Part shown: positions 1-64,000 of the stretch, one piece after another
Position numbering within the stretch: the first letter of the stretch is position 1
Layout of the letters: each line of letters opens with the position of its first letter
From: Flavobacteriales bacterium
GTDB lineage: Bacteria > Bacteroidota > Bacteroidia > Flavobacteriales > Flavobacteriaceae
Direction: 5' to 3'
Assembly (NCBI GenBank): GCA_026993355.1
Contig: JALWTX010000006.1
Location: 62,001 to 126,000, forward strand
DNA length: 64,000 nt
The notes under the pieces: generated by a model
Database searches by the model: none
What the model was told of the DNA's origin: nothing
The model's input: only the letters and a program-made list of their open reading frames with translations
Made by a program: the position numbers and the translations under genes

Positions 1-1939
1 GATTAATTGGAGGTGTATCAACCGGTACATGGATACCTCCGGCAACTGTTGTTTGTGAAGTATGAAAATCACTTATAGACAAATGTCCCGTTGAAGAATG
101 GGGAATATTATTGAGTTCAGCTTGTAATTTGAATACATTATCAAATGTGACCCCATTGCCTGAACCCACGCCGGCACCACCGGCACAATTAGGGTCAATA
201 AGTAAGCACACCCCAAACGTAAGATATTGTCGTGGATATAAAATATTATTGGCTACAGCTGCAGCATTAAAAATACCTTGACGCCCCGGCGTTGGATCAG
301 TTTCATCATATTCATTAGTATCCCAAGAGCTGGCATTATACATAGCCGGATCTGTACTTCCGGGTAATGTATTGCCTGAATCCAACCATAATCTGTCAAT
401 ATTGGCAATGCAACCATTGCCGAAAACAGCTTCTAAATCATTTTTAATTTGTAAGTTTTTGGCACCATAGGCATAACTACGGTTAAATACATAAACATCG
501 TAATAAATCTTGTAATAACCGGAAGCCGTATAACCTTGATTACAACTGGTGACATAAATTTCGGGGTCAACATTGACATAATCAACCGTGATGTCTAAAT
601 GCGCTGTACCGGTGGTATAGCCGTCACTGGCTGTATAGGTAACTGTAGGAACTAAACCAACATAACCTGAAGCAGGGACAAAAGTATAACTACCATCGGC
701 ATTTAAAGTTAAATCGCCTTCAGACAAATGAACAGTCGTTCCGGCTGCATAATTATTACCATTAACATTAAAAGAAGTCACCACTAACGCATCACCATCC
801 GGGTCAGAATCGTTACCTAACACACCCGGCACACCCGAATTAAGCGTCGTGCCTTGAGGGGTTACAGCGGTATCATCTTGCAGGGTTGGTGGATTGTTAT
901 CTCTAACCGTAATGACCAAATCGGCAGAATCTGTCTCTGCTGTATCAGAAACAGTATAAGTTACTGTTGACACAGTTCCGGTATAACCATTAGTAGGGAC
1001 AAATGTAAAACTACCATCGGCATTGATGGTTAAATTTCCTTCAGGCAAAGCAATTGTTTGCCCCGGCGTATAGGTATTCCCTCCCACAGAAACAGAAACT
1101 ATACTGATTGGATCACCATCGGGGTCAGAATCGTTGTTCAACAAACCATTGGTAGCATTGACAGTAAGAGTGTTATTTATAAGCGTTGTATAAGCATCAT
1201 CATTGGCATTTGGTGCGCTGTTGGCTCGAACGGTAATAAAAAGTTGCGCCGTATCGGTATCTTGACCATCGGAAACCGTGTAAGTAACTGTCGGAACATT
1301 ACCTGTATAACCATTCGCAGGGATAAACGTATAACTACCATCAGCATTAATTGTTAAATCGCCTTCGGCAAGGTGAACGGTATCCCCGGCATTATAAGTA
1401 TTGCCGTTGACTACAAACGTCACTACTTGAATAGGATCGCCATCAGGGTCAGAGTCATTTGATAATATACCATTGGCCGCATTTTTGTTAAGTGGTGTAT
1501 TTTCAAAGGCAGTTGCGTAATCATCTTGTGCATCAGGTGGATTATTATTAATATTCCCAACGGTAATGGTTAAGGTTGCTGTAACGGAGGAAGTGCCATC
1601 ACTCACCGTGTAAGTAATGGTCGGTACTGTTCCCGTAAAACCACTTACCGGTGTAAAGGTATAACTACCATCTGCACGTAAAATAAAAGAACCAACCCCA
1701 GGAATATTAACCGGCGTACCTTGGGCATATGAGGAGCCATTTATACTAAAACCAATCACAGTTAAACTGTCATTTTCAGGATCTGAATCATTACCAAGAA
1801 CACCGGGAGCAGGGACATTTAAAGTTGTTCCTGCCGGTGTAGTACCGGTATCATTGGTTGGTGTAGGCGGTAATCCGGATGCAAACGTTTTTGCAAATAA
1901 TGAGGTTACCAATAAAAAAATAAAATAATGTTGTTTCAT
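1..1939 (-). CDS. Secreted adhesin-like protein with tandem cadherin/VCBS-type repeats (C-terminus beyond left edge)
   Basis: The frame is open from an ATG at 1939 to the left edge, about 646 codons, so the C-terminus is missing. A hydrophobic N-terminus (MKQHYFIFLLVTSLFAKTFA) looks like a Sec signal peptide. It is followed by four similar domains of 107 to 111 residues. Each carries an acidic NDSDPxxD calcium-binding-type motif (codons near 1781, 1448, 1124 and 803) and a GSYTF(I/V)P...TYTVSDG strand pattern, as in bacterial cadherin-like and VCBS domains. After about residue 455 comes a non-repeated cysteine-containing region that I cannot assign. Such proteins are usually surface adhesins or matrix proteins. 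Export by T9SS is plausible but the C-terminal sorting signal would lie outside the window. The reading frame was checked at both ends and at the four motifs. Confidence 0.85.
   Translation of the reverse strand, partial: MKQHYFIFLLVTSLFAKTFASGLPPTPTNDTGTTPAGTTLNVPAPGVLGNDSDPENDSLTVIGFSINGSSYAQGTPVNIPGVGSFILRADGSYTFTPVSGFTGTVPTITYTVSDGTSSVTATLTITVGNINNNPPDAQDDYATAFENTPLNKNAANGILSNDSDPDGDPIQVVTFVVNGNTYNAGDTVHLAEGDLTINADGSYTFIPANGYTGNVPTVTYTVSDGQDTDTAQLFITVRANSAPNANDDAYTTLINNTLTVNATNGLLNNDSDPDGDPISIVSVSVGGNTYTPGQTIALPEGNLTINADGSFTFVPTNGYTGTVSTVTYTVSDTAETDSADLVITVRDNNPPTLQDDTAVTPQGTTLNSGVPGVLGNDSDPDGDALVVTSFNVNGNNYAAGTTVHLSEGDLTLNADGSYTFVPASGYVGLVPTVTYTASDGYTTGTAHLDITVDYVNVDPEIYVTSCNQGYTASGYYKIYYDVYVFNRSYAYGAKNLQIKNDLEAVFGNGCIANIDRLWLDSGNTLPGSTDPAMYNASSWDTNEYDETDPTPGRQGIFNAAAVANNILYPRQYLTFGVCLLIDPNCAGGAGVGSGNGVTFDNVFKLQAELNNIPHSSTGHLSISDFHTSQTTVAGGIHVPVDTPPIN
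575..1880 (-). repeat. Four tandem approx. 320-333 bp coding repeats
   Basis: Within the left-edge adhesin gene, the codon for the central Asp of the NDSDP motif recurs at 1781, 1448, 1124 and 803, giving periods of 333, 324 and 321 bases. The second to fourth units are closest to each other (DSDPDGD). The first reads DSDPEND and is the most diverged. The array encodes four beta-sandwich repeats. The outer limits are estimated from the protein pattern. Confidence 0.8.
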
Positions 1940-2073
1940 GCAAATCGTTTTTTTGTACCCTAGAATACGGTTAACAGCTTTTTTATTAAAAAACTTAAAA
2001 AAAATATAATTTCATGCTGTCAATCTAACAAAAATATAATTTTTTACGTTTAGAACCTAATTTATTTATAAAT

Positions 2074-3309
2074 TTATTTTTGTTCTAATGTATTTAAAAT
2101 GAGCTCATAAGCTTTTGAAACGGTTCTTTTCACTGCTTTTTCACGCGGTTGACCAAATTGGTAACGAAAAGCTTTAATTTGCTCTTTATAAGCTATAGCT
2201 ATAATACAAGTACCGACTTCGGCATCACTATCGCCTTTAGTAGGTCCGGCATTGCCGGTAGTAGCGACACCTATATCAGCTTGCATTAATTTTTGCACAG
2301 ATTTCGCCATAGCCTTGGCTACCGCTTCGTGAACCACGCTATAACGGTCAATTAAATCAGGCGAAACACCTAATACTTTAATTTTGATTTTTGTATTGTA
2401 AGCGACTATTCCGCCCATTAAAAATTTGGACGCTCCCGGTATTTGTGCTAAACCACTTACCACCAAGCCTCCGGTACAACTCTCGGCAAAGGCAATAGTA
2501 TGACCGGATTCCGTCAACTTTTGATGTACTGCCAAAGATAAATCTTCTACCGCTTCTGAGAGAGTGAGATCCGGAATAATCGCTTTTAATTTTTCTATCT
2601 GCGCTTGTATTTGCTTTTTTAAGGCATCAAGATTATTGCCTTTTGACGAAAGCCTTAAACGAATACGTCCCGGATGCGGCAAATAAGCCAATTTGATATT
2701 ATCAGGCAATTCTTCTTCCCACTTTTTAATCCGATCTGCTAATAAACTTTCGCCAATACCAAAAACAGTCACTGTTTTATGATATAAATTAGGCAATTTA
2801 AAACGCTCTTTTAAACGCGGAATTACCTCGTTTGTAAAAATTTGTTTCATCTCAAATGGCACGCCCGGCAAAAAGATATAAATCCGGCTGTCCTTTTCCA
2901 GCCACATTCCGGGGGCAGTACCGTAATTATTCCATAAAATTTGTGCTTGAGATGGTAAAAAAGCTTGCCCTTTATTATTATCTGTATAGGGATAATTCAT
3001 TTTGGCAAACATTTCTTTGATATGTTGCTCAACTTCAGGATGAAAAATCAGTCGATCCTTAAAGAAACGGGTAATGGTTTCTTTGGTCAAATCATCTTTG
3101 GTTGGTCCTAAACCACCAGTGACGACCACAACATCAGCTTGAGCTTCCTTTAGAGCGTTCTCGATAGCTGTAGGCGTATCGCCAATAACCTTTATTTTTT
3201 GGGTTTCGATCCCTAATTGTTGTAATTGCTGTGCCAGCCATTGTGCATTGGTGTTGTTTATTTGGCCAATTAAAATTTCATCGCCAATATTTATTATTTC
3301 TGCCGTCAT
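2074..3309 (-). CDS. cinA: CinA family protein (NMN amidohydrolase / competence-damage inducible)
   Basis: This 411-residue protein has the two-domain CinA layout. The N-terminal molybdopterin-binding-like domain shows GDEILIGQINNTN near residue 10, VVTGGLGPTKDD near 62 and LPGVPFEMKQ near 148. The C-terminal PncC-type domain shows AESCTGGLV near 275 and TTGNAGP near 350. CinA proteins hydrolyse ADP-ribose and deamidate nicotinamide mononucleotide in the pyridine-nucleotide salvage cycle. The length matches full CinA. The C-terminal motif reads GNAGPTKGDSDAEVGT rather than the commoner GIAGPGGG form, so activity of that half is less certain. It stands alone between the adhesin and the helicase, all on the minus strand. 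Confidence 0.93.
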   Translation of the reverse strand: MTAEIINIGDEILIGQINNTNAQWLAQQLQQLGIETQKIKVIGDTPTAIENALKEAQADVVVVTGGLGPTKDDLTKETITRFFKDRLIFHPEVEQHIKEMFAKMNYPYTDNNKGQAFLPSQAQILWNNYGTAPGMWLEKDSRIYIFLPGVPFEMKQIFTNEVIPRLKERFKLPNLYHKTVTVFGIGESLLADRIKKWEEELPDNIKLAYLPHPGRIRLRLSSKGNNLDALKKQIQAQIEKLKAIIPDLTLSEAVEDLSLAVHQKLTESGHTIAFAESCTGGLVVSGLAQIPGASKFLMGGIVAYNTKIKIKVLGVSPDLIDRYSVVHEAVAKAMAKSVQKLMQADIGVATTGNAGPTKGDSDAEVGTCIIAIAYKEQIKAFRYQFGQPREKAVKRTVSKAYELILNTLEQK

Positions 3310-3418
3310 TTTAAAAAATAATCGTGAGCTTATTAAGTTCTAATTTTTTACAAAATTAATATAATAATAAATGCTTTTATAAATAAAATGTTAAAGTTTG
3401 ATGTTAAAATTTTCGCTA

Positions 3419-5746
3419 CTATAATAGTTTAAGTTTAGCAAATTTAAGCAACAATTTTTTTTCACCGGATTGATCAAATTTTATCAAGGCTTTTTTGTTA
3501 GAGCCTTGGCCTTCTAAATACATAACCACACCTTGGCCAAAACGGGCATGCTCTACCCTGTCACCTACCTTCACCAATATATTTTCTTGTCCACTTCCCG
3601 CACCTAAATCTTCAATTTTTTTAAGTTTTTTTGGAATTGGATTTGGGTTTTGCTTTGGCGCTTGTTTCTTAGAAGCATATGCCGGTTTGGAAGCCGATTT
3701 TTTTCTTACGGGCTTAGCACTTGTTTCAAAAATATCTGTGTCTAAAAACGGATTGCCTGATAAGTCTCCAGGCTGATAATTAAACTCTAAATATTTTTCA
3801 TCTATTTCTGAAATAAAACGGCTTGGCTCGGTATAATTTAGTTTGCCCCAGCGGTAACGCGATTCGGCAAAACTAATGGTTGCTTTCTTTTCAGCTCTAG
3901 TCAGTGCCACATAAAATAAACGGCGCTCTTCTTCAAGCTCAGCTCTGGTATTGACAGACATACCGGATGGAAAAAGATCTTCTTCCATACCTACAATATA
4001 TATGTATGGGAATTCCAAACCTTTGGCCATATGCACCGTCATAAGAGTTACTTTATTAGGATCATCATCCTTTTTATCCAAATCAGTAAATAAAGCGACA
4101 TCTTGCAAATAAGAAGTCAAGCTGATATCGGCATCCGGTTCTTCTTTTTGTGCATCGATAAAATCTTGAATCGCATTCATCAACTCTTGAATATTTTCGA
4201 CCCGGCTTAAACCTTCCGGGGTGATATCTTTTCTATATTCTTGTAACAAACCGGTGTTTTTGATAATGTAATCCGTCAATTCAAACGCATCTTTTTCTGC
4301 AGCTAAGGCTTGAAAACTTTTTATTTTCAGTGCAAAATCAAGTAGTTTACGTTTGGTTCCTTTGTTTATATTTACATCAATTTTATCGATGTTATCCACA
4401 ATATCAAATAATGACACCTTATATTTATTAGCTGCCAGTAATAATTTATCCATGGTCGTATTGCCAATACCTCTTGCCGGGAAATTGATAACACGCCTTA
4501 ACGCTTCATCGTCTTTTGGATTGACAACCAAACGTAAATAAGCCAAAATATCTTTAATTTCTTTACGTTGATAAAAAGACAAGCCGCCATAAATCCGGAA
4601 AGGGATTCCCTTTTTTCGCAAGGCATCTTCCATGGCACGCGACTGTGAATTGGTCCGGTATAAAATAGCAAAATCTTGGGGTTGCAACTGTAAACGCATT
4701 TGGTGTTCAAATATATCTGAAGCCACAAAACGCCCTTCGTCCGTATCGGTATAGGTACGAATTACTTTAATTTTATCGCCTTCTTCGTTGGCTGTCCATA
4801 CAACTTTAGGCAAACGTTCTTTGTTTTTTTCGATTAATGAATTGGCCGCACCGACTATATTTTTGGTCGAACGGTAGTTTTGTTCCAACTTATAAACTTC
4901 TGCTTCGGGGTAATCGCGTTGAAAATTGAAGATATTTTGAATATTTGCCCCCCTGAAACTGTAAATGCTTTGTGCATCGTCACCAACCACACACAGATTG
5001 TGGTGACGATTTGACAAGGCTTTAACTATTAAATACTGAGAATGATTGGTATCTTGATACTCATCGACTAAAATATACTGAAAACGTTGCTGATATTTAG
5101 CCAAAACTTCCGGAAAACGAGTCAAAAGTTCGTTTGTTTTGAGTAACAAATCATCAAAATCCATAGCACCGGCTCTAAAACAACGGTCAACATAACGTTG
5201 ATAAATATTACCCATTTCGGGGCGCTTTGCATAATAATCAGCTTCCATTAATTCCGGATTGTTAAAATAAGCCCGGACGGTAATTAAATTATTTTTAAAA
5301 TTTGATATACGGTTCTGTATCTGTTTGGGTTTATAGATATCCGAATCTAAATTCAAATCTTTGATAACCTGTTTAATCAATTGCAAACTATCGGCCGAAT
5401 CATAAATGGTAAAATCCCTTGGATACCCTAATTTATCGGCCTCTGCTCTTAAAATTCTTGCAAAGATGGAATGGAAAGTTCCCATCCAAATATTTTTGGC
5501 CTCACTTTGCCCGACAATACCGGCAATACGTTCTTTCATTTCACGCGCTGCTTTATTGGTAAAAGTCAGAGATAATATATTAAAAGGGTCTACCCCTTGC
5601 TCCATTAAATAGGCAATACGATAAGTTAAGACACGTGTTTTGCCGGAACCTGCTCCGGCTATCACCATTAAAGGACCGTCTTTATGCACAACCGGTGCTC
5701 GTTGGGCTTCATTGAGTTCTTGCAAGTAATTTTTATTTTGCATCAT
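3419..5746 (-). CDS. pcrA: UvrD/PcrA-type ATP-dependent DNA helicase (superfamily 1A)
   Basis: This 775-residue protein has the complete SF1A helicase set: a Q-motif (LNEAQRAPV, 11-19), Walker A AGAGSGKT at 30-37, a DEYQDTN motif II, VGDDAQSIYSFRGA, LEQNYRS, and a C-terminal LMTVHMAKGLEFP...VALTRAEKK. The tail carries a VGDRVEHARFGQGVV segment typical of PcrA/UvrD C-terminal domains that bind RNA polymerase. It unwinds DNA 3' to 5' in nucleotide-excision and mismatch repair and clears replication conflicts. The start at MMQNKNY leaves the Q-motif intact. The gap of 109 bases to cinA holds no obvious terminator. I call the symbol by family; UvrD and PcrA cannot be separated from sequence alone. 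Confidence 0.95.
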   Translation of the reverse strand: MMQNKNYLQELNEAQRAPVVHKDGPLMVIAGAGSGKTRVLTYRIAYLMEQGVDPFNILSLTFTNKAAREMKERIAGIVGQSEAKNIWMGTFHSIFARILRAEADKLGYPRDFTIYDSADSLQLIKQVIKDLNLDSDIYKPKQIQNRISNFKNNLITVRAYFNNPELMEADYYAKRPEMGNIYQRYVDRCFRAGAMDFDDLLLKTNELLTRFPEVLAKYQQRFQYILVDEYQDTNHSQYLIVKALSNRHHNLCVVGDDAQSIYSFRGANIQNIFNFQRDYPEAEVYKLEQNYRSTKNIVGAANSLIEKNKERLPKVVWTANEEGDKIKVIRTYTDTDEGRFVASDIFEHQMRLQLQPQDFAILYRTNSQSRAMEDALRKKGIPFRIYGGLSFYQRKEIKDILAYLRLVVNPKDDEALRRVINFPARGIGNTTMDKLLLAANKYKVSLFDIVDNIDKIDVNINKGTKRKLLDFALKIKSFQALAAEKDAFELTDYIIKNTGLLQEYRKDITPEGLSRVENIQELMNAIQDFIDAQKEEPDADISLTSYLQDVALFTDLDKKDDDPNKVTLMTVHMAKGLEFPYIYIVGMEEDLFPSGMSVNTRAELEEERRLFYVALTRAEKKATISFAESRYRWGKLNYTEPSRFISEIDEKYLEFNYQPGDLSGNPFLDTDIFETSAKPVRKKSASKPAYASKKQAPKQNPNPIPKKLKKIEDLGAGSGQENILVKVGDRVEHARFGQGVVMYLEGQGSNKKALIKFDQSGEKKLLLKFAKLKLL

Positions 5747-6011
5747 TTGTCGTAAAAAATTAAATATTTAATTATCAAGTAATTAGATAGTATTTTGTCA
5801 AAACAAAAAAATAATTACTTAAAAAGCAAAATTACATTTTTTTAACCGTGAAATGATTCATTCTTTCAAAACTTATAAACATTTCTTTATCGGTTAAAAA
5901 ATGACTGTTTTGATAAAGTCAAAGCACTAATGTTAAAAAAAATGTTAAATAATTGTAAAATAAAGCGTTAAAAATCATTTTTCTATCAGTTTGAAGCAAA
6001 ACAAATTAGTT

Positions 6012-6027
6012 TGGCACAAGTTTTGTA
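6012..6027 (+). promoter_or_regulatory. Sigma-54-like promoter
   Basis: The sequence TGGCAC, then five bases, then TTGTA matches the sigma-54 -24/-12 consensus (TGGCAC-N5-TTGCA) in spacing and in all but one core base: the -12 C is T. It would start transcription near 6037. No primary-sigma TAnnTTTG element is obvious in the same place. A single match in one window may arise by chance. Confidence 0.45.
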
Positions 6028-6036
6028 AGGTAATAA

Positions 6037-6115
6037 ATGTGAGATTTTTTTCATAGTTGAGTTATTTTGGTTAAGGGAAAGGCCGCTGTAAAATTTACAG
6101 CGGCCTTTCTTTTGT
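6037..6115 (+). ncRNA. Putative small RNA of about 75-80 nt
   Basis: A transcript starting about 12 bases after the sigma-54-like element would end in the strong hairpin at 6078-6108 and a following U-rich run. There is no open frame worth noting. It lies 85 bases before the lipoprotein gene at 6200, so it could also be a leader with premature termination. The RNA itself is inferred; only the promoter-like motif and the hairpin are seen. Confidence 0.3.
6078..6115 (+). terminator. Rho-independent terminator (perfect 15-bp stem)
   Basis: Positions 6078-6092 and 6094-6108 form a perfect inverted repeat (core GGCCGCTGTA), followed by tcttttgtt. It is preceded by A residues, so it could act on both strands. 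No gene ends immediately upstream on the plus strand. Confidence 0.8.
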
Positions 6116-6199
6116 TATATTTTTACTATATTTTTTAAAGGTCTTTTTATGCAATAAAAATAAATATGTAAATTTATCGTTTCAGAAATAAAACATTGT

Positions 6200-7711
6200 A
6201 TGCAACGTATTTTACCCGGTTTTTTTATATTATTGATGATTCTCATCACAAGCGCCTGTCGCAAAGATTTTAATTCGGTCCCCAGTCATGGCGATTTTCG
6301 TATTGACAAGGACACCGTTTTTCTTGACTCGGTTTTTACCGGAATTGCCTCGCGTACCTATCATTTTAAAATTTACAACACTGCCAATCATGATATTACC
6401 ATTCCCAAAATATTTCTTGAAAAAGGACAACAATCATTTTACAGATTAAATGTTGACGGTGATACCGGAAAATATTTTGATAATGTATTGGTGCACGCCC
6501 GGGACAGTATTTTTGTTTTTGTAGAATTAACCGCAGATATTAGCCAATTGACCAATCCGGTTTATGAAGAAAAAGTAATTATCGAAGATGCCACCAAATC
6601 AGATCGTGTTTTGCTCACGGCTTTTGTAAAAGATGCTTTTTTTTATTATCCGCAACGTTTCCCGGATGGACAAAAAGATTCCTTAACAATATATACAGAC
6701 CCACAAACCGGGGTGTCGAGCAAGATTGCCGGATTTTTCTTAAATGGCGATACAACTTTTACCGATGAAAAACCTATAGTAATTTATGGTCATATGGCCG
6801 TCCCATCGGGACATACTTTAACCATTGAACATGGTGCGCATCTTTATTTTCATTTTAATTCGGGCTTAATTGTTTGGGAAAATGCCAGCTTAAAAGTCAA
6901 TGGAACACTTGGGCATCCGGTTATTTTTGAAGATGATAGAATGGAACCTGCATTTGAAAACAAACCGGGGATGTGGAACTATATTTGGCTTAGAGAAAAT
7001 GCCAAAAACAACGAAATAAATTATGCCGTTATAAAAAATGCCGAAGTAGGCATTGTGGCATATCCGACTAACGATACCAATCCGGTTTTACGCCTAAAAA
7101 ATACACAAATTTATAATCACAGCCTTATAGGTATTTATGGTGTTGCCAGTGATATTGAAGGAGAAAACTTGGTTTTAAATAATTTTGGCATTTCAGCTTT
7201 GCGTGTTCAATTAGGCGGAAATTACCACTTCAAACACTGTACTTTTGCCAATTATGGCGGTGGTATCAGAAACGAGAAAAAGGCTGCCGTTTATGTGAGC
7301 AACTATGTTAAAACCAGCGACCAAATAATTGTAAGTGACCTTGATGCATTTAATTTAGCGAACTGTATTATTTACGGTAATTCAAATATTGAATATTTTT
7401 TAGATAAAAATACGGCGGCAGATTTTAATTATCAGGTAAAAAATACATTGATTAAATTTGAAGACCCTCAAAATAATTTTAACCAAATACCGGAACTGGA
7501 TTTCAATGATACTAATCATTATCAAAACATGATACTTAATGAAGACCCGGCATTTAAAAATCCGGAAGAAAATGAATTAATTATCGGAAATACCTCGCCC
7601 TGCATTAACCAAGGTGATATCAATACAGCTTTACAAGTTCCTTTTGATTTATTAGGAACAGACAGAACTGCTGCCCCCGATTTAGGGGCATACCAACATC
7701 AAAATTTCTAA
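6200..7711 (+). CDS. Lipoprotein with right-handed parallel beta-helix
   Basis: This 503-residue protein begins with a signal peptide ending in a lipobox (LITSAC, Cys20), so it is probably an outer-membrane or periplasmic lipoprotein. Residues of about 30-130 look like an Ig-type domain (TVFLDSVFTG...RTYHFKIYN). From about 190 on, the sequence has short repeats rich in N, G and I (GHMAVPSGHTLTIEHGAHL, then GTLGHPVIFED) as in right-handed beta-helix proteins. It ends with D(L/I)GAYQH, a common end of that family. No polysaccharide lyase or hydrolase active site is recognisable, so function is unknown. It is monocistronic, flanked by terminators. Confidence 0.8.
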   Translation: MQRILPGFFILLMILITSACRKDFNSVPSHGDFRIDKDTVFLDSVFTGIASRTYHFKIYNTANHDITIPKIFLEKGQQSFYRLNVDGDTGKYFDNVLVHARDSIFVFVELTADISQLTNPVYEEKVIIEDATKSDRVLLTAFVKDAFFYYPQRFPDGQKDSLTIYTDPQTGVSSKIAGFFLNGDTTFTDEKPIVIYGHMAVPSGHTLTIEHGAHLYFHFNSGLIVWENASLKVNGTLGHPVIFEDDRMEPAFENKPGMWNYIWLRENAKNNEINYAVIKNAEVGIVAYPTNDTNPVLRLKNTQIYNHSLIGIYGVASDIEGENLVLNNFGISALRVQLGGNYHFKHCTFANYGGGIRNEKKAAVYVSNYVKTSDQIIVSDLDAFNLANCIIYGNSNIEYFLDKNTAADFNYQVKNTLIKFEDPQNNFNQIPELDFNDTNHYQNMILNEDPAFKNPEENELIIGNTSPCINQGDINTALQVPFDLLGTDRTAAPDLGAYQHQNF

Positions 7712-7713
7712 AA

Positions 7714-7752
7714 AAAATACGGCTTAAACCTCTTAGGCTTAAACCGTATTAT
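7714..7752. terminator. Bidirectional terminator between convergent genes
   Basis: AATACGG (7716-7722) pairs with CCGTATT (7744-7750), with a mostly paired TTAA..CC/GG..TTAA interior. A-rich and T-rich flanks lie on both sides. It separates the beta-helix lipoprotein gene from hemN. Confidence 0.65.
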
Positions 7753-7773
7753 TGTTTGCTTGTTTGTATAGAA

Positions 7774-9150
7774 TTATAAAGCTTTGGAAAAGTTTTTTTG
7801 ATTATTTTTCATATTCGGATCAAAACTGGCAGCAATGTTTCGCATAAAAAATTGACCTTGCCGGGTTAATTCAAGTACATCATCCGCAAAATTTAATAAG
7901 CCTTCTGCTTGGAATTCAGAAATATTTCTAAAATCCACTTTAGTTAGATTATAAATCTCTTCAACCCTTAAATCGTATTTGCCGGCCACCTGCTTAAAAT
8001 CAACATACATATTACACATTATTTGTTCAATGACGTCCCGTATAATTTTTTCATTTTGATTAACGAAATAGTATCGTTCAATCGGGAAAACACCTTTATT
8101 GATAGATTTGATATATTTGGTAATACTCTTGGTATTTTGCAAATATGCCGAATGGAGTTGACTGATACCACTTACACCCAAGGCATAAACTTGACCGGTC
8201 GTATCTAAAGTACAATAACCTTGAAAGTTGCGATGCAGTTGTTTGGTTTTCAAGGCTTTGCTCAATTCATCCTCTGGCTTGGCAAAATGATCTAAACCAA
8301 TGGGGACATAATCCTTAGCCGTCAAAATATCGTAGGCTTGTTCAAACAAGGCTATTTTTTCTTCGGCTGTAGGCAAACCGAATTTTTCAAGACTTTTTTG
8401 TTGTTTTTTTATCCACGGTACGTGAGCATACGAAAAAACAGCTAAACGGTCAGGCGAAAGTTCAGTTGCTTGCTCAATGGTTTTGGCATAATCTTTTAAA
8501 TTTTGAAAAGGCAAGCCATAAATAAAATCCAAGTTTAAAGAAATTTGCGGATATGATTTAATATGTGCAATTATTTCATCTATAGGCAACAAAGGTTTTT
8601 GTCTGTTAACAGCTTCTAACACTTGCTCATTGAAATCCTGAATACCAAAACTCAAGCGGTTAAAACCTAATTCGACCAAACCATCAACATATTCTTTTGT
8701 TAAATGAGCCGGATGACATTCCATCGCTATTTCCGGTTGCTTAATTGTATCGAAATTAGCATAAAGTTTGCCCATTATTTTTTGTATATCCGTAATAGGC
8801 AAGAAATTAGGCGTACCACCACCCCAATGAATTTGTGATATTTTTCGATTGGGATCCAACAATGGTTTAAGTAAATCAATTTCTTTCAGAATTGTATCGA
8901 CATATGTACTGATAAGTTTTTCATTGCTGGTAATCAGTGTATTACAACCACAATAGGAACACAATTGACAGCAAAAAGGAATATGGATATAAATGGATAT
9001 ATTTTGTGGATTTTCATTATTTGATGCTTTAATAGCTTCTACTATTTGAGTATAATCATCAACCTCCTTGAAATAATTTGCCGGCGGATAACTGGTATAC
9101 CGCGGTGTCGGTTTATTGTATTTTTGATATAATTCAGGATGTATTTTCAT
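7774..9150 (-). CDS. hemN: Oxygen-independent coproporphyrinogen III oxidase (radical SAM)
   Basis: This 458-residue enzyme converts coproporphyrinogen III to protoporphyrinogen IX without oxygen, the anaerobic step of haem synthesis in the cytosol. The radical-SAM [4Fe-4S] motif has cysteines at 60, 64 and 67, plus Cys69, the CxxxCxxCxC arrangement of HemN. The N-terminal PTPRYTSYPPA is diagnostic for true HemN rather than the haem chaperone HemW. GGGTPNFL and FGIQDF motifs are also present. It follows the permease gene at a 16-base gap on the same strand, which suggests co-transcription with a TonB receptor and permease. Confidence 0.96.
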   Translation of the reverse strand: MKIHPELYQKYNKPTPRYTSYPPANYFKEVDDYTQIVEAIKASNNENPQNISIYIHIPFCCQLCSYCGCNTLITSNEKLISTYVDTILKEIDLLKPLLDPNRKISQIHWGGGTPNFLPITDIQKIMGKLYANFDTIKQPEIAMECHPAHLTKEYVDGLVELGFNRLSFGIQDFNEQVLEAVNRQKPLLPIDEIIAHIKSYPQISLNLDFIYGLPFQNLKDYAKTIEQATELSPDRLAVFSYAHVPWIKKQQKSLEKFGLPTAEEKIALFEQAYDILTAKDYVPIGLDHFAKPEDELSKALKTKQLHRNFQGYCTLDTTGQVYALGVSGISQLHSAYLQNTKSITKYIKSINKGVFPIERYYFVNQNEKIIRDVIEQIMCNMYVDFKQVAGKYDLRVEEIYNLTKVDFRNISEFQAEGLLNFADDVLELTRQGQFFMRNIAASFDPNMKNNQKNFSKAL

Positions 9151-9166
9151 GATAAATATATTTTGT

Positions 9167-10420
9167 TTAAGAGGATTGTAACAAGATTTTTGTTTCTTTA
9201 CGGTAAAGGGGAGGCAATATCAAAATTAAAATCAGACTGATAAAAATTTCTAAAAGAAATAAGCCGTCATAACCATATTCATGGGCCAGTTTGCCACTTA
9301 TAACTGCCATGATTACACTACCGAAATGTGTCAATACAATTTGAATGGTAAAATCGGTGCCGGCACGACCGGCTCTGATACGATCCATCGCAAAAGTATA
9401 AATAAAAACAGAAGCCATACCATAAACACCCCAAATACTTAAAACACCAAGTAAAAGTGGTATAAAATCGGGATGGCGGTGTGATAGCCACCAAAAATAA
9501 AAACTGGTAACAAAAGCCAAAATCAAGATAAGTAACAATGCCAATCGTTTATTATATTTTTTAATGAAAAAGCCCATGCCAACAGCCAATATTGCACCTA
9601 ATGCAGGCCCGTAAATACCTGATAAAAGACCAATTTGCTTGGTGTTATAGCCCAAATCGACCAACCAAGGTTTTAACATGGTTAAAATACCGATTAAACC
9701 GCTGTAAAAAAACATTAATATTAAAACCCGGCGTCCAATGCCTTTTTGTTTAAAAAATAAAAAAATATCCTTTAGACCGATCAAATTTTGCGACTGTTCC
9801 TTTGGATTATTTGAAGAAACTTTATAAAAATAAAGTGGTATGATAGCCAACAAAACAAAGGCTGCCAAAGCCAATAATAAATAGCGCCAACCGAAATAAT
9901 AATAGACTATTAATAATATGCCGCTACCGGTTAGCGTTCCCATAAAATTTCCGGCGGATTGCATACTGTTCCCCAAACTGCGTTCATTCTTTTTCAAAAT
10001 CAAAAATGCAAAAGCATCCGTGGCAATATCTTGTGTTGCTGAAGCTGTAAAGGCTAAAAACAAAAGAAATATAATTAGTTTAAAATCCGTTTTTAAATCA
10101 AGAAAAGCCGTAATAAAAATAATAATGGCATAAAACAATTCGGATGTAAAAATCCACTTTTTATAATTGGGGATATTTCCACCTGTTTTATCGACCATAG
10201 GTGCCCACAAAAATTTTAAAATCCAAGGAAGCTTAACCAAATGTAACAAACCAATACTGGTCAAAGTGTAATGCTCTAAGCGCATAATAACCGGCATAAC
10301 AGTCGAAAAAAAAGTCATGGGAACGGACTGTGCGAGGTATAAACTCAGCAGCGTGCCATATTTATTGATTTTGGGGTTGATTTGTTTCATTTGTTTAGAT
10401 GAATTAGACCAGCTAAGCAT
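9167..10420 (-). CDS. MFS permease of the AmpG / FptX-RhtX type
   Basis: This 417-residue protein has about twelve hydrophobic segments. Its N-terminus (LSLYLAQSVPMTFF, then LPWILKFLWAPMVD) is typical of the AmpG/acetyl-CoA-transporter group of MFS proteins. Single-protein siderophore permeases such as FptX and RhtX belong here, as do muropeptide permeases. The gene lies between a TonB-dependent receptor (60 bases upstream) and hemN (16 bases downstream) on one strand. A partner role in moving the receptor's ligand across the inner membrane is therefore likely but inferred. Met10 (KQINPK preceded by SSKQ) is an alternative start. Confidence 0.8.
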   Translation of the reverse strand: MLSWSNSSKQMKQINPKINKYGTLLSLYLAQSVPMTFFSTVMPVIMRLEHYTLTSIGLLHLVKLPWILKFLWAPMVDKTGGNIPNYKKWIFTSELFYAIIIFITAFLDLKTDFKLIIFLLFLAFTASATQDIATDAFAFLILKKNERSLGNSMQSAGNFMGTLTGSGILLIVYYYFGWRYLLLALAAFVLLAIIPLYFYKVSSNNPKEQSQNLIGLKDIFLFFKQKGIGRRVLILMFFYSGLIGILTMLKPWLVDLGYNTKQIGLLSGIYGPALGAILAVGMGFFIKKYNKRLALLLILILAFVTSFYFWWLSHRHPDFIPLLLGVLSIWGVYGMASVFIYTFAMDRIRAGRAGTDFTIQIVLTHFGSVIMAVISGKLAHEYGYDGLFLLEIFISLILILILPPLYRKETKILLQSS

Positions 10421-10479
10421 TGCCTAGCCGGCCATAAGAAATTTAACCTAATATTTAATAAATTTTCTTTATTTATTCT

Positions 10480-12546
10480 TTAAAATTTCACTTTAATAAA
10501 GGCACCAAATTGCGTTGGTCTGGCCGGCTCGGCATAAGCTTTATGCAAACTGGAAATAGTAAAATAATAACGGTTATAGTCGGCACCGGTTAAATTTTTA
10601 CCCCACAAACCAAGCGTCATTTTTTTTAAAGCAAAGGAAATATTGGCATTTAATAAACCATATGAATCTTGATAGGCCACATTATCAACATCCCAATAAA
10701 ATTTACCGAAATATTTATAATTTACATTAAATAAGATGTAATTAATGTATTTATTCTGCAATAAATATTTATAGTTAGCCAATGCACCAAAAGTATACTT
10801 TGGCACCAGTGGCAAAGTATTTCCTGAATAATCTGTCGTGGTATTTTTTTGATAATCGACAAAATAAGCATCTGTATAGCCGAAGGAAGCCGCTAAATTA
10901 AAACTTGTATTAAATTTATAACGCGTTTCAAATTCAAGTCCTTTACTCTCTGAACGACCGGCATTTTTAATCATAATACCACGTCCACTGGGGACAGATT
11001 GCACCACTTGTTGTGCTTGCCAATCGATATAGAAAACGCTTAAATTAGCAGTCAAGCGATCGTCTAGCCAAACCGATTTTAGTCCGGCTTCATAGTTCCA
11101 ACTGTATTCCGGATTGTAGGTTTCATCTTCATCCCGTTCAAATGTCGCGTTAAAACCACCGGCTTTATAGCCTTTTGTAATAGTAGAATAAAGGGTAATA
11201 TCTTCATTGGGGAAGTAAGACAAACTAACTTTTGGCAATAGTTGATGATAGCTTAAAAAATGTACAAAATCATCACGATGAATTTTATTCCCCCCAACAA
11301 TCATGTCGTAGTTATAGTCCATCCGCGATTTTTCCATATCAAAACGCAAGCCGCCGGTTAATGAAAATTTTCCAAATGGATAACGTGCTTGTCCAAATAT
11401 GGCGCCTCCATCAATACTTTGATCATAGGTTTTTAAGAAACGCATGGGGCCATGACCGGTTGTTAAATCAAACTTGACATCTTTAAACAATTGGCGTTGA
11501 AAAGAAAACAAACCGGCAATCCATTGTATTTTCCGATCAGCTTTAGCTTTAAATGTCAGTTCTTCGACATAGGCTTTGTTATTCCGGGCCATATCGACAA
11601 AATAGATTGATGTAGGCAAAAAGTCTTGATCTATTTGATAAAGATCCTTTAACTGTTGAAAACTACCGGTTAAGCGAACATCAAAATTATTAGCTTCATA
11701 ATTAAATAAAAGTCCGTTGGAAAGAAATTTACGGTCATACAAGCTAGGCTCATTATAATTTACCGGCGCTATTGTTTGTGTATTTGTGTCATAAACAGCA
11801 TACGGAAAACCATTTTGATTACTCTTTTCATATCCGGTAACCCAACGCATTTTTAAACGGTCATTTAACCGATAAGCCATTTTAACACGACCGCTGTAAG
11901 TATCTGACTGATCGGGATTTGAACCATCATATTGGTTAGTAAAAAACCCATCTTTATGGGCATAAGCACCGTCTAACAAAACACCAAATTGTTCCGTAAC
12001 CGGTAAATTTATACTCCCCACCACTTTTTGTTGATTATAATTGCCATAATCTAATTTTAACTTTCCACCGAAGCTTGGTCCTGGTTCGGGTGTATAAACT
12101 TTAATTAAGCCGCCCATGGTATTTCGACCATAAAGCGTTCCTTGCGGGCCTCGAAGCACCTCAATTTTTTGGACATCGGCCAATTCAAAATTAACCGTTC
12201 CACTGTCAAAATAAGGAATATCATCGACATAAACCCCTACAGAAGGCTCACCTTTACTAACGCCAATCCCCCTAATATAAATATCGGTATTTAAACGCGT
12301 ACCGTGTTCGGGCATAAATAAATTAGGCACAAATCCATTTAAATTGGTTAAATTATCTACCTTTAGAGTTTCTATTTCGCGGGCAGAAACAGCTGTAACT
12401 GCCACCGGAATTTTTTGGACTTTCATGTTTGTTTTGCCGGCATCAATAACTATTTCGTTCATTTTAATAGTATCTTGCGCCTTTTTTTGGGCAATTGATA
12501 ACATCGGCAACAACATTAACAGAAATACTAACAGAATTTTATTCAT
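10480..12546 (-). CDS. TonB-dependent outer-membrane receptor
   Basis: About 688 residues from the ATG at 12546. The frame extends 51 bases further upstream, but the signal peptide (MNKILLVFLLMLLPMLSIAQ) starts here and a promoter-like element lies inside that extension. The plug domain shows IPVAVTAVSAREI, RGIGVSKGEPSVGVYVDDIPY and VLRGPQGTLYGRNTMGG. The barrel ends with aromatic KVKF. It lacks the N-terminal carboxypeptidase-like domain of SusC proteins and resembles siderophore receptors of the FyuA type. It is followed on the same strand by an FptX-like permease and hemN, so iron-siderophore or porphyrin uptake is a reasonable guess. The ligand is not readable from sequence. Confidence 0.9.
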   Translation of the reverse strand: MNKILLVFLLMLLPMLSIAQKKAQDTIKMNEIVIDAGKTNMKVQKIPVAVTAVSAREIETLKVDNLTNLNGFVPNLFMPEHGTRLNTDIYIRGIGVSKGEPSVGVYVDDIPYFDSGTVNFELADVQKIEVLRGPQGTLYGRNTMGGLIKVYTPEPGPSFGGKLKLDYGNYNQQKVVGSINLPVTEQFGVLLDGAYAHKDGFFTNQYDGSNPDQSDTYSGRVKMAYRLNDRLKMRWVTGYEKSNQNGFPYAVYDTNTQTIAPVNYNEPSLYDRKFLSNGLLFNYEANNFDVRLTGSFQQLKDLYQIDQDFLPTSIYFVDMARNNKAYVEELTFKAKADRKIQWIAGLFSFQRQLFKDVKFDLTTGHGPMRFLKTYDQSIDGGAIFGQARYPFGKFSLTGGLRFDMEKSRMDYNYDMIVGGNKIHRDDFVHFLSYHQLLPKVSLSYFPNEDITLYSTITKGYKAGGFNATFERDEDETYNPEYSWNYEAGLKSVWLDDRLTANLSVFYIDWQAQQVVQSVPSGRGIMIKNAGRSESKGLEFETRYKFNTSFNLAASFGYTDAYFVDYQKNTTTDYSGNTLPLVPKYTFGALANYKYLLQNKYINYILFNVNYKYFGKFYWDVDNVAYQDSYGLLNANISFALKKMTLGLWGKNLTGADYNRYYFTISSLHKAYAEPARPTQFGAFIKVKF

Positions 12547-12574
12547 GGTTTTGGTTTTTAAAAATTGTGTGGCA

Positions 12575-12582
12575 CAAAAGTA
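12575..12582 (-). promoter_or_regulatory. Promoter -7 element (TACTTTTG) for the TonB receptor
   Basis: TACTTTTG on the minus strand matches the Bacteroidota TAnnTTTG consensus and lies 29 bases before the ATG at 12546. The upstream -33 region is T-rich without a clean TTG at the usual distance. It supports the shorter start of the receptor. Confidence 0.5.
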
Positions 12583-12723
12583 TTCTGAATAGTTCAAAAA
12601 AAATATCGCTAAACGTATTTTAAATGTCGAGCTGAACTAAAAATTATAGATTGTAAACCAAAAAAGATTTTTTAATGATTAAATAATTTCCTCAAAAAAA
12701 GTGCTATTTTTAATGCTAAAAAA

Positions 12724-13176
12724 ATGCGGGCAGTCATTCAAAGAGTAACGCAAGCTGAGGTTTGGTCTGAAAACCAGCTTTTAGGAAAAATTAATCGCGG
12801 GTTGGTTATTTTGATAGGCATAGAAGCCAACGATAACCAAGAGGATATTAATTGGTTAGTGCATAAGATTAAAAATTTACGAATTTTTAATGATGAAAAT
12901 GGCAAGATGAATTTATCACTGCTTGACATCACCGGCGACGCACTCATTATCAGTCAGTTTACACTACACGCAAAAACTAAAAAAGGGCACCGTCCTTCAT
13001 ATATTAAAGCGGCCAAACCCGAAATAGCCCAACCTTTATATGAAGCATTTGTTAAAAAATTCAAAGAAAACTTTAAGCAAAAACTTGCGACCGGTAAATT
13101 TGGGGCGATGATGGATATTCACCTCATTAACCATGGTCCGGTTACCATAATTATAGACACTAAAAACAAATCATAA
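12724..13176 (+). CDS. dtd: D-aminoacyl-tRNA deacylase
   Basis: 150 residues, the normal length of DTD. It hydrolyses D-aminoacyl-tRNA (and mischarged Gly-tRNA-Ala) and so keeps D-amino acids out of translation. The two active-site signatures are present: SQFTL at residues 77-81 and the Gly-Pro motif NHGPVT at 136-141. The N-terminal MRAVIQRVTQAEV is also standard. It starts a plus-strand pair with the ketoacyl synthase gene but is separated from it by 119 bases, and a separate promoter element precedes that gene. Confidence 0.96.
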   Translation: MRAVIQRVTQAEVWSENQLLGKINRGLVILIGIEANDNQEDINWLVHKIKNLRIFNDENGKMNLSLLDITGDALIISQFTLHAKTKKGHRPSYIKAAKPEIAQPLYEAFVKKFKENFKQKLATGKFGAMMDIHLINHGPVTIIIDTKNKS

Positions 13177-13295
13177 AAATGCGGTTAAATCTCTAAAAAG
13201 CCTAAAAAATGCAGCTTAAGTATCTTTAAAATTAAGGTCTATAATTTGGTATTGTAAGTTTTTTATGTAATTTCGCAGCTAAATTTGTATTTATT

Positions 13296-14369
13296 ATGGC
13301 TAAAATTAAAGCGGAAATTATCGGAATTGGCAGTTATATTCCTGAAAATGTTATCCCTAATTCTCACTTTTTAGATTGGGAATTTTATGATGCTAAAGGC
13401 AACAAATTTGATATTCCAAATGAAACCATTATAGAAAAATTTAAAGCCATTACGGGCATTGAAGAACGTCGCTGGCTTAATGATGATATGGTATCTTCAG
13501 ATATGGGAGCCATTGCAGCACAAAAAGCACTTGACGATTCGGGTATTAATCCGGATGATTTAGATTATATTATTGCTGCAACAAACTTTGGAGATGTAGA
13601 AAAGGGAAATTATTTTTCTGATTTTATGCCGGCTGTTGCCTCCAGAATTAAACACCGCTTAAAATTAGCCAACCCCAAAGCTATTGCTTTTGATATAATT
13701 TTTGGTTGCCCCGGCTGGCTGCAAGGTTTAATTATGGCCAACCAATTTATGAAAGCCGGCGATGCCAAATATGCCTTAGTTGTCGGAACAGAAGCCTTAT
13801 CAAGGGTCATTGATCCATTCGATCGCGATGCCATGATTTTTGCCGATGGTGCCGGTGCCGTTGTTGTAAAACTCAATACTGATGAAGATGGCAGTGGCAT
13901 CCTTTCTTACAAAACTGTTTCACATGCGCATCCCCAAGTTGAACTTTTGTACAATGACAAATCTTTCAATCCTGACTTTAATCCAAAAGCAAAATTTATA
14001 CGGATGCAAGGCCACAAAATTTACGAATATGCCTTAAACGAAGTCCCAGGTGCCATGAAAGCTGCTCTGGAAGAAAGTGGTTATGATATAGACGACTTGA
14101 AAAAGATTTTTATTCATCAGGCCAACGAAAAAATGGATGAACAAATTGTTCGCCGTTTCTACCGTTTATACAAAAAACCCGTGCCCGAAAATATTATGCC
14201 AATGAGCATTAACAAATTGGGTAACAGTTCAGTAGCAACTATTCCCACCTTGATGGATTTGGTACGAAAAGGAGAAATTGAAAATCAAGATTTGAAAAAA
14301 GGAGACCTCATTATGCTAGCCTCAGTGGGCGCCGGCATGAACATCAATGCCGTTGTAATGAAGTATTAA
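13296..14369 (+). CDS. 3-oxoacyl-ACP synthase III family protein (FabH-like)
   Basis: This 357-residue thiolase-fold enzyme carries the KAS III triad: Cys138 in IFGCPGWLQG, His274 in IHQAN and Asn310 in NKLGNSS. KAS III condenses an acyl-CoA with malonyl-ACP to start fatty-acid synthesis. Related enzymes start special lipid or polyketide chains. The protein is about 30 residues longer than E. coli FabH, with an N-terminal insertion (FDIPNETIIEKFKAITGIEERRW). It stands alone rather than in a plsX-fabH or rpmF cluster, so it may be a second KAS III with its own primer preference. A TAAATTTG promoter-like element lies at 13280-13287, very near the ATG. Confidence 0.88.
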   Translation: MAKIKAEIIGIGSYIPENVIPNSHFLDWEFYDAKGNKFDIPNETIIEKFKAITGIEERRWLNDDMVSSDMGAIAAQKALDDSGINPDDLDYIIAATNFGDVEKGNYFSDFMPAVASRIKHRLKLANPKAIAFDIIFGCPGWLQGLIMANQFMKAGDAKYALVVGTEALSRVIDPFDRDAMIFADGAGAVVVKLNTDEDGSGILSYKTVSHAHPQVELLYNDKSFNPDFNPKAKFIRMQGHKIYEYALNEVPGAMKAALEESGYDIDDLKKIFIHQANEKMDEQIVRRFYRLYKKPVPENIMPMSINKLGNSSVATIPTLMDLVRKGEIENQDLKKGDLIMLASVGAGMNINAVVMKY

Positions 14370-14387
14370 ACAAACATCGATTATTAT

Positions 14388-14416
14388 AAAACGTCTGGTA
14401 AAACAGACGTTTTTTA
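14388..14416. terminator. Bidirectional Rho-independent terminator
   Basis: AAAACGTCTG (14388-14397) pairs with CAGACGTTTT (14404-14413), followed by further T residues. It lies between the convergent KAS III and NlpC/P60 genes. Confidence 0.85.
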
Positions 14417-14417
14417 T

Positions 14418-15617
14418 TTAAGGTTGATTTGTCAAAATGGGGCAATCTAAAGTATAATATTTACTAAACTCGCGATTTATTTCCTTAAAAACACGCCTTG
14501 CCGTTAATAAACTCTTGTAACGCTGCGGATTAAAATCTGCATCATTTTTATTTAAACTTTCTATTTTAACTTCACCGGTGGCATGTATAATACGGCCATT
14601 GTTTAAATGAATGGCCACATGCGTAATTTTAATAATATTGTTCTTTTTATGACCAAAAAACAATAAATCACCGGGCTTCAAATTCCTAAAATCAGGGGTT
14701 AATTTCACCTCCTTACCTATTTTGGCTTGTTGCGAAGCATCTCGTGGCAACAAATAATTTGCTTGAGCAAAGACATTTTTAGTAAACCCACTGCAATCTA
14801 ATCCCTTGGTAGAAGTACCACCCCATAAATAAGGAATGCCCAAATATTTTTTGGCCATATGCAATAAATCTTGTGCTGCCAAATAGTGACTTGCCGTTAC
14901 TTCAAATTGTGTTAAAGGGACAAAATTGTCTCTACCAATATAAGCCTGACGAGCATCGGGATAAGAAACCAAGGCAAAATTTTCATTTAAATCCTCTAAA
15001 GCAAAGACATCATTTAAAACATAATCCGATACCGGTTGTGCAGTGTGATAAGGTTCTTGATAAGTTTTACCACAATGTGCCGTTATAATAATTTTGGGTT
15101 TTTGGAGCCAAGATTTAAAATCTTTTCTATTTAACAATACAATGCCGGCAGCATCAACCCAGGCATAATAGCCTTCGGGTGTTTGAACATGATAAAATCC
15201 ATTTTTTTGTTCGTAAACCCTTAAGGGCATACCCATTAAAGTTTGGGTTACCAATTCGGAAGCATGTTTAGGTAACTTTCTTAAGTTAGCTACAGACAAA
15301 CGGGTAACAGCTATTTTATTTTTCACAAGCTTTGTGGGCAATATGACAAGGCTGTCAACTGCTTTGATACGATTATTCTTTAAAGCCGAAAAAATAGCTT
15401 GTTTAATTGGCCGTTTGTCCGTCTTTCCTTTTATAACCAACTGTTTTCCTACAATCGTCGTTTTAACCTCAAAAATACCATCTCGCTGATCGGGCAAAAG
15501 CTTGTGTTGTATCTTATTGATTATTTGTTGGGCTTGTCTTTTTTTAATGGAAATATCAGACTTAGTTTGACATGAAAAGAAAAGTAATGTTAACCAAAGA
15601 ACAGAAACAAAACGCAT
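14418..15617 (-). CDS. NlpC/P60 family peptidoglycan endopeptidase (lipoprotein)
   Basis: 399 residues with a lipoprotein signal (LLFFSC, Cys16). The middle part (about 100-240) contains SH3-like segments (VANLRKLP...GMPLRVYEQKNGFYHVQTPEGYYAWV). The C-terminal C40 peptidase domain has the catalytic Cys275 in LDCSGF, His333 in THVAIH and His345 in IIHATG. This family cuts gamma-D-Glu-diaminoacid bonds in peptidoglycan stem peptides. The architecture, SH3 domains then NlpC/P60, resembles the recycling enzyme YkfC. It shares strand with the TatD-type gene 35 bases upstream, so both may be co-transcribed. Confidence 0.93.
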   Translation of the reverse strand: MRFVSVLWLTLLFFSCQTKSDISIKKRQAQQIINKIQHKLLPDQRDGIFEVKTTIVGKQLVIKGKTDKRPIKQAIFSALKNNRIKAVDSLVILPTKLVKNKIAVTRLSVANLRKLPKHASELVTQTLMGMPLRVYEQKNGFYHVQTPEGYYAWVDAAGIVLLNRKDFKSWLQKPKIIITAHCGKTYQEPYHTAQPVSDYVLNDVFALEDLNENFALVSYPDARQAYIGRDNFVPLTQFEVTASHYLAAQDLLHMAKKYLGIPYLWGGTSTKGLDCSGFTKNVFAQANYLLPRDASQQAKIGKEVKLTPDFRNLKPGDLLFFGHKKNNIIKITHVAIHLNNGRIIHATGEVKIESLNKNDADFNPQRYKSLLTARRVFKEINREFSKYYTLDCPILTNQP

Positions 15618-15652
15618 AAACAGATAATTTTTAGTTAAATAAAGATATAATT

Positions 15653-16321
15653 TTAATTTGCAGGTGGCTGAAAAACTTTTAAAAAATTTTCGTAAAGTTT
15701 CATTTTTAAGATTTTTTCCGAAATATTCAATATTTTTGCAGCTTGCTTATAAATTTCTTCAATAGAAAAATTTTGCTGGGCATCAGTTTCTAAAAATAGT
15801 TTTTCCATTGGCATTCCTTTCAAAGCCAATTGCAATTTGTGACTTTTGAATATTAAACTGCCAAAAGACAAATAAAATCCTGCTTTGATCAATTTACTGG
15901 CTATATCCTTATTTTTATTAAACCCATGAACAATCCATGCTTGTGATATTGTATGATATTGTTGTCTGATTTTTATCAGTTGGTCAAAACATTTTACGCA
16001 ATGTATAATTAAAGGTTTTTGATAGGCATTACTTAAAGAAATTTGTTTTATAAAAACATCTTCTTGCTGTGGTAAAGGCACTTTTGTCAAAATTTCCTTC
16101 TGGAAATCTAATCCGCACTCACCAATGGCCAAACAATAAGGATTGGTTAAAATGTTTTGCCAATGAACTCCTCCCCCATCTAAGCCATACCAAGGATGTA
16201 TGCCATAAGAAAAAAATTGATTAAGTGGAATTGCATCGTGTCCGGCAATGACATTTCGTATAGCTACAACACCGGGTTTATTCTGACCTAAATGGGTATG
16301 GATATCAACATAGGGTATCAT
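15653..16321 (-). CDS. TatD family metal-dependent hydrolase
   Basis: 222 residues, somewhat shorter than the usual 255-265 of TatD. Metal-binding motifs are present: HTH at residues 8-10, GIHPWYG, AIGECGLDF, IIHCVK, WIVHGF and LFLETDAQ. TatD proteins are deoxyribonucleases or 3'-5' exonucleases with a TIM-barrel fold. The short form is common in Bacteroidota. The gene is 35 bases upstream of the NlpC/P60 gene and on the same strand. No functional link between the two is evident. Confidence 0.9.
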   Translation of the reverse strand: MIPYVDIHTHLGQNKPGVVAIRNVIAGHDAIPLNQFFSYGIHPWYGLDGGGVHWQNILTNPYCLAIGECGLDFQKEILTKVPLPQQEDVFIKQISLSNAYQKPLIIHCVKCFDQLIKIRQQYHTISQAWIVHGFNKNKDIASKLIKAGFYLSFGSLIFKSHKLQLALKGMPMEKLFLETDAQQNFSIEEIYKQAAKILNISEKILKMKLYENFLKVFQPPAN

Positions 16322-16383
16322 ACAAAAAGCAAATTTAGAATCTAAAAATACATTTTTTTGTTGACACGCACTTCATAATTAAA

Positions 16384-16427
16384 AGGGCAGATATCATTTT
16401 TATTTTGTGAAAAATGATATCTGCCCT
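16384..16427 (-). terminator. Rho-independent terminator (18-bp stem)
   Basis: AGGGCAGATATCATTTTT (16384-16401) pairs perfectly with AAAAATGATATCTGCCCT (16410-16427). On the minus strand it is followed by TTTTAATTATG, so it most likely ends the transcript of the lysozyme-like gene. Confidence 0.85.
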
Positions 16428-16456
16428 GTCAATTTAATAAAAGAAGATGAAAAAAT

Positions 16457-17122
16457 TTATTCTAAATCAATTGCCGGTTTTTTCTTTGGTTGAATATTAC
16501 TCAAATCATAACCCGAAAATTTTTTCAAATAATGTTCAATACGTGTACCATAAGCATCTTTCATGCTTTTTTTTCCATGTGACCATAAAAATTTTTGTAC
16601 AGCTCCTGCACCACCTAAATGAGCCGCTGCTAAAATGCCGGATTCGGTTATTTTAATACCATTAATCCATTTGCCTGAAAAGCGTTTGATTTCTTTACGT
16701 AAAATCCATTTATTTTTTTCCAAATTTGCTACAAAAGCCTTTTCTTGCAACAATGGATTTCTCAAAAAACCTTTCGGATTTATCTTCAGTTCACGCAAAG
16801 TTGAACGGCCAAATTGGTATTTTCCTAAATAACCTAAGGTATTGACTCGGTTATATTTTCCTTGGGATTCTTTAAAAGCCAATGCTTCTTTAAACCCGAC
16901 AAAATCCTTTTCTACAAAAGGAATTTTTGCCGTTTCCTCTTCTTGGTGTTTTTTTTGCCATTCAGCCGGTGTCGGCACTAGCTGATTATGGTGCTGTACC
17001 GGCACAATATTGACCGGTTCTATGGTATTTTCATCAAACATTTCATTGGCAAAACTCACCAATGTAAATATGAGTGCTGACAAAAAAAACCATTTAAGTT
17101 TATTTAATATAATATTTTTCAT
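16457..17122 (-). CDS. Membrane-anchored lysozyme/transglycosylase-like protein
   Basis: The frame opens at 17155, but an ATG at 17122 (MKNIILNKLKWFFLSALIFT) gives a normal signal or anchor segment, leaving 221 residues. The core ALAFKESQGKYNRVN, LGYLGKYQFGRSTL and GILAAAHLGGAGAV resembles lysozyme-like lytic transglycosylase folds, with the Glu of FKESQG as likely catalytic acid. A role in cutting glycan strands is inferred from this resemblance; the exact family is uncertain. It is transcribed alone, from a clean promoter upstream to a strong terminator downstream. Confidence 0.7.
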   Translation of the reverse strand: MKNIILNKLKWFFLSALIFTLVSFANEMFDENTIEPVNIVPVQHHNQLVPTPAEWQKKHQEEETAKIPFVEKDFVGFKEALAFKESQGKYNRVNTLGYLGKYQFGRSTLRELKINPKGFLRNPLLQEKAFVANLEKNKWILRKEIKRFSGKWINGIKITESGILAAAHLGGAGAVQKFLWSHGKKSMKDAYGTRIEHYLKKFSGYDLSNIQPKKKPAIDLE

Positions 17123-17193
17123 AGCCTTAATTTTTGCATAAACATTGATTTTCAAATCTTAAAGTCAATGTAGATTGTGCAAAATTCAGGCTG

Positions 17194-17224
17194 CAAAGAT
17201 AATACCATTTTCTTAATCTGCAAA
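17194..17224 (-). promoter_or_regulatory. Bacteroidota-type promoter for the lysozyme-like gene
   Basis: On the minus strand, TTTG (17224-17221), 19 bases, then TATCTTTG (17201-17194). Both elements and the spacing match the Bacteroidota primary-sigma consensus exactly. The ATG at 17122 is about 70 bases downstream. Confidence 0.75.
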
Positions 17225-17277
17225 TTTTTATCAAAAAATCTGCAAATCTGTCACTTTTTTAGATCGTAAGTAGCCAT

Positions 17278-18309
17278 TTAATGCAAAATACCCAATTTGT
17301 TTAAATTTTGGTGGTAGCGACTGGCCTTACGATTGTGGTCAGAAAGAGTTTTACTGAATAAATGATACTCCGGACGGTTAAAATCAGCCACAAAATAATA
17401 ATAAGGATGCTTTTCCGCATTGAGCACTGCCTCAATAGACTGAATATCGGGCATACTGATAGGCCCGGGGGGCAAACCGATGTATTTATAAGTGTTGTAA
17501 GGAGAATTTACCGCTTTGTGCTTGTTTAAAACCCGTTTAATTACCAAATTTTGTCCATATTTTTGTTTGTAAGCATATACCACTGTTGGATCTGCTTGTA
17601 AAAGCATACCTTTTTTTAAGCGGTTTAAATAAACGCCTGCAATACGTGGCAATTCAGAAGGTTTGGTCGATTCTTTTTGAATAATAGAAGCTAAAATGCC
17701 GACTTGAATGGGGGTTAATCCAATTTGTTTTGCTTTATTTAAACGCTTTTTATGCCAAAATTTCTCATATTCTTGCCACATTTTTTCTCTAAATTTTTCC
17801 GGCGTAGTATTATAAAAAAACTTGTAGGTATTTGGAATATACATCAACAAGGCATTGTCTTTTGTAAAACCTTTAGCGGTAATAAATTCAGGGTCTGACA
17901 GACTCTTTAACACGCTTAAAGAATCCGGTTCTATTTGATGACTTACCGCACCAGCCAATTCTGCCAACGAATTTTTATTATTAAAAGTTAAGGAAACTTC
18001 TACTTTTTTACCAATACGTAAGGTGTTGATCAAATTGTTGTTGTTCATCATATTTATCAACCTGTACCGTCCCGGATGCGGTTTCCTAAAACGTTTTATT
18101 TTGGCAGCAAGTTTAAAAGTAGCACGACTTTTAATATAGGGCGTTAAAATACGGGTCAAACTATCTAAATTTGTCTGTGGCGGAATATCAACAAAAATAT
18201 ATTGTTTGTCGAGCTTTACATTAGGAATAAATAAAAGACTATTAATTACAAACACACCGCCGAATAAACCGATGGCTCCAAGAAGCAAAATTTTATAACG
18301 TAATTTCAT
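17278..18309 (-). CDS. mltG: Endolytic transglycosylase MltG
   Basis: 343 residues with one N-terminal membrane segment (ILLLGAIGLFGGVFVINSLL) and the YceG-like catalytic domain. The signature ILASIIQKES, with the catalytic Glu, is followed by RIAGVYLNRL, LQADPTVVYA, SPYNTYKYIGLPPGPI and the C-terminal FVAD...HLFSKTLSDHN. MltG cuts nascent glycan strands in the periplasm and sets their length. It follows the acetyltransferase gene with a 5-base gap, so both are probably one transcript. Confidence 0.96.
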   Translation of the reverse strand: MKLRYKILLLGAIGLFGGVFVINSLLFIPNVKLDKQYIFVDIPPQTNLDSLTRILTPYIKSRATFKLAAKIKRFRKPHPGRYRLINMMNNNNLINTLRIGKKVEVSLTFNNKNSLAELAGAVSHQIEPDSLSVLKSLSDPEFITAKGFTKDNALLMYIPNTYKFFYNTTPEKFREKMWQEYEKFWHKKRLNKAKQIGLTPIQVGILASIIQKESTKPSELPRIAGVYLNRLKKGMLLQADPTVVYAYKQKYGQNLVIKRVLNKHKAVNSPYNTYKYIGLPPGPISMPDIQSIEAVLNAEKHPYYYFVADFNRPEYHLFSKTLSDHNRKASRYHQNLNKLGILH

Positions 18310-18314
18310 AAAGT

Positions 18315-18824
18315 TTAATCATTAAACAATTGATAAAGCAATTCATCTTCAAAAGACCGGCCGTTAAAGTTCCAATCCTTTTTTATACCTGCCAATTTAA
18401 ACCCCATTGACTCAAACAACTGCAAACTTGGCAGATTGTTGGCTGCTATATTGGCATAAAGTTGATGCAAATATAAAATATTAAACGCATAATCTATCAG
18501 CAATTCTAAAGCTAAACGTCCGTAACCTTTTTGTCGATATTTTTGATGAATCACTATCCCGATACCGGCACGTTTGTTTTTTGGATCAAAATCAAATAAA
18601 TCAATAAAGCCAACAAGTTGCTGATCATTTTTTTGCACAATGGCAAAACGAAATTGTTTGGCTGTATAAATATCTTCGTCGGCTTGTGCAATATACTGCC
18701 TGAGCAAATGGGCCGAAAAAGGTTGCTGTGTATGACTTAAATGCCATAAATCCCTGTCATTTTCAATCTCAAAAAGAAAATCTAAATCTTTGGGTTCTAA
18801 GGCCCTTAATAAAAGTTTTGCCAT
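18315..18824 (-). CDS. GNAT family N-acetyltransferase (RimJ/RimL-like)
   Basis: 169 residues with the GNAT fold. The acetyl-CoA-binding loop reads YRQKGYGRLALELLIDYAF, and the C-terminal part NLPSLQLFESMGFKLAG is typical of RimJ/RimL and SpeG-like members. The substrate could be a ribosomal-protein N-terminus, a polyamine or a small molecule and cannot be told here. It is the first gene of a pair with mltG. Confidence 0.85.
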   Translation of the reverse strand: MAKLLLRALEPKDLDFLFEIENDRDLWHLSHTQQPFSAHLLRQYIAQADEDIYTAKQFRFAIVQKNDQQLVGFIDLFDFDPKNKRAGIGIVIHQKYRQKGYGRLALELLIDYAFNILYLHQLYANIAANNLPSLQLFESMGFKLAGIKKDWNFNGRSFEDELLYQLFND

Positions 18825-18903
18825 TTGTCCTTGTATAATTAAAATTTTGTTAAAAACGACGTTAATTTTGCGTTAAAGATACTGACATTTTATCAATCTG
18901 GAA

Positions 18904-18911
18904 TAATTTTG
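18904..18911 (+). promoter_or_regulatory. Promoter -7 element (TAATTTTG) for the HtrA protease
   Basis: It matches TAnnTTTG and lies 28 bases before the preferred ATG at 18939. It overlaps the upstream in-frame ATG at 18909, which argues against that start. No clear -33 TTG is seen at the usual spacing. Confidence 0.5.
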
Positions 18912-18938
18912 GTTATAAACCTTATAATTAAAAAATTT

Positions 18939-20360
18939 ATGAAAATGAAAAAATATGCCGGTTTTATTTTAATTGCCCTTTTGAGTTCAACTTTTACACT
19001 ATTGGGATTAAAATATCTACAAAAATCAGACACCACAGACAAACAAATTGTAATTAACCACTTAAAAAACAACGACACACTCACTCAAAATTTGCAAAAT
19101 GTGAATTATACCAATAATCAGGCTTCTAACGACAGCAAAATACCTGATTTTAGAGAGGTGGTCAAAAAAACCAAAAATGCGGTAGTACATGTCCGCAATA
19201 CACGTTATATCCAGCAATATCAACCTTACTATTTCGGCTACCGTGAAGGACCTATTTACAAACAAGAAGGAACAGGATCAGGCGTAATTATTTCACCTGA
19301 CGGTTATATTGTAACCAATAACCATGTGATTAAAGGAGCCAATGAAATTGAAGTGACATTGGACAACAAACAAACATATAAAGCCGAAGTTATCGGCACG
19401 GACCCTAATTCGGATATTGCCGTGATCAAAATAAACGCGCAAAATTTACCATATTTAACTTTTGGCGATTCTGATGCCGTTGAATTAGGGCAATGGGTTT
19501 TGGCCATTGGTAATCCGTATAACTTGGGGACCACTGTCACTTCCGGTATTGTGAGTGCCAAAAGCCGGGATCTTAAAGGGAATAAACACATCGACAACTT
19601 TATACAAACAGATGCCGTTGTCAATCCGGGTAACAGTGGGGGCGCATTGGTCAATACCGATGGTCAACTAATAGGCATAAACACGATGATTTTTTCTATG
19701 AACGGTTCTTATATCGGTTATTCATTCGCTATTCCGTCAAATGTGGTTAGAAAAGTGGCCGATGATATTTTAGAATTTGGCAGCACGCAAAAAGGCGTGT
19801 TAGGGATAAAAGCAGCCGAACTTAATGGCGAAATCGCCAAAAAATTGCACATTCCGCAAACAGAAGGTGTGTATATTTATGAAATTGAAAAAGGAACCGG
19901 TGCCGACAAAGCCGGTTTAGAAGTAGGTGATATTATTATCCGGATCAATAATATTAAAGTTTCATCTATGGCAGACCTGTTGGGTTACCTCAAAACCAAA
20001 CGACCCGGTGACGAAATAGACGTGACCATTATTAGAAACGGTCATAAACGACACTTTAAAGTCAAATTAAACAAGAACAATGCAGCTTATTTAAAAACTT
20101 TGGGATTATCCATCAAAAATATTGACCGGAATATCCTCAAACAGTACGGCGTTAACAACGGTGTATATATCGACAGAGTTAATAACCGGATGCTTTACCA
20201 AAATGGTATTCGCCCCGGCTATGTGATCACTGAATTTAATGACCTGCCTATTTATTCGGTTGATGATTTAATTGATTTACTTAACAATCAGGCACAAAAA
20301 GCTTATACAATAGCCGTAGTGAGTCCGGAAGGAAGAGTTGAAAAATATATATTTCAATAA
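18939..20360 (+). CDS. HtrA/DegP-type periplasmic serine protease with PDZ domains
   Basis: 473 residues from the ATG at 18939 (MKMKKYAGFILIALLSSTFT), preferred over the in-frame ATG at 18909 because it gives a normal signal segment. The trypsin-like domain has the triad His129 (VTNNHV), Asp159 (NSDIAV) and Ser233 (GNSGGA). A PDZ domain follows (EGVYIYEIEKGTGADKAGLEVGDII). A second, weaker PDZ is near the C-terminus (VNNGVYIDRV...IRPGYVITEF). Such proteases degrade or chaperone misfolded envelope proteins. It is monocistronic, ending in a strong terminator. Confidence 0.94.
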   Translation: MKMKKYAGFILIALLSSTFTLLGLKYLQKSDTTDKQIVINHLKNNDTLTQNLQNVNYTNNQASNDSKIPDFREVVKKTKNAVVHVRNTRYIQQYQPYYFGYREGPIYKQEGTGSGVIISPDGYIVTNNHVIKGANEIEVTLDNKQTYKAEVIGTDPNSDIAVIKINAQNLPYLTFGDSDAVELGQWVLAIGNPYNLGTTVTSGIVSAKSRDLKGNKHIDNFIQTDAVVNPGNSGGALVNTDGQLIGINTMIFSMNGSYIGYSFAIPSNVVRKVADDILEFGSTQKGVLGIKAAELNGEIAKKLHIPQTEGVYIYEIEKGTGADKAGLEVGDIIIRINNIKVSSMADLLGYLKTKRPGDEIDVTIIRNGHKRHFKVKLNKNNAAYLKTLGLSIKNIDRNILKQYGVNNGVYIDRVNNRMLYQNGIRPGYVITEFNDLPIYSVDDLIDLLNNQAQKAYTIAVVSPEGRVEKYIFQ

Positions 20361-20377
20361 CTATAATTAAAAATTTA

Positions 20378-20416
20378 AAAAGCGGGAAGATTTTGAGATC
20401 TTCCCGCTTTTTTTTA
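20378..20416 (+). terminator. Rho-independent terminator after the HtrA gene
   Basis: AAAAGCGGGAAGAT (20378-20391) pairs with ATCTTCCCGCTTTT (20398-20411), followed by a run of T. Confidence 0.9.
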
Positions 20417-20508
20417 CAAGAAAACAAAAATTTGTCAGTTTTTTTAAAAAAAGAACTTGACATTTTTTCATTTCAAATTATTTTTATAATACACAAAATC
20501 AATATGTT

Positions 20509-20994
20509 ATGAAACAATTGTTACTTTTTTTTAGTTTACTGACAGTCGGTTGGTCAGGCTATGGACAACTGGCTATACCAAAAAGCACCTTGGATGCCGG
20601 CGGCAAAGTAGTCATTAACGGCAACAAGATGATCTTATTTACTGTAGGTGAAACCTGCATGGGTGAAAGGCAAAGCAATAATAAAAAACTCTCAGAGGGT
20701 TTTATTACACCGAAAATTTTAGGAAGTTTAGGTGTTCATACCGAAAAAAAACTGTCCGGCGTTAACGTCTATCCGGTACCGGCTCATAATCGATTAAACA
20801 TTATCATGGCCAAGTCGGGCAACTATGAAATTTATTTATACGACCTGAGTGGAAAAATTTTAGTAAAACAAAACTTAAAAGAAGCAACCAATTTAAAATT
20901 GGATTTATCGTCCTTCAAAGCCGGAAATTATCTTCTGGTTGTCATACAACTACCTCAAAAACGTTACTATATCCAAAAAATCGTTAAACATTAA
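20509..20994 (+). CDS. Short secreted protein with T9SS type A sorting domain
   Basis: 161 residues: a signal peptide ending near GYGQ, then a module of about 60 residues (STLDAGGKVVINGN, then TVGETCMGE, then LSEGFITP), then a C-terminal type IX sorting domain (VYPVPAHNRLNI, YDLSGKIL, LDLSSFKAGNYLLVV, KIVKH). The sorting domain directs export across the outer membrane and attachment to the surface. The front module matches a pattern often seen in short Bacteroidota secreted proteins (GG...TIGE...LTQGF) whose function is unknown. Eleven bases separate it from the repeat-rich gene downstream, so the two are probably co-expressed. Confidence 0.88.
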   Translation: MKQLLLFFSLLTVGWSGYGQLAIPKSTLDAGGKVVINGNKMILFTVGETCMGERQSNNKKLSEGFITPKILGSLGVHTEKKLSGVNVYPVPAHNRLNIIMAKSGNYEIYLYDLSGKILVKQNLKEATNLKLDLSSFKAGNYLLVVIQLPQKRYYIQKIVKH

Positions 20995-21005
20995 AAATTA
21001 CTGCT

Positions 21006-22775
21006 ATGAAAAAAATATTATTATTATTGTTTACCGCTACTTTTTCATTATTAAAAGCACAAACCGGTGGCTTTAATTACAAAGCCTTAATCACAGATAA
21101 TGATACGCCCTTGACAAATCATCAAGTAATTATGCGTTTTACCTTACAAAATGACGGTACAGATTTATATCAAGAAACAGATACTTTAACCACGGATAGC
21201 CATGGCATTATAACCACTGTTGTAGGAGAAGGCAATCCTGTTTTTGGCGATTTTACAGATATTTCGTGGGATAATGATATCGACCTGAAAGTTGAGGTTG
21301 ATAGTGGCGATGGCAATGGATATGTCAATTTTGGCACAGAAGATTTAAAATTTGTCCCCTATGCTAAATATGCCAAATATGCCGCCAATGGGTTTAGTGG
21401 CAATTATAATGACCTCTATAATAAACCGGTAACATTTTATGCCGTTGGCACTTATAATCCGCCAACGGACATATCACAAGACATGTATCATACAGGTAAG
21501 GTCATTGTGGGAGACTATACAAATACCTCGCCAAGAATAGCGAATAATAACAGCAAATTACAGGTGATATACAATTCGAATAATGCGCAAGAAGATATCA
21601 AAGGTATAGCCAATGATATGACCGCCAATCTCAGTGGCTTTACCGGTTTCGGATTACTTAACAATTTAATCTTAAGCGGAACAGGCTATGGCTATGGCAC
21701 TTCTAACATCTTGATGTATAACGGGCAAGGCTATGCCAATATGATAGGCACCTTTAATAATTTAGATGGTAACGGACAAATGAATTCTTCTATAGCGATT
21801 CAAAATGAAATAACCATAGAAAGCGGATTGACAACAGGTATGCAAACCAATATTACCAATAATGGAAATGAAGATTCATTTGCCATTGAAAATTCTGTTT
21901 ACAATAATGGCACCGGTGACGTTATCGGTATAAAAAATTATTTACAAGGCCAATCGGATGTATTTGGCATGTACAATACTTTTGACAGTTCGACCAATGC
22001 CCACCATACAGGTGTACGTAATACATTTGAAAACACCGGCACCGGCGACAATGTCGGCTTAGGGAATGAATTTAACACCGGTTTGGGTAAACAAGTAGGT
22101 TTGGTTAATTTCATCAATAATAATGATGCCGATTTTCAGGCCGGAACCGTTAGTTTATTTGACAATAATGCCAATGGTAATTTGTACGGCCATTTAGTTC
22201 ATGTACAAGGTGGTGGTAACGCCAATATTTATGTGGTATCTGATACCATAGCCAATACCGGAAATGGTGACCATTATGGTCTTTATAATTATATGACCGG
22301 CACCGGAAGTGGTATGAAAATTGGTGTTTGGTCAACTATAGATCCTGGTGCCGGCGGACAACATTATGCCATTTATGGCAGCGCAACCAAAAGTGGAAGC
22401 TATGCCGGCTATTTTAATGGTGATGTGCGGGTCTCACAAAAATTATTATCTAACGACTCCGGCAATGCCGACACCAAAGCATATGTCTACGGCACTATCA
22501 ATAGTGATGGCACCATTGTAACCAATGGTTCGAGCATGGGTTTTCAGGTCGAAAAGCTGACCACTGCCAATGGCTATTACAAAATTACATTTACAAATCC
22601 TTTAATCAATGACAATGAATATGTCGTCATTGCCAACCCTAAAATAGCCAATATAAATGCACCGGTCTTAACAAGCGGCGTTATCCAAAAAAGCGGTTAT
22701 TTCGAAATTATCTTTAGAGATTATCAAGGAACCGGTGTCGATACTGCTTTTAATTTTGTCGTTTATAAAAAATAA
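21006..22775 (+). CDS. Secreted repeat-rich fibre-like protein
   Basis: 589 residues with a signal peptide (MKKILLLLFTATFSLLKAQ). Residues of about 20-130 form a domain (FNYKALITDNDTPLTNHQV...VPYAKYAKYA) that recurs at the start of Bacteroidota secreted and tail-fibre-like proteins. Residues of about 190-480 are rich in N, G and T with a repeat of about 17-22 residues of the form tGxxxGlxNxF (GIKNYL, FGMYNTF, GVRNTF, GLGNEF, GLVNFI, GLYNYM), which suggests a beta-solenoid. The end (KITFTNPLINDNEYVVIANP) is a compact domain. No T9SS sorting domain is visible. Function is unknown; a surface fibre is a guess. Confidence 0.75.
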   Translation: MKKILLLLFTATFSLLKAQTGGFNYKALITDNDTPLTNHQVIMRFTLQNDGTDLYQETDTLTTDSHGIITTVVGEGNPVFGDFTDISWDNDIDLKVEVDSGDGNGYVNFGTEDLKFVPYAKYAKYAANGFSGNYNDLYNKPVTFYAVGTYNPPTDISQDMYHTGKVIVGDYTNTSPRIANNNSKLQVIYNSNNAQEDIKGIANDMTANLSGFTGFGLLNNLILSGTGYGYGTSNILMYNGQGYANMIGTFNNLDGNGQMNSSIAIQNEITIESGLTTGMQTNITNNGNEDSFAIENSVYNNGTGDVIGIKNYLQGQSDVFGMYNTFDSSTNAHHTGVRNTFENTGTGDNVGLGNEFNTGLGKQVGLVNFINNNDADFQAGTVSLFDNNANGNLYGHLVHVQGGGNANIYVVSDTIANTGNGDHYGLYNYMTGTGSGMKIGVWSTIDPGAGGQHYAIYGSATKSGSYAGYFNGDVRVSQKLLSNDSGNADTKAYVYGTINSDGTIVTNGSSMGFQVEKLTTANGYYKITFTNPLINDNEYVVIANPKIANINAPVLTSGVIQKSGYFEIIFRDYQGTGVDTAFNFVVYKK

Positions 22776-22796
22776 AAATATTTCAAAATGAATATG

Positions 22797-22828
22797 GAAT
22801 GGCATCTTAAAAAGGTGCCATTCTTTTT
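22797..22828 (+). terminator. Rho-independent terminator
   Basis: GAATGGCATCT (22797-22807) pairs with AGGTGCCATTC (22813-22823), allowing one G-U pair, followed by TTTTTAT. It ends the T9SS-substrate and fibre-like pair. Confidence 0.85.
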
Positions 22829-22844
22829 ATAAAGATATAATTTG

Positions 22845-22852
22845 TATTTTTG
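22845..22852 (+). promoter_or_regulatory. Promoter -7 element (TATTTTTG)
   Basis: It matches TAnnTTTG and lies 16 bases before the ATG at 22868, implying a very short leader for the small membrane-protein gene. Confidence 0.4.
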
Positions 22853-22867
22853 CCGAAATAAATTTTT

Positions 22868-23419
22868 ATGACGCAAACCAGCAAATACATTCTTTTAACG
22901 CTGATAACTTTTATCATCGGCTTTGTTTTTCTCCATACCGCTTATTACGAACATATAAAAAATCCATATGCTCAAGAAATAGTTTTAATTGTTTTGGGGA
23001 CTATTGCCACAATTTTAATTACGGCAGCCTTGCTCAATAAGCAAAGTGAACTGGAACTGGATAAAGAACATCACATCAAAATATTTGAACTTAAATCGTC
23101 TATTTATCTCAATTTAATTGATTTCTTAGAACAAATTGTCACCAAAGGACGTGTCACCAAAGAAGAAATTATTTACTTAGAATTTTTGACCCATAAAATT
23201 TCCATTGTCGCCAGCGAAGAAGTTCTGGTGGAATATTCTCATTTTTTAGACATTATCAATAAAGCCGTTGATGATCAATTAATTTCGGAAGCCGATTCTG
23301 ATGAAATCTCTGTCTCACTTGCCAAACTAACCGTTAAAATCCGTAAAGATCTTTTACAAAACAACGACCAAACAACCGATTTAGAAAAAATTATTGTTAG
23401 AAACGTTAATAAGTTCTAA
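22868..23419 (+). CDS. Uncharacterised membrane protein with cytoplasmic helical domain
   Basis: 183 residues that I do not recognise. Two hydrophobic segments (about 8-25 and 38-56) are followed by a charged, probably helical region of about 125 residues (SELELDKEHHIKIFELKSSIYLNLIDFLEQI). It lies 45 bases upstream of the HerA-like ATPase gene on the same strand, and no terminator is seen between them, so they may be co-transcribed. No catalytic motif is visible. Confidence 0.75.
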   Translation: MTQTSKYILLTLITFIIGFVFLHTAYYEHIKNPYAQEIVLIVLGTIATILITAALLNKQSELELDKEHHIKIFELKSSIYLNLIDFLEQIVTKGRVTKEEIIYLEFLTHKISIVASEEVLVEYSHFLDIINKAVDDQLISEADSDEISVSLAKLTVKIRKDLLQNNDQTTDLEKIIVRNVNKF

Positions 23420-23464
23420 AAAAATTTTTAAAAAAATAATTATCACAGTATTTTTACTTTTTAA

Positions 23465-25006
23465 ATGGGTCATATGGATAAAAAAGAAAAATTTATTGAA
23501 CAAATAAAACAAGGATACAACTTTAAAGGCGATTCCTTTGTTTTAGGCAGTGCCATGCTCGATGGCGAAGCCATTCCCGGATTGCATGTCAAAGTACCGC
23601 TCGAAACCCTTAACCGGCATGGCCTGATTGCAGGGGCAACTGGTACCGGCAAAACAAAATCATTACAAGTAATGGCCGAACAACTGTCTGAAAAGGGGAT
23701 TCCTGTACTTCTCATGGATTTAAAAGGCGATTTGAGCGGCCTTGCCAAACCGAGTCCGGGGCACCCTAAAATTGATGAACGTATGGCCAAAATCGGACTT
23801 CCTTTAACGCCAAAAGGCTTTCCGGTAGAACTGTTTTCCTTAACAGGAAAAGAAGGGATTCAACTCCGCGCCACTATTTCTGAATTTGGCCCCATTCTTT
23901 TATCCCGTATTCTCGATTTGAATGATACCCAAAGTGGGATTGTAGCAGTATTATTTAAATATGCCGATGACCACAAATTGCCCTTGATAGATTTAAAAGA
24001 TTTCAAAGAACTGATCAAATGGACCACCGGCGAAGGTAAAAAAGAATTCCAAGCCGAATACGGCAGACTCTCAACCGCTTCTACCGGGGCTATTTTACGT
24101 AAAATTATTGAACTGGAGCAACAAGGTGCCGATCTCTTTTTTGGCGAACCCTCCTTTGATATTGAAGATTTAATGCGGATAGATGACCAAGGACGCGGCT
24201 ATATTAATATTGTCCGCCTGACCGATATTCAGGACAAACCAAAATTATTCTCGACTTTTATGTTACAGCTTTTGGCCGAAATTTATGCCAAAATGCCCGA
24301 ACAAGGAGATGCCGACCGGCCTGAATTAGTCTTTTTTATAGATGAAGCCCATTTAATTTTTAACAATGCCTCCAAAGCCTTATTGGAACAAATTGAAGCC
24401 ATTGTAAAACTAATCCGGTCCAAAGGCATTGGGATTTATTTTATTACGCAAAATCCACGCGATATTCCGGATGAAGTATTGGCACAATTGGGCTTAAAAA
24501 TCCAACATGCTTTAAGGGCTTTTACAGCCAAAGACCGGAAAGCCATAAAATTGGCTGCCGAGAATTTTCCGGTAACCGAATTTTATGATACCGATGAAGT
24601 ATTAACATCATTGGGTATTGGTGAAGCATTGGTGAGTGTTTTAGATCATAAAGGACGCCCCACACCCCTTGCCGCAACACTTATGCGTGCACCTATGAGC
24701 CGTATGGATATCCTTGATGATGATGAACTCAAAAACCTCTTGAAAAAATCTAAACTCCTTGATAAATACGCCAAAAGTATTGATAGAGAGACCGCTTATG
24801 AAATTTTGAAAGAAAAAATTTCTAAAGCAGCAGAAGAAAAAGTAGAAAAAAGTTCGACTCATAGCCAAAAATCCAAAAAAGAAGAACCCGGCATGATAGA
24901 ACAGGCCCTAAACAGCCCGGTGGGAAAAATGATTATACGCGAAGTTACCCGCTCCTTATTGGGCGTATTAGGTTTACGCCGCACTTACCGAAGAAGACGA
25001 CGCTAA
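23465..25006 (+). CDS. HerA-like P-loop ATPase, DUF853/YjgR family
   Basis: 513 residues with Walker A GATGTGKT (57-64), followed by LLMDLKGDLSGL, and Walker B FFIDEAHLIF near residue 290. A FITQNPRDIP sensor-like segment follows. The protein ends in a lysine/arginine-rich tail (RRTYRRRRR). This is the DUF853 family (E. coli YjgR), related to HerA/FtsK ATPases that pump DNA. Its cellular role is not established. The second ATG, three codons later (23474), is an equally good start. The small upstream membrane protein is a possible partner. Confidence 0.9.
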   Translation: MGHMDKKEKFIEQIKQGYNFKGDSFVLGSAMLDGEAIPGLHVKVPLETLNRHGLIAGATGTGKTKSLQVMAEQLSEKGIPVLLMDLKGDLSGLAKPSPGHPKIDERMAKIGLPLTPKGFPVELFSLTGKEGIQLRATISEFGPILLSRILDLNDTQSGIVAVLFKYADDHKLPLIDLKDFKELIKWTTGEGKKEFQAEYGRLSTASTGAILRKIIELEQQGADLFFGEPSFDIEDLMRIDDQGRGYINIVRLTDIQDKPKLFSTFMLQLLAEIYAKMPEQGDADRPELVFFIDEAHLIFNNASKALLEQIEAIVKLIRSKGIGIYFITQNPRDIPDEVLAQLGLKIQHALRAFTAKDRKAIKLAAENFPVTEFYDTDEVLTSLGIGEALVSVLDHKGRPTPLAATLMRAPMSRMDILDDDELKNLLKKSKLLDKYAKSIDRETAYEILKEKISKAAEEKVEKSSTHSQKSKKEEPGMIEQALNSPVGKMIIREVTRSLLGVLGLRRTYRRRRR

Positions 25007-25030
25007 AAAATAACTTAAAAATAAAAATGA

Positions 25031-25588
25031 ATGAAAAAAATTATATTTATACTTCTAATAATAGCTGCATTTACGGCTTGTCAATCTAATAACGGCCGTT
25101 TTGTTATTAAAAACAAACAAGTGGGTAACCTGACTGACAGCACCACCGTAGCCCAAATGAAACAGTTATATCAAAATGATTCGATTGTAAAAAAAAGTCA
25201 TCAACAAACAGCCTTTGCACCCTATGACGAATACACCATTTATGATAAATCAAATAAAGAAATTTTGTTGGTTGTAACACCGGTAAAAATAAATGACGAA
25301 CAATCGATAATAAAACAAGTCGAAATAAAAAGTCCTCGCTTTAAAACCGAAAAAGGCGTTAATTTGAATTCTAAATTTGTTGACTTTAAAAAACATCATA
25401 AAATCGGACATATTGATGAAACATTTAAACATATAGTTATTTTTATAGACGATTTAAATGCAACCATTGATATGAATAAAGATGTCCTTCCTTTGAATGC
25501 ACGTAATGACAGAACGATTAAAATCGATGAAACCTTAATTCCAGACAATGCTAAAATCAACCATTTCGTGGTATTCTTGAATGATTAA
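25031..25588 (+). CDS. Uncharacterised lipoprotein
   Basis: 185 residues with a lipobox (AAFTAC, Cys17). The mature part is rich in I, K and D and looks like an alternating beta protein (EYTIYDKSNKEILLVVTP, then VIFIDDLNATID). I do not recognise a family. It lies 24 bases after the HerA-like gene and is followed by a strong terminator, so it may be the last gene of that transcript. Confidence 0.75.
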   Translation: MKKIIFILLIIAAFTACQSNNGRFVIKNKQVGNLTDSTTVAQMKQLYQNDSIVKKSHQQTAFAPYDEYTIYDKSNKEILLVVTPVKINDEQSIIKQVEIKSPRFKTEKGVNLNSKFVDFKKHHKIGHIDETFKHIVIFIDDLNATIDMNKDVLPLNARNDRTIKIDETLIPDNAKINHFVVFLND

Positions 25589-25609
25589 GTTTTAGTTAAA
25601 CATATCCTT

Positions 25610-25646
25610 AAAAAACCGCTTAACATTGTGTTAAGCGGTTTTTTTT
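25610..25646 (+). terminator. Rho-independent terminator
   Basis: AAAAAACCGCTTAAC (25610-25624) pairs with GTTAAGCGGTTTTTT (from 25630), followed by more T residues. Confidence 0.9.
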
Positions 25647-25692
25647 AATTATAAAAGTTTTTGTTATTTTTACCATTGTAAAAAATTATTTT

Positions 25693-28434
25693 ATGCCTAA
25701 ATTTTTAGAACATATTGCTGATTTTCTCTTAGAAGATGACATGCCGTTATACAAAAAGAAAATAATACTTCCGAATAAACGCTCCGGCACATTCTTAAAA
25801 AAATATTTGGCACAAAAAGCCCAAAAGATAATATTGGCACCGGAAATTTTATCTATTCAAGAATTTACCACCCTTTTATCACCTTATCAGAGCATTGACT
25901 GGCTGGCATTGTTATTTGAGTTTTATGAAACCTACCGGGAAATCTATAAAGTCAAAGCACAAGACTTTGAAGAGTTTATCCATTGGGCACCCACTGTATT
26001 AAAAGATTTTAATGAAATTGATAATTTTGCCGTTAATGCAAACGACGTTTTTAGTTATATTACAGCAGTCAAGAAAATTGAAGATTGGCAATTGAAGCCC
26101 CAAAATCCGAAAATGATTACGGATTATCTTCAATTCTACCGTTCGTTAGAACAGTTATATAACGGCTTAAAAAAACGTTTACATTCAAAACACCAAGCCT
26201 ATCAAGGAATGATAAACCGCCATGTGTCTGACAATATAGAAAATCTTTCGGGTCAATTTGAAGGACAACAATTGATTTTTGCCGGCTTTAATGCCTTGTC
26301 CAAAACAGAAGAAAACATCTTACAGTATTTAACTGTCAACAGAAAAGCCAAAATTTTTTGGGATGCCGATACTTATTATTTAAAACCACATTTTGAAGCG
26401 GGTAAATTTATCAAAAAACACCAGAAAAATTTTGATGACTTCAACTGGGTTTTTAATGATTTTGAAAAAGCTAAAAATATTGAAATTATTGGTGTGCCCG
26501 GCAAAACGACGCAAACACAAGTTGTTGCAGAAATTCTAAGCAAACGCCTCAATGAATCAGCAAACGACTTAAATGAAACAGCTGTTGTTTTAAATGAAGA
26601 TGATTTATTGCTTCCACTCATAAACAGTTTGCCCGATAATATTCCTGCAGTCAATATTACTTTAGGCCTCTCATTAAAAGATTTGCCGGTACTGCAATTT
26701 TTTAATTTGGTTATACAATTTTATGCCGAAAAAGAACGGTATAAACGTTTTAATATTGATATAATAATCAGCCTGCTAAACCAGAAATACTTATCCGAGA
26801 TCTTAAGCACAGAGGAAATAATTGAAAACCAGAAACTTTTGGATAAATTAACTAAATTTAAAACCACCTTAATAAATGAAGCATTATGGTTTAAAATTTT
26901 AGAGGATTCCAATTCCTTTTTAAACAAACTGGTTGATACGGATTTTAATTCATCGCAATTAATAAATTTACTCTTGGAGTTTATCTCTTTTTTAAGTTTA
27001 AAAGAATTACCGGGCATAGATGGCTTAGCGCTGGTTCATTTAGAAAAAACATTACTTTACTTAAAAGATTTTTTTGAGTCCACCAAGGTCACACAAAACT
27101 TACGGACTTTTCAATATTTATTTAACCGCTTAATCAATCAAGAACGCTTATCTTTTGAAGGCGAACCTTTAGAAGGTTTACAAATAATGGGCATATTAGA
27201 AACCCGTTTGCTCGACTATGAAACGGTTATCATTACATCGATGAATGAAAATATAATACCCAAAGGGAAAGCGGAGCCTTCTATCATTCCTTTCGAACTC
27301 AAAAAACATTTTGGCTTGCCCATGCATACCCATCAAAATGCTGTAATGGCTTATCATTTTTACCGCTTATTGCAACGGGCAAAAAACATAAAGCTCATTT
27401 ATAACAATGCAACCGATGCACTTGGCACCGGCGAACAAAGTCGTTTTATAACCCAATTAGAACATGAATTGGATATCGGCACTCATCATATCAGCAAAAG
27501 AAATATAGATTTAGATACCGGCTTAACGCCCAAACAAAATGAAGAAATAGCCAAAACAAACTTTGCTTTATCAAGATTAAAAGAATTAGCCATTAAAGGT
27601 TTTTCACCGACCGCCTTGACGACATACATTAAAAATCCGGTTGATTTTTATAAAAAAAAGATTCTAAAGTTGTCCGAAAATCAAGAAGTTTCGGATGGAA
27701 TTGCTGCCAACATAATGGGCAATATTATCCATAAAGTAATGGAAGTACTTTATAAAGATAAAACAGGTCGCCCCTTACAAAAAACCGATTTTGAGCAAAT
27801 GTTGATACAGTATCCAAAATTGGTCGTACAGTATTTTATAGAAGAAACATTTGGCAAAGGAACGCCTATTGATATAAATTTAATAAGCGGCAAAAATCTG
27901 ATTATATTTGAAATTATCAAACGAAATGTTCATGATTTACTTAACCTGGATAAAAGTCTAATCAGCAAAGGCCATACCTTAGAAATAGTAGCTGTAGAAC
28001 AGTACCTGAAAGCACCCGTAAAAATAGCTGGCCAGCCTGTTTTTGTTCATGGATTTATTGACAGAATAGATCGTCTGGATGGGCAATTACGCATTATTGA
28101 TTACAAAACAGGAGAGATGAAAGCTGCAGAAGTGCAAAGCCCCCAAAAAACAGATGAGTTATCTTTTTTGCTGACCAATGAAAAAAAGGCCAAACTTTTT
28201 CAACTTCTCACCTATGCCTGGTTATACTATCATAACCACAAACATTTAACCACCGGTATCCCTTTTACTGCAGGTATATTATCTACACGACATATGCGAC
28301 AAGGACTAATAACAGCTCAAATATTTGAACAAACAAAAATAGACCCGGATTTATTGCAAGCATTTGAAGAACAACTGGTCATATTATTGACAGAAATATT
28401 TAATCCGGTCGTACCTTTTATGGAAAAAAATTAA
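25693..28434 (+). CDS. AddB-like PD-(D/E)XK nuclease
   Basis: 913 residues. The C-terminal nuclease domain shows PTALTTYIKNPVDFYKKK, the His motif GNIIHKVME, then FVHGFIDRIDRL and IIDYKTG with the catalytic Asp and Lys. The remainder has the layout of an inactivated SF1 helicase (YETVIITSMNENIIPKG, YHFYRLLQRA), as in AddB, the partner of AddA in RecBCD-type double-strand-break resection. Two oddities are visible: there is no Walker A at the N-terminus, and there is no cysteine anywhere in the protein, so the Fe-S cluster of Firmicute AddB cannot form. No AddA-like gene is adjacent. Confidence 0.85.
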   Translation: MPKFLEHIADFLLEDDMPLYKKKIILPNKRSGTFLKKYLAQKAQKIILAPEILSIQEFTTLLSPYQSIDWLALLFEFYETYREIYKVKAQDFEEFIHWAPTVLKDFNEIDNFAVNANDVFSYITAVKKIEDWQLKPQNPKMITDYLQFYRSLEQLYNGLKKRLHSKHQAYQGMINRHVSDNIENLSGQFEGQQLIFAGFNALSKTEENILQYLTVNRKAKIFWDADTYYLKPHFEAGKFIKKHQKNFDDFNWVFNDFEKAKNIEIIGVPGKTTQTQVVAEILSKRLNESANDLNETAVVLNEDDLLLPLINSLPDNIPAVNITLGLSLKDLPVLQFFNLVIQFYAEKERYKRFNIDIIISLLNQKYLSEILSTEEIIENQKLLDKLTKFKTTLINEALWFKILEDSNSFLNKLVDTDFNSSQLINLLLEFISFLSLKELPGIDGLALVHLEKTLLYLKDFFESTKVTQNLRTFQYLFNRLINQERLSFEGEPLEGLQIMGILETRLLDYETVIITSMNENIIPKGKAEPSIIPFELKKHFGLPMHTHQNAVMAYHFYRLLQRAKNIKLIYNNATDALGTGEQSRFITQLEHELDIGTHHISKRNIDLDTGLTPKQNEEIAKTNFALSRLKELAIKGFSPTALTTYIKNPVDFYKKKILKLSENQEVSDGIAANIMGNIIHKVMEVLYKDKTGRPLQKTDFEQMLIQYPKLVVQYFIEETFGKGTPIDINLISGKNLIIFEIIKRNVHDLLNLDKSLISKGHTLEIVAVEQYLKAPVKIAGQPVFVHGFIDRIDRLDGQLRIIDYKTGEMKAAEVQSPQKTDELSFLLTNEKKAKLFQLLTYAWLYYHNHKHLTTGIPFTAGILSTRHMRQGLITAQIFEQTKIDPDLLQAFEEQLVILLTEIFNPVVPFMEKN

Positions 28435-28437
28435 CAA

Positions 28438-29052
28438 TTATTTATTTTTTGTAAAATAAACCTTTTTAATCTTATTTGTAATGAGTTTTGAAAAATTTAT
28501 GATGTAAGGCGCGTCATTTACATAAAATTGCATTAGCAACCGGTCAGAATTTTGAAGATGCTGTAATAACCGGCCGGGCAATTGAAAGGTTAAATAAACC
28601 TTTTCTATAGGATAAGACTCAACCTCACATTCCGTTTTAATTACTTCCTTATTTTTTTGGTCATCTTTTTTATTTTTATCCTGAATTATTTGAGTTTCGT
28701 TACGATTTGTTATTTGTTTGTGGACAATTGAATATCTTTTTGCTTTTATTTTAAAAATGTCTTCCCCTACTTTGACATAAAGCGTATCGACTAACTTTTT
28801 GGACGGCACCAAATTTAATGACAAATCCACTAATGCCAAATGTCTTTTAGCCCCCTTGATGTCCTTAAACTGCAAATGCACCGGGTATCCCCAAGATTTT
28901 TTCCATATAGAAACAGCTTTCCCATCATAATTATACAAAGCTAACTGTTCGTTTTTAATCGTATCGTAATTAATATGTACTTTATTAAAAATAGAAGATG
29001 AACAAGCAAATAAACTTAAACCCAGTACTAAAAAATATATTTTTTTTACCAT
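28438..29052 (-). CDS. Uncharacterised lipoprotein
   Basis: 204 residues with a lipobox (LSLFAC, Cys17) followed by serines. No known domain is recognised. A low-complexity charged stretch (IIQDKNKKDDQKNKEV) interrupts the middle. The gene converges with the AddB-like gene with only three bases between stop codons. Confidence 0.7.
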   Translation of the reverse strand: MVKKIYFLVLGLSLFACSSSIFNKVHINYDTIKNEQLALYNYDGKAVSIWKKSWGYPVHLQFKDIKGAKRHLALVDLSLNLVPSKKLVDTLYVKVGEDIFKIKAKRYSIVHKQITNRNETQIIQDKNKKDDQKNKEVIKTECEVESYPIEKVYLTFQLPGRLLQHLQNSDRLLMQFYVNDAPYIINFSKLITNKIKKVYFTKNK

Positions 29053-29119
29053 AAATCAAAAATTTAAATAAGGCAAGCAAAAACTATTCCGTTTACAAAT
29101 TTAAGCTTCACATTATTGC

Positions 29120-30779
<1,660 letters not shown>

Positions 30780-30782
30780 AAA

Positions 30783-30985
30783 TATTCTGTCGTTTCGACA
30801 GAATCCCGACCCAAAGTCGGGACGATGAGAAATCTGTAATTTAAAATGAAACTGAGATTTCTCACTACGTTCGAAATGACAGGTAGAACGTTCGAAATGA
30901 CAAAGAGAACATTCGAAATGACAGCAGTTGTCATTCCAACAGAGTGAGAAACGAGCGACAGCCTGTCCCGGCTAAAGGCGGGAAG
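30783..30985. repeat. Intergenic repeat cluster with hairpins and a 21-bp tandem array
   Basis: Between pyrG and yidC. It has a perfect inverted repeat ATTCTGTCG-TTT-CGACAGAAT (30784-30804), then TCCCGAC-CCAAA-GTCGGGA (30804-30822). Next come three copies of C(G/A)TTCGAAATGAC at 30868, 30889 and 30910, a 21-base period. TTTCTCACTACGTTCGAAATGAC (about 30858-30880) is imperfectly inverted in GTCATTCCAACAGAGTGAGAAA (about 30929-30950). A CCCG...CGGG pair ends it near 30967-30983. This is the style of dispersed intergenic repeats in Bacteroidota. There is no coding potential that I trust. Confidence 0.75.
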
Positions 30986-31033
30986 GAATATCAAATAAAC
31001 GATTAATAAGATAACCCTATAACCAGATCACAA

Positions 31034-32977
31034 ATGGCAAAACAACATAAAAAAACACCTGCAAAAAACAGTGGAAAAGGCGAAGCGCCAAAAAAAATAT
31101 TTAATCTACGTTTTTTTATTACTTATACTCTTCTTTTCATCTCCACTTATATGATGATGAAAAGCTGTGAAAAACAAAAGGTAATAGAAACCAAACAGAA
31201 AAAGGAACAAAAAATCAAGGATTCTCTAGCCCAACTCAAAGAAAAGTCTGTAACCAAAGAATTGACCATTCACAAAGATTCGGCCGGGGTTGCCAAAGCA
31301 GCACAATTAATCGGCGATTTTAGTTATAACTTGACTGTTCAGGACCAACAATCCGATGTAGTTTATGAAAATGAGCTGATTAAAGCGGTCATTGCTAAAA
31401 AAGGTGGTTATTTCAAAAGTTTTGAATTGAAAAAATATAAAACATTTGACTCTTTGCCTTTGTTTTTGGTCAAAGATAATGCACATTTTAACTTGAAACT
31501 CAAAACCAAAGACGGTAAAGAAATCAACACGGAAGTCTTAGACTTTCATCCGGAAGTCCGCAAAGAAGGAAAAAACACCAAAATCACTTTGAAACTCTAT
31601 GCCGGACCGGATAAATATTTGGCTTATGAATATTTGTTCAAACCGGATGATTATATGTTTGATTTTAATATCCGGACCAAAAACATGGAAAATGTGTTGC
31701 AAAACACCGATGTGCCGCTTCATTGGGATTTAAAAGCTTACCGCCATGAAAAATCTATTTCGTACGAAAACCGTTTTACCAGTTTAAAATACGAATATGA
31801 AGATGGCAAGGTTGATAATTTGAGTGCCATGAAAGCTGAAGACGATGATGAAGCCAAAGATGTCAATTGGGTCGATTACAAGCAACATTTTTTCTCTACT
31901 TTTTTGATTTCCAATCAAAAACCATTTGACTTGGCTAAATTCAAACAAATCAATTTGGCAAAATCAGGTGAAGATACTTTAAGATACACCAAACATTTTT
32001 TTACCGACACCCGCTTAAAACCTGATAATGGCAACTTATCTTATCATATGCAAATGTTTTATGGGCCTAACGATTATAAACTTTTAGAAAGTTACAATAT
32101 GGGTATAGAAGAAGTGATACCACTGGGGTGGGGGATCTTCGGCTGGGTTAACAAATGGTTATTTATGCCCTTATTTAACTTTTTGAGCAGTTTTATTGTT
32201 AGTTTTGGTTTGGTCATTATTTTAATGACAATCATTATTCGCTTGGCTGTATCTCCGTTGACTTACAAAACTTATTTATCACAAGCCAAAAGCAAAATTT
32301 TAAAACCCGAAATAGAAGAAATAAACAAAAAGTATAAAGACAATCCGGCTAAACGTCAAAAAGAAGTAATGGCTTTACAGTCTAAAGCCGGGGTTAGTCC
32401 ATTGGCCGGTTGCATTCCGTCCTTATTATTCATCCCGATATTTTATGCCTTATTTCGCTTTTTTCCGGCAGCCATTGGCTTACGCCAAAAAGGCTTCCTC
32501 TGGGCAGATGATTTGTCAGCCTATGACTCTATCTTACATTTGCCATTCAAAATACCGGCTTATGGTGAGCATGTCAGCTTATTTGCCCTATTGGCATCCA
32601 TAACCATGTTTATTTATATGAAAATGAATGCCACCAACCAAACTTCCATGCCAACGCAAGAGGGAATGCCCGATATGCAGAAGATGATGAAGTGGATGAT
32701 CTATTTATCGCCTTTAATGTTATTGTTCTTCTTTAATAATTATGCCAGTGGATTGAGTTTATATTATTTTATTTCAAATTTGATGACCATTATTATTCTT
32801 ATTGTCATAAAAAAATATGTAATAGATGAAGAAAAAATAAAGGCTGTTATAGAAGAAAACAAGAAAAAACCAAAAAAACAAGGCCGTTTTGCCAAGAAAA
32901 TGGCTGAGTTGATGGAAAAAGCCGAAGAACAAAAACGCTTGCAAGAAGAAATGAAACGAAAACAAAACAAAAAGTAA
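31034..32977 (+). CDS. yidC: Membrane protein insertase YidC
   Basis: 647 residues. An N-terminal membrane segment (FFITYTLLFISTYMMM) is followed by a large periplasmic domain (about 70-360). The conserved Oxa1/YidC core comes next, with about five further membrane segments (FVSFGLVIILMTIIIRL, LAGCIPSLLFIPIFYALF, LSLYYFISNLMTII). The C-terminal tail is lysine-rich and helical, as expected for ribosome contact. YidC inserts and folds inner-membrane proteins alone or with SecYEG. A lysine-rich stretch before the first membrane segment is somewhat longer than usual. It is monocistronic, followed by a clear terminator. Confidence 0.97.
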   Translation: MAKQHKKTPAKNSGKGEAPKKIFNLRFFITYTLLFISTYMMMKSCEKQKVIETKQKKEQKIKDSLAQLKEKSVTKELTIHKDSAGVAKAAQLIGDFSYNLTVQDQQSDVVYENELIKAVIAKKGGYFKSFELKKYKTFDSLPLFLVKDNAHFNLKLKTKDGKEINTEVLDFHPEVRKEGKNTKITLKLYAGPDKYLAYEYLFKPDDYMFDFNIRTKNMENVLQNTDVPLHWDLKAYRHEKSISYENRFTSLKYEYEDGKVDNLSAMKAEDDDEAKDVNWVDYKQHFFSTFLISNQKPFDLAKFKQINLAKSGEDTLRYTKHFFTDTRLKPDNGNLSYHMQMFYGPNDYKLLESYNMGIEEVIPLGWGIFGWVNKWLFMPLFNFLSSFIVSFGLVIILMTIIIRLAVSPLTYKTYLSQAKSKILKPEIEEINKKYKDNPAKRQKEVMALQSKAGVSPLAGCIPSLLFIPIFYALFRFFPAAIGLRQKGFLWADDLSAYDSILHLPFKIPAYGEHVSLFALLASITMFIYMKMNATNQTSMPTQEGMPDMQKMMKWMIYLSPLMLLFFFNNYASGLSLYYFISNLMTIIILIVIKKYVIDEEKIKAVIEENKKKPKKQGRFAKKMAELMEKAEEQKRLQEEMKRKQNKK

Positions 32978-32992
32978 TTCAGATTTTTAAAT

Positions 32993-33027
32993 AAAAACGG
33001 TGCAACTTGAATTTGCACCGTTTTTTT
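32993..33027 (+). terminator. Rho-independent terminator after yidC
   Basis: AAAAACGGTGCAA (32993-33005) pairs with TTGCACCGTTTTT (33013-33025), followed by T residues. Confidence 0.9.
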
Positions 33028-33056
33028 ATAATTCCACATTAGATGATTAAGGTAAA

Positions 33057-33632
33057 TTAAGCATTATTATTACGTAAAAAAATTTGTTTATTATATTTTT
33101 CGGGATACTTTGGGGTAATATTTTTATAAAAATTTTCTATTTCCAATAAATCTTTTTCCATATCATCGGTCGGATAAATTATTTTGCCCACACCGGCTTC
33201 TTTTTTAGCATAATCCAAATAAGATAATAAAATAGGTAAGCCGGCTTCTTTGGCAATATGATAAAATCCCAATTTCCATTTAGGTACCGCATTACGGGTA
33301 CCTTCGGCTGGAACCAACAGAATTAATTCTTTTTCGCGGTTCAGCATTTCTACCGAATGCTTAATCAAATTATTATTTTTTTGACGGTTAACCCAAATAG
33401 CACCGACCCATTTTAAGAGCCAATTGAGTCCCGGAATTTTTTTAAAATCATCTTTGATAAAAAATTTTGGCCGGTAATCACCCAACCACAAACCGGGCAA
33501 AGCATGTATTAAGTCCCAATTGGAAGTATGTGGTGCGGCAATCATTACCGCTTTTTTTAAACGGTATTCTTGTGGCACATTTACATGCCAGCCGCTTACT
33601 TTGTTGACTAATTTTGCAAGTGTTTTTTTCAT
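33057..33632 (-). CDS. PlsC-like lysophospholipid acyltransferase family protein
   Basis: 191 residues. The acyltransferase motif HTSNWD (His35 to Asp40, HX4D) and the second motif LLVPAEGTR are present. This places it among glycerophosphate acyltransferase-like enzymes that acylate lysophosphatidic acid or other lysolipids at the inner membrane. It is shorter than PlsC (about 240) and of the compact type often seen in Bacteroidota. It lies 48 bases downstream of the RecD-like helicase gene on the same strand. Confidence 0.9.
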   Translation of the reverse strand: MKKTLAKLVNKVSGWHVNVPQEYRLKKAVMIAAPHTSNWDLIHALPGLWLGDYRPKFFIKDDFKKIPGLNWLLKWVGAIWVNRQKNNNLIKHSVEMLNREKELILLVPAEGTRNAVPKWKLGFYHIAKEAGLPILLSYLDYAKKEAGVGKIIYPTDDMEKDLLEIENFYKNITPKYPEKYNKQIFLRNNNA

Positions 33633-33680
33633 AAATTAAAATTATTTCAAACAAAGATAAGAAAGTAGCGGTAATAATGA

Positions 33681-35099
33681 TTATAAAAAATAGTCCTGTT
33701 TAAAACCAATGAGATACAATTTCTTTTGTGCACGGGTAAAAGCCGTATAAAGCCAGCGCAGTTGGTCTTTATCAGTTAAATCCATTTGATAGGGTTGTTC
33801 AACAAAAACATTTTTCCATTGTCCGCCTTGTGATTTATGGGCTGTCAGTGCATAGGCAAATTTAACCTGTAAGGCATTAAAGTATTTATTTTCTTTCACT
33901 TTTTTATACCGTGCCCATTTGGTTTTTACATCCTGATAATCTTCATTCACCGCCTGATACAATTTATTAGATTGCTCATAATTTAAAGAAGTCGTATCCA
34001 TGGTTAAGGTATCGAGCATAATAACCGTTTCAAAAGGTTTTTGTCCGGGATAATCGACCATACGCAACTTAACTTGTGCAAAGCGAAACCCGTATAAGTC
34101 TATAATTTTAAAAATTTCTAAAACTTCTACAATGTCACCATTGGCTATAAAACCAGCTTGCGAAGATTTGTCTAACCAAAAATAATTATTTTTAACTACC
34201 ATTAAATAATCACCGGTATCCAACTCATTTTCTTTTAAAAGAATTTTGTTTCTGATTTGTTGATTGTACATATTGGCCCGTTTATTGGACCGGACAATAA
34301 TAGCCGTTTCTTCAAAAGCCTGACCGTCATAAGCTGTTTCGATGGCATCTTGAATATCGTAACCATTATCCAACCGGATAAAATCATCAAAACCTGTAGT
34401 ATTAAATTTAATGGGATCAACATGTTCTTGTTGCAGTTCTTGACGTATTTTGGTGGCATTAAACAAAATACCCGAATCTAAATCCTGACGGACCACTTCA
34501 TCCAATTCAAACGACTGTACCGGCAAAGCAAAATGCTGTTGCAGGTAATCCGGATCGAGTGCCGGACTTACCGACAACCCCACCGGTGGCAATTGCGCGG
34601 TGTCACCTATAAAGATTAATTTATTGCCGGGTTGACTGTAAACATATTTTATTAAGTCGGACAACAAGGAACGACTTTCAAATAAACTATCACCGGTATT
34701 TTGGCCGCTTATCATTGAGGCTTCATCTACAAGGAAAATCGTATTTCGTTGTTTATTTTGGCGCAACGTAAATTTTAATTTGCCACCGGCTTCCGTTTTA
34801 GGATAATATAAATATTTATGAATAGTAAAAGCTTGCTTATCGGCATAAGTACCTATCACTTTAGCTGCCCGTCCGGTCGGGGCGAGTAAAGTAAATTTGC
34901 GTTTTACTTGCCATAAATTATTAACCAGCGTACTGATTACAGTCGTTTTTCCGGTTCCGGCGTAACCTTTTAAAACAAAAATTTCAGACTCTTTAGATAA
35001 AACAAAGGTGGATAATTTGTCCAATAATAATTGTTGCGAATGAGTCGCTTCATAAGGAAATCTTTCTTCAAGAATATTTTTGAAATGTTGTTGATTCAT
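33681..35099 (-). CDS. RecD-like ATP-dependent DNA helicase (SF1B)
   Basis: 472 residues from the ATG at 35099 (MNQQHFKNIL). The frame extends 105 bases upstream through a hydrophobic, unlikely segment. Walker A is GYAGTGKTT, and LVDEASMIS is motif II. FIGDTAQLPPVG is motif III, and the C-terminal UvrD-like part reads ALTAHKSQGGQWKNVFVE...YTAFTRAQKKL. It belongs to the RecD/Dda/TraA helicase group, which moves 5' to 3' on DNA. Without RecB or RecC partners it is probably a stand-alone helicase in repair or replication restart. Confidence 0.92.
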   Translation of the reverse strand: MNQQHFKNILEERFPYEATHSQQLLLDKLSTFVLSKESEIFVLKGYAGTGKTTVISTLVNNLWQVKRKFTLLAPTGRAAKVIGTYADKQAFTIHKYLYYPKTEAGGKLKFTLRQNKQRNTIFLVDEASMISGQNTGDSLFESRSLLSDLIKYVYSQPGNKLIFIGDTAQLPPVGLSVSPALDPDYLQQHFALPVQSFELDEVVRQDLDSGILFNATKIRQELQQEHVDPIKFNTTGFDDFIRLDNGYDIQDAIETAYDGQAFEETAIIVRSNKRANMYNQQIRNKILLKENELDTGDYLMVVKNNYFWLDKSSQAGFIANGDIVEVLEIFKIIDLYGFRFAQVKLRMVDYPGQKPFETVIMLDTLTMDTTSLNYEQSNKLYQAVNEDYQDVKTKWARYKKVKENKYFNALQVKFAYALTAHKSQGGQWKNVFVEQPYQMDLTDKDQLRWLYTAFTRAQKKLYLIGFKQDYFL

Positions 35100-35242
35100 T
35101 ATATTTGATATATTTACAAAGCTACAAACAATGCCGCACATGGGCTTCAAAAATAAATAAATTACCCAAAAAAAATGGAAAATTGACTTATATAAAAGAA
35201 ACAAAATTATCTTTAGAAAGCAAGCATGCGATTTTAAAATTA

Positions 35243-35262
35243 AAAAAAATAATGTATATTTG
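35243..35262 (+). promoter_or_regulatory. Promoter -7 element (TATATTTG) of the DUF3822-rsmD operon
   Basis: TATATTTG at 35255-35262 matches TAnnTTTG, preceded by an A-rich spacer. The ATG of the first gene is at 35286. Confidence 0.5.
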
Positions 35263-35285
35263 CCTTAATTAAAAAAACAAGAAAC

Positions 35286-36017
35286 ATGCTATCAATACTA
35301 TTAGTTTTAATCCTGGCAATTCTCTTAGCCTATGCTGTTGTTAAATACATACCATTAAAGATAAAATGGCTCATCAATTTAACTTTAATTTTAATTTCAC
35401 TATTTTTAGGATATAAAATTTATAATTCCATTTACGAGCCTGTTCGTTTCAATACGATAAAAGTAAAACGTTACCAAAAAGTTGTAGATCACTTAAAAGA
35501 TATTCGTGAAGCAGAATTAGCACATCGCGAAGTAACCGGTGATTATACCGCCTCATTTGATAGTTTGGTAAAATTTATTGATACAGCCAAATTTGTTATC
35601 ACACAACAAAGAGATTCAAGTTATAAATATTTTGACAAAGCTTATGGTATTGAAAAAGATAAAGATACTGTTATTATAGACACCTTGGGCTTTGCCTCAG
35701 TCAAGGACTCTTTATTTAAAAATGATAATCGTTATAAAGAAATGATGTGGGTTCCTATCCCCGGACGCGAGAAACAAGTCAAATTTGAATTGAAAAAAGG
35801 CTATTTGAGAAAAAGTAATGTAAAATTGCCCGTATTTGTTGCACGTGTTGATAAAGCTGAAGTTTTATATGACCAACCGAAAGATTTGGTAGCACAGGAA
35901 AAAAACATCCGCAGTACCAAAGAAATCAACGGACCTTACATACAAGTTGGTTCATTAGACGAAGTTAATGATTCGGGTAACTGGCCAAAATTGTATGATA
36001 TCGGTGATAACAAATAA
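35286..36017 (+). CDS. Uncharacterised membrane-anchored protein
   Basis: 243 residues. Two hydrophobic segments (about 2-20 and 28-45) are followed by a soluble region with no family I can name (YQKVVDHLKDIREAELAHREVTGDYT, FDSLVKFIDT). The REAELAH...TGDYTASFDSLV pattern is reminiscent of pseudopilin-like proteins, but the hydrophobic part is not of that type. It is the first gene of a three-gene operon with the DUF3822 protein and rsmD, with overlapping ends. Confidence 0.8.
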   Translation: MLSILLVLILAILLAYAVVKYIPLKIKWLINLTLILISLFLGYKIYNSIYEPVRFNTIKVKRYQKVVDHLKDIREAELAHREVTGDYTASFDSLVKFIDTAKFVITQQRDSSYKYFDKAYGIEKDKDTVIIDTLGFASVKDSLFKNDNRYKEMMWVPIPGREKQVKFELKKGYLRKSNVKLPVFVARVDKAEVLYDQPKDLVAQEKNIRSTKEINGPYIQVGSLDEVNDSGNWPKLYDIGDNK

Positions 36018-36777
36018 AACGCATACAAAAAAAAACATCAAAGAACTGTCCATACTTGTTAGCTCGTATGGACTTTCTTTTATGATGAGAGAGCAAGGAC
36101 AAAAAAAGTTTTTTGAATATACCTTGGAAAAAGCTCATCCGGTAAAGTTGTCCCAAAAACTAAAGGAAATTGTTGATGAAAGACCTGTTTTAAAAGAAAA
36201 TTTTGATCAAATTAATTTGCTTCATCATAACAATTTAAACACGCTGATTCCACAACAATTTTTTGATCCCAACAATCTAAAACTAATATTGCAGCAAAAT
36301 GTGAAGTTGCTCCAAACAGATGCTTTATCTTATAATTTTTTAGAGGCACAACAACTATTTAATGTTTATGTCCCTTTTAATGAAATAACCAAGTATTTTA
36401 TACCACATAGCCACATTATTAACAATTGGCATTCGGGTAGTTATTTTTTACAGCAAGCAGAAGTTATTAAAACTGAACAAACAAGTTTGCCTATTTTCGA
36501 AATATTTGTTAATCTGTTTCCTGCAGATTTTCAAATAGTGGTTTATCGCAACAATAAATTATTGGCCTATAATCATTTTGATTATCAAACCACTGAAGAA
36601 TTTTTATATTATTTTTTCTTTATGTTTGAAACCTTAAATATTCAAGAACCTAAAAGTCAGATCATAATCTTAGGGCAAGACGCTCAACATGAAGTGATAA
36701 ATGAGCTTAGAGACTTTACAAACAAACTTCAGATATTGCCAGCTAAAAATCCGAGTCAAATAAATAATTTTTTCTAA
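35995..36777 (+). CDS. DUF3822 family protein
   Basis: About 260 residues from the ATG at 35995, overlapping the upstream gene by 23 bases. An in-frame ATG at 35968 is also possible. The protein (KELSILVSSYGLSFMM; FEIFVNLFPADFQIVVYRNNKLLAYNHFDY; FEIFV-type strands) matches the DUF3822 pattern of Bacteroidota. That family looks like an actin/ASKHA-type fold remnant. Function is unknown. Its stop overlaps the start of rsmD (TAATG), so translation is probably coupled. Confidence 0.85.
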   Translation: MISVITNKTHTKKNIKELSILVSSYGLSFMMREQGQKKFFEYTLEKAHPVKLSQKLKEIVDERPVLKENFDQINLLHHNNLNTLIPQQFFDPNNLKLILQQNVKLLQTDALSYNFLEAQQLFNVYVPFNEITKYFIPHSHIINNWHSGSYFLQQAEVIKTEQTSLPIFEIFVNLFPADFQIVVYRNNKLLAYNHFDYQTTEEFLYYFFFMFETLNIQEPKSQIIILGQDAQHEVINELRDFTNKLQILPAKNPSQINNFF

Positions 36778-37316
36778 TGCATATACGTATCATATCCGGA
36801 AAATATAAAGGACGCCGTATTACTGCCCCTAAAAATTTGCCCATCAGGCCAACAACCGACAGGGCTAAAGAAGCCTTATTTAATATCTTAAACAATGACC
36901 GTCATTTTCCCGAATTAAAAGTCTTGGACCTCTTTACCGGTAGTGGCAGCATTTCATACGAATTTGCTTCGCGTGGCACCAAAGATATTCAAGCCGTTGA
37001 CCAAAACTATCCGGTTATTAAATTTATAAAACAAACCGCCCAAGAATTTGATTTTCCTATAAAAGCTATTAAAAAAAACGCTTTAAAATTTTTAGAAAAT
37101 ACACCGGAAACCTATGATATAATTTTTGCCGATCCGCCCTATGAGATGCCCAAAGAATGGCAAAGCAAATTAATTGATACAGTTTTTGACCGGAATTTAT
37201 TAAAAGAGAACGGCCTGATGATATTAGAGCACAAAGAACAAATAAATTTTGACAAACATCCGCATTTTGACAAGTCTAAAAAATACGGGCAAAGTGTATT
37301 TAGTTTTTTTAAATAA
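36777..37316 (+). CDS. rsmD: 16S rRNA (guanine-N2)-methyltransferase RsmD
   Basis: 179 residues. The SAM-binding motif is LDLFTGSGSISYEFASRG, and the catalytic FADPPYEMP (DPPY) marks an N2-guanine methyltransferase. RsmD methylates G966 of 16S rRNA on the assembled small subunit. The N-terminal MHIRIISGKYKGRRI and RPTTDRAKEALFNIL are characteristic. It is the last gene of the operon and its 3' end overlaps by 8 bases the convergent small HExxH gene. Confidence 0.96.
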   Translation: MHIRIISGKYKGRRITAPKNLPIRPTTDRAKEALFNILNNDRHFPELKVLDLFTGSGSISYEFASRGTKDIQAVDQNYPVIKFIKQTAQEFDFPIKAIKKNALKFLENTPETYDIIFADPPYEMPKEWQSKLIDTVFDRNLLKENGLMILEHKEQINFDKHPHFDKSKKYGQSVFSFFK

Positions 37317-37632
37317 ACTTTATAAAACTAAAAGGACGCCGTTTATGCAGGTAATCTAAATGATGCTCAAAATAATACGCCTCCCGTTCAAAAGAGATAT
37401 TTTTATAAGCTAAATAAGCCTGCCGGTAATACAACCATTTTATAATATACTCCACTAAATACCAAACAAAAAAAGGCAACCACAACAATTCTTTTTGTTG
37501 TGCTAAATGTATATTTTCGTGGTTAAGTAAAACAATGTCCTTTTTTAAGTCCGGATTTTTTAAAAAAATAAAGGGGTAAATGGTCACGGCACTAAAAGAT
37601 TTGCCAATAATCTTAGAAAATACAATAATCAT
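37309..37632 (-). CDS. Small membrane protein with HExxH motif
   Basis: 107 residues. HENIH at 38-42 with following AQQ fits the zinc-peptidase pattern HExxHxxQQ. A hydrophobic segment follows (LLWLPFFVWYLVEYIIKWL), then FEREAY, with Glu84 a possible third metal ligand. It is much smaller than known M48 or M56 peptidases, and whether it cleaves proteins is unknown. It is antisense to rsmD at its 3' end (8-base overlap) and stands alone. The conservation-like arrangement of motif, helix and EREAY supports a real gene. Confidence 0.7.
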   Translation of the reverse strand: MIIVFSKIIGKSFSAVTIYPFIFLKNPDLKKDIVLLNHENIHLAQQKELLWLPFFVWYLVEYIIKWLYYRQAYLAYKNISFEREAYYFEHHLDYLHKRRPFSFIKFI

Positions 37633-37785
37633 TTTAAATTAAAAGAATTTTAGTTTATTAACAAATTTACAATTTTATTTTAAAAAATAATTTTCGGCGT
37701 TAAAATTATGATAAACAACTTTCTTTTAGTATTTTAATTAAAGTTTAATGCTTATTTTTACTCTTACAAACACAAACAAAATTCA

Positions 37786-38595
37786 ATGCAAACAATAACC
37801 AGCACTAACAACCCAAAAATTAAATATGTTGTCCAATTACTAAAAAAATCCGCCATCAGAAAAGAGTTTAAAGAGTTCGTAATCGAAGGAAAAAGAGAGC
37901 TAAAAGCTGCTTTAGATAATCATTATAAAATTAAAGCACTTTTTGTTTGTCCGGATTTTTTCCATGAAAAAGAATTATTTCAATTGGTCAACGAATATAA
38001 AATTAAAACCGAGATATACAAAATATCCAAAATTGTTTACAAAAAAATGGCTTACCGTCATTCAACAGAAGGTATTATCGCCATTGCAGAAATGAAAGAT
38101 CATTCTATTGAAAATATAAAATTGTCAAAAAATCCATATCTCCTGGTTGCCGAGAGTATTGAAAAACCCGGGAATGTGGGTGCTATATTGCGCAGTGTAG
38201 ATGGTGCCGGAGCAGATGCCCTTCTCTTGGTTAATCCGGTTGTCGATATTTACAACCCAAATGTCATCAGAGCCAGTTTAGGAATGGTTTTTGCCAAGCA
38301 AATTGCCATAACCGATTTAGAAAGATTAGAAACATTTCTACACAAATACCATATTAATCTTTATGCAGCCAGTTTGCAAAATGCCAATCTTTACTTTGAA
38401 GAAGATTATACACAACCCACGGCATTAGCAGTGGGGGCAGAAGACAAAGGATTAAGCATGCCTATAAGAAAATTAGCTGAAAAATCAATTTATATTCCCA
38501 TGAAAGGTCTTGCCGATTCCTTAAATGTATCAGTATCGGCTGCCATTTTGTTATACGAAACCTTAAGGCAACGTATGACTAAGGAAAAAGTATAA
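37786..38595 (+). CDS. SpoU/TrmH-family RNA 2'-O-methyltransferase
   Basis: 269 residues. It has an N-terminal substrate-binding domain (ITSTNNPKIKYVVQLLKK, EFVIEGKRELKAAL) and the knotted SPOUT domain with motif 1 EKPGNVGAILRSVDGAGA, motif 2 ALAVGAEDKGLS and motif 3 IPMKGLADSLNVSVSAAILLYE. It methylates the ribose of rRNA or tRNA; the target is not readable from sequence. It is followed after 5 bases by the thioredoxin-like lipoprotein gene on the same strand. Confidence 0.94.
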   Translation: MQTITSTNNPKIKYVVQLLKKSAIRKEFKEFVIEGKRELKAALDNHYKIKALFVCPDFFHEKELFQLVNEYKIKTEIYKISKIVYKKMAYRHSTEGIIAIAEMKDHSIENIKLSKNPYLLVAESIEKPGNVGAILRSVDGAGADALLLVNPVVDIYNPNVIRASLGMVFAKQIAITDLERLETFLHKYHINLYAASLQNANLYFEEDYTQPTALAVGAEDKGLSMPIRKLAEKSIYIPMKGLADSLNVSVSAAILLYETLRQRMTKEKV

Positions 38596-38600
38596 AAACT

Positions 38601-39971
38601 ATGAAAATACGTTATTTTATAACAGGGTTTGCTCTAATCAGTTTGCTGTTTTTTATCCAATGCAAGCATGGTTCATCCGGAAAAATTACCAAAATAAAAG
38701 CTAAAATTGTCAATCCGCAAACAGATAAAGTTATTATTTCGCGGGATTTTTTAATGTTGCATGCAGATACTTTAAAATTGATAGGCGAAAATGAATTGAA
38801 TGGGTCTGTTCACACACCTGAAGAGGGCTTGTTTATCCTCTTTGTGTTTCCTGAATATCAGACGGTTTATTTAAAACCGGATGACTCGCTGGCTTTCCAT
38901 CTTAACGTCAATGAGTTTGATGAATCGATCAGTTTTTCGGGGAGTTTAGGCTATGAAAATAACTTATTGATGGATTTGTTTCTTGCTAATGAAAAAGAAA
39001 GCCTTTATTTTTACAAACATAAATTCGATTTTCCGCCGGAAGTTTTTACACACAAAATCGATTCTTTTCATACTTTAAAAGAAAATATGATAGACGATGT
39101 GTACAGAACTTTTGACAAACCGAGTAAAAAATTTAGAAAAATAGCGCAACTCTCTGCCAATAGCAATGACTATATTTTGAAAGAAACCTATGCCCGGAAA
39201 AACAAAAAACTGACTTTACCCCAAAATTATTTTAATTATACACAAATATTGAAACAAAAGTTAGCAGATCCAAATGTTATTTATATGTATACATTTGCAG
39301 ACAGCTACTTAAGACGAAAAATAGTGCCTCAACAAAACCGACAAAAATTAAATCTTGAAATTGCCCATATTATTGAAAAAGATATTGCAGACCAAGCCTT
39401 TAAAAACAATATTTTAACTCGCTACTGTCAACGCTATATTCATAAAAACCATATCAGTCAAATTGATACAGTTGTAAAAACGTATTTTAAATATTTAACT
39501 AATAAGGATTATCAAAACTTTTGCCGACAAATTATTCAGAGTAATAAGCGAATGAGAACCGGCATATCATTCCCCTCAACTCGACTTTTAAACACCAATA
39601 AACAAACCGTCAATACTAAAAGTTTATTTAAAGATAAAAAGATTTTACTGAGCTTTTGGGATTTAAAACAACATCGTAATTTCAAAACCAATTTGAAAAA
39701 GCTTAAAAAATTAAAAAAATTATATCCACATGTCATCTTTCTTGTCGTAAATATAAATCAAGACAATTTTGACCAATGGACTATGGCGGTTCCTAAAGAT
39801 GACGAAATTCAATATTACAGATTAAAAAACAGAGATAATTGGTCTGACATACGCCCTTTTCATCTTTCCCAAGTTTATTTAATAGATAAAGGACAAATCA
39901 AACAATCACGATTGAATATGTACCGGCCGGATTTCGAAAAAAAAATGCACGATTTTGCGATGGAAAAATAA
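38601..39971 (+). CDS. Thioredoxin-fold lipoprotein lacking the CxxC redox site
   Basis: 456 residues with a lipobox (LLFFIQC, Cys21). The architecture resembles Bacteroidota TlpA-like lipoproteins: an N-terminal beta domain (ISRDFLMLHADTLKLIGENELNG), a helical middle, and a C-terminal thioredoxin-like domain. That domain has KKILLSFWDLKQHRNFKTNLKKL where TlpA has a WxxWCxxC region. Both cysteines are missing there, so it is probably not a disulfide reductase. It may be an envelope binding protein. It is probably co-transcribed with the upstream methyltransferase gene (5-base gap). Confidence 0.8.
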   Translation: MKIRYFITGFALISLLFFIQCKHGSSGKITKIKAKIVNPQTDKVIISRDFLMLHADTLKLIGENELNGSVHTPEEGLFILFVFPEYQTVYLKPDDSLAFHLNVNEFDESISFSGSLGYENNLLMDLFLANEKESLYFYKHKFDFPPEVFTHKIDSFHTLKENMIDDVYRTFDKPSKKFRKIAQLSANSNDYILKETYARKNKKLTLPQNYFNYTQILKQKLADPNVIYMYTFADSYLRRKIVPQQNRQKLNLEIAHIIEKDIADQAFKNNILTRYCQRYIHKNHISQIDTVVKTYFKYLTNKDYQNFCRQIIQSNKRMRTGISFPSTRLLNTNKQTVNTKSLFKDKKILLSFWDLKQHRNFKTNLKKLKKLKKLYPHVIFLVVNINQDNFDQWTMAVPKDDEIQYYRLKNRDNWSDIRPFHLSQVYLIDKGQIKQSRLNMYRPDFEKKMHDFAMEK

Positions 39972-40059
39972 TGCAGTGAATTTGTAACTTTTTTAGTAAA
40001 TTTACGTAATATTCTAACAGAGTAAAAAAGCAAAATCATTAATTAATAAAAAAGTATCA

Positions 40060-40980
40060 ATGGCTTACATAGATTATTATAAAGTATTAGGAGTGGACAA
40101 AAATGCCAGTGAAAGCGATATCAAAAAAGCTTATCGCAAATTGGCAAGGAAGTATCATCCGGATTTGAATCCGGGCGACAAAGAAGCTGAAAAAAAGTTT
40201 AAAGAAATCAATGAAGCAAATGAAGTTTTGGGCAATCCCGAAAACCGGAAAAAGTATGACAAGTATGGTGAACATTGGCAGCATGCCGACGAAATAGAAA
40301 AACAACGAGCCAAACAACAAGCCTATGCTAACGCCGGTGGTGGTGGCTATGACTTTTCGGGCTTTGGCGGCTTTGGCGGCGGTGGATATGACGAAAGTGA
40401 TTTCTCCGATTTTTTCCAATCAATGTTTGGCGGTGGCTATGCACGCGGTGGAAGCCGTAGAAATGTCAGATTTAAAGGACAGGACATTCAAGCACAGTTA
40501 CATTTGAATCTCCGCGATGTTTATACCACTCAAAAACACACTATTAACGTCAATGGTAAAAAAATTCGCATAACCATACCGGCCGGTGTAAAAGACGGGC
40601 AAACCATCCGGATTAAAGGCATGGGTGGCCCCGGCGTAAACGGTGGTCCCAATGGTGATCTTTACATTACATTTGCTATAGATGACGACCCTAAATTTAA
40701 ACGGGTTGGCAACGATTTATACACCAAAGCAGATATCGACTTATACACAGCGGTATTAGGTGGCGAAACCATGGTAGATACCATGAATGGAAAAGTTAAA
40801 TTAAAGGTTAAACCCGGGACACAGTGTGGCACAAAAGTGCGTTTAAAAGGTAAAGGCTTTCCTATATACAAACAAGAAGGAAAGTATGGCGATTTGTATG
40901 TGACTTTTAATGTAAAAATTCCAACACACTTAACCGAAAAACAAAAAGAATTATTTGAACAATTGGCTAAATTAAAATAA
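40060..40980 (+). CDS. cbpA: Curved-DNA-binding J-domain co-chaperone CbpA
   Basis: 306 residues. The J-domain (about 1-70) has the HPD motif ([10 protein letters not shown]), followed by a G/F-rich linker (about 93-135). Next are the two C-terminal beta domains of class II DnaJ proteins ([32 protein letters not shown]). There is no zinc finger, which separates CbpA from DnaJ. It stimulates DnaK and in E. coli also binds DNA. The next gene, one base after the stop, encodes its modulator CbpM. Confidence 0.94.
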
Positions 40981-40981
40981 A

Positions 40982-41269
40982 ATGACAAAAGAATATATTT
41001 CCATTCATAAATTATGCGAAAACTATCAAATTCCGGATTCTTTTTTTGAAGAACTTCAAGAATTTGGATTAGTTCCGGTTTATCAAGAAACTGATGAACC
41101 GATGATTGAAGCCTCGGCTTTGCCACAACTCGAAAAAATTATGCGTTTACATTTCGACTTGAACATTAATCTAGAAGGTATAGATGTAATTATTAATTTA
41201 CTTCAGCAAATTGAAGCTTTACAAAACGAGATACACTGGCTCAAAAAACGTTTGAGTTTATATGAATAA
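40982..41269 (+). CDS. cbpM: Chaperone modulator CbpM
   Basis: 95 residues, the usual size. It starts with a MerR-like short helix-turn-helix (EYISIHKLCENYQIPDSFFEELQEFGLV) and ends in a helical segment (LLQQIEALQNEIHWLKKRL). CbpM binds the J-domain of CbpA and inhibits its activity. One base separates it from cbpA. The identification rests mainly on this linkage and on the size and pattern. Confidence 0.88.
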   Translation: MTKEYISIHKLCENYQIPDSFFEELQEFGLVPVYQETDEPMIEASALPQLEKIMRLHFDLNINLEGIDVIINLLQQIEALQNEIHWLKKRLSLYE

Positions 41270-41275
41270 AGATAA

Positions 41276-41311
41276 TTTGGGGCTTAACGAGATTTTGTTA
41301 AGCCCCAAAAA
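41276..41311. terminator. Bidirectional terminator between cbpM and iorB
   Basis: TTGGGGCTTAAC (41277-41288) pairs with GTTAAGCCCCAA (41297-41308). A and T runs flank both sides. Confidence 0.85.
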
Positions 41312-41899
41312 TTAAACTGTCATATTTTCTATCACTGCTTTTTTTCCCAAATCAAAAGCATCTAAATTCATTTGAACAATGCGCTCACCTTTTCGCTTAA
41401 ATAAGTCTGCAATAACTTTTTTAAGTAAACCTTCCTCAAAAGGTAATAGGTCTGAAATAGCTCCAACCATCACAATATTAGCAGCTCTAAAATTACCGGC
41501 TTTTTTAGCCAAACCTCGTGCATCAATCATACGATGATGGTTAAATTTGGCTATTTCGGCCTGTACTAACTTTTCATCAGGATAATTTGCAATGTTTTTG
41601 AAAGGGTTTATATCCGTTACCAAATAACCTTCGGGATGCAAATAAGGCAAATAACGTAAAAGTTCCATGGGTTCGACAGATAAAATAATATCAGCTTTAC
41701 CTTTCGGAATCAAATCTGAATAAACAGGTCGGTCAGAAATACGAACATGCGATTGTACTGCACCGCCACGTTGGCTCATACCATGCACTTCGGATTGTTT
41801 GACATTATAACCACTTTGAAGTGCCGCCATGTCAAGAATAGCTGAAATAGTCAAAATACCTTGACCACCTACCCCTGCTATAATAATATCTTTTTTCAT
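41312..41899 (-). CDS. iorB: Indolepyruvate:ferredoxin oxidoreductase, beta subunit
   Basis: 195 residues with the gamma-type OFOR domain: IIIAGVGGQGILTISAILD, then SEVHGMSQRGGAVQSHVRIS. It pairs with IorA to oxidise arylpyruvates, made by transamination of aromatic amino acids, to aryl-acetyl-CoA and CO2 with reduction of ferredoxin. It lies 18 bases downstream of iorA on the same strand. The length is the family norm. Confidence 0.95.
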   Translation of the reverse strand: MKKDIIIAGVGGQGILTISAILDMAALQSGYNVKQSEVHGMSQRGGAVQSHVRISDRPVYSDLIPKGKADIILSVEPMELLRYLPYLHPEGYLVTDINPFKNIANYPDEKLVQAEIAKFNHHRMIDARGLAKKAGNFRAANIVMVGAISDLLPFEEGLLKKVIADLFKRKGERIVQMNLDAFDLGKKAVIENMTV

Positions 41900-41917
41900 T
41901 TTTTCTTAACTTTTTAA

Positions 41918-43534
41918 TTAATAACTGGGTTCAAACGTGTTAAATTTTCTAGCCAAATCTTTCTTTTCATTTGACATAGTCACACAAGGACGCTGCGCAA
42001 TAATTAAAGACACGCCCGGATAATTGACCTCGTTACGTATGATTTCAACATTTTTATCGTGATATTTTTTTAAAGGAATGATAATTTTAATATGATTTTC
42101 ATCAACACCTAAACCTTTGGCTATATCATAAAGACGGCCCATAGCGGCCGAAGGTTGTGCACCTGTCATAGCCACAGCCGAATTGTCTGAAATGATAACC
42201 GTAACAGGCGAATTATCCCAAACTGCACTTAGCAAACCGGTCATACCGGAATGGGTAAAAGTAGAATCACCAATAACGGCAATGGCTGGCTGCAAGCCGG
42301 CATCGGCCGCCCCTTTTGCCATAGGAATGGATGCGCCCATATCAATTAAGGTATCAATGCTGTTGTAAGGCTCTAAAACACCCAATGAATAGCAGTCAAT
42401 ATCCGAAAAAACACGCTTCTCTCCTATTTCGGGAATCAACTCATTGAGTTCTTCATATAAATCGATATGGCCACATCCCGGACAAAGTTGAGGTGGACGG
42501 CCGGCAACTATGGCAGGCATCTCCTCGGCTATGTGCTCTTCCAAACCCAAGGCCACAGCCACAATATTCGGATTTAATTCGCCGGTACGTGGAATAGCAC
42601 CTGTTAACCTGCCGGTTACTTTTTGCTCTCTCCCCAAATAATCACTGATCATTTCTTCAATAAACGGATAGCCATCTTCCAAAACCAAAATTTTATCTAC
42701 TCTGTCAAACATTTTTCTGACCTTTTCCTTAGGCAAAGGATAATGTGACACCTTTAACACATCAAAAGGCACCTTCCCTTCAAAATTTTCATAAAGGTAA
42801 TTTATCGCAATACCGGAAGCAATAATACCTAATGAAGTATTTGTTCCTTCATGATATCGATTCCATTTGGAGGATTCGGCTAAGTCTGCTAAAGCTTTCT
42901 GCTTATCGATTAAGTTACGGTATTGTTTTTTGGCAAAAGACGGAATCAATGCAAAGCGTTTGGTGTCTGACAAAATTTGCAAATTGTTTTGAGCCACTTT
43001 TTCGCTGGTGGTTACATTTGCACGTGAGTGGGACAAGCGCGTAACTGATCTAAATAAAACCGGCAATTGCATTTTTTCGGACAAAGCAAATGCATCAGTC
43101 ATCATGTCATAAGCTTCTTGCTGATTGGAAGGCTCGAAAATAGGCAACATGGCAAATTTACCATAAAACCTGCTATCTTGTTCATTCTGTGATGAATGCT
43201 GTGAAGGATCATCGGCTACAACCACTACCAATCCGCCATTTATACCGGAAATGGCCATATTGATAAACGCATCGGCAGCCACATTTAAGCCTACATGTTT
43301 CATGGTTACTATAGCTCTTTTACCGGCATAAGACATGCCCAACGCCTCTTCCATGGCCACTTTTTCATTGGTGGCCCAATGTGCTTTAACATCCCCTTGT
43401 TTTGCTTCCTTACTTTTAAGGATATATTCAATTATTTCTGTTGAAGGCGTCCCCGGATAACCATATGCACCGGATAATCCGGCATCAATGGCACCTTGGG
43501 CAATGGCTTCGTTACCCAATAATATTTTTTGCAT
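41918..43534 (-). CDS. iorA: Indolepyruvate:ferredoxin oxidoreductase, alpha subunit (short form)
   Basis: 538 residues from the ATG at 43534 (MQKILLGNEAIAQGAIDAGL). The frame extends to 43597 but a promoter lies within that extension. The N-terminal domain has YGYPGTPSTEI, and the TPP-binding domain shows LCPGCGHIDLYEEL, SDIDCYSLG and VIGDSTFTHSGMTGLL. It ends soon after IIAQRPCVTM. The C-terminal double [4Fe-4S] ferredoxin domain of archaeal IorA is absent, as I recall for other Bacteroidota members. Electron transfer would then need another path or partner. Confidence 0.93.
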   Translation of the reverse strand: MQKILLGNEAIAQGAIDAGLSGAYGYPGTPSTEIIEYILKSKEAKQGDVKAHWATNEKVAMEEALGMSYAGKRAIVTMKHVGLNVAADAFINMAISGINGGLVVVVADDPSQHSSQNEQDSRFYGKFAMLPIFEPSNQQEAYDMMTDAFALSEKMQLPVLFRSVTRLSHSRANVTTSEKVAQNNLQILSDTKRFALIPSFAKKQYRNLIDKQKALADLAESSKWNRYHEGTNTSLGIIASGIAINYLYENFEGKVPFDVLKVSHYPLPKEKVRKMFDRVDKILVLEDGYPFIEEMISDYLGREQKVTGRLTGAIPRTGELNPNIVAVALGLEEHIAEEMPAIVAGRPPQLCPGCGHIDLYEELNELIPEIGEKRVFSDIDCYSLGVLEPYNSIDTLIDMGASIPMAKGAADAGLQPAIAVIGDSTFTHSGMTGLLSAVWDNSPVTVIISDNSAVAMTGAQPSAAMGRLYDIAKGLGVDENHIKIIIPLKKYHDKNVEIIRNEVNYPGVSLIIAQRPCVTMSNEKKDLARKFNTFEPSY

Positions 43535-43561
43535 AAGCTTGATTTTTAAGTCATTATTGCT

Positions 43562-43591
43562 TAAAGATATAAAAAAAATGCCATTTTTCAA
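43562..43591 (-). promoter_or_regulatory. Promoter of iorAB (TTG-N19-TATCTTTA)
   Basis: On the minus strand, TTG (43591-43589), 19 bases, then TATCTTTA (43569-43562), one mismatch from TAnnTTTG. The iorA ATG at 43534 is 27 bases downstream. Confidence 0.6.
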
Positions 43592-43635
43592 TGACATTTC
43601 ACATATTTTAAAAACTTAAATCAAACCTGAATATT

Positions 43636-44091
43636 TCATTTCTTTTGTTTGATGTTCCAACGAAACTTGAAGGTACAAACTAAATCGTTTGCTTCATCAT
43701 AAGCTTTTGAAGTCAGGTCAAACTGTACGCCCTCGCCTGTTTCTAAAGCCTTTTGAATGTAAGCATCAATCGCCTTGCCTTCATCGCAGATAAAACGAAT
43801 ACGACCTTTAGCTTTTTTAGTAAATTCCCCTTGTGTACCGGTGACCAACATCGAGATATTTTTACCGGTATCTTGAATTTTTTTCATTACTAAAATGCCT
43901 GTGGACAATTCGGCTCCCATAGCCAAAACAGCAAAGTACATCGAATTAAAAGGATTTTGATTAATCCATTTATGTTTAGCCGTCACCACGGCTTGTTGAT
44001 CATCAATGCTTTTGACACGGATTCCACTTATCCAAGCACTGGGTAATTTAAAAAACAAAAAACGATTTATATGTTTGGGTGTAAACTTCAT
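43636..44091 (-). CDS. DUF4442 family hotdog-fold protein
   Basis: 151 residues. The pattern (INQNPFNSMYFAVLAMGAELSTGILVM; FTKKAKGRIRFICDEG) matches DUF4442, a hotdog-fold family related to acyl-CoA thioesterases. The expected role is hydrolysis or binding of acyl thioesters, but no substrate is known. It lies upstream of iorAB on the same strand, separated by about 100 bases that contain the iorA promoter, so it is a separate unit. Confidence 0.85.
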   Translation of the reverse strand: MKFTPKHINRFLFFKLPSAWISGIRVKSIDDQQAVVTAKHKWINQNPFNSMYFAVLAMGAELSTGILVMKKIQDTGKNISMLVTGTQGEFTKKAKGRIRFICDEGKAIDAYIQKALETGEGVQFDLTSKAYDEANDLVCTFKFRWNIKQKK

Positions 44092-44173
44092 AAGCTTTTT
44101 TTTAAGCGGTAAAAATAAACTTAATTTATGAAAATAAAAAAATCTTGCGGGTTTATTTAAAAAACCTTAGTAC

Positions 44174-44207
44174 TTTGCAATACATAATACTATTTATTGT
44201 ATATTTG
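44174..44207 (+). promoter_or_regulatory. Promoter of the DUF4870-PadR-PspC module
   Basis: TTTG at 44174-44177, 22 bases, TATATTTG at 44200-44207. It overlaps the in-frame ATG at 44197 and supports translation from 44260. Confidence 0.65.
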
Positions 44208-44259
44208 CTGGTGTAACAAAATAGCTTTTTACTCGTTATACTTAAAAATAAAAAAAATC

Positions 44260-44712
44260 ATGGAAACACTAAATGCACAAACACAAGATCTAAAACCTTA
44301 TGAAACTTCCCATGCTGCTATTATCCACCTGAGTGCCTTGTCCGGATATATCGGTGTGCCGTTCGGAAGTATTTTAGGTCCTTTAATTACCTGGTTGATA
44401 TGGCGCAAAGAGAGTCCATTTGTAGATGAAAATGGTAAAGAAGCTTTAAATTTTAACTTAAGCCTATGGTTATATCAATTTTTGGCTGTTATTCTTGGCG
44501 TCATCATGTTTTTAACACCTATTATCAACATAGCCACTTCTGATAATCCGGATCCCATTACCCTGTTATTTTCTATCCCCGGACTATGGCTTTATTTAGG
44601 TGGCTTCGGCTTAATCAGTCTTTATCGTTTAATAATGGCGATCATCGCTGCTGTAAAAGCCGGTGACGGCGAAGTTTTTCACTATCCGTTAAGCATTCGA
44701 TTTGTGAAATAA
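44260..44712 (+). CDS. DUF4870 membrane protein
   Basis: 150 residues from the ATG at 44260 (METLNAQTQ). An in-frame ATG at 44197 falls in the promoter. There are three to four hydrophobic segments. The pattern HLSALSGYIGVPFGSILGPLITWLIWRK and GKEALNFNLSLWLY matches DUF4870 (Tic20-like). Function is unknown. It is 6 bases upstream of a PadR regulator gene, so it is the first gene of a four-gene envelope module. Confidence 0.88.
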   Translation: METLNAQTQDLKPYETSHAAIIHLSALSGYIGVPFGSILGPLITWLIWRKESPFVDENGKEALNFNLSLWLYQFLAVILGVIMFLTPIINIATSDNPDPITLLFSIPGLWLYLGGFGLISLYRLIMAIIAAVKAGDGEVFHYPLSIRFVK

Positions 44713-44718
44713 TGTTTT

Positions 44719-45081
44719 ATGAAAATCGAAAAGATAAAATCACAAATGCGAAAAGGCGTGCTGGAATACTGCATTCTTAATTTGCTCAATCAGAAAGAAG
44801 CAGCCTATACTTCGGATATATTGCAAGAATTGAAACAAGCAAAAATGATTGTTGTTGAAGGAACCGTTTATCCGCTGTTGACCCGGTTAAAAAATGCCGG
44901 TTATTTAACCTATAAATGGGAAGAATCTACAGCCGGTCCGCCACGAAAATATTATTATTTGACCCAAGATGGACGTCAGTTATTAGGCGTTATGGAACAG
45001 GCATGGAATGAACTGGTCAATGCTGTAAATTTTATTAACCAAAATAATCTTCAAAACAAAGACAATGAAAAAAACGATTGA
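44719..45081 (+). CDS. PadR family transcriptional regulator
   Basis: 120 residues with the PadR winged helix: QMRKGVLEYCILNLLNQKEAAYTSDILQEL is split here as helices 1-3, then VVEGTVYPLLTRLKNAGYL and GPPRKYYYLTQDG for the recognition helix and wing. PadR proteins repress transporter or envelope genes and are released by ligands. Its 3' end overlaps the start of the PspC gene by 17 bases. It probably regulates the module in which it lies. Confidence 0.93.
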   Translation: MKIEKIKSQMRKGVLEYCILNLLNQKEAAYTSDILQELKQAKMIVVEGTVYPLLTRLKNAGYLTYKWEESTAGPPRKYYYLTQDGRQLLGVMEQAWNELVNAVNFINQNNLQNKDNEKND

Positions 45082-46636
45082 TGTAAGTTTAGCCGGTTTA
45101 TTATTTCACTTGGATGAAGCGGCTTATATAAAACTCAAAAAATATTTAGAGGCGGTCCGACGGAACATTGCCCAAAATGGAGAAGCAGAAGAAGTACTGC
45201 ATGAAGTAGAGGCCCGGATTGCAGAAATATTTTTAGAAAAACAAGCCTCGCCGCAACAAGTCATCAATGAAAAAGAGGTCGATGAAGTTATCGGCATTTT
45301 AGGACAGCCTGAAGATTTTGATGAAGAAACCGGCGTTGAAAATAAACCGCAAAAGGTGAAAAAAGCATTGTTTAGAGATGCTGATCGCGCCATGATTGGC
45401 GGCGTGGCTGCCGGTTTAGCGCATTATATTGGAATTGATATAACGCTAATGCGGCTTATCTTTCTGATTTTACTATTTGTAACCCATGGCAGTTTTTTAT
45501 TTATTTATCTATTGTTATGGATTATAATGCCTAAAGCCAAAACGGCTGTAGATAAATTGCGAATGAAAGGTGCGCCAACAAATCTAGATAATATTGTAGA
45601 ACAAGTAGCAAGCGAAGAAGAATTAAAGGGAAAAAGATTTGGGCAAACTATTGAATCGACAGGTTCGCAATTAGGCAATGTATTGGTTAAATTAATCGGA
45701 ATTTTAATTGTTTTTACAACAGGAATATTATTATTAGCCCTGCTGTTTTCGGCCATAAATATAGCAGCCTTTCCCGGGATGAATTTGTGGATAGAACATA
45801 ACCATATGACACAGTTTTGGCCTGTCCCTTTCCAAACATTTGCATGGTTAAGTTTTATAATAATAGGTTTTCCGGTAGCATTTATTTTTTTATTGGGTTT
45901 TAAACTTTTAATGCCACATACAAAACTATCTAAAAATATGTTGATTATTAGTGGCGTTATCTGGTTGTTAGCTCTAGTTTATTTCACAACGCAAATCATA
46001 CAGGGTTGGGGTTTGCAACATAAAACAACGAAAACAGTACTCTATGAAACCAAGTGGTATCCTAAAAAGGACACAATTCAAATAAAATATAAACAAAAAC
46101 CTAACAGGCCCATCAATAGTATTATAACCGAAGCAATAAAATATTATTATACAGTATCGCCGGATAGTTTGGTCCATTTAAAAGTAATGGCAAAAAATAC
46201 GGGAATTCATTTAAAAAAAGGAGAGAAAAATATATTAAAGCAAGCATATTTCACCCACATTGACAGCATCAATAATGAGATTTGGTCTGATAAATATCTT
46301 TATTGGCCCTTAAATAAGTACTTAAGCAAACTGCGTATAGCCGTTTATATTGCAATACCATCCCAAAAAACTGTGAAAATTGATACCGTGCTTGCCTACA
46401 AAAGTATCGTTGGGCAAATAAATGGACCTTTACTCATAAAAAATGAAAAGGAGCATTTGAAATGTCTGAAAAAAATGGAAAAATTACAGCCTGATAAAAT
46501 AGAAATTAGCGCAGAAGGCATACATCTACAAATAAATGATCGTGGCATACAGATTATTGTCAACGATAAAGAAAAAAAAGCTGATATAAAAATAGATGAC
46601 AATGGCATCCGCATTCAGACAACTGATGAAAAATAA
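45065..46636 (+). CDS. PspC domain membrane protein
   Basis: 523 residues. A soluble N-terminal domain (about 1-90, EVLHEVEARIAEIF...EVIGILGQPEDF) precedes the PspC domain (about 100-155, LFRDADRAMIGGVAAGLAHYIGIDITLMRLIF). Two to three more membrane segments follow, and the C-terminal part (about 330-523) is soluble. PspC domains act in phage-shock-type envelope stress responses. Its start overlaps padR by 17 bases, so translation is probably coupled. Confidence 0.9.
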   Translation: MKKTIDVSLAGLLFHLDEAAYIKLKKYLEAVRRNIAQNGEAEEVLHEVEARIAEIFLEKQASPQQVINEKEVDEVIGILGQPEDFDEETGVENKPQKVKKALFRDADRAMIGGVAAGLAHYIGIDITLMRLIFLILLFVTHGSFLFIYLLLWIIMPKAKTAVDKLRMKGAPTNLDNIVEQVASEEELKGKRFGQTIESTGSQLGNVLVKLIGILIVFTTGILLLALLFSAINIAAFPGMNLWIEHNHMTQFWPVPFQTFAWLSFIIIGFPVAFIFLLGFKLLMPHTKLSKNMLIISGVIWLLALVYFTTQIIQGWGLQHKTTKTVLYETKWYPKKDTIQIKYKQKPNRPINSIITEAIKYYYTVSPDSLVHLKVMAKNTGIHLKKGEKNILKQAYFTHIDSINNEIWSDKYLYWPLNKYLSKLRIAVYIAIPSQKTVKIDTVLAYKSIVGQINGPLLIKNEKEHLKCLKKMEKLQPDKIEISAEGIHLQINDRGIQIIVNDKEKKADIKIDDNGIRIQTTDEK

Positions 46637-46661
46637 ATTGAAACAAAAAACAAAAAAACTT

Positions 46662-46979
46662 ATGAAAAATTACAGTAATTACATCACCGGAACATTTTTA
46701 GTTATTTTAGGAATCTTACTTTTACTAAGAAATCTAAATTTATTAAATTTTGATATAATGGATATCTTCAGACTTTGGCCCATTGCCTTGGTATATGCCG
46801 GTATTGAAATGCTGCCGGTTGAACCCAAAACCAAAATGTACCTGCAAATTGGTGTGCTGTTATTATTTTTTGTGGCACTAATCAGCCTACCCTTATTAAG
46901 AGAAAAGACAACTGAAAATATCCCCCCATATACACAAACATTTTTAAGCAAAGGACACGCGGAGACTAATTTGGTATAA
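46662..46979 (+). CDS. LiaF transmembrane domain (DUF5668-like) small membrane protein
   Basis: 105 residues from the ATG at 46662 (MKNYSNYITGTFLVILGILLLL). The frame opens further upstream inside the PspC gene. The segments ITGTFLVILGILLLLRNL and LWPIALVYAGIEMLP followed by LQIGVLLLFFVALI match the LiaF transmembrane domain. It probably belongs to the PspC module; 25 bases separate it from the end of the PspC gene. Confidence 0.8.
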   Translation: MKNYSNYITGTFLVILGILLLLRNLNLLNFDIMDIFRLWPIALVYAGIEMLPVEPKTKMYLQIGVLLLFFVALISLPLLREKTTENIPPYTQTFLSKGHAETNLV

Positions 46980-47020
46980 AATGAAAAACGAGTATCTTTG
47001 TACAGGAAGAATAGAATCGT

Positions 47021-48676
47021 ATGCTGCAAAATTTATACATTAAAAATTATGCGTTAATAGACAAAATAAACCTGGATTTTGGTCCGGGTTTAAGTATTAT
47101 TACCGGCGAAACAGGTGCCGGCAAATCAATACTATTGGGAGGTTTAGAACTTATTCGCGGTAAACGGACACAACAAGGTTTGCTTAAAAACACCGATGAA
47201 AAAAGTATTGTTGAAGCCACTTTTGATATTGAAAAATATGGTTTAAAAGACCTATTCGTCAAGGAAGATTTAGATTATGAACCGGAAACCATTATTAGAC
47301 GTGAATTATTGCCCAGTGGCAAATCTCGTGCCTTTATCAATGATTCGCCTGCCCGCTTGGACAGTTTGACGCAAATAACCGGAAAACTTTTGGATATACA
47401 CTCGCAACATCAAACCCTGGAACTAAATCAGAAAACATTTCAATTTGAACTCCTTGATGCAATCAGTGGCAACCAAAAGTTGTTACAAACTTATCATAAA
47501 AATTATAAAACTTATCAATTCTTAAAAAAAAACTTAAACCATTTAGAAGAAAAATTATCTGTAGCAGAAAAAGAATTAGCCTATAAAAAATTTCAACTGG
47601 ATGAGTTAAATAGTACCAAATTAGACGATATGAATTTGGAGGATCTTGAAAATCAAATTAAAAAAATTGATAATCAAGCGCTGATCAAAGAAGTATTAAA
47701 CGAAAGCCTCCAGAAACTTGATCAAGAAGAAACCGGTATTTTGTCCCATTGGATAGAAATTAAAAATGCTTTTCAAAAAATAAACCATCTCGACCCTGCA
47801 TTTAAAGAACTGTCCGATAGGTTTGAGAGTTTACATTGGGAAATTAAGGATATAATTGATGAAATTCAACCCTTGATTGACCTAGATGATTTTGATCCGG
47901 CTAAACAACAAGAATTGCAAGAACGTTATGCATTGGTGAACAAACTAATGCTAAAACACCAAGTTTTAACGCTTGAAGAACTCATCGATTTACGCAATAA
48001 TTTGGCTGATGAAGTCACAGATTTATCATCCTTGGAAGAACAAATAGCCGAAGTGAAGCGGAAATTGGCATCCATACATCAAAAATTAGTAGATGATGCC
48101 GCTAAACTCCATCAAAACCGGGCTAAAAATATCCCAAAATTAATCAAACAAATTGAAGAAATATTGACCCAACTTTCAATGGGCAATACCCGGCTTAAAA
48201 TTGACTTGCAAGCCGGTGATGAATTCTACCCCAACGGACGGGATCAACTGCAATTTTTAATTTCATCCGACAAAGGACACAGTTTTGGCCCCTTGAAAAA
48301 AATTGCTTCGGGGGGTGAACTTTCCCGACTAATGTTGGCCGTCAAAACGGTATTATCGAAATACAAAAAATTACCGACCATTATTTTTGATGAAATCGAC
48401 ACAGGTATTTCAGGTGAAGTGGCACAAAATATGGGAGAAGTCCTTAAAAAATTGGCACAAAATATGCAAGTCATTGTTATAACGCATTTGCCTCAAATTG
48501 CTGTTAAAGGCGATACCCATTACAAAGTTTTTAAAACTTCGCAAGGCGATGAAATTTCATCCAGGGTTCAAAAACTCAACAAAGAGCAACGCATTTTGGA
48601 AATTGCACAAATGCTTGAGGGTAAATCACCCTCTGATTCGGCTTTAGAGCATGCCAAACACTTACTCGGATACTAA
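47021..48676 (+). CDS. recN: DNA repair protein RecN
   Basis: 551 residues of the SMC-like RecN family. Walker A GETGAGKS is at 29-36. Coiled-coil arms run over about 150-370 (LEEKLSVAEKELAYKKFQLDEL). The C-terminal ATPase half shows IASGGELSRLMLAVK (signature) and TIIFDEIDTGISG (Walker B). RecN acts early in double-strand-break repair by gathering DNA ends. It is 41 bases after the LiaF-like gene. Confidence 0.96.
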   Translation: MLQNLYIKNYALIDKINLDFGPGLSIITGETGAGKSILLGGLELIRGKRTQQGLLKNTDEKSIVEATFDIEKYGLKDLFVKEDLDYEPETIIRRELLPSGKSRAFINDSPARLDSLTQITGKLLDIHSQHQTLELNQKTFQFELLDAISGNQKLLQTYHKNYKTYQFLKKNLNHLEEKLSVAEKELAYKKFQLDELNSTKLDDMNLEDLENQIKKIDNQALIKEVLNESLQKLDQEETGILSHWIEIKNAFQKINHLDPAFKELSDRFESLHWEIKDIIDEIQPLIDLDDFDPAKQQELQERYALVNKLMLKHQVLTLEELIDLRNNLADEVTDLSSLEEQIAEVKRKLASIHQKLVDDAAKLHQNRAKNIPKLIKQIEEILTQLSMGNTRLKIDLQAGDEFYPNGRDQLQFLISSDKGHSFGPLKKIASGGELSRLMLAVKTVLSKYKKLPTIIFDEIDTGISGEVAQNMGEVLKKLAQNMQVIVITHLPQIAVKGDTHYKVFKTSQGDEISSRVQKLNKEQRILEIAQMLEGKSPSDSALEHAKHLLGY

Positions 48677-48689
48677 TCTCCAAGCTTTT

Positions 48690-48722
48690 TTATAAAAAAA
48701 ACAGCCGCTTGATTGCGGCTGG
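48690..48722 (-). terminator. Terminator of the btuB-btuG-like transcript
   Basis: AGCCGC and GCGGCT (48703-48708 and 48715-48720) form the stem. On the minus strand it is followed by GTTTTTTTTATA, a good U-tract. On the plus strand the tail is weaker. Confidence 0.75.
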
Positions 48723-48744
48723 TGTTTATTATAGATTTAATATC

Positions 48745-49806
48745 TTAGTTAAAATGAAAGCCTAAGTCGCCCGGAATCAATCCAACACTTTGTGTACCTA
48801 TGACTTGCCCATTACTCAAGTCGAAACCTGTCAAAGTACCTTCTTGTTGGTAATCTAAAGCATCAGTGATATATAACTTACCCTTATATGTTTCCATGTT
48901 ATAAGCATTGCCACTGTAAGTTAAGAATTCGCCTGTAGGCAATGTTGTAGCTGTCACAGGCATCTTATACACTTTTTGGTTCAGATAATAATATAGATTA
49001 TCACCATCTAAATTTAAAAATTTAGGATGTTCCGTTACGGCAAAATCATATGTAGCTACCACATTAAAGTTATTATTTATGTCTATTTTATAAAGCTGGC
49101 CGGCAGTTTCATTACCAGTCCAAGAAGGCTCACCACCACAAAGTACCCATAAAAAGTTGCCTTTAATTACCATAGAATTGGGACGGTCACCAACTGTAAT
49201 TACATTGGTTATCTGTTTCAAAATTAAATCATAAACACTGACTTTATGGTTAGTGCCCCATGCTCCTTGATGCGCAACAAATAAATAATCGGTATTTTTT
49301 ACCATTTTTTCCGGCCCTAATTCTACCGGAATTTGACCGGTAACTTCGTTACTATTGGTATTGACAATAGCCAAATAATCATCTGTTGTTACACTGGGGT
49401 CCCCCCAGCAACTCACTAAAGCCGTAGAGGAGCTGATAGTTTCGAAATAACGCGGATTGGTTAAACCACTGGCAATAGTAACCACTTTTTCCATCGTATT
49501 TGCTTTGGTTACTTCAATTTTGTTAGAACCTGTTACCACGATATAAGCATTATCGCCTGCAAAACCAATAGATTGTGCTTGATCACCCAAATCTACATGA
49601 TTGACTGATTTGTAAATGTCATTTTCAACTTGCGACAACTTTTCATCGGTGAAGCTTAAGCTCGCATTGCCGTGCATAAATTGTCCTTCGTTGACCACAA
49701 AAATTCCTTTGTCAAAAGCACCGGTATTTTCATCGATTTTAGTTTTCTCACAAGCTGTTAAGCCTACAAATAAGCTGAATAATAAAAGTAAATTAATTTT
49801 CTTCAT
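48745..49806 (-). CDS. BtuG-like surface lipoprotein, beta-propeller
   Basis: 353 residues with a lipobox (LFVGLTAC, Cys19) and an acidic/lysine stretch after it (EKTKIDE), a composition seen at surface-exposed Bacteroidota lipoproteins. The mature part is a YncE-like beta-propeller: GDQAQSIGFAGDNAYIVV, then NTDYLFVAHQ, then VTVGDRPNSMVIKGNFLWVLCGG. In gut Bacteroides the surface lipoprotein BtuG has this fold, binds vitamin B12 and hands it to BtuB. The gene is 10 bases downstream of a TonB receptor gene that sits behind a cobalamin riboswitch. That makes the assignment strong, though homology to BtuG was not tested by alignment. Confidence 0.82.
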   Translation of the reverse strand: MKKINLLLLFSLFVGLTACEKTKIDENTGAFDKGIFVVNEGQFMHGNASLSFTDEKLSQVENDIYKSVNHVDLGDQAQSIGFAGDNAYIVVTGSNKIEVTKANTMEKVVTIASGLTNPRYFETISSSTALVSCWGDPSVTTDDYLAIVNTNSNEVTGQIPVELGPEKMVKNTDYLFVAHQGAWGTNHKVSVYDLILKQITNVITVGDRPNSMVIKGNFLWVLCGGEPSWTGNETAGQLYKIDINNNFNVVATYDFAVTEHPKFLNLDGDNLYYYLNQKVYKMPVTATTLPTGEFLTYSGNAYNMETYKGKLYITDALDYQQEGTLTGFDLSNGQVIGTQSVGLIPGDLGFHFN

Positions 49807-49816
49807 AGTATATGTT

Positions 49817-51634
49817 TTATAGTTTAAAATTTAAAATAAATTCATAAGAACGTCCGGGTAAAGGCCGGCTGGGAATAGTTTCGTAATAGGCATTTAACAC
49901 ATTTTTGATCCTGAAGCTAACTTGCCAATGCCGGTTTGTCTTAAAGGTCAAAGATAAGTTATGTAATTGATATGCCGGCAAAAATTTGGTATTACTTGTC
50001 GTAGTAAAAATACGTCCTTGATAATGAAAATGATAGGTAAAAAACCATTTTTTATGGTGCATAGAAAGGAGATTATTTCCTACATATTTGGGCATAAAAG
50101 GTAAAATCTTGCCGGTATTGTCATTACTTACTTTATGGTAGTTAAATTGTATTGTTTCAGCAAGATGCCATGTATGCGAAACGCTTTTCTTATAGGAGAA
50201 ACTCACCTCAACACCTTTTGATGTTACGGAAGCAAAATTTACGGGTTGCCAAAAATCATTTGAAATAGGAATCCACTTAATTAAATTGCCGGACTTAATA
50301 TTAAAGATAGTAAAATGAAAGCTTAAAGAAGCAAAAACAGCATCATATCCCATTTCATAAGCATAACTTTCTTCGGGCTTTAAATCAGGATTGCCACCGG
50401 GCTGCCAATACAAATCGTTAAAAGTGGGCAATCGGAAGTTACGGGAAAAATTGCCTCTAAATTGATGTTTATCCGTTATTTTATATTCAAATTCGGCGGC
50501 GCCGGTAAGAGGAATAACTTGAGCAGAACTAAAATCTTTTCTCAATTTTAACCGGGTAAGTAAATGTGTGTTTGTTTTAGTCCAGATAGCATATAAAGCA
50601 TAATTATTACGGATATGTCTTTGAATATGATCGCCTAAGCCAATTTGATGCTGCCACTCATTTCCTAACAAAAATTTATTATTTGCCGGCAAACGCCAAA
50701 TACTTGTATTTTTAATGATCCATTGTTGACTATGGCTATCGCTATGTGCCGGCAATATTTTATTAAAATAATATCGGTATCGCTCATAAAGCCAAGCAGC
50801 ATTAAAACGGTTTAAAAATTTTGATTTTTTATATTGTCCCCCTGTCAGCAAATACCGGTTATTGGTTTTTAGACGGGCATTTTGCGGCATATAAACTGTT
50901 CTGGAAGTTTCGCGGTCCCAATTGGCTATTTTAGATTTAAAATACCATTGCATATTTTTATGAATTTTGTACCCGGCAATTAAACCATAATCTATACCTT
51001 GATAAGCCCCATTCTCATTTTTAATTTGATAGCCGGGATAAGGATAATCATTTTTTGACTTTTGAAACTGGGATTTTAATTTTACATAAAATTTACCGGA
51101 GCTATTTTCAATTTGCAAAGCATTCACCATTGTTTCAAAACTGGCAATTTTACTTTGGTTTTGCAAATGAAAACCCGGCGAAAAATGTAAATTATCATCA
51201 AAAATAACAACGCCTCCTATGGCACCACTGCCAAAACTGACACTACTGCCCCCTTTTTTTATATAAATGTTGCTAAATCCGGCCGGTGAAAAAGTGTTCA
51301 AATCGGTTTGACCATTTAAAATAGAATTTACCGGTATACCATTCCAAACAATTTGTGTATGTGCTGTACCGGTACCTCTTAAACTGATCCCCGCTATCAT
51401 ACCGCGACCATATTCTTTATAAAAAACAGCTGTTTTTTGCAAAAGTAAATCCGGCAAGGTTGAAGTTCCTGCCATACTATCTCGCAAACGCACTAAATAA
51501 TAAGCTTTATGCCATTCTTTATCTGTCAGCGCATGAATATGAATCGAATCCAGGGCATATTTGGTCTGTTTTAGTTGCCCCTGAACAGAATTGAAAAAAA
51601 TTAAAAGACAAAAGATAAAAATTACTTTATACAT
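49817..51634 (-). CDS. btuB: TonB-dependent cobalamin receptor, BtuB-like
   Basis: 605 residues with a signal peptide (MYKVIFIFCLLIFFNSVQG). The plug domain (VFYKEYGRGMIAGISLRGTG, TQIVWNGIPVNS, VSFGSGAIGGVVIF) and the 22-strand barrel region follow. It lacks a carboxypeptidase-like N-terminal domain. The cobalamin riboswitch in its leader identifies vitamin B12 or a related corrinoid as ligand far better than the protein does. The putative surface lipoprotein gene follows after 10 bases. No inner-membrane BtuCDF genes are present in the window. Confidence 0.9.
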   Translation of the reverse strand: MYKVIFIFCLLIFFNSVQGQLKQTKYALDSIHIHALTDKEWHKAYYLVRLRDSMAGTSTLPDLLLQKTAVFYKEYGRGMIAGISLRGTGTAHTQIVWNGIPVNSILNGQTDLNTFSPAGFSNIYIKKGGSSVSFGSGAIGGVVIFDDNLHFSPGFHLQNQSKIASFETMVNALQIENSSGKFYVKLKSQFQKSKNDYPYPGYQIKNENGAYQGIDYGLIAGYKIHKNMQWYFKSKIANWDRETSRTVYMPQNARLKTNNRYLLTGGQYKKSKFLNRFNAAWLYERYRYYFNKILPAHSDSHSQQWIIKNTSIWRLPANNKFLLGNEWQHQIGLGDHIQRHIRNNYALYAIWTKTNTHLLTRLKLRKDFSSAQVIPLTGAAEFEYKITDKHQFRGNFSRNFRLPTFNDLYWQPGGNPDLKPEESYAYEMGYDAVFASLSFHFTIFNIKSGNLIKWIPISNDFWQPVNFASVTSKGVEVSFSYKKSVSHTWHLAETIQFNYHKVSNDNTGKILPFMPKYVGNNLLSMHHKKWFFTYHFHYQGRIFTTTSNTKFLPAYQLHNLSLTFKTNRHWQVSFRIKNVLNAYYETIPSRPLPGRSYEFILNFKL

Positions 51635-51679
51635 AATATAACAGCCCTTTCCGCCGAAGGATTTTTTAGTTTAAGATTT

Positions 51680-51830
51680 AGCAGGTCTCCTGGCTCGCGT
51701 CTTATACCGGGCCTTCCCATCTATAGACAGTGGCGTAAGATTCGGCATAAGCTATATAGCTCACAGTTGCGGGGACAGCTTAGGATTTTCACCTAATTCC
51801 CTTTTAATTTCATCCAAAGATGAAAACTAA
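51680..51830 (-). promoter_or_regulatory. Cobalamin (AdoCbl) riboswitch
   Basis: Read on the minus strand, the leader contains GGGAATTAGGTGAAAATCC, then CTGTCCCCGCAACTGT, then GCCACTG, GGGAAGGC and the B12 box GCCAGGAGACCTGC. These lie in the correct order over about 145 bases. The aptamer ends about 46 bases before the btuB ATG at 51634, so ligand binding can block translation start or cause termination in the leader. Confidence 0.95.
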
Positions 51831-51837
51831 ATCGGGG

Positions 51838-51845
51838 CAAAGTTA
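51838..51845 (-). promoter_or_regulatory. Promoter -7 element (TAACTTTG) for the riboswitch transcript
   Basis: TAACTTTG on the minus strand matches TAnnTTTG and lies just upstream of the riboswitch. No TTG occurs at 19-21 bases from it, so the -33 element is weak. Confidence 0.5.
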
Positions 51846-51937
51846 AGAATTTTTTTATCACTATATAGCTATAAATTAACTTCAAGTTTTAGCCATTTGG
51901 ATTAATTTTTCTATTTTAGCTTAAAATAATTTGTCTT

Positions 51938-52675
51938 ATGTATCTCGAAACCATCGGAAAATTTGCCTTGATGTTAAAAGAGGTCTTTAAACGACCGCAA
52001 AAACCTAAAATCTTTTGGGAAAATTATTTTAAAGAAGTAGATGATTTAGGCATAAAATCCATTGGTTTAGTCAGTTTTATTTCTTTTTTTATAGGGGGTG
52101 TCGTAACCATACAAACGGCACGAAACTTAAATAATCCACTGATAGACAAAATGTATATTGGCTATGCCACGATCAAATCGATTGTATTGGAATTTTCTCC
52201 AACCTTTATTTCCATTATTTTAGCTGGCATTGTTGGTTCTTACATTGCTTCGACCATTGGCACCATGCGTATTACCGAACAAATAGATGCGTTAGATGTA
52301 ATGGGAGTCAATTCCCTAAATTATTTAGTTCTGCCCAAAGTAGTCGCTGCCGTTACTTTCTATCCTTTTTTAATCACTATCAGCATGTTTTTAGGGGTGT
52401 TCGGCGGATGGGTCGTGGGCGATTTGACCGGTATGGTCTTGTCGCATGATTATTTAAAAGGCATAAGATACACTTTTGACAGCTTTGACATTTGGTATGC
52501 CCTGATCAAAACAGTTGTTTTTGCATTTTTTATCGCTACCATACCTTCTTATTACGGTTATTATGTCAAAGGTGGCTCATTAGAAGTAGGACGTGCAGCC
52601 ACACAAGCCGTTATTTGGACCAGTGTAAACATTATTATTTTCAACTATATTTTAACGCAATTACTTTTAAGTTAG
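51938..52675 (+). CDS. MlaE/YrbE family ABC transporter permease
   Basis: 245 residues, five to six membrane segments, with the MlaE pattern VSFISFFIGGVVTIQTARNL and FSPTFISIILAGIVGSYIASTIGTMRITEQIDALDVMG. MlaE is the permease of the retrograde phospholipid transporter that keeps outer-membrane lipid asymmetry. Immediately after it, with no gap, is its ATPase gene. The periplasmic MlaD-type substrate protein is not in the window. Confidence 0.93.
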   Translation: MYLETIGKFALMLKEVFKRPQKPKIFWENYFKEVDDLGIKSIGLVSFISFFIGGVVTIQTARNLNNPLIDKMYIGYATIKSIVLEFSPTFISIILAGIVGSYIASTIGTMRITEQIDALDVMGVNSLNYLVLPKVVAAVTFYPFLITISMFLGVFGGWVVGDLTGMVLSHDYLKGIRYTFDSFDIWYALIKTVVFAFFIATIPSYYGYYVKGGSLEVGRAATQAVIWTSVNIIIFNYILTQLLLS

Positions 52676-53446
52676 ATGATTGAAGTAAAAAACCTATATA
52701 AATCTTTTAATGGCAAACCGGTATTAAAAGGTATTTCAGCAGTTTTTGAAACCGGCAAAACCAATATGATTATCGGAAGAAGCGGCTCGGGTAAAACCGT
52801 TTTTTTAAAAACCATGCTGGGATTGATAAAGCCCGACAAAGGCATTATTTCTTTTGATGGCCGTATTTGGGATCAACTCAGTTTAGACGAACAACGACAA
52901 ATAAGAAAGGAAGTCGGGGTTGTATTTCAAGGCAATGCCCTTTTTGACTCCATGACCATAGAGGAAAATATCAAATTTCCAATGCGAATGTTTACAAACT
53001 TATCCCCAACAGAAAAAAAAGCCCGGGTGAATGAAGTATTGGCACAAGTAAATTTAGAAGGGGTGAATGATAAATATCCGGCCGAAATATCGGGAGGAAT
53101 GCAAAAAAGAGTTGCCCTGGCACGCGCCATTGTACTGTATCCCAAATATCTTTTTTGTGATGAACCCAACTCCGGACTGGATCCTAAAACCGCGATCATT
53201 ATAGACAATCTCATTCACGATTTAACCATCCGCTACAATACCACTACCGTCATTAATACCCATGACATGAATTCCATCATGGAAATTGGTGAAAAAATTA
53301 TCTTACTGAAAGATGGGCACAAACAATGGGAAGGTGATAAATCGCAAATATTTTTTACCGACAATCCGGATTTGAATGACTTTGTTTTTTCCTCCTCATT
53401 ATTTAGAAAAGTCAAAGAATTAGTACAAAAAGAAGGAAAATTTTAA
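52676..53446 (+). CDS. MlaF-type ABC transporter ATP-binding protein
   Basis: 256 residues. Walker A GRSGSGKT is at 34-41, signature ISGGMQKRVALARAI and Walker B KYLFCDEPNSGLD are present. The start follows the stop of the permease gene directly (TAGATG), so translation is coupled. It powers the MlaE permease in phospholipid trafficking. The length fits MlaF. Confidence 0.93.
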   Translation: MIEVKNLYKSFNGKPVLKGISAVFETGKTNMIIGRSGSGKTVFLKTMLGLIKPDKGIISFDGRIWDQLSLDEQRQIRKEVGVVFQGNALFDSMTIEENIKFPMRMFTNLSPTEKKARVNEVLAQVNLEGVNDKYPAEISGGMQKRVALARAIVLYPKYLFCDEPNSGLDPKTAIIIDNLIHDLTIRYNTTTVINTHDMNSIMEIGEKIILLKDGHKQWEGDKSQIFFTDNPDLNDFVFSSSLFRKVKELVQKEGKF

Positions 53447-53460
53447 TAAACAAAGATATT

Positions 53461-54177
53461 ATGTGGTTGGAAAGAACAGAACTTTTACTGGGTAAAAACA
53501 AATTGGAAAAATTAAAAAAAGCCCATGTTTTAGTTGTCGGATTGGGTGGAGTCGGCTCATTTGCCGCTGAATTTTTGGCACGCAGCGGCGTAGGAAAATT
53601 GAGTATTGCCGATGGTGACACCATAGACCTTACCAATATCAACCGGCAATTACCTGCATTGCATTCCACTATTGGTCAAGCAAAAACAAGTCTTATGGCA
53701 CAAAGACTTATAGATATTAATCCTGACCTTAAATCAAATATTATTGAACGTTTTTTAAATCCGGAAGATTTTGAAGATTTACTCACGCAAAATCATTATG
53801 ATTACATTATTGATGCCATTGATAGCGTTTCACCCAAAATTTATCTTATTTTGGCGGCCAAACGCCATAAAATAAAAATAGTATCTGCCATGGGAGCGGG
53901 TGGAAAAATAGATCCTTCTAAAGTAAAAGTGGCTGACATCTCCAAAACCAGAGACGATTTTTTGGCACGTGTCATTCGCAAACGATTACGAAAACATGGG
54001 ATACAAAAAGGTGTTAAGTGTGTTTTCTCGACCGAATTGCAAAATCCGGAGGCTTTACAAATGACAGAAAACACCGGTTTTAAAAAGTCACATTATGGCA
54101 CTATCAGTTATATGCCTGCATTATTTGGCCTGTATGCAGCCGCAACGGTAATTAATTATTTAAGCGAAAAAAAATAA
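53461..54177 (+). CDS. tcdA: tRNA threonylcarbamoyladenosine dehydratase, TcdA-like
   Basis: 238 residues of the ThiF/MoeB/E1-like family. The nucleotide-binding loop is VVGLGGVGSFAAEFLARSG, then DGDTIDLTNINRQLPAL and MGAGGKIDPSKVKVADISKTRDD, which are typical of TcdA. It cyclises t6A to ct6A in tRNA. It starts 14 bases after the ABC ATPase gene. The distinction from other E1-like enzymes is moderate, since the usual partner genes are absent. Confidence 0.88.
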   Translation: MWLERTELLLGKNKLEKLKKAHVLVVGLGGVGSFAAEFLARSGVGKLSIADGDTIDLTNINRQLPALHSTIGQAKTSLMAQRLIDINPDLKSNIIERFLNPEDFEDLLTQNHYDYIIDAIDSVSPKIYLILAAKRHKIKIVSAMGAGGKIDPSKVKVADISKTRDDFLARVIRKRLRKHGIQKGVKCVFSTELQNPEALQMTENTGFKKSHYGTISYMPALFGLYAAATVINYLSEKK

Positions 54178-54182
54178 AATCT

Positions 54183-54785
54183 CTATTTTAAATTTATATG
54201 CACTTTCTGCAGATTTTTTTGGGGTGGTTCTTTCCATTTGATATTACAACCTATACTGGTCTTTTGTTCCTCGTCGGGTATTATTTTCCCCTGTTGCAGT
54301 AAATCTAAAGCTTTCCGCAAATCTTTTCCATTATTAGGCTCGTTATTTTTTGGGGTGCTGGCATCCATACGTCCGCGGTATACCAATTCATCTGCCTGGT
54401 CAAAAACATAAAAATCAGGCGTACAAGCAGCTTGATAGGCTTTAGCTACCGCTTGTGTCTCGTCATAAAGATAAGGAAAAGTATAACCGATTTTTTTGGC
54501 TTGCTCCGTCATTAATTCAGGGGCATCTTGCGGATAATTTTCAACATCATTTGAACTGATTGCCACAAAACCAATACCTTTGTCTTGATAGGTTTTGGCA
54601 ATGTCAACAATTTGATCATTAACATGCAATACATATGGACAATGATTACAAATAAACATCACCACTGTCCCTTTGGGTCCCTTTATATCTTTAAAACTTA
54701 AAGTTTTTCCGGAGACGGTATCTAACAAGTTAAAATCAGGTGCTTTTGTTTTAAGCGGAAGCATATTTGAAGGAGTTGCTGCCAT
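54183..54785 (-). CDS. Thioredoxin-like / AhpC-TSA family protein
   Basis: 200 residues. The peroxiredoxin-like fold starts at KAPDFNLLDTVSGKTL, and the redox site reads VMFICNHCPYVLHVND, a CxxC. Further conserved parts are VAISSNDVENYPQDAPELM and YRGRMDAS. No signal peptide is seen, so it is probably cytosolic. The exact role, thioredoxin-like reductase or peroxidase, is open. It is divergent from menD. Confidence 0.88.
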   Translation of the reverse strand: MAATPSNMLPLKTKAPDFNLLDTVSGKTLSFKDIKGPKGTVVMFICNHCPYVLHVNDQIVDIAKTYQDKGIGFVAISSNDVENYPQDAPELMTEQAKKIGYTFPYLYDETQAVAKAYQAACTPDFYVFDQADELVYRGRMDASTPKNNEPNNGKDLRKALDLLQQGKIIPDEEQKTSIGCNIKWKEPPQKNLQKVHINLK

Positions 54786-54816
54786 AATTTCTTTTTTGAC
54801 GCTAAAATAAGGTATA

Positions 54817-54850
54817 TTGCTGTAGCAGTCAAAAAAAATCGATATTTTTG
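54817..54850 (+). promoter_or_regulatory. Promoter of menD
   Basis: TTG at 54817-54819, 23 bases, TATTTTTG at 54843-54850. It overlaps the in-frame ATG at 54848, so translation from 54869 is favoured. Confidence 0.55.
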
Positions 54851-54868
54851 CCTATTCATTTTATCTTT

Positions 54869-56539
54869 ATGCAAAAACACGCCAATAAATATACGGCCCA
54901 AGCTTTGTCTGCAGTACTAAAAGCTGCGGATATTTCAGATATAGTTATTTCGCCGGGGTCTAGAAATGCGCCATTGATCATAGAATTTACCAATCAAAAC
55001 TTTTTTCATAATTATAGCATTATCGATGAAAGAAGTGCAGGTTTTGTGGCTCTTGGCATGGCACAACAAACAGGTAAACCGGCTGTATTAGTATGCACAT
55101 CGGGTTCGGCCCTATTAAATTACTATCCGGCTGTAGCTGAAGCTTTTTACAGCCACATTCCTTTGATTGTGGTCAGTGCCGACCGCATGCAAAAATGGGT
55201 TGATCAGGGTGAAGGGCAAACCATTAGACAGCATGGTGTTTTTAAAAATCACTCTTGGCAAAATATAACCTTAAGTGAAAAAGGTATGCCCGATGATATC
55301 GAAAAGATTAGAAAAGCAATTGAAACCGCTATTGAAAAACGGGGACCGGTCCACATTAACATCCCTTTTGATGAACCCTTATATGACCTTACAGAGGCTT
55401 TTGATCTTCCGTCAATAAAAGTAAAAACAGAATTTGAAGATTTAATCTACCCGGTTGATTATTTAGAAAAATTTGAACAAAAATGGCAAAATTCAAAGCG
55501 GAAAATGATTTTGGCCGGACAACATAAACCTTCTGAATTTTTACAAGCACAATTAGAAAAATTTGCCCAAGACCCATCCGTTATCATCCTCCATGAAAAT
55601 ATTGCCAATGTACAGCATCCTAAATTTATCGGAAACATCGATCAAGCTATTTTTAACTTAACCGATAAAGACTTAGCGCAATTTAAACCCGATATCCTCA
55701 TAACTGTCGGTCGAAATTTTGTATCTAAAAAAATTAAACAATTTTTACGTCAACATAAACCTAAAGAACACTGGCATATAGAAAAAACCGATATTCCACC
55801 GGATACTTTTGAGGCGATGACACAACATTTCAACACTGCGCCTGAAATGTTTTTTAGTCAATTTTTGTTTTTGGCAAAACCTATATTTTCAGCCAATTAC
55901 CAACAAAAGTGGCTGAGCTTAAAAGAAGAGAAGAAAAACCGGCATCATAATTTTTTGAAACAAACAGCCTATTCAGATTTAAAAGCTTTTGAATTAATAA
56001 GCCAAATGATACCCTCACCCTATCAAATTCAATGGGGTAACAGTTCAACCATACGTTATGCACAACTTTTTGATTTTCCTGAAGGAACCCGCCATTTTTC
56101 CAATAGAGGAACCAGTGGTATAGACGGTAGTAACTCTACGGCAATTGGGGCACACTTGAAAAGCAAATTGCCGGTATTGCATGTCAGCGGTGATATTTCT
56201 TTTCTATATGACAGCAATGCCCTTTGGCAAAAATATACCCAACCAAATTTTAAAATAATAGTTATCAATAATGGTGGCGGTGATATTTTTAACTTTATTC
56301 CCGGTCCGGCTAAAACGCAAGCTTTGGAGGATTTTTTTGTAACGAAGCATCGTTATCATATGAAAAAATTAGCAGAAATGTTTGATTTTAATTATCAAAA
56401 AGTCAATAATCTACCCGGCTTGGAAGTGGCCTTAAAAGAATTTTTCGACCAAAATAACAAAGCACAAATTTTAGAAATCGATACACAAAATATTAATAAT
56501 GCTCAGATTTTAAAAGATTATTTTTCTTTTTTAGGCTAA
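54869..56539 (+). CDS. menD: 2-succinyl-5-enolpyruvyl-6-hydroxy-3-cyclohexene-1-carboxylate synthase
   Basis: 556 residues from the ATG at 54869 (MQKHANKYTAQALSAVLK). It has the three ThDP-enzyme domains. The N-terminal domain shows ISPGSRNAPL and DERSAGFVALGMAQQTGKP. The C-terminal TPP domain shows FSNRGTSGIDGSNSTAIGA and HVSGDISFLYDSNAL. MenD joins isochorismate and 2-oxoglutarate in menaquinone synthesis. No other men genes are in the window. It converges with the GMC oxidoreductase gene with a one-base gap. Confidence 0.96.
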   Translation: MQKHANKYTAQALSAVLKAADISDIVISPGSRNAPLIIEFTNQNFFHNYSIIDERSAGFVALGMAQQTGKPAVLVCTSGSALLNYYPAVAEAFYSHIPLIVVSADRMQKWVDQGEGQTIRQHGVFKNHSWQNITLSEKGMPDDIEKIRKAIETAIEKRGPVHINIPFDEPLYDLTEAFDLPSIKVKTEFEDLIYPVDYLEKFEQKWQNSKRKMILAGQHKPSEFLQAQLEKFAQDPSVIILHENIANVQHPKFIGNIDQAIFNLTDKDLAQFKPDILITVGRNFVSKKIKQFLRQHKPKEHWHIEKTDIPPDTFEAMTQHFNTAPEMFFSQFLFLAKPIFSANYQQKWLSLKEEKKNRHHNFLKQTAYSDLKAFELISQMIPSPYQIQWGNSSTIRYAQLFDFPEGTRHFSNRGTSGIDGSNSTAIGAHLKSKLPVLHVSGDISFLYDSNALWQKYTQPNFKIIVINNGGGDIFNFIPGPAKTQALEDFFVTKHRYHMKKLAEMFDFNYQKVNNLPGLEVALKEFFDQNNKAQILEIDTQNINNAQILKDYFSFLG

Positions 56540-56540
56540 G

Positions 56541-58118
56541 CTAATTTTCTTTTTTAATTGGAAATTTTTGCATGCCATATTCTGTTAAGGCTGTTATGGT
56601 TAAGGATGGATTAACACCCGGATTAGCTGAAATGCTGGATCCGTCAAACACATATAAATTTTGATAACCAAACACTTTATGGTTTTTATCTATCACTCCT
56701 TCTTTTGCTGTTCTGCCCATACATGCCCCACCCAATATATGAGCTGTTGACGGAATTCCTGAGACAGATTCGGTAAATAAAACTTGTGGAATGGCACCAA
56801 TTGTTTTAGAGAAAGCCCGGGCAAAATTCAAAGCTTCCGGTATAAAAGCTGTAGGGGCATTTTTTTCCTTATCCAATCGAGAGCTAAGTCCAAAAAAAGA
56901 CGTTTTTAAATGGATGGTACTATCCAGGTGTTGCATAAAAAGCAAAACAGTACTACTGGATGCAAAATCTTGTGTGAGTAAAATTTTTAATTTGACCGGC
57001 AAAGAAATTAAAAGTTTAAAAAATAATTTTAAATTACGCTTCCAAAAATTCTTGTCCTCAATCAGAGGCACCAGCAAAGTCCCCCAAACGCCACTGCCTT
57101 TACCATAGCGGACCGGCTCTATATGACTATTCTTATCATAGGTCATTATAGAACCTATGGCAATCCCCTCAGACATTTTATTAACAAAGTCGCCCTTATA
57201 GACCGTCGAAAAAATTAAAGATTCGTTATTGGTTCTGACCATTTTGCCTAGTTGCGCGCTTAATTTGGGCAAGCGTTTTTTCTTCAATTTTAATAACAAA
57301 GGAACCGTTCCTAAAACACCACCAGCAAATATAACGGCATTTGCTTTAACCGATTTTTTTTGACCAAAATATGTGGTTGACCGTTTAAAAATCACTTCAT
57401 AACCCTTTTCACCCGTATTATCTAAGGGTATAAGGTCAATAACCTTATGTTCTGCCAATATTTCAGCACCATTTTGCCGGGCAAGGTATAAATAATTTTT
57501 ATCCAAAGAATTTTTAGCATTGTCACGACAACCGGTCATACAAGCACCGCAAAATGTACAACCTGTTCGAGCAGGGCCTTTTCCCTCAAAATACGGATCA
57601 TCTACCGTTTGGCCGGGCTTACCAAAATAAACACCTACCTTGGCCGGTTTAAAATCTTTTCCGGTTTGTTCAGCTATCTTTTTTAAAACCAGGTCGGCAG
57701 GTCCCAAATAAGGATTGACCGAAGCACCTAGCATTTGCCAAGCAAGTTCATAATATGGTGATAGTTTTTCAGCCCAATCATCCAGGTCTTTCCATGATCC
57801 TTGCTTAAAAAAAGGCATTTTAGGTTTAGGTAAAGTGTTGGCGTAAACCAAAGAGCCCCCACCCACTCCTACCCCACTCATAATCGAAATATGTTTTAAA
57901 AATGTCAATTTTTGGATGCCAAACATTTTTAGTCCCGGAAGCCACAACCATTTGCGTAACTGCCAATTATTTTTTGGAAAATCTTCAGGTTTATAATGTT
58001 TGCCTTTTTCAATGACTAAAACACTATAATTTTTTTCAGATAAACGCAAGGCAGAAACAGCACCACCAAAACCTGATCCTATGATGACAAAATCATATTT
58101 TTGCTTTTGAGGTTTCAT
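56541..58118 (-). CDS. GMC-type FAD oxidoreductase (cholesterol-oxidase-like)
   Basis: 525 residues. The FAD-binding fold begins with GSGFGG (14-19) and EKGKHY. A GVGVGGGSLVYANTL segment follows, then a cysteine-rich part (GCTFCGACMTGCRDNAKNSLDKNYL) as in cholesterol-oxidase-like GMC proteins. The C-terminal part (AHILGGACMG; VFDGSSISANPGVNPSLTITAL) is standard. These enzymes oxidise alcohols. The four-cysteine part could bind an Fe-S cluster. Its ATG overlaps the stop of the aldehyde dehydrogenase gene by 4 bases, so the two are probably coupled, which suggests alcohol to aldehyde to acid. Confidence 0.88.
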   Translation of the reverse strand: MKPQKQKYDFVIIGSGFGGAVSALRLSEKNYSVLVIEKGKHYKPEDFPKNNWQLRKWLWLPGLKMFGIQKLTFLKHISIMSGVGVGGGSLVYANTLPKPKMPFFKQGSWKDLDDWAEKLSPYYELAWQMLGASVNPYLGPADLVLKKIAEQTGKDFKPAKVGVYFGKPGQTVDDPYFEGKGPARTGCTFCGACMTGCRDNAKNSLDKNYLYLARQNGAEILAEHKVIDLIPLDNTGEKGYEVIFKRSTTYFGQKKSVKANAVIFAGGVLGTVPLLLKLKKKRLPKLSAQLGKMVRTNNESLIFSTVYKGDFVNKMSEGIAIGSIMTYDKNSHIEPVRYGKGSGVWGTLLVPLIEDKNFWKRNLKLFFKLLISLPVKLKILLTQDFASSSTVLLFMQHLDSTIHLKTSFFGLSSRLDKEKNAPTAFIPEALNFARAFSKTIGAIPQVLFTESVSGIPSTAHILGGACMGRTAKEGVIDKNHKVFGYQNLYVFDGSSISANPGVNPSLTITALTEYGMQKFPIKKEN

Positions 58119-59485
58119 TCAAAAATCCATTTTAAAATTTTTAATTTCCAAGCTTTATAAGGTGGATACTTAAATGGCGGTTCAAACCAAAAAGGTTTTT
58201 TGAGAACGCTTTTATAATGTGTAAAGGTGTCAAAACCGGCTTTGCCATGATAAGCCCCCACTCCACTAAAACCCACTCCGCCAAAAGGTAAATTAGGATT
58301 GGTCAAATACAAAACACTGTCATTGACCATACCACCACCAAAAGATAAATTATTGATAATCTTATCTACGCGCTTTTTATTTTTGCCATAGATATAACAC
58401 GCCAATGGTTTAGATAATTTTTTAACTTGTGTCAAAATATTATCTAAATCGGTAAAAGATATTACCGGTAAAACCGGGCCAAATATTTCTTCTTTCATCA
58501 CAGCATCTTCAAAACTGACCTTATGCAATATGGTTGGTTTGATGACTTTTAAGTGGGATATAATTTGACCACCATGATATACCTTTTCGTGGTTAACCAG
58601 CTGTATCAATCGATTAAAATTGTTTTGATTAATAATGCGGACATAATTTGGGGGTAAATTTTCTTTAAAAGAAAATTGCCGGTCAATTTCTGTTGCTAAT
58701 TCTTTTAGAAAATCTTTTTCGATGGACTTTTCGACTAAGATATAATCAGGTGCGACGCAAGTTTGTCCGGCATTTAAAAACTTAGCCCAAACAATGCGTT
58801 TAGCTGTAATTTTAAGTGGCGCATCTTTTAAAACAAAGGTCGGGCTTTTACCGCCAAGTTCTAAAGTTACCGGGGTTAAATGTTTGGCAGCAGCTTCATA
58901 AATTAGTTGTCCGACACGTGTACTACCGGTAAAAAATATTTTGTCAAAACGATGGGATAAAAGTGAATTTGTTTCCGGCACCCCACCTTCCACCACATGA
59001 AAATACCCCTTGGAAAAGTTTTGATTAATTATTTGTGTCATCACCTTGGAGGTGTGTCCGGCTATTTCGCTCGGCTTTAAAATAACGGTATTTCCGGCAG
59101 CTAAAGCGGTCAAAGCCGGCAAAAAGGAAAGTTGATAAGGATAATTCCAGGCACCTATCACCAAAACATTACCTAAAGGTTCGGGAATAATATAACTTTT
59201 TCCCGGCCAATTGGCCAAATCTGTAGGAACACGTTTGGGCGAACGCCATTTTTTTAAATGATGTTTAATTAGTTTTATTTCATGATAAATAAGCCCTAAT
59301 TCGGTTGTATAGGTTTCAAAAATTGATTTGCCAAAATCTGCATTAATTGCTTCATACAAACGCGCTTCATTGGCTTTTAAAACTTGTATAAGTTTTGTTA
59401 ACTGCGACAAAGTAAAATGAATATCTTTGGTTTGTCCTGATTGATAAAAATCTCTTTGCGCATTGACAACATCAGAATAAAGCAT
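58115..59485 (-). CDS. Class 3-type aldehyde dehydrogenase
   Basis: 456 residues from the ATG at 59485 (MLYSDVVNAQRDFY). The catalytic Cys lies in NAGQTCVAPDYIL and the general base Glu in VTLELGGKSP. The length of about 460 and the C-terminal extension (HYKSVLKKPFWFEPPFKYPPYKAWKLKILKWIF) match class 3 and fatty-aldehyde dehydrogenases. It oxidises aldehydes to acids with NAD(P). Its stop overlaps the start of the GMC oxidoreductase gene by 4 bases. Confidence 0.94.
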   Translation of the reverse strand: MLYSDVVNAQRDFYQSGQTKDIHFTLSQLTKLIQVLKANEARLYEAINADFGKSIFETYTTELGLIYHEIKLIKHHLKKWRSPKRVPTDLANWPGKSYIIPEPLGNVLVIGAWNYPYQLSFLPALTALAAGNTVILKPSEIAGHTSKVMTQIINQNFSKGYFHVVEGGVPETNSLLSHRFDKIFFTGSTRVGQLIYEAAAKHLTPVTLELGGKSPTFVLKDAPLKITAKRIVWAKFLNAGQTCVAPDYILVEKSIEKDFLKELATEIDRQFSFKENLPPNYVRIINQNNFNRLIQLVNHEKVYHGGQIISHLKVIKPTILHKVSFEDAVMKEEIFGPVLPVISFTDLDNILTQVKKLSKPLACYIYGKNKKRVDKIINNLSFGGGMVNDSVLYLTNPNLPFGGVGFSGVGAYHGKAGFDTFTHYKSVLKKPFWFEPPFKYPPYKAWKLKILKWIFE

Positions 59486-59566
59486 AAAATAAAGTTTTAT
59501 CAAACTAATGTACTCTATTTTATCAGATAATCCAAAAGTTTTAAAGCAGCGAATAAATAGGGAATA

Positions 59567-60883
59567 TTAAATACGTTTACCGGTTTTAATAGTCGCTAAA
59601 ATTATCATGGAAACAAAAAAGAAGAAGGCCATCATTAAAACCGCTGATTTCATTGAGCCGGTTAATGCTTCTAACAAGCCGAAAGAAAAAGTGCCTAATA
59701 CAATCGCTATTTTTTCAGCAAAATCATAAAAACTAAAATAAGTAGCATGTTGGTGGGTGTCATCAGGTAACATTTTAGAATAAGATGAACGAGACAAGGC
59801 TTGAATTGAACCCATCACCAAACCGACAAACCCACCTAAAATATAAAATTGCATTTCGACATCCGGATTATTTTTATCCAAATAATAAGCACTGATGGTA
59901 ATACCAATCCATATTAATAATATAACTTGCAATGCCCTGATATTGCCGATTATCCTTGAAATACGCGAAAAACCCAAAGCACCGACAATTCCTACAATCT
60001 GAATGACTAAAATGGTCATAATCAGTTTGCCTGAATCTAATTTTAATTCTTTGCTTCCATATAAACCGGCTACATAAAAAATGGTTTGCGCAGCCAAACT
60101 ATACAAAAAGAAAGCTATCAAAAAACGTTTTAAGGCTTTTTGATGGGATAAATTTTTAAAAACCTGTTTTAATTCAATAAAGCCTTTAAATAAATAACCT
60201 TTGCGTTTGGGTGGTTTTACATTATATATATTGTCGGGCAAAACATGAAAAGTGTATTGCGAAAAAAGCAGCCACCAAATACCAACACTTAAAAAAGAAA
60301 TACGTGCCGGCAAAGTACCGTCACTAATGCCATACCATTCCGGATGCAAAATCATGGATAAATTAAATATCATCAATAACACTGAGCCGATATAACCATA
60401 GGCAAATCCCATGGCACTGACTTTATCTTGGTCTTCTTCCTCTGCAATTTCGGGCAAAAAAGCATTGTAAAAAACCAAACTGCCCCAAAAACCAATGCTG
60501 GCTAACACGCTAAACAGGATACCTAACCAAACGGTGCTTGGTCCCTTAAAGAAAAAAAGCATCATTGTCGAAAATGATCCCAAATAGGTATAAAATTGCA
60601 TGAATTTTTTCTTATTGCCACTATAATCTGCAATTGAAGATAAAATGGGCGACAAAAAAGCAACTACTAAAAAGGATAAAGCAAGGGCATAACTATATAA
60701 TTCGGTGTTTTTGAAACTAAAGCCTAAAAAATGTAAAGTGTCTTGTCCGTTTTGATCGGTAACTTTTTCGAAAAAAATGGGAAAAATTGCCGAGCTGATC
60801 ACTAAGGCATAAGCAGAGTTGGCCCAGTCATAAAATGCCCATGCTTTAATTAAACGCTTATCTCCTTTCTTAATTTTCATCAT
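59567..60883 (-). CDS. MFS transporter, UMF1/Atg22-like
   Basis: 438 residues with about twelve hydrophobic segments. The N-terminal WAFYDWANSAYA is the hallmark of the UMF1 (vacuole effluxer Atg22-like) family, and ALSRSSYSKMLPDD is also typical. Substrate is unknown; yeast Atg22 exports amino acids from the vacuole. It stands alone, with 81 bases between it and the aldehyde dehydrogenase gene. Confidence 0.93.
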   Translation of the reverse strand: MMKIKKGDKRLIKAWAFYDWANSAYALVISSAIFPIFFEKVTDQNGQDTLHFLGFSFKNTELYSYALALSFLVVAFLSPILSSIADYSGNKKKFMQFYTYLGSFSTMMLFFFKGPSTVWLGILFSVLASIGFWGSLVFYNAFLPEIAEEEDQDKVSAMGFAYGYIGSVLLMIFNLSMILHPEWYGISDGTLPARISFLSVGIWWLLFSQYTFHVLPDNIYNVKPPKRKGYLFKGFIELKQVFKNLSHQKALKRFLIAFFLYSLAAQTIFYVAGLYGSKELKLDSGKLIMTILVIQIVGIVGALGFSRISRIIGNIRALQVILLIWIGITISAYYLDKNNPDVEMQFYILGGFVGLVMGSIQALSRSSYSKMLPDDTHQHATYFSFYDFAEKIAIVLGTFSFGLLEALTGSMKSAVLMMAFFFFVSMIILATIKTGKRI

Positions 60884-60969
60884 AAATCAAAATCCCCAAA
60901 AGATTTTTTTTAGGGATTTCAAAGATATATAAAATTTTTAATTAGGAAAATCCACATGAAACCAACACC

Positions 60970-61797
60970 CTATTTATCAAAATTAACACCAAATTGTTTG
61001 GCTATTTTTTTGGCCTCAGGCGCCCATTTTCGTAAATTTTGCATGCGGTGTTCATTAGACGGGTGTGTGCTTAAAAACTCCGGTGGTTGCTGTCCACCCA
61101 TTTTACTCATTTTAACCCAAACCTCAGCAGCTGTATCAGGATTATACCCGGCAATAGCCATCAGTATTTGTCCCATTTTGTCCGCTTCAGCCTCATGCGT
61201 CCGGCTGTAAGGCAGCATCACACCTAATTGGGACCCATAACCGTAAATAGCCATCCATTTTTTTTGATCCTCAGGGCTTGCCTTCCTGGTGGCTAATAAA
61301 GTTAAAATAGCACCCAATTGCTGTCCATAAGCCATACTCATTCGTTCGGCCCCGTGGTTGGCCAAAGCATGTGATATTTCGTGTCCCATTACAGCGGCTA
61401 TTTCAGCATCTGTCGTGGTAACTTTTAGCAAACCATCATAGTAAACTATTTTACCCCCCGGCATACAAAAGGCGTTCATTTGGGGACTTTTAACCAAATT
61501 TACCTCCCATTGATACCCTGACAAATCTTTTTCCCAGCCTTTACTTTTATAGTAGGTTTTGACAGCTTTAATTAAACGGTTGCCAATTCTTTTTATCCGT
61601 TGGACTTGGTTGGCATCCTTCGAAATTTCATGCGTCTTTAGAAAACCGTTGTATTGGGCAAATGATGCCGGAAAAATTTGTGAATTGGGCACCACATTAA
61701 ATTGTTTTCGTCCGGTCATTTTGACGGTGGTACAAGAAACCAAATTAATCATTATTAAAATGATCGTAAAATTTTTAAAAAGTCTATTCATCCTCAT
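60970..61797 (-). CDS. M48 family metallopeptidase (lipoprotein)
   Basis: 275 residues. A lipobox is present (INLVSC, Cys22; Cys20 if the second ATG at 61791 is used). The zinc motif is MGHEISHALANHGAE, with the third ligand in EAEADKMG. This is the LoiP/YcaL/Mmp-like group of outer-membrane-associated proteases that degrade misfolded envelope proteins. A promoter of its own (TTG-N20-TATTTTTG) lies in the 3' end of the aminotransferase gene. Confidence 0.95.
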   Translation of the reverse strand: MRMNRLFKNFTIILIMINLVSCTTVKMTGRKQFNVVPNSQIFPASFAQYNGFLKTHEISKDANQVQRIKRIGNRLIKAVKTYYKSKGWEKDLSGYQWEVNLVKSPQMNAFCMPGGKIVYYDGLLKVTTTDAEIAAVMGHEISHALANHGAERMSMAYGQQLGAILTLLATRKASPEDQKKWMAIYGYGSQLGVMLPYSRTHEAEADKMGQILMAIAGYNPDTAAEVWVKMSKMGGQQPPEFLSTHPSNEHRMQNLRKWAPEAKKIAKQFGVNFDK

Positions 61798-61809
61798 TAT
61801 ATTTTAGCA

Positions 61810-61840
61810 CAAAAATATAATTTTATTAAGAATTTACCAA
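61810..61840 (-). promoter_or_regulatory. Promoter of the M48 protease gene
   Basis: On the minus strand, TTG (61840-61838), 20 bases, then TATTTTTG (61817-61810). It overlaps the last codons of the upstream aminotransferase gene. Confidence 0.6.
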
Positions 61841-63025
61841 CATATGTGATTTAATAGCATCGGCAATAATTTTGATTCCCGGCTCAATTTCATTTAACTG
61901 CATATTTGAAAAAGCCAAACGCATATGGTTATTTTGTCTTCCATTTGGATCAAAAGTTTTACCGGTAACAAATACTGCACCTTTTTTAATGCTGTCTTTT
62001 AAAATAGCCGTACTATCCAAATTTTGAGGTAATTTTAACCAAAAATAAAAACCGCCTTCCGGTTTTTGCCACAATACGTCTTTAGGCATATATTTTTCTA
62101 ATGCCTCCGCCATTTGATCACGTCTTTGTTTATAAGCTATTCGAATCTTGTCAAGATAATTTGACAAGTAACCTTGACGCATAAATTCGTTGGCTATAAC
62201 CTGGGTAAAATTAGGACTGCAAGCATCTATCCCTTGTTTAATTATTTGAGCTTTTTCATAAATAGATGGCGGTGCCAACAACCAGCCTAAACGAAATCCG
62301 GGGCCTAAAATTTTAGAAAAAGAACCCGTATAGACCACCTCAACGTCTGTTGTATCCAAACTCATTATTGGTTTGGTTTGTTTTTTTGCCTTAGCACTAA
62401 AATAAAGTTCGTTGTAAGCATCATCTTCTAACAATAAAATACCGCTTCCGCTAAGCAAATCTAACAAAGCTTTTCTTTTTTGCAAACTGTAAATAACGCC
62501 GCCCGGATTATGAAAATTTGGAATGACATACAACATTTTTGGCTTTTCCGATTGAATTATTTTTTGTAACACCTGTAAATCTATACCATCATTTTGAAGC
62601 GGCACACCTGTTAATTTGGCTTGAAATGCTTTAAAAACAGCAATACCACCAATAAAACTCGGATTTTCGGTCAAAACCAAATCACCCGGATCAATAAATT
62701 CCATTCCTAAAATATTAATAGCTTGTAAAGATCCGGTTGTAATCATTAGCCGGTGTGTATCAACCGGCAAGCCTTTCTGCTTTAAATATTTCTTTAAGCT
62801 TTTTATCAATGGTGGGTATCCGGCAGTAGGTCCATATTGAAAAGCTGTTTTTTTTAAGGCAGCAGGCAAATTCTGCATAATTTCATCGACTTCTTTTATG
62901 GGGAACAAATCATTATTAGGCATACCGCCGGCAAAAGAAATAACATCGGGACGGGTTGCCAATTTCATCAAATCACGGATCTCAGATGAACGTATATGTT
63001 GAACACTTTGCGAAAAATATGGCAT
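61826..63025 (-). CDS. PLP-dependent aminotransferase, class I/II
   Basis: 399 residues. The fold type I core is GGGMPNNDLFPI-like (SFAGGMPNNDLFP), then FQYGPTAGYPPL, TTGSLQAINILG, NFHNPGGV and the PLP-lysine segment GSFSKILGPGFRLGW. It resembles 2-aminoadipate/aromatic aminotransferases of the LysN and KAT II type. The amino donor cannot be told. It is divergent from an ADP-forming acyl-CoA synthetase gene, which suggests amino-acid catabolism. Confidence 0.93.
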   Translation of the reverse strand: MPYFSQSVQHIRSSEIRDLMKLATRPDVISFAGGMPNNDLFPIKEVDEIMQNLPAALKKTAFQYGPTAGYPPLIKSLKKYLKQKGLPVDTHRLMITTGSLQAINILGMEFIDPGDLVLTENPSFIGGIAVFKAFQAKLTGVPLQNDGIDLQVLQKIIQSEKPKMLYVIPNFHNPGGVIYSLQKRKALLDLLSGSGILLLEDDAYNELYFSAKAKKQTKPIMSLDTTDVEVVYTGSFSKILGPGFRLGWLLAPPSIYEKAQIIKQGIDACSPNFTQVIANEFMRQGYLSNYLDKIRIAYKQRRDQMAEALEKYMPKDVLWQKPEGGFYFWLKLPQNLDSTAILKDSIKKGAVFVTGKTFDPNGRQNNHMRLAFSNMQLNEIEPGIKIIADAIKSHMLVNS

Positions 63026-63115
63026 AGTAATATTTTTTAAAAATGATTTATATCGTTTAAATTTACAAAAAAATCTGCATCTTTAAGACGACAAAATCAT
63101 TAATTATACATAAAT

Positions 63116-64000
63116 ATGATTCACCCAGCTCTTATTCATCCCAATAGTATTGTCGTTGTCGGCGGGTCTGACAATCCTCATAGTCCCGGCGGAAAAATTG
63201 TGGACAATTTGCTTACCCATCACTATGCCGGCGGCTTATACATTGTTAATCCTAAAAAGGAAAATATCAAAAATTTACCGACCTATAAACAGGTTTCTGA
63301 TTTGCCAAATAATGTAGAATTGGCCATAATTGCCATAGCAGCTCCATACGTAGAGGAAACTGTCAAAATACTTACCGAACAGAAAAACACTAAAGCTTTT
63401 ATTATTATTTCGGCCGGATTTAGTGATGCCGGCGAACAAGGTAAAAAATTGGAAGAAAAAATTGTTAAACAAATAAGCAAATATGGTGGAAGTTTATTGG
63501 GCCCTAACAATATAGGTTTAATTAACCAAAACTATGCCGGCGTTTTTACCACGCCTGTCCCATCATTAAGTCCTGAGGGCGTCGATTTAATTTCCGGATC
63601 CGGGGCAACAGCTGTATTTATAATGGAAGCAGCCATGACCTTAGGCCTAAAATTTAACAGCATTTGGTCAGTAGGCAACTCGGCACAAATTGGCATTGAA
63701 GAAGTTTTGGCATACATGGATAAAAATTACACAGAAGATAGTCCAAAAATTAAACTATTATATATTGAAAGCATAAAAAAGCCCAAAAAATTGTTGAAGC
63801 ATGCGCAATCATTAAAATCAAAAGGCTGCCATATTATAGGTATAAAAGCTGGCAGCAGCCGTGCCGGTAGCCGGGCAGCGAGTTCTCATACGGGCGCCTT
63901 AGCCAATTCGGATATGGCGGTAAATGCTTTGTTTGAAAAAGCCGGTATAATCAGGGTTTATGGGCGGGAAGAAATGATTTATACGGCTGCTATATTACAA
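63116..64000 (+). CDS. ADP-forming acetyl/acyl-CoA synthetase (C-terminus beyond right edge)
   Basis: The frame is open from the ATG at 63116 to the last base, 295 codons. The start MIHPALIHPNSIVVVGGSDN is a CoA-binding Rossmann segment; then come AIAAPYVEETVKIL and LISGSGATAVFIMEAA. The segment GSRAASSHTGALANSD contains the His that is phosphorylated in this family. The enzyme makes an acid and ATP from an acyl-CoA, ADP and phosphate. The part seen corresponds to the alpha subunit; whether a beta (ATP-grasp) part is fused lies outside the window. Confidence 0.92.
   Translation, partial: MIHPALIHPNSIVVVGGSDNPHSPGGKIVDNLLTHHYAGGLYIVNPKKENIKNLPTYKQVSDLPNNVELAIIAIAAPYVEETVKILTEQKNTKAFIIISAGFSDAGEQGKKLEEKIVKQISKYGGSLLGPNNIGLINQNYAGVFTTPVPSLSPEGVDLISGSGATAVFIMEAAMTLGLKFNSIWSVGNSAQIGIEEVLAYMDKNYTEDSPKIKLLYIESIKKPKKLLKHAQSLKSKGCHIIGIKAGSSRAGSRAASSHTGALANSDMAVNALFEKAGIIRVYGREEMIYTAAILQ

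Follow-up and report, generated by a model that had tools for sequence, protein, structure and literature searches.

We consider it highly probable that the minus strand of the window (the whole 64,000-nucleotide stretch of Flavobacteriales DNA analyzed here) carries a btuB-btuG corrinoid-uptake operon under a cobalamin riboswitch, in which ligand capture is of the lid type and expression is shut down through the riboswitch. An earlier note on this DNA had described a minus-strand cobalamin riboswitch followed by a TonB receptor and, 10 bases further on, a lipoprotein propeller, and all three elements were recovered. The Rfam model RF00174 was matched over its full length (model positions 1-189 of 189) at 122.3 bits, compared to a gathering score of 31.5, both open reading frames were confirmed, and exactly 10 bases separate the btuB stop codon from the btuG ATG. 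The span given in that note, 48690-51845, fits the riboswitch and the two coding regions combined. The features are, in window coordinates:

51846-51663, minus strand: cobalamin riboswitch aptamer (P3-P6 core and B12 box class) in the 5' leader of btuB, from Rfam RF00174
51775-51770, minus strand: loop L5 of the aptamer (UCCCCG), pairing with L13 in the regulatory kissing loop and co-varying with it across 53 loci
51661-51645, minus strand: P13/L13 expression-platform hairpin with conserved arms (stem 51661-51657 / 51649-51645, loop CGG(C)GGA 51656-51650)
51634-49817, minus strand: btuB, predicted TonB-dependent corrinoid receptor (plug and barrel), 605 aa, from Pfam, phmmer and AlphaFold2/Foldseek
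50287-50240, minus strand: EL8 region of BtuB, residues 450-465 (NLIKWIPISNDFWQPV), from the HMMER alignment
49806-48745, minus strand: btuG, lipoprotein with a seven-bladed beta-propeller, 353 aa, from Pfam, phmmer and AlphaFold2/Foldseek
49806-49750, minus strand: signal peptide and lipobox of BtuG up to Cys19, from sequence, with Cys19 invariant in 64 homologues
49692-49660, minus strand: blade-1 ligand-gripping loop of BtuG, N39-S49 (NEGQFMHGNAS), the equivalent of BtuG2 Asn54-Thr64
48721-48702, minus strand: putative intrinsic terminator 3' of btuG, common to the convergent RecN-like gene, from its stem and T tail

Operon layout and the leader riboswitch

RF00174 was the sole Rfam match above threshold in the window, and the copy in the btuB leader is the one cobalamin riboswitch of the whole 2.21-Mb genome. 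At the other end of the operon, the terminator candidate has a 7-bp stem with six G-C pairs and eight T, and its position and tail fit an operon end, the count of such terminator-like sites in the region being that expected by chance. The neighboring gene (47021-48676, plus strand), which we take to be RecN-like, converges on btuG; the terminator and this convergent gene together argue for an operon of two genes.

The full aptamer, the B12 box and the kissing loop to a downstream hairpin correspond to the description of RF00174 riboswitches, a class known to form a kissing loop between L5 and L13 (PMC9600662). Here, however, L13 reads CGG-N-GGA with one bulged base and lies directly before the start codon, unlike the riboswitch described there, the P13/L13 hairpin being placed ~10 nt 5' of the btuB ATG. 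L5 (UCCCCG) and L13 (CGG(C)GGA) can form six pairs around the bulge. Across the 53 loci, L5-L13 pairs totaled 312 versus 290.7 with shuffled partners (0/10000), and the ten distinct L5/L13 combinations alone gave 59 pairs versus 55.2 (150/10000), where the shuffling ignores relatedness and the fractions are not strict probabilities. Loci with UUCCCG as L5 carry L13 loops of the CGGGA or CGGGUA type, and five of the six pairs are kept in six loci, namely those with UACCCG. The arms of the P13 stem also match one another (6.5 pairs versus 4.9 in shuffles, 0/5000; 53 loci), and the single-sequence fold of the P13 platform was no better than that of shuffles (z 0.6). Together, the covariation data lend support to putative riboswitch control near the btuB start codon, in a phylum in which Shine-Dalgarno starts are rarely used.

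A second pairing of L13, between UUCGGC and GCCGAA in the variable region, is perfect over six pairs in the window; we dropped it because GCCGAA is not conserved in relatives while L5-L13 co-varies.

The direction of regulation is taken from Bacteroides thetaiotaomicron, in which B12 represses ~70-fold (PMC6143338), and by analogy with that case we infer that B12 turns the operon off. In a B12-replete cell, the riboswitch would bind the cofactor and stabilize the L5-L13 kissing loop and the P13 hairpin before the btuB start, and the stabilized structure would shut btuB-btuG expression down.

The BtuG lipoprotein and the BtuB receptor

The lipoprotein is BtuG by sequence and by predicted fold. 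It matches Pfam DUF5074 (4.8e-14), and its top PDB sequence matches in phmmer run from 6e-41 to 7e-38 and comprise BtuG3, BtuG2 and orthologues of both (B. thetaiotaomicron BtuG3 6e-41, BtuG2 9e-39), with BtuG1 at 6e-8; the first of all is the BtuG3 chain of the solved BtuB3G3 complex. Structure modeling bore out the BtuG-like propeller that the earlier note had proposed: the AlphaFold2 model (alignment of 64 homologues; pLDDT 94.4, pTM 0.89) has BtuG chains as all of its top 16 PDB fold matches in Foldseek (TM 0.76-0.82 by query length), of which the best is BtuG3 solved alone (8okv_D; E 7e-28, TM 0.80 by query and 0.87 by target) and the third 8p97_B. Propellers other than BtuG come far lower in the list, the first being BtuK1 at 3e-14.

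From this homology and the model, B12 binding is predicted, and we compared the ligand site with that of BtuG2 by mapping residues via the 8bmx_D chain, using UniProt numbering as in PMC10404256 (Asn54 and Thr64 agree). The two proteins share 105 of 308 aligned residues (34%). Trp194 and Tyr335 of BtuG2 are both kept, as Trp183 and Tyr319, and Trp272 is replaced by His260; given the Ala of BtuG3, this position varies among known BtuG members. Tyr239 and Tyr316 lie opposite gaps in the alignment. Within the loop equivalent to Asn54-Thr64, which grips the ligand in simulations of BtuG2 (PMC10404256), N39, E40 and G41 are invariant and N47 is kept in >90% of the 64 BtuG homologues. Mature BtuG has a net charge of -17, similar to the -18 of BtuG2 (PMC10404256), so that both the ligand loop and the strong negative charge of B. 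thetaiotaomicron BtuG are found here.

The N-terminus of BtuG (MKKINLLLLFSLFVGLTAC) places the lipobox cysteine at position 19. The suggestion in the earlier note that the residues after it direct surface export is only weakly borne out: CEKTKIDE is acidic and lysine-rich, but it is not a textbook signal, and the homologue group prefers K at position +3 and D from +4 through +6. Cys19 and this weak export signal suggest that BtuG would be displayed on the cell surface.

The receptor, similarly, is BtuB by sequence and predicted fold, and is predicted to transport corrinoids. It comprises Plug and TonB_dep_Rec barrel domains (Pfam) and matches BtuB3 at 1e-47, BtuB2 at 1.5e-41 and BtuB1 at 3e-12 in phmmer. 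The BtuB3 chain of the solved BtuB3G3 complex is the best match by sequence and also, in Foldseek, that of the AlphaFold2 model (pLDDT 90; E 3e-38, TM 0.87), with nothing but Bacteroides or E. coli BtuB in ranks 1-16. E. coli BtuB shares the receptor fold (TM about 0.83), whereas E. coli has neither BtuG nor a lid (PMC6143338). The top NCBIfam model is that of the B12 receptor, TIGR01779 (1e-34), with 120 bits, far under its curated cut-off of 600. In EL8, Trp462 aligns in HMMER with Tyr538 of BtuB3, a residue proposed to aid B12 release from BtuG (PMC10404256), and BtuB1 likewise has Trp there. The surrounding motif, W454-x-P456 ... W462-x-P464-x-N466, is conserved, with W454 and N466 each present in 53/54 homologues and W462 in 48/54.

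The locus thus has the riboswitch, the EL8 aromatic residue and the adjacent BtuG lipoprotein in common with BtuB3G3 and BtuB2G2 of B. thetaiotaomicron (PMC10404256; PDB 8p97, 8p98, 8bmx). It differs from them in that the operon is btuB-btuG alone, with neither btuFCD nor btuH beside it, in the 605 aa of BtuB compared to about 690-710 for BtuB2/BtuB3, and in carrying Trp, as in BtuB1, at the position of Tyr538 of BtuB3. By this likeness, BtuG, lipid-anchored on the cell surface, would cap the BtuB barrel like the lid of a pedal bin, and its negatively charged central cavity would capture B12 or related corrinoids. On lid closure, the BtuB loop EL8 with Trp462 would push the corrinoid from BtuG into BtuB, after which TonB energy would move it through the BtuB plug.

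Corrinoid need and supply in the genome

We inventoried the genome, which has an estimated completeness of 99%, by single-family searches, finding a single copy each of the riboswitch, BtuG and a FecCD permease, along with BtuF-like binding proteins. This single btuB-btuG locus compares with three in B. thetaiotaomicron, and single-locus genomes such as this one would be simpler test cases. The FecCD permease is closest to BtuC, yet its matches are under the curated cut-off; it would be the unlinked ABC permease that imports the corrinoid to the inside of the cell. The permease gene (G000 C12:192160-193101; L033, L148) is isolated, with a TPR protein gene on one side, a WYL-like gene on the other and no adjoining ABC ATPase or binding protein, in contrast to the btuC-like copies that many Flavobacteriaceae have upstream of btuB.

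Two adenosylcobalamin-dependent enzymes are encoded, methylmalonyl-CoA mutase (MutB) and an IcmF-type fused mutase, and these would be the users of the imported cofactor; they alone account for the PF02310 B12-binding domains in the genome, and a PduO-type adenosyltransferase was found as well. MetH and MetE were both looked for without success in this genome of estimated 99% completeness, and so was the corrin amidase PF07685, a marker of de novo B12 synthesis. Together, the mutases and the adenosyltransferase found, and the MetH, MetE and PF07685 not found, suggest that the B12 demand is likely for adenosylcobalamin to serve the mutases, supplied by import. Methionine auxotrophy of the organism is possible, as is a methionine route of another kind.

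BtuG2 makes its contacts with the corrin ring, leaving the lower ligand untouched (PMC10404256), and cobalamin riboswitches respond to corrinoids broadly (PMC9600662), so that sequence cannot separate cobalamin from other corrinoids such as cobinamide or pseudo-B12. An importer tuned to one of these and not to cobalamin is nevertheless unlikely, as there is no pointer to any particular lower ligand and the PF07685 result gives no indication that early precursors are completed.

Linkage across Bacteroidota

A btuG homologue directly adjoins a btuB-like gene at 23/25 loci of a phylum sample drawn by DUF5074 alone (the best-scoring 30 loci, of which 5 have no BtuG-like match), at 27/29 loci of relatives, and at 75/80 loci of named GTDB species, the last set being somewhat biased by its search profile of mostly btuB-linked sequences. 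A cobalamin riboswitch lies near 26 of the 27 loci tested with Rfam, and BtuG is encoded in 11/12 other genomes of the window's genus. Christiangramia is one example of a cultivated relative that carries the operon as well. The homologues are accordingly not found mostly away from B12 loci, an outcome that the earlier note had said would speak against its reading, and a riboswitch, btuB and the propeller gene occur together at nearly all Bacteroidota loci tested. We scored adjacency with the BtuG sequence itself because DUF5074 is imprecise and also marks longer proteins of 640-760 aa. These long proteins (L002-L006) outscore BtuG by far for DUF5074, of which BtuG is a distant branch.

It is very improbable that the pair imports some other metal chelate or cofactor, such as heme or a siderophore, with the riboswitch merely coupling import to B12 status. 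Heme and siderophore TonB receptors do score in the same search as BtuB, and XusA, a lipoprotein-capped Bacteroides siderophore receptor, is among the BtuB fold matches at rank 24; the former score lower, however, and both proteins are matched best by the B12 system in sequence as well as in structure, the EL8 motif is retained, and riboswitch, btuB and btuG stay together in homologues. There is equally little to recommend a periplasmic or loosely related propeller that forms no BtuB lid, a reading with which the weak export signal would agree but not the near-strict btuB pairing, the BtuG-specific fold match or the invariant Cys19 and ligand loop.

The btuB-btuG operon can be set against what has been described before. 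In previous surveys, whose genomes were from the gut, nearly all Bacteroidetes B12 loci have BtuG beside BtuB, and btuG is exclusive to Bacteroidetes (PMC6143338, PMC10404256). The btuG homologues of gut Bacteroidetes have the btuB-btuG order, lipobox and propeller seen here, but the 2018 survey was one of 313 genomes from the human gut (PMC6143338), whereas the present host is uncultured and belongs to a Flavobacteriaceae MAG genus. A Flavobacterium study reported a cobalamin riboswitch ahead of an unnamed TonB receptor (PMC9723704); in the literature searched we found no paper on BtuG in Flavobacteria and no habitat paper for the relatives' MAGs. The expectation of the earlier note that a linked pair would extend the BtuB-BtuG system consequently holds in part: the pair is linked here, outside the gut survey, but it is not new, having been reported as near-universal. 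What the locus adds is breadth beyond the gut, along with a minimal version of the system in single copy.

The lid-assisted B12 importer of gut Bacteroides appears with the same gene order and key motifs in many named non-gut Bacteroidota. On balance, we favor a view of riboswitch-btuB-btuG as a phylum-wide, probably ancestral Bacteroidota unit for B12 capture, as opposed to an adaptation to the gut by which host proteins are stripped of B12. In free-living lineages it would take the minimal form of one single-copy operon of two genes, supplying adenosylcobalamin mutases only, and some Flavobacteriia would have added a second, T9SS-exported BtuG-like propeller. If this is true, the spread of the importer across many non-gut Bacteroidota suggests that BtuG likely evolved for general scavenging of scarce corrinoids, and its capacity to strip human intrinsic factor of B12 would have arisen as a by-product.

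Several Flavobacteriia encode, within the operon, a second BtuG-like propeller whose C-terminal domain is a type A sorting domain of the T9SS (TIGR04183, E 2e-12 to 8e-18). These tailed propellers lie at L046 4986-6962, L049 4601-5911, L050 4917-6221, L056 6068-7375, L057 5001-6947, L062 4866-6209 and L064 4929-6227, and the lipobox cysteine is missing from at least those of L046, L049, L050, L057 and L064. Judged from sequence, such a protein would be a B12-binding propeller with another export route.
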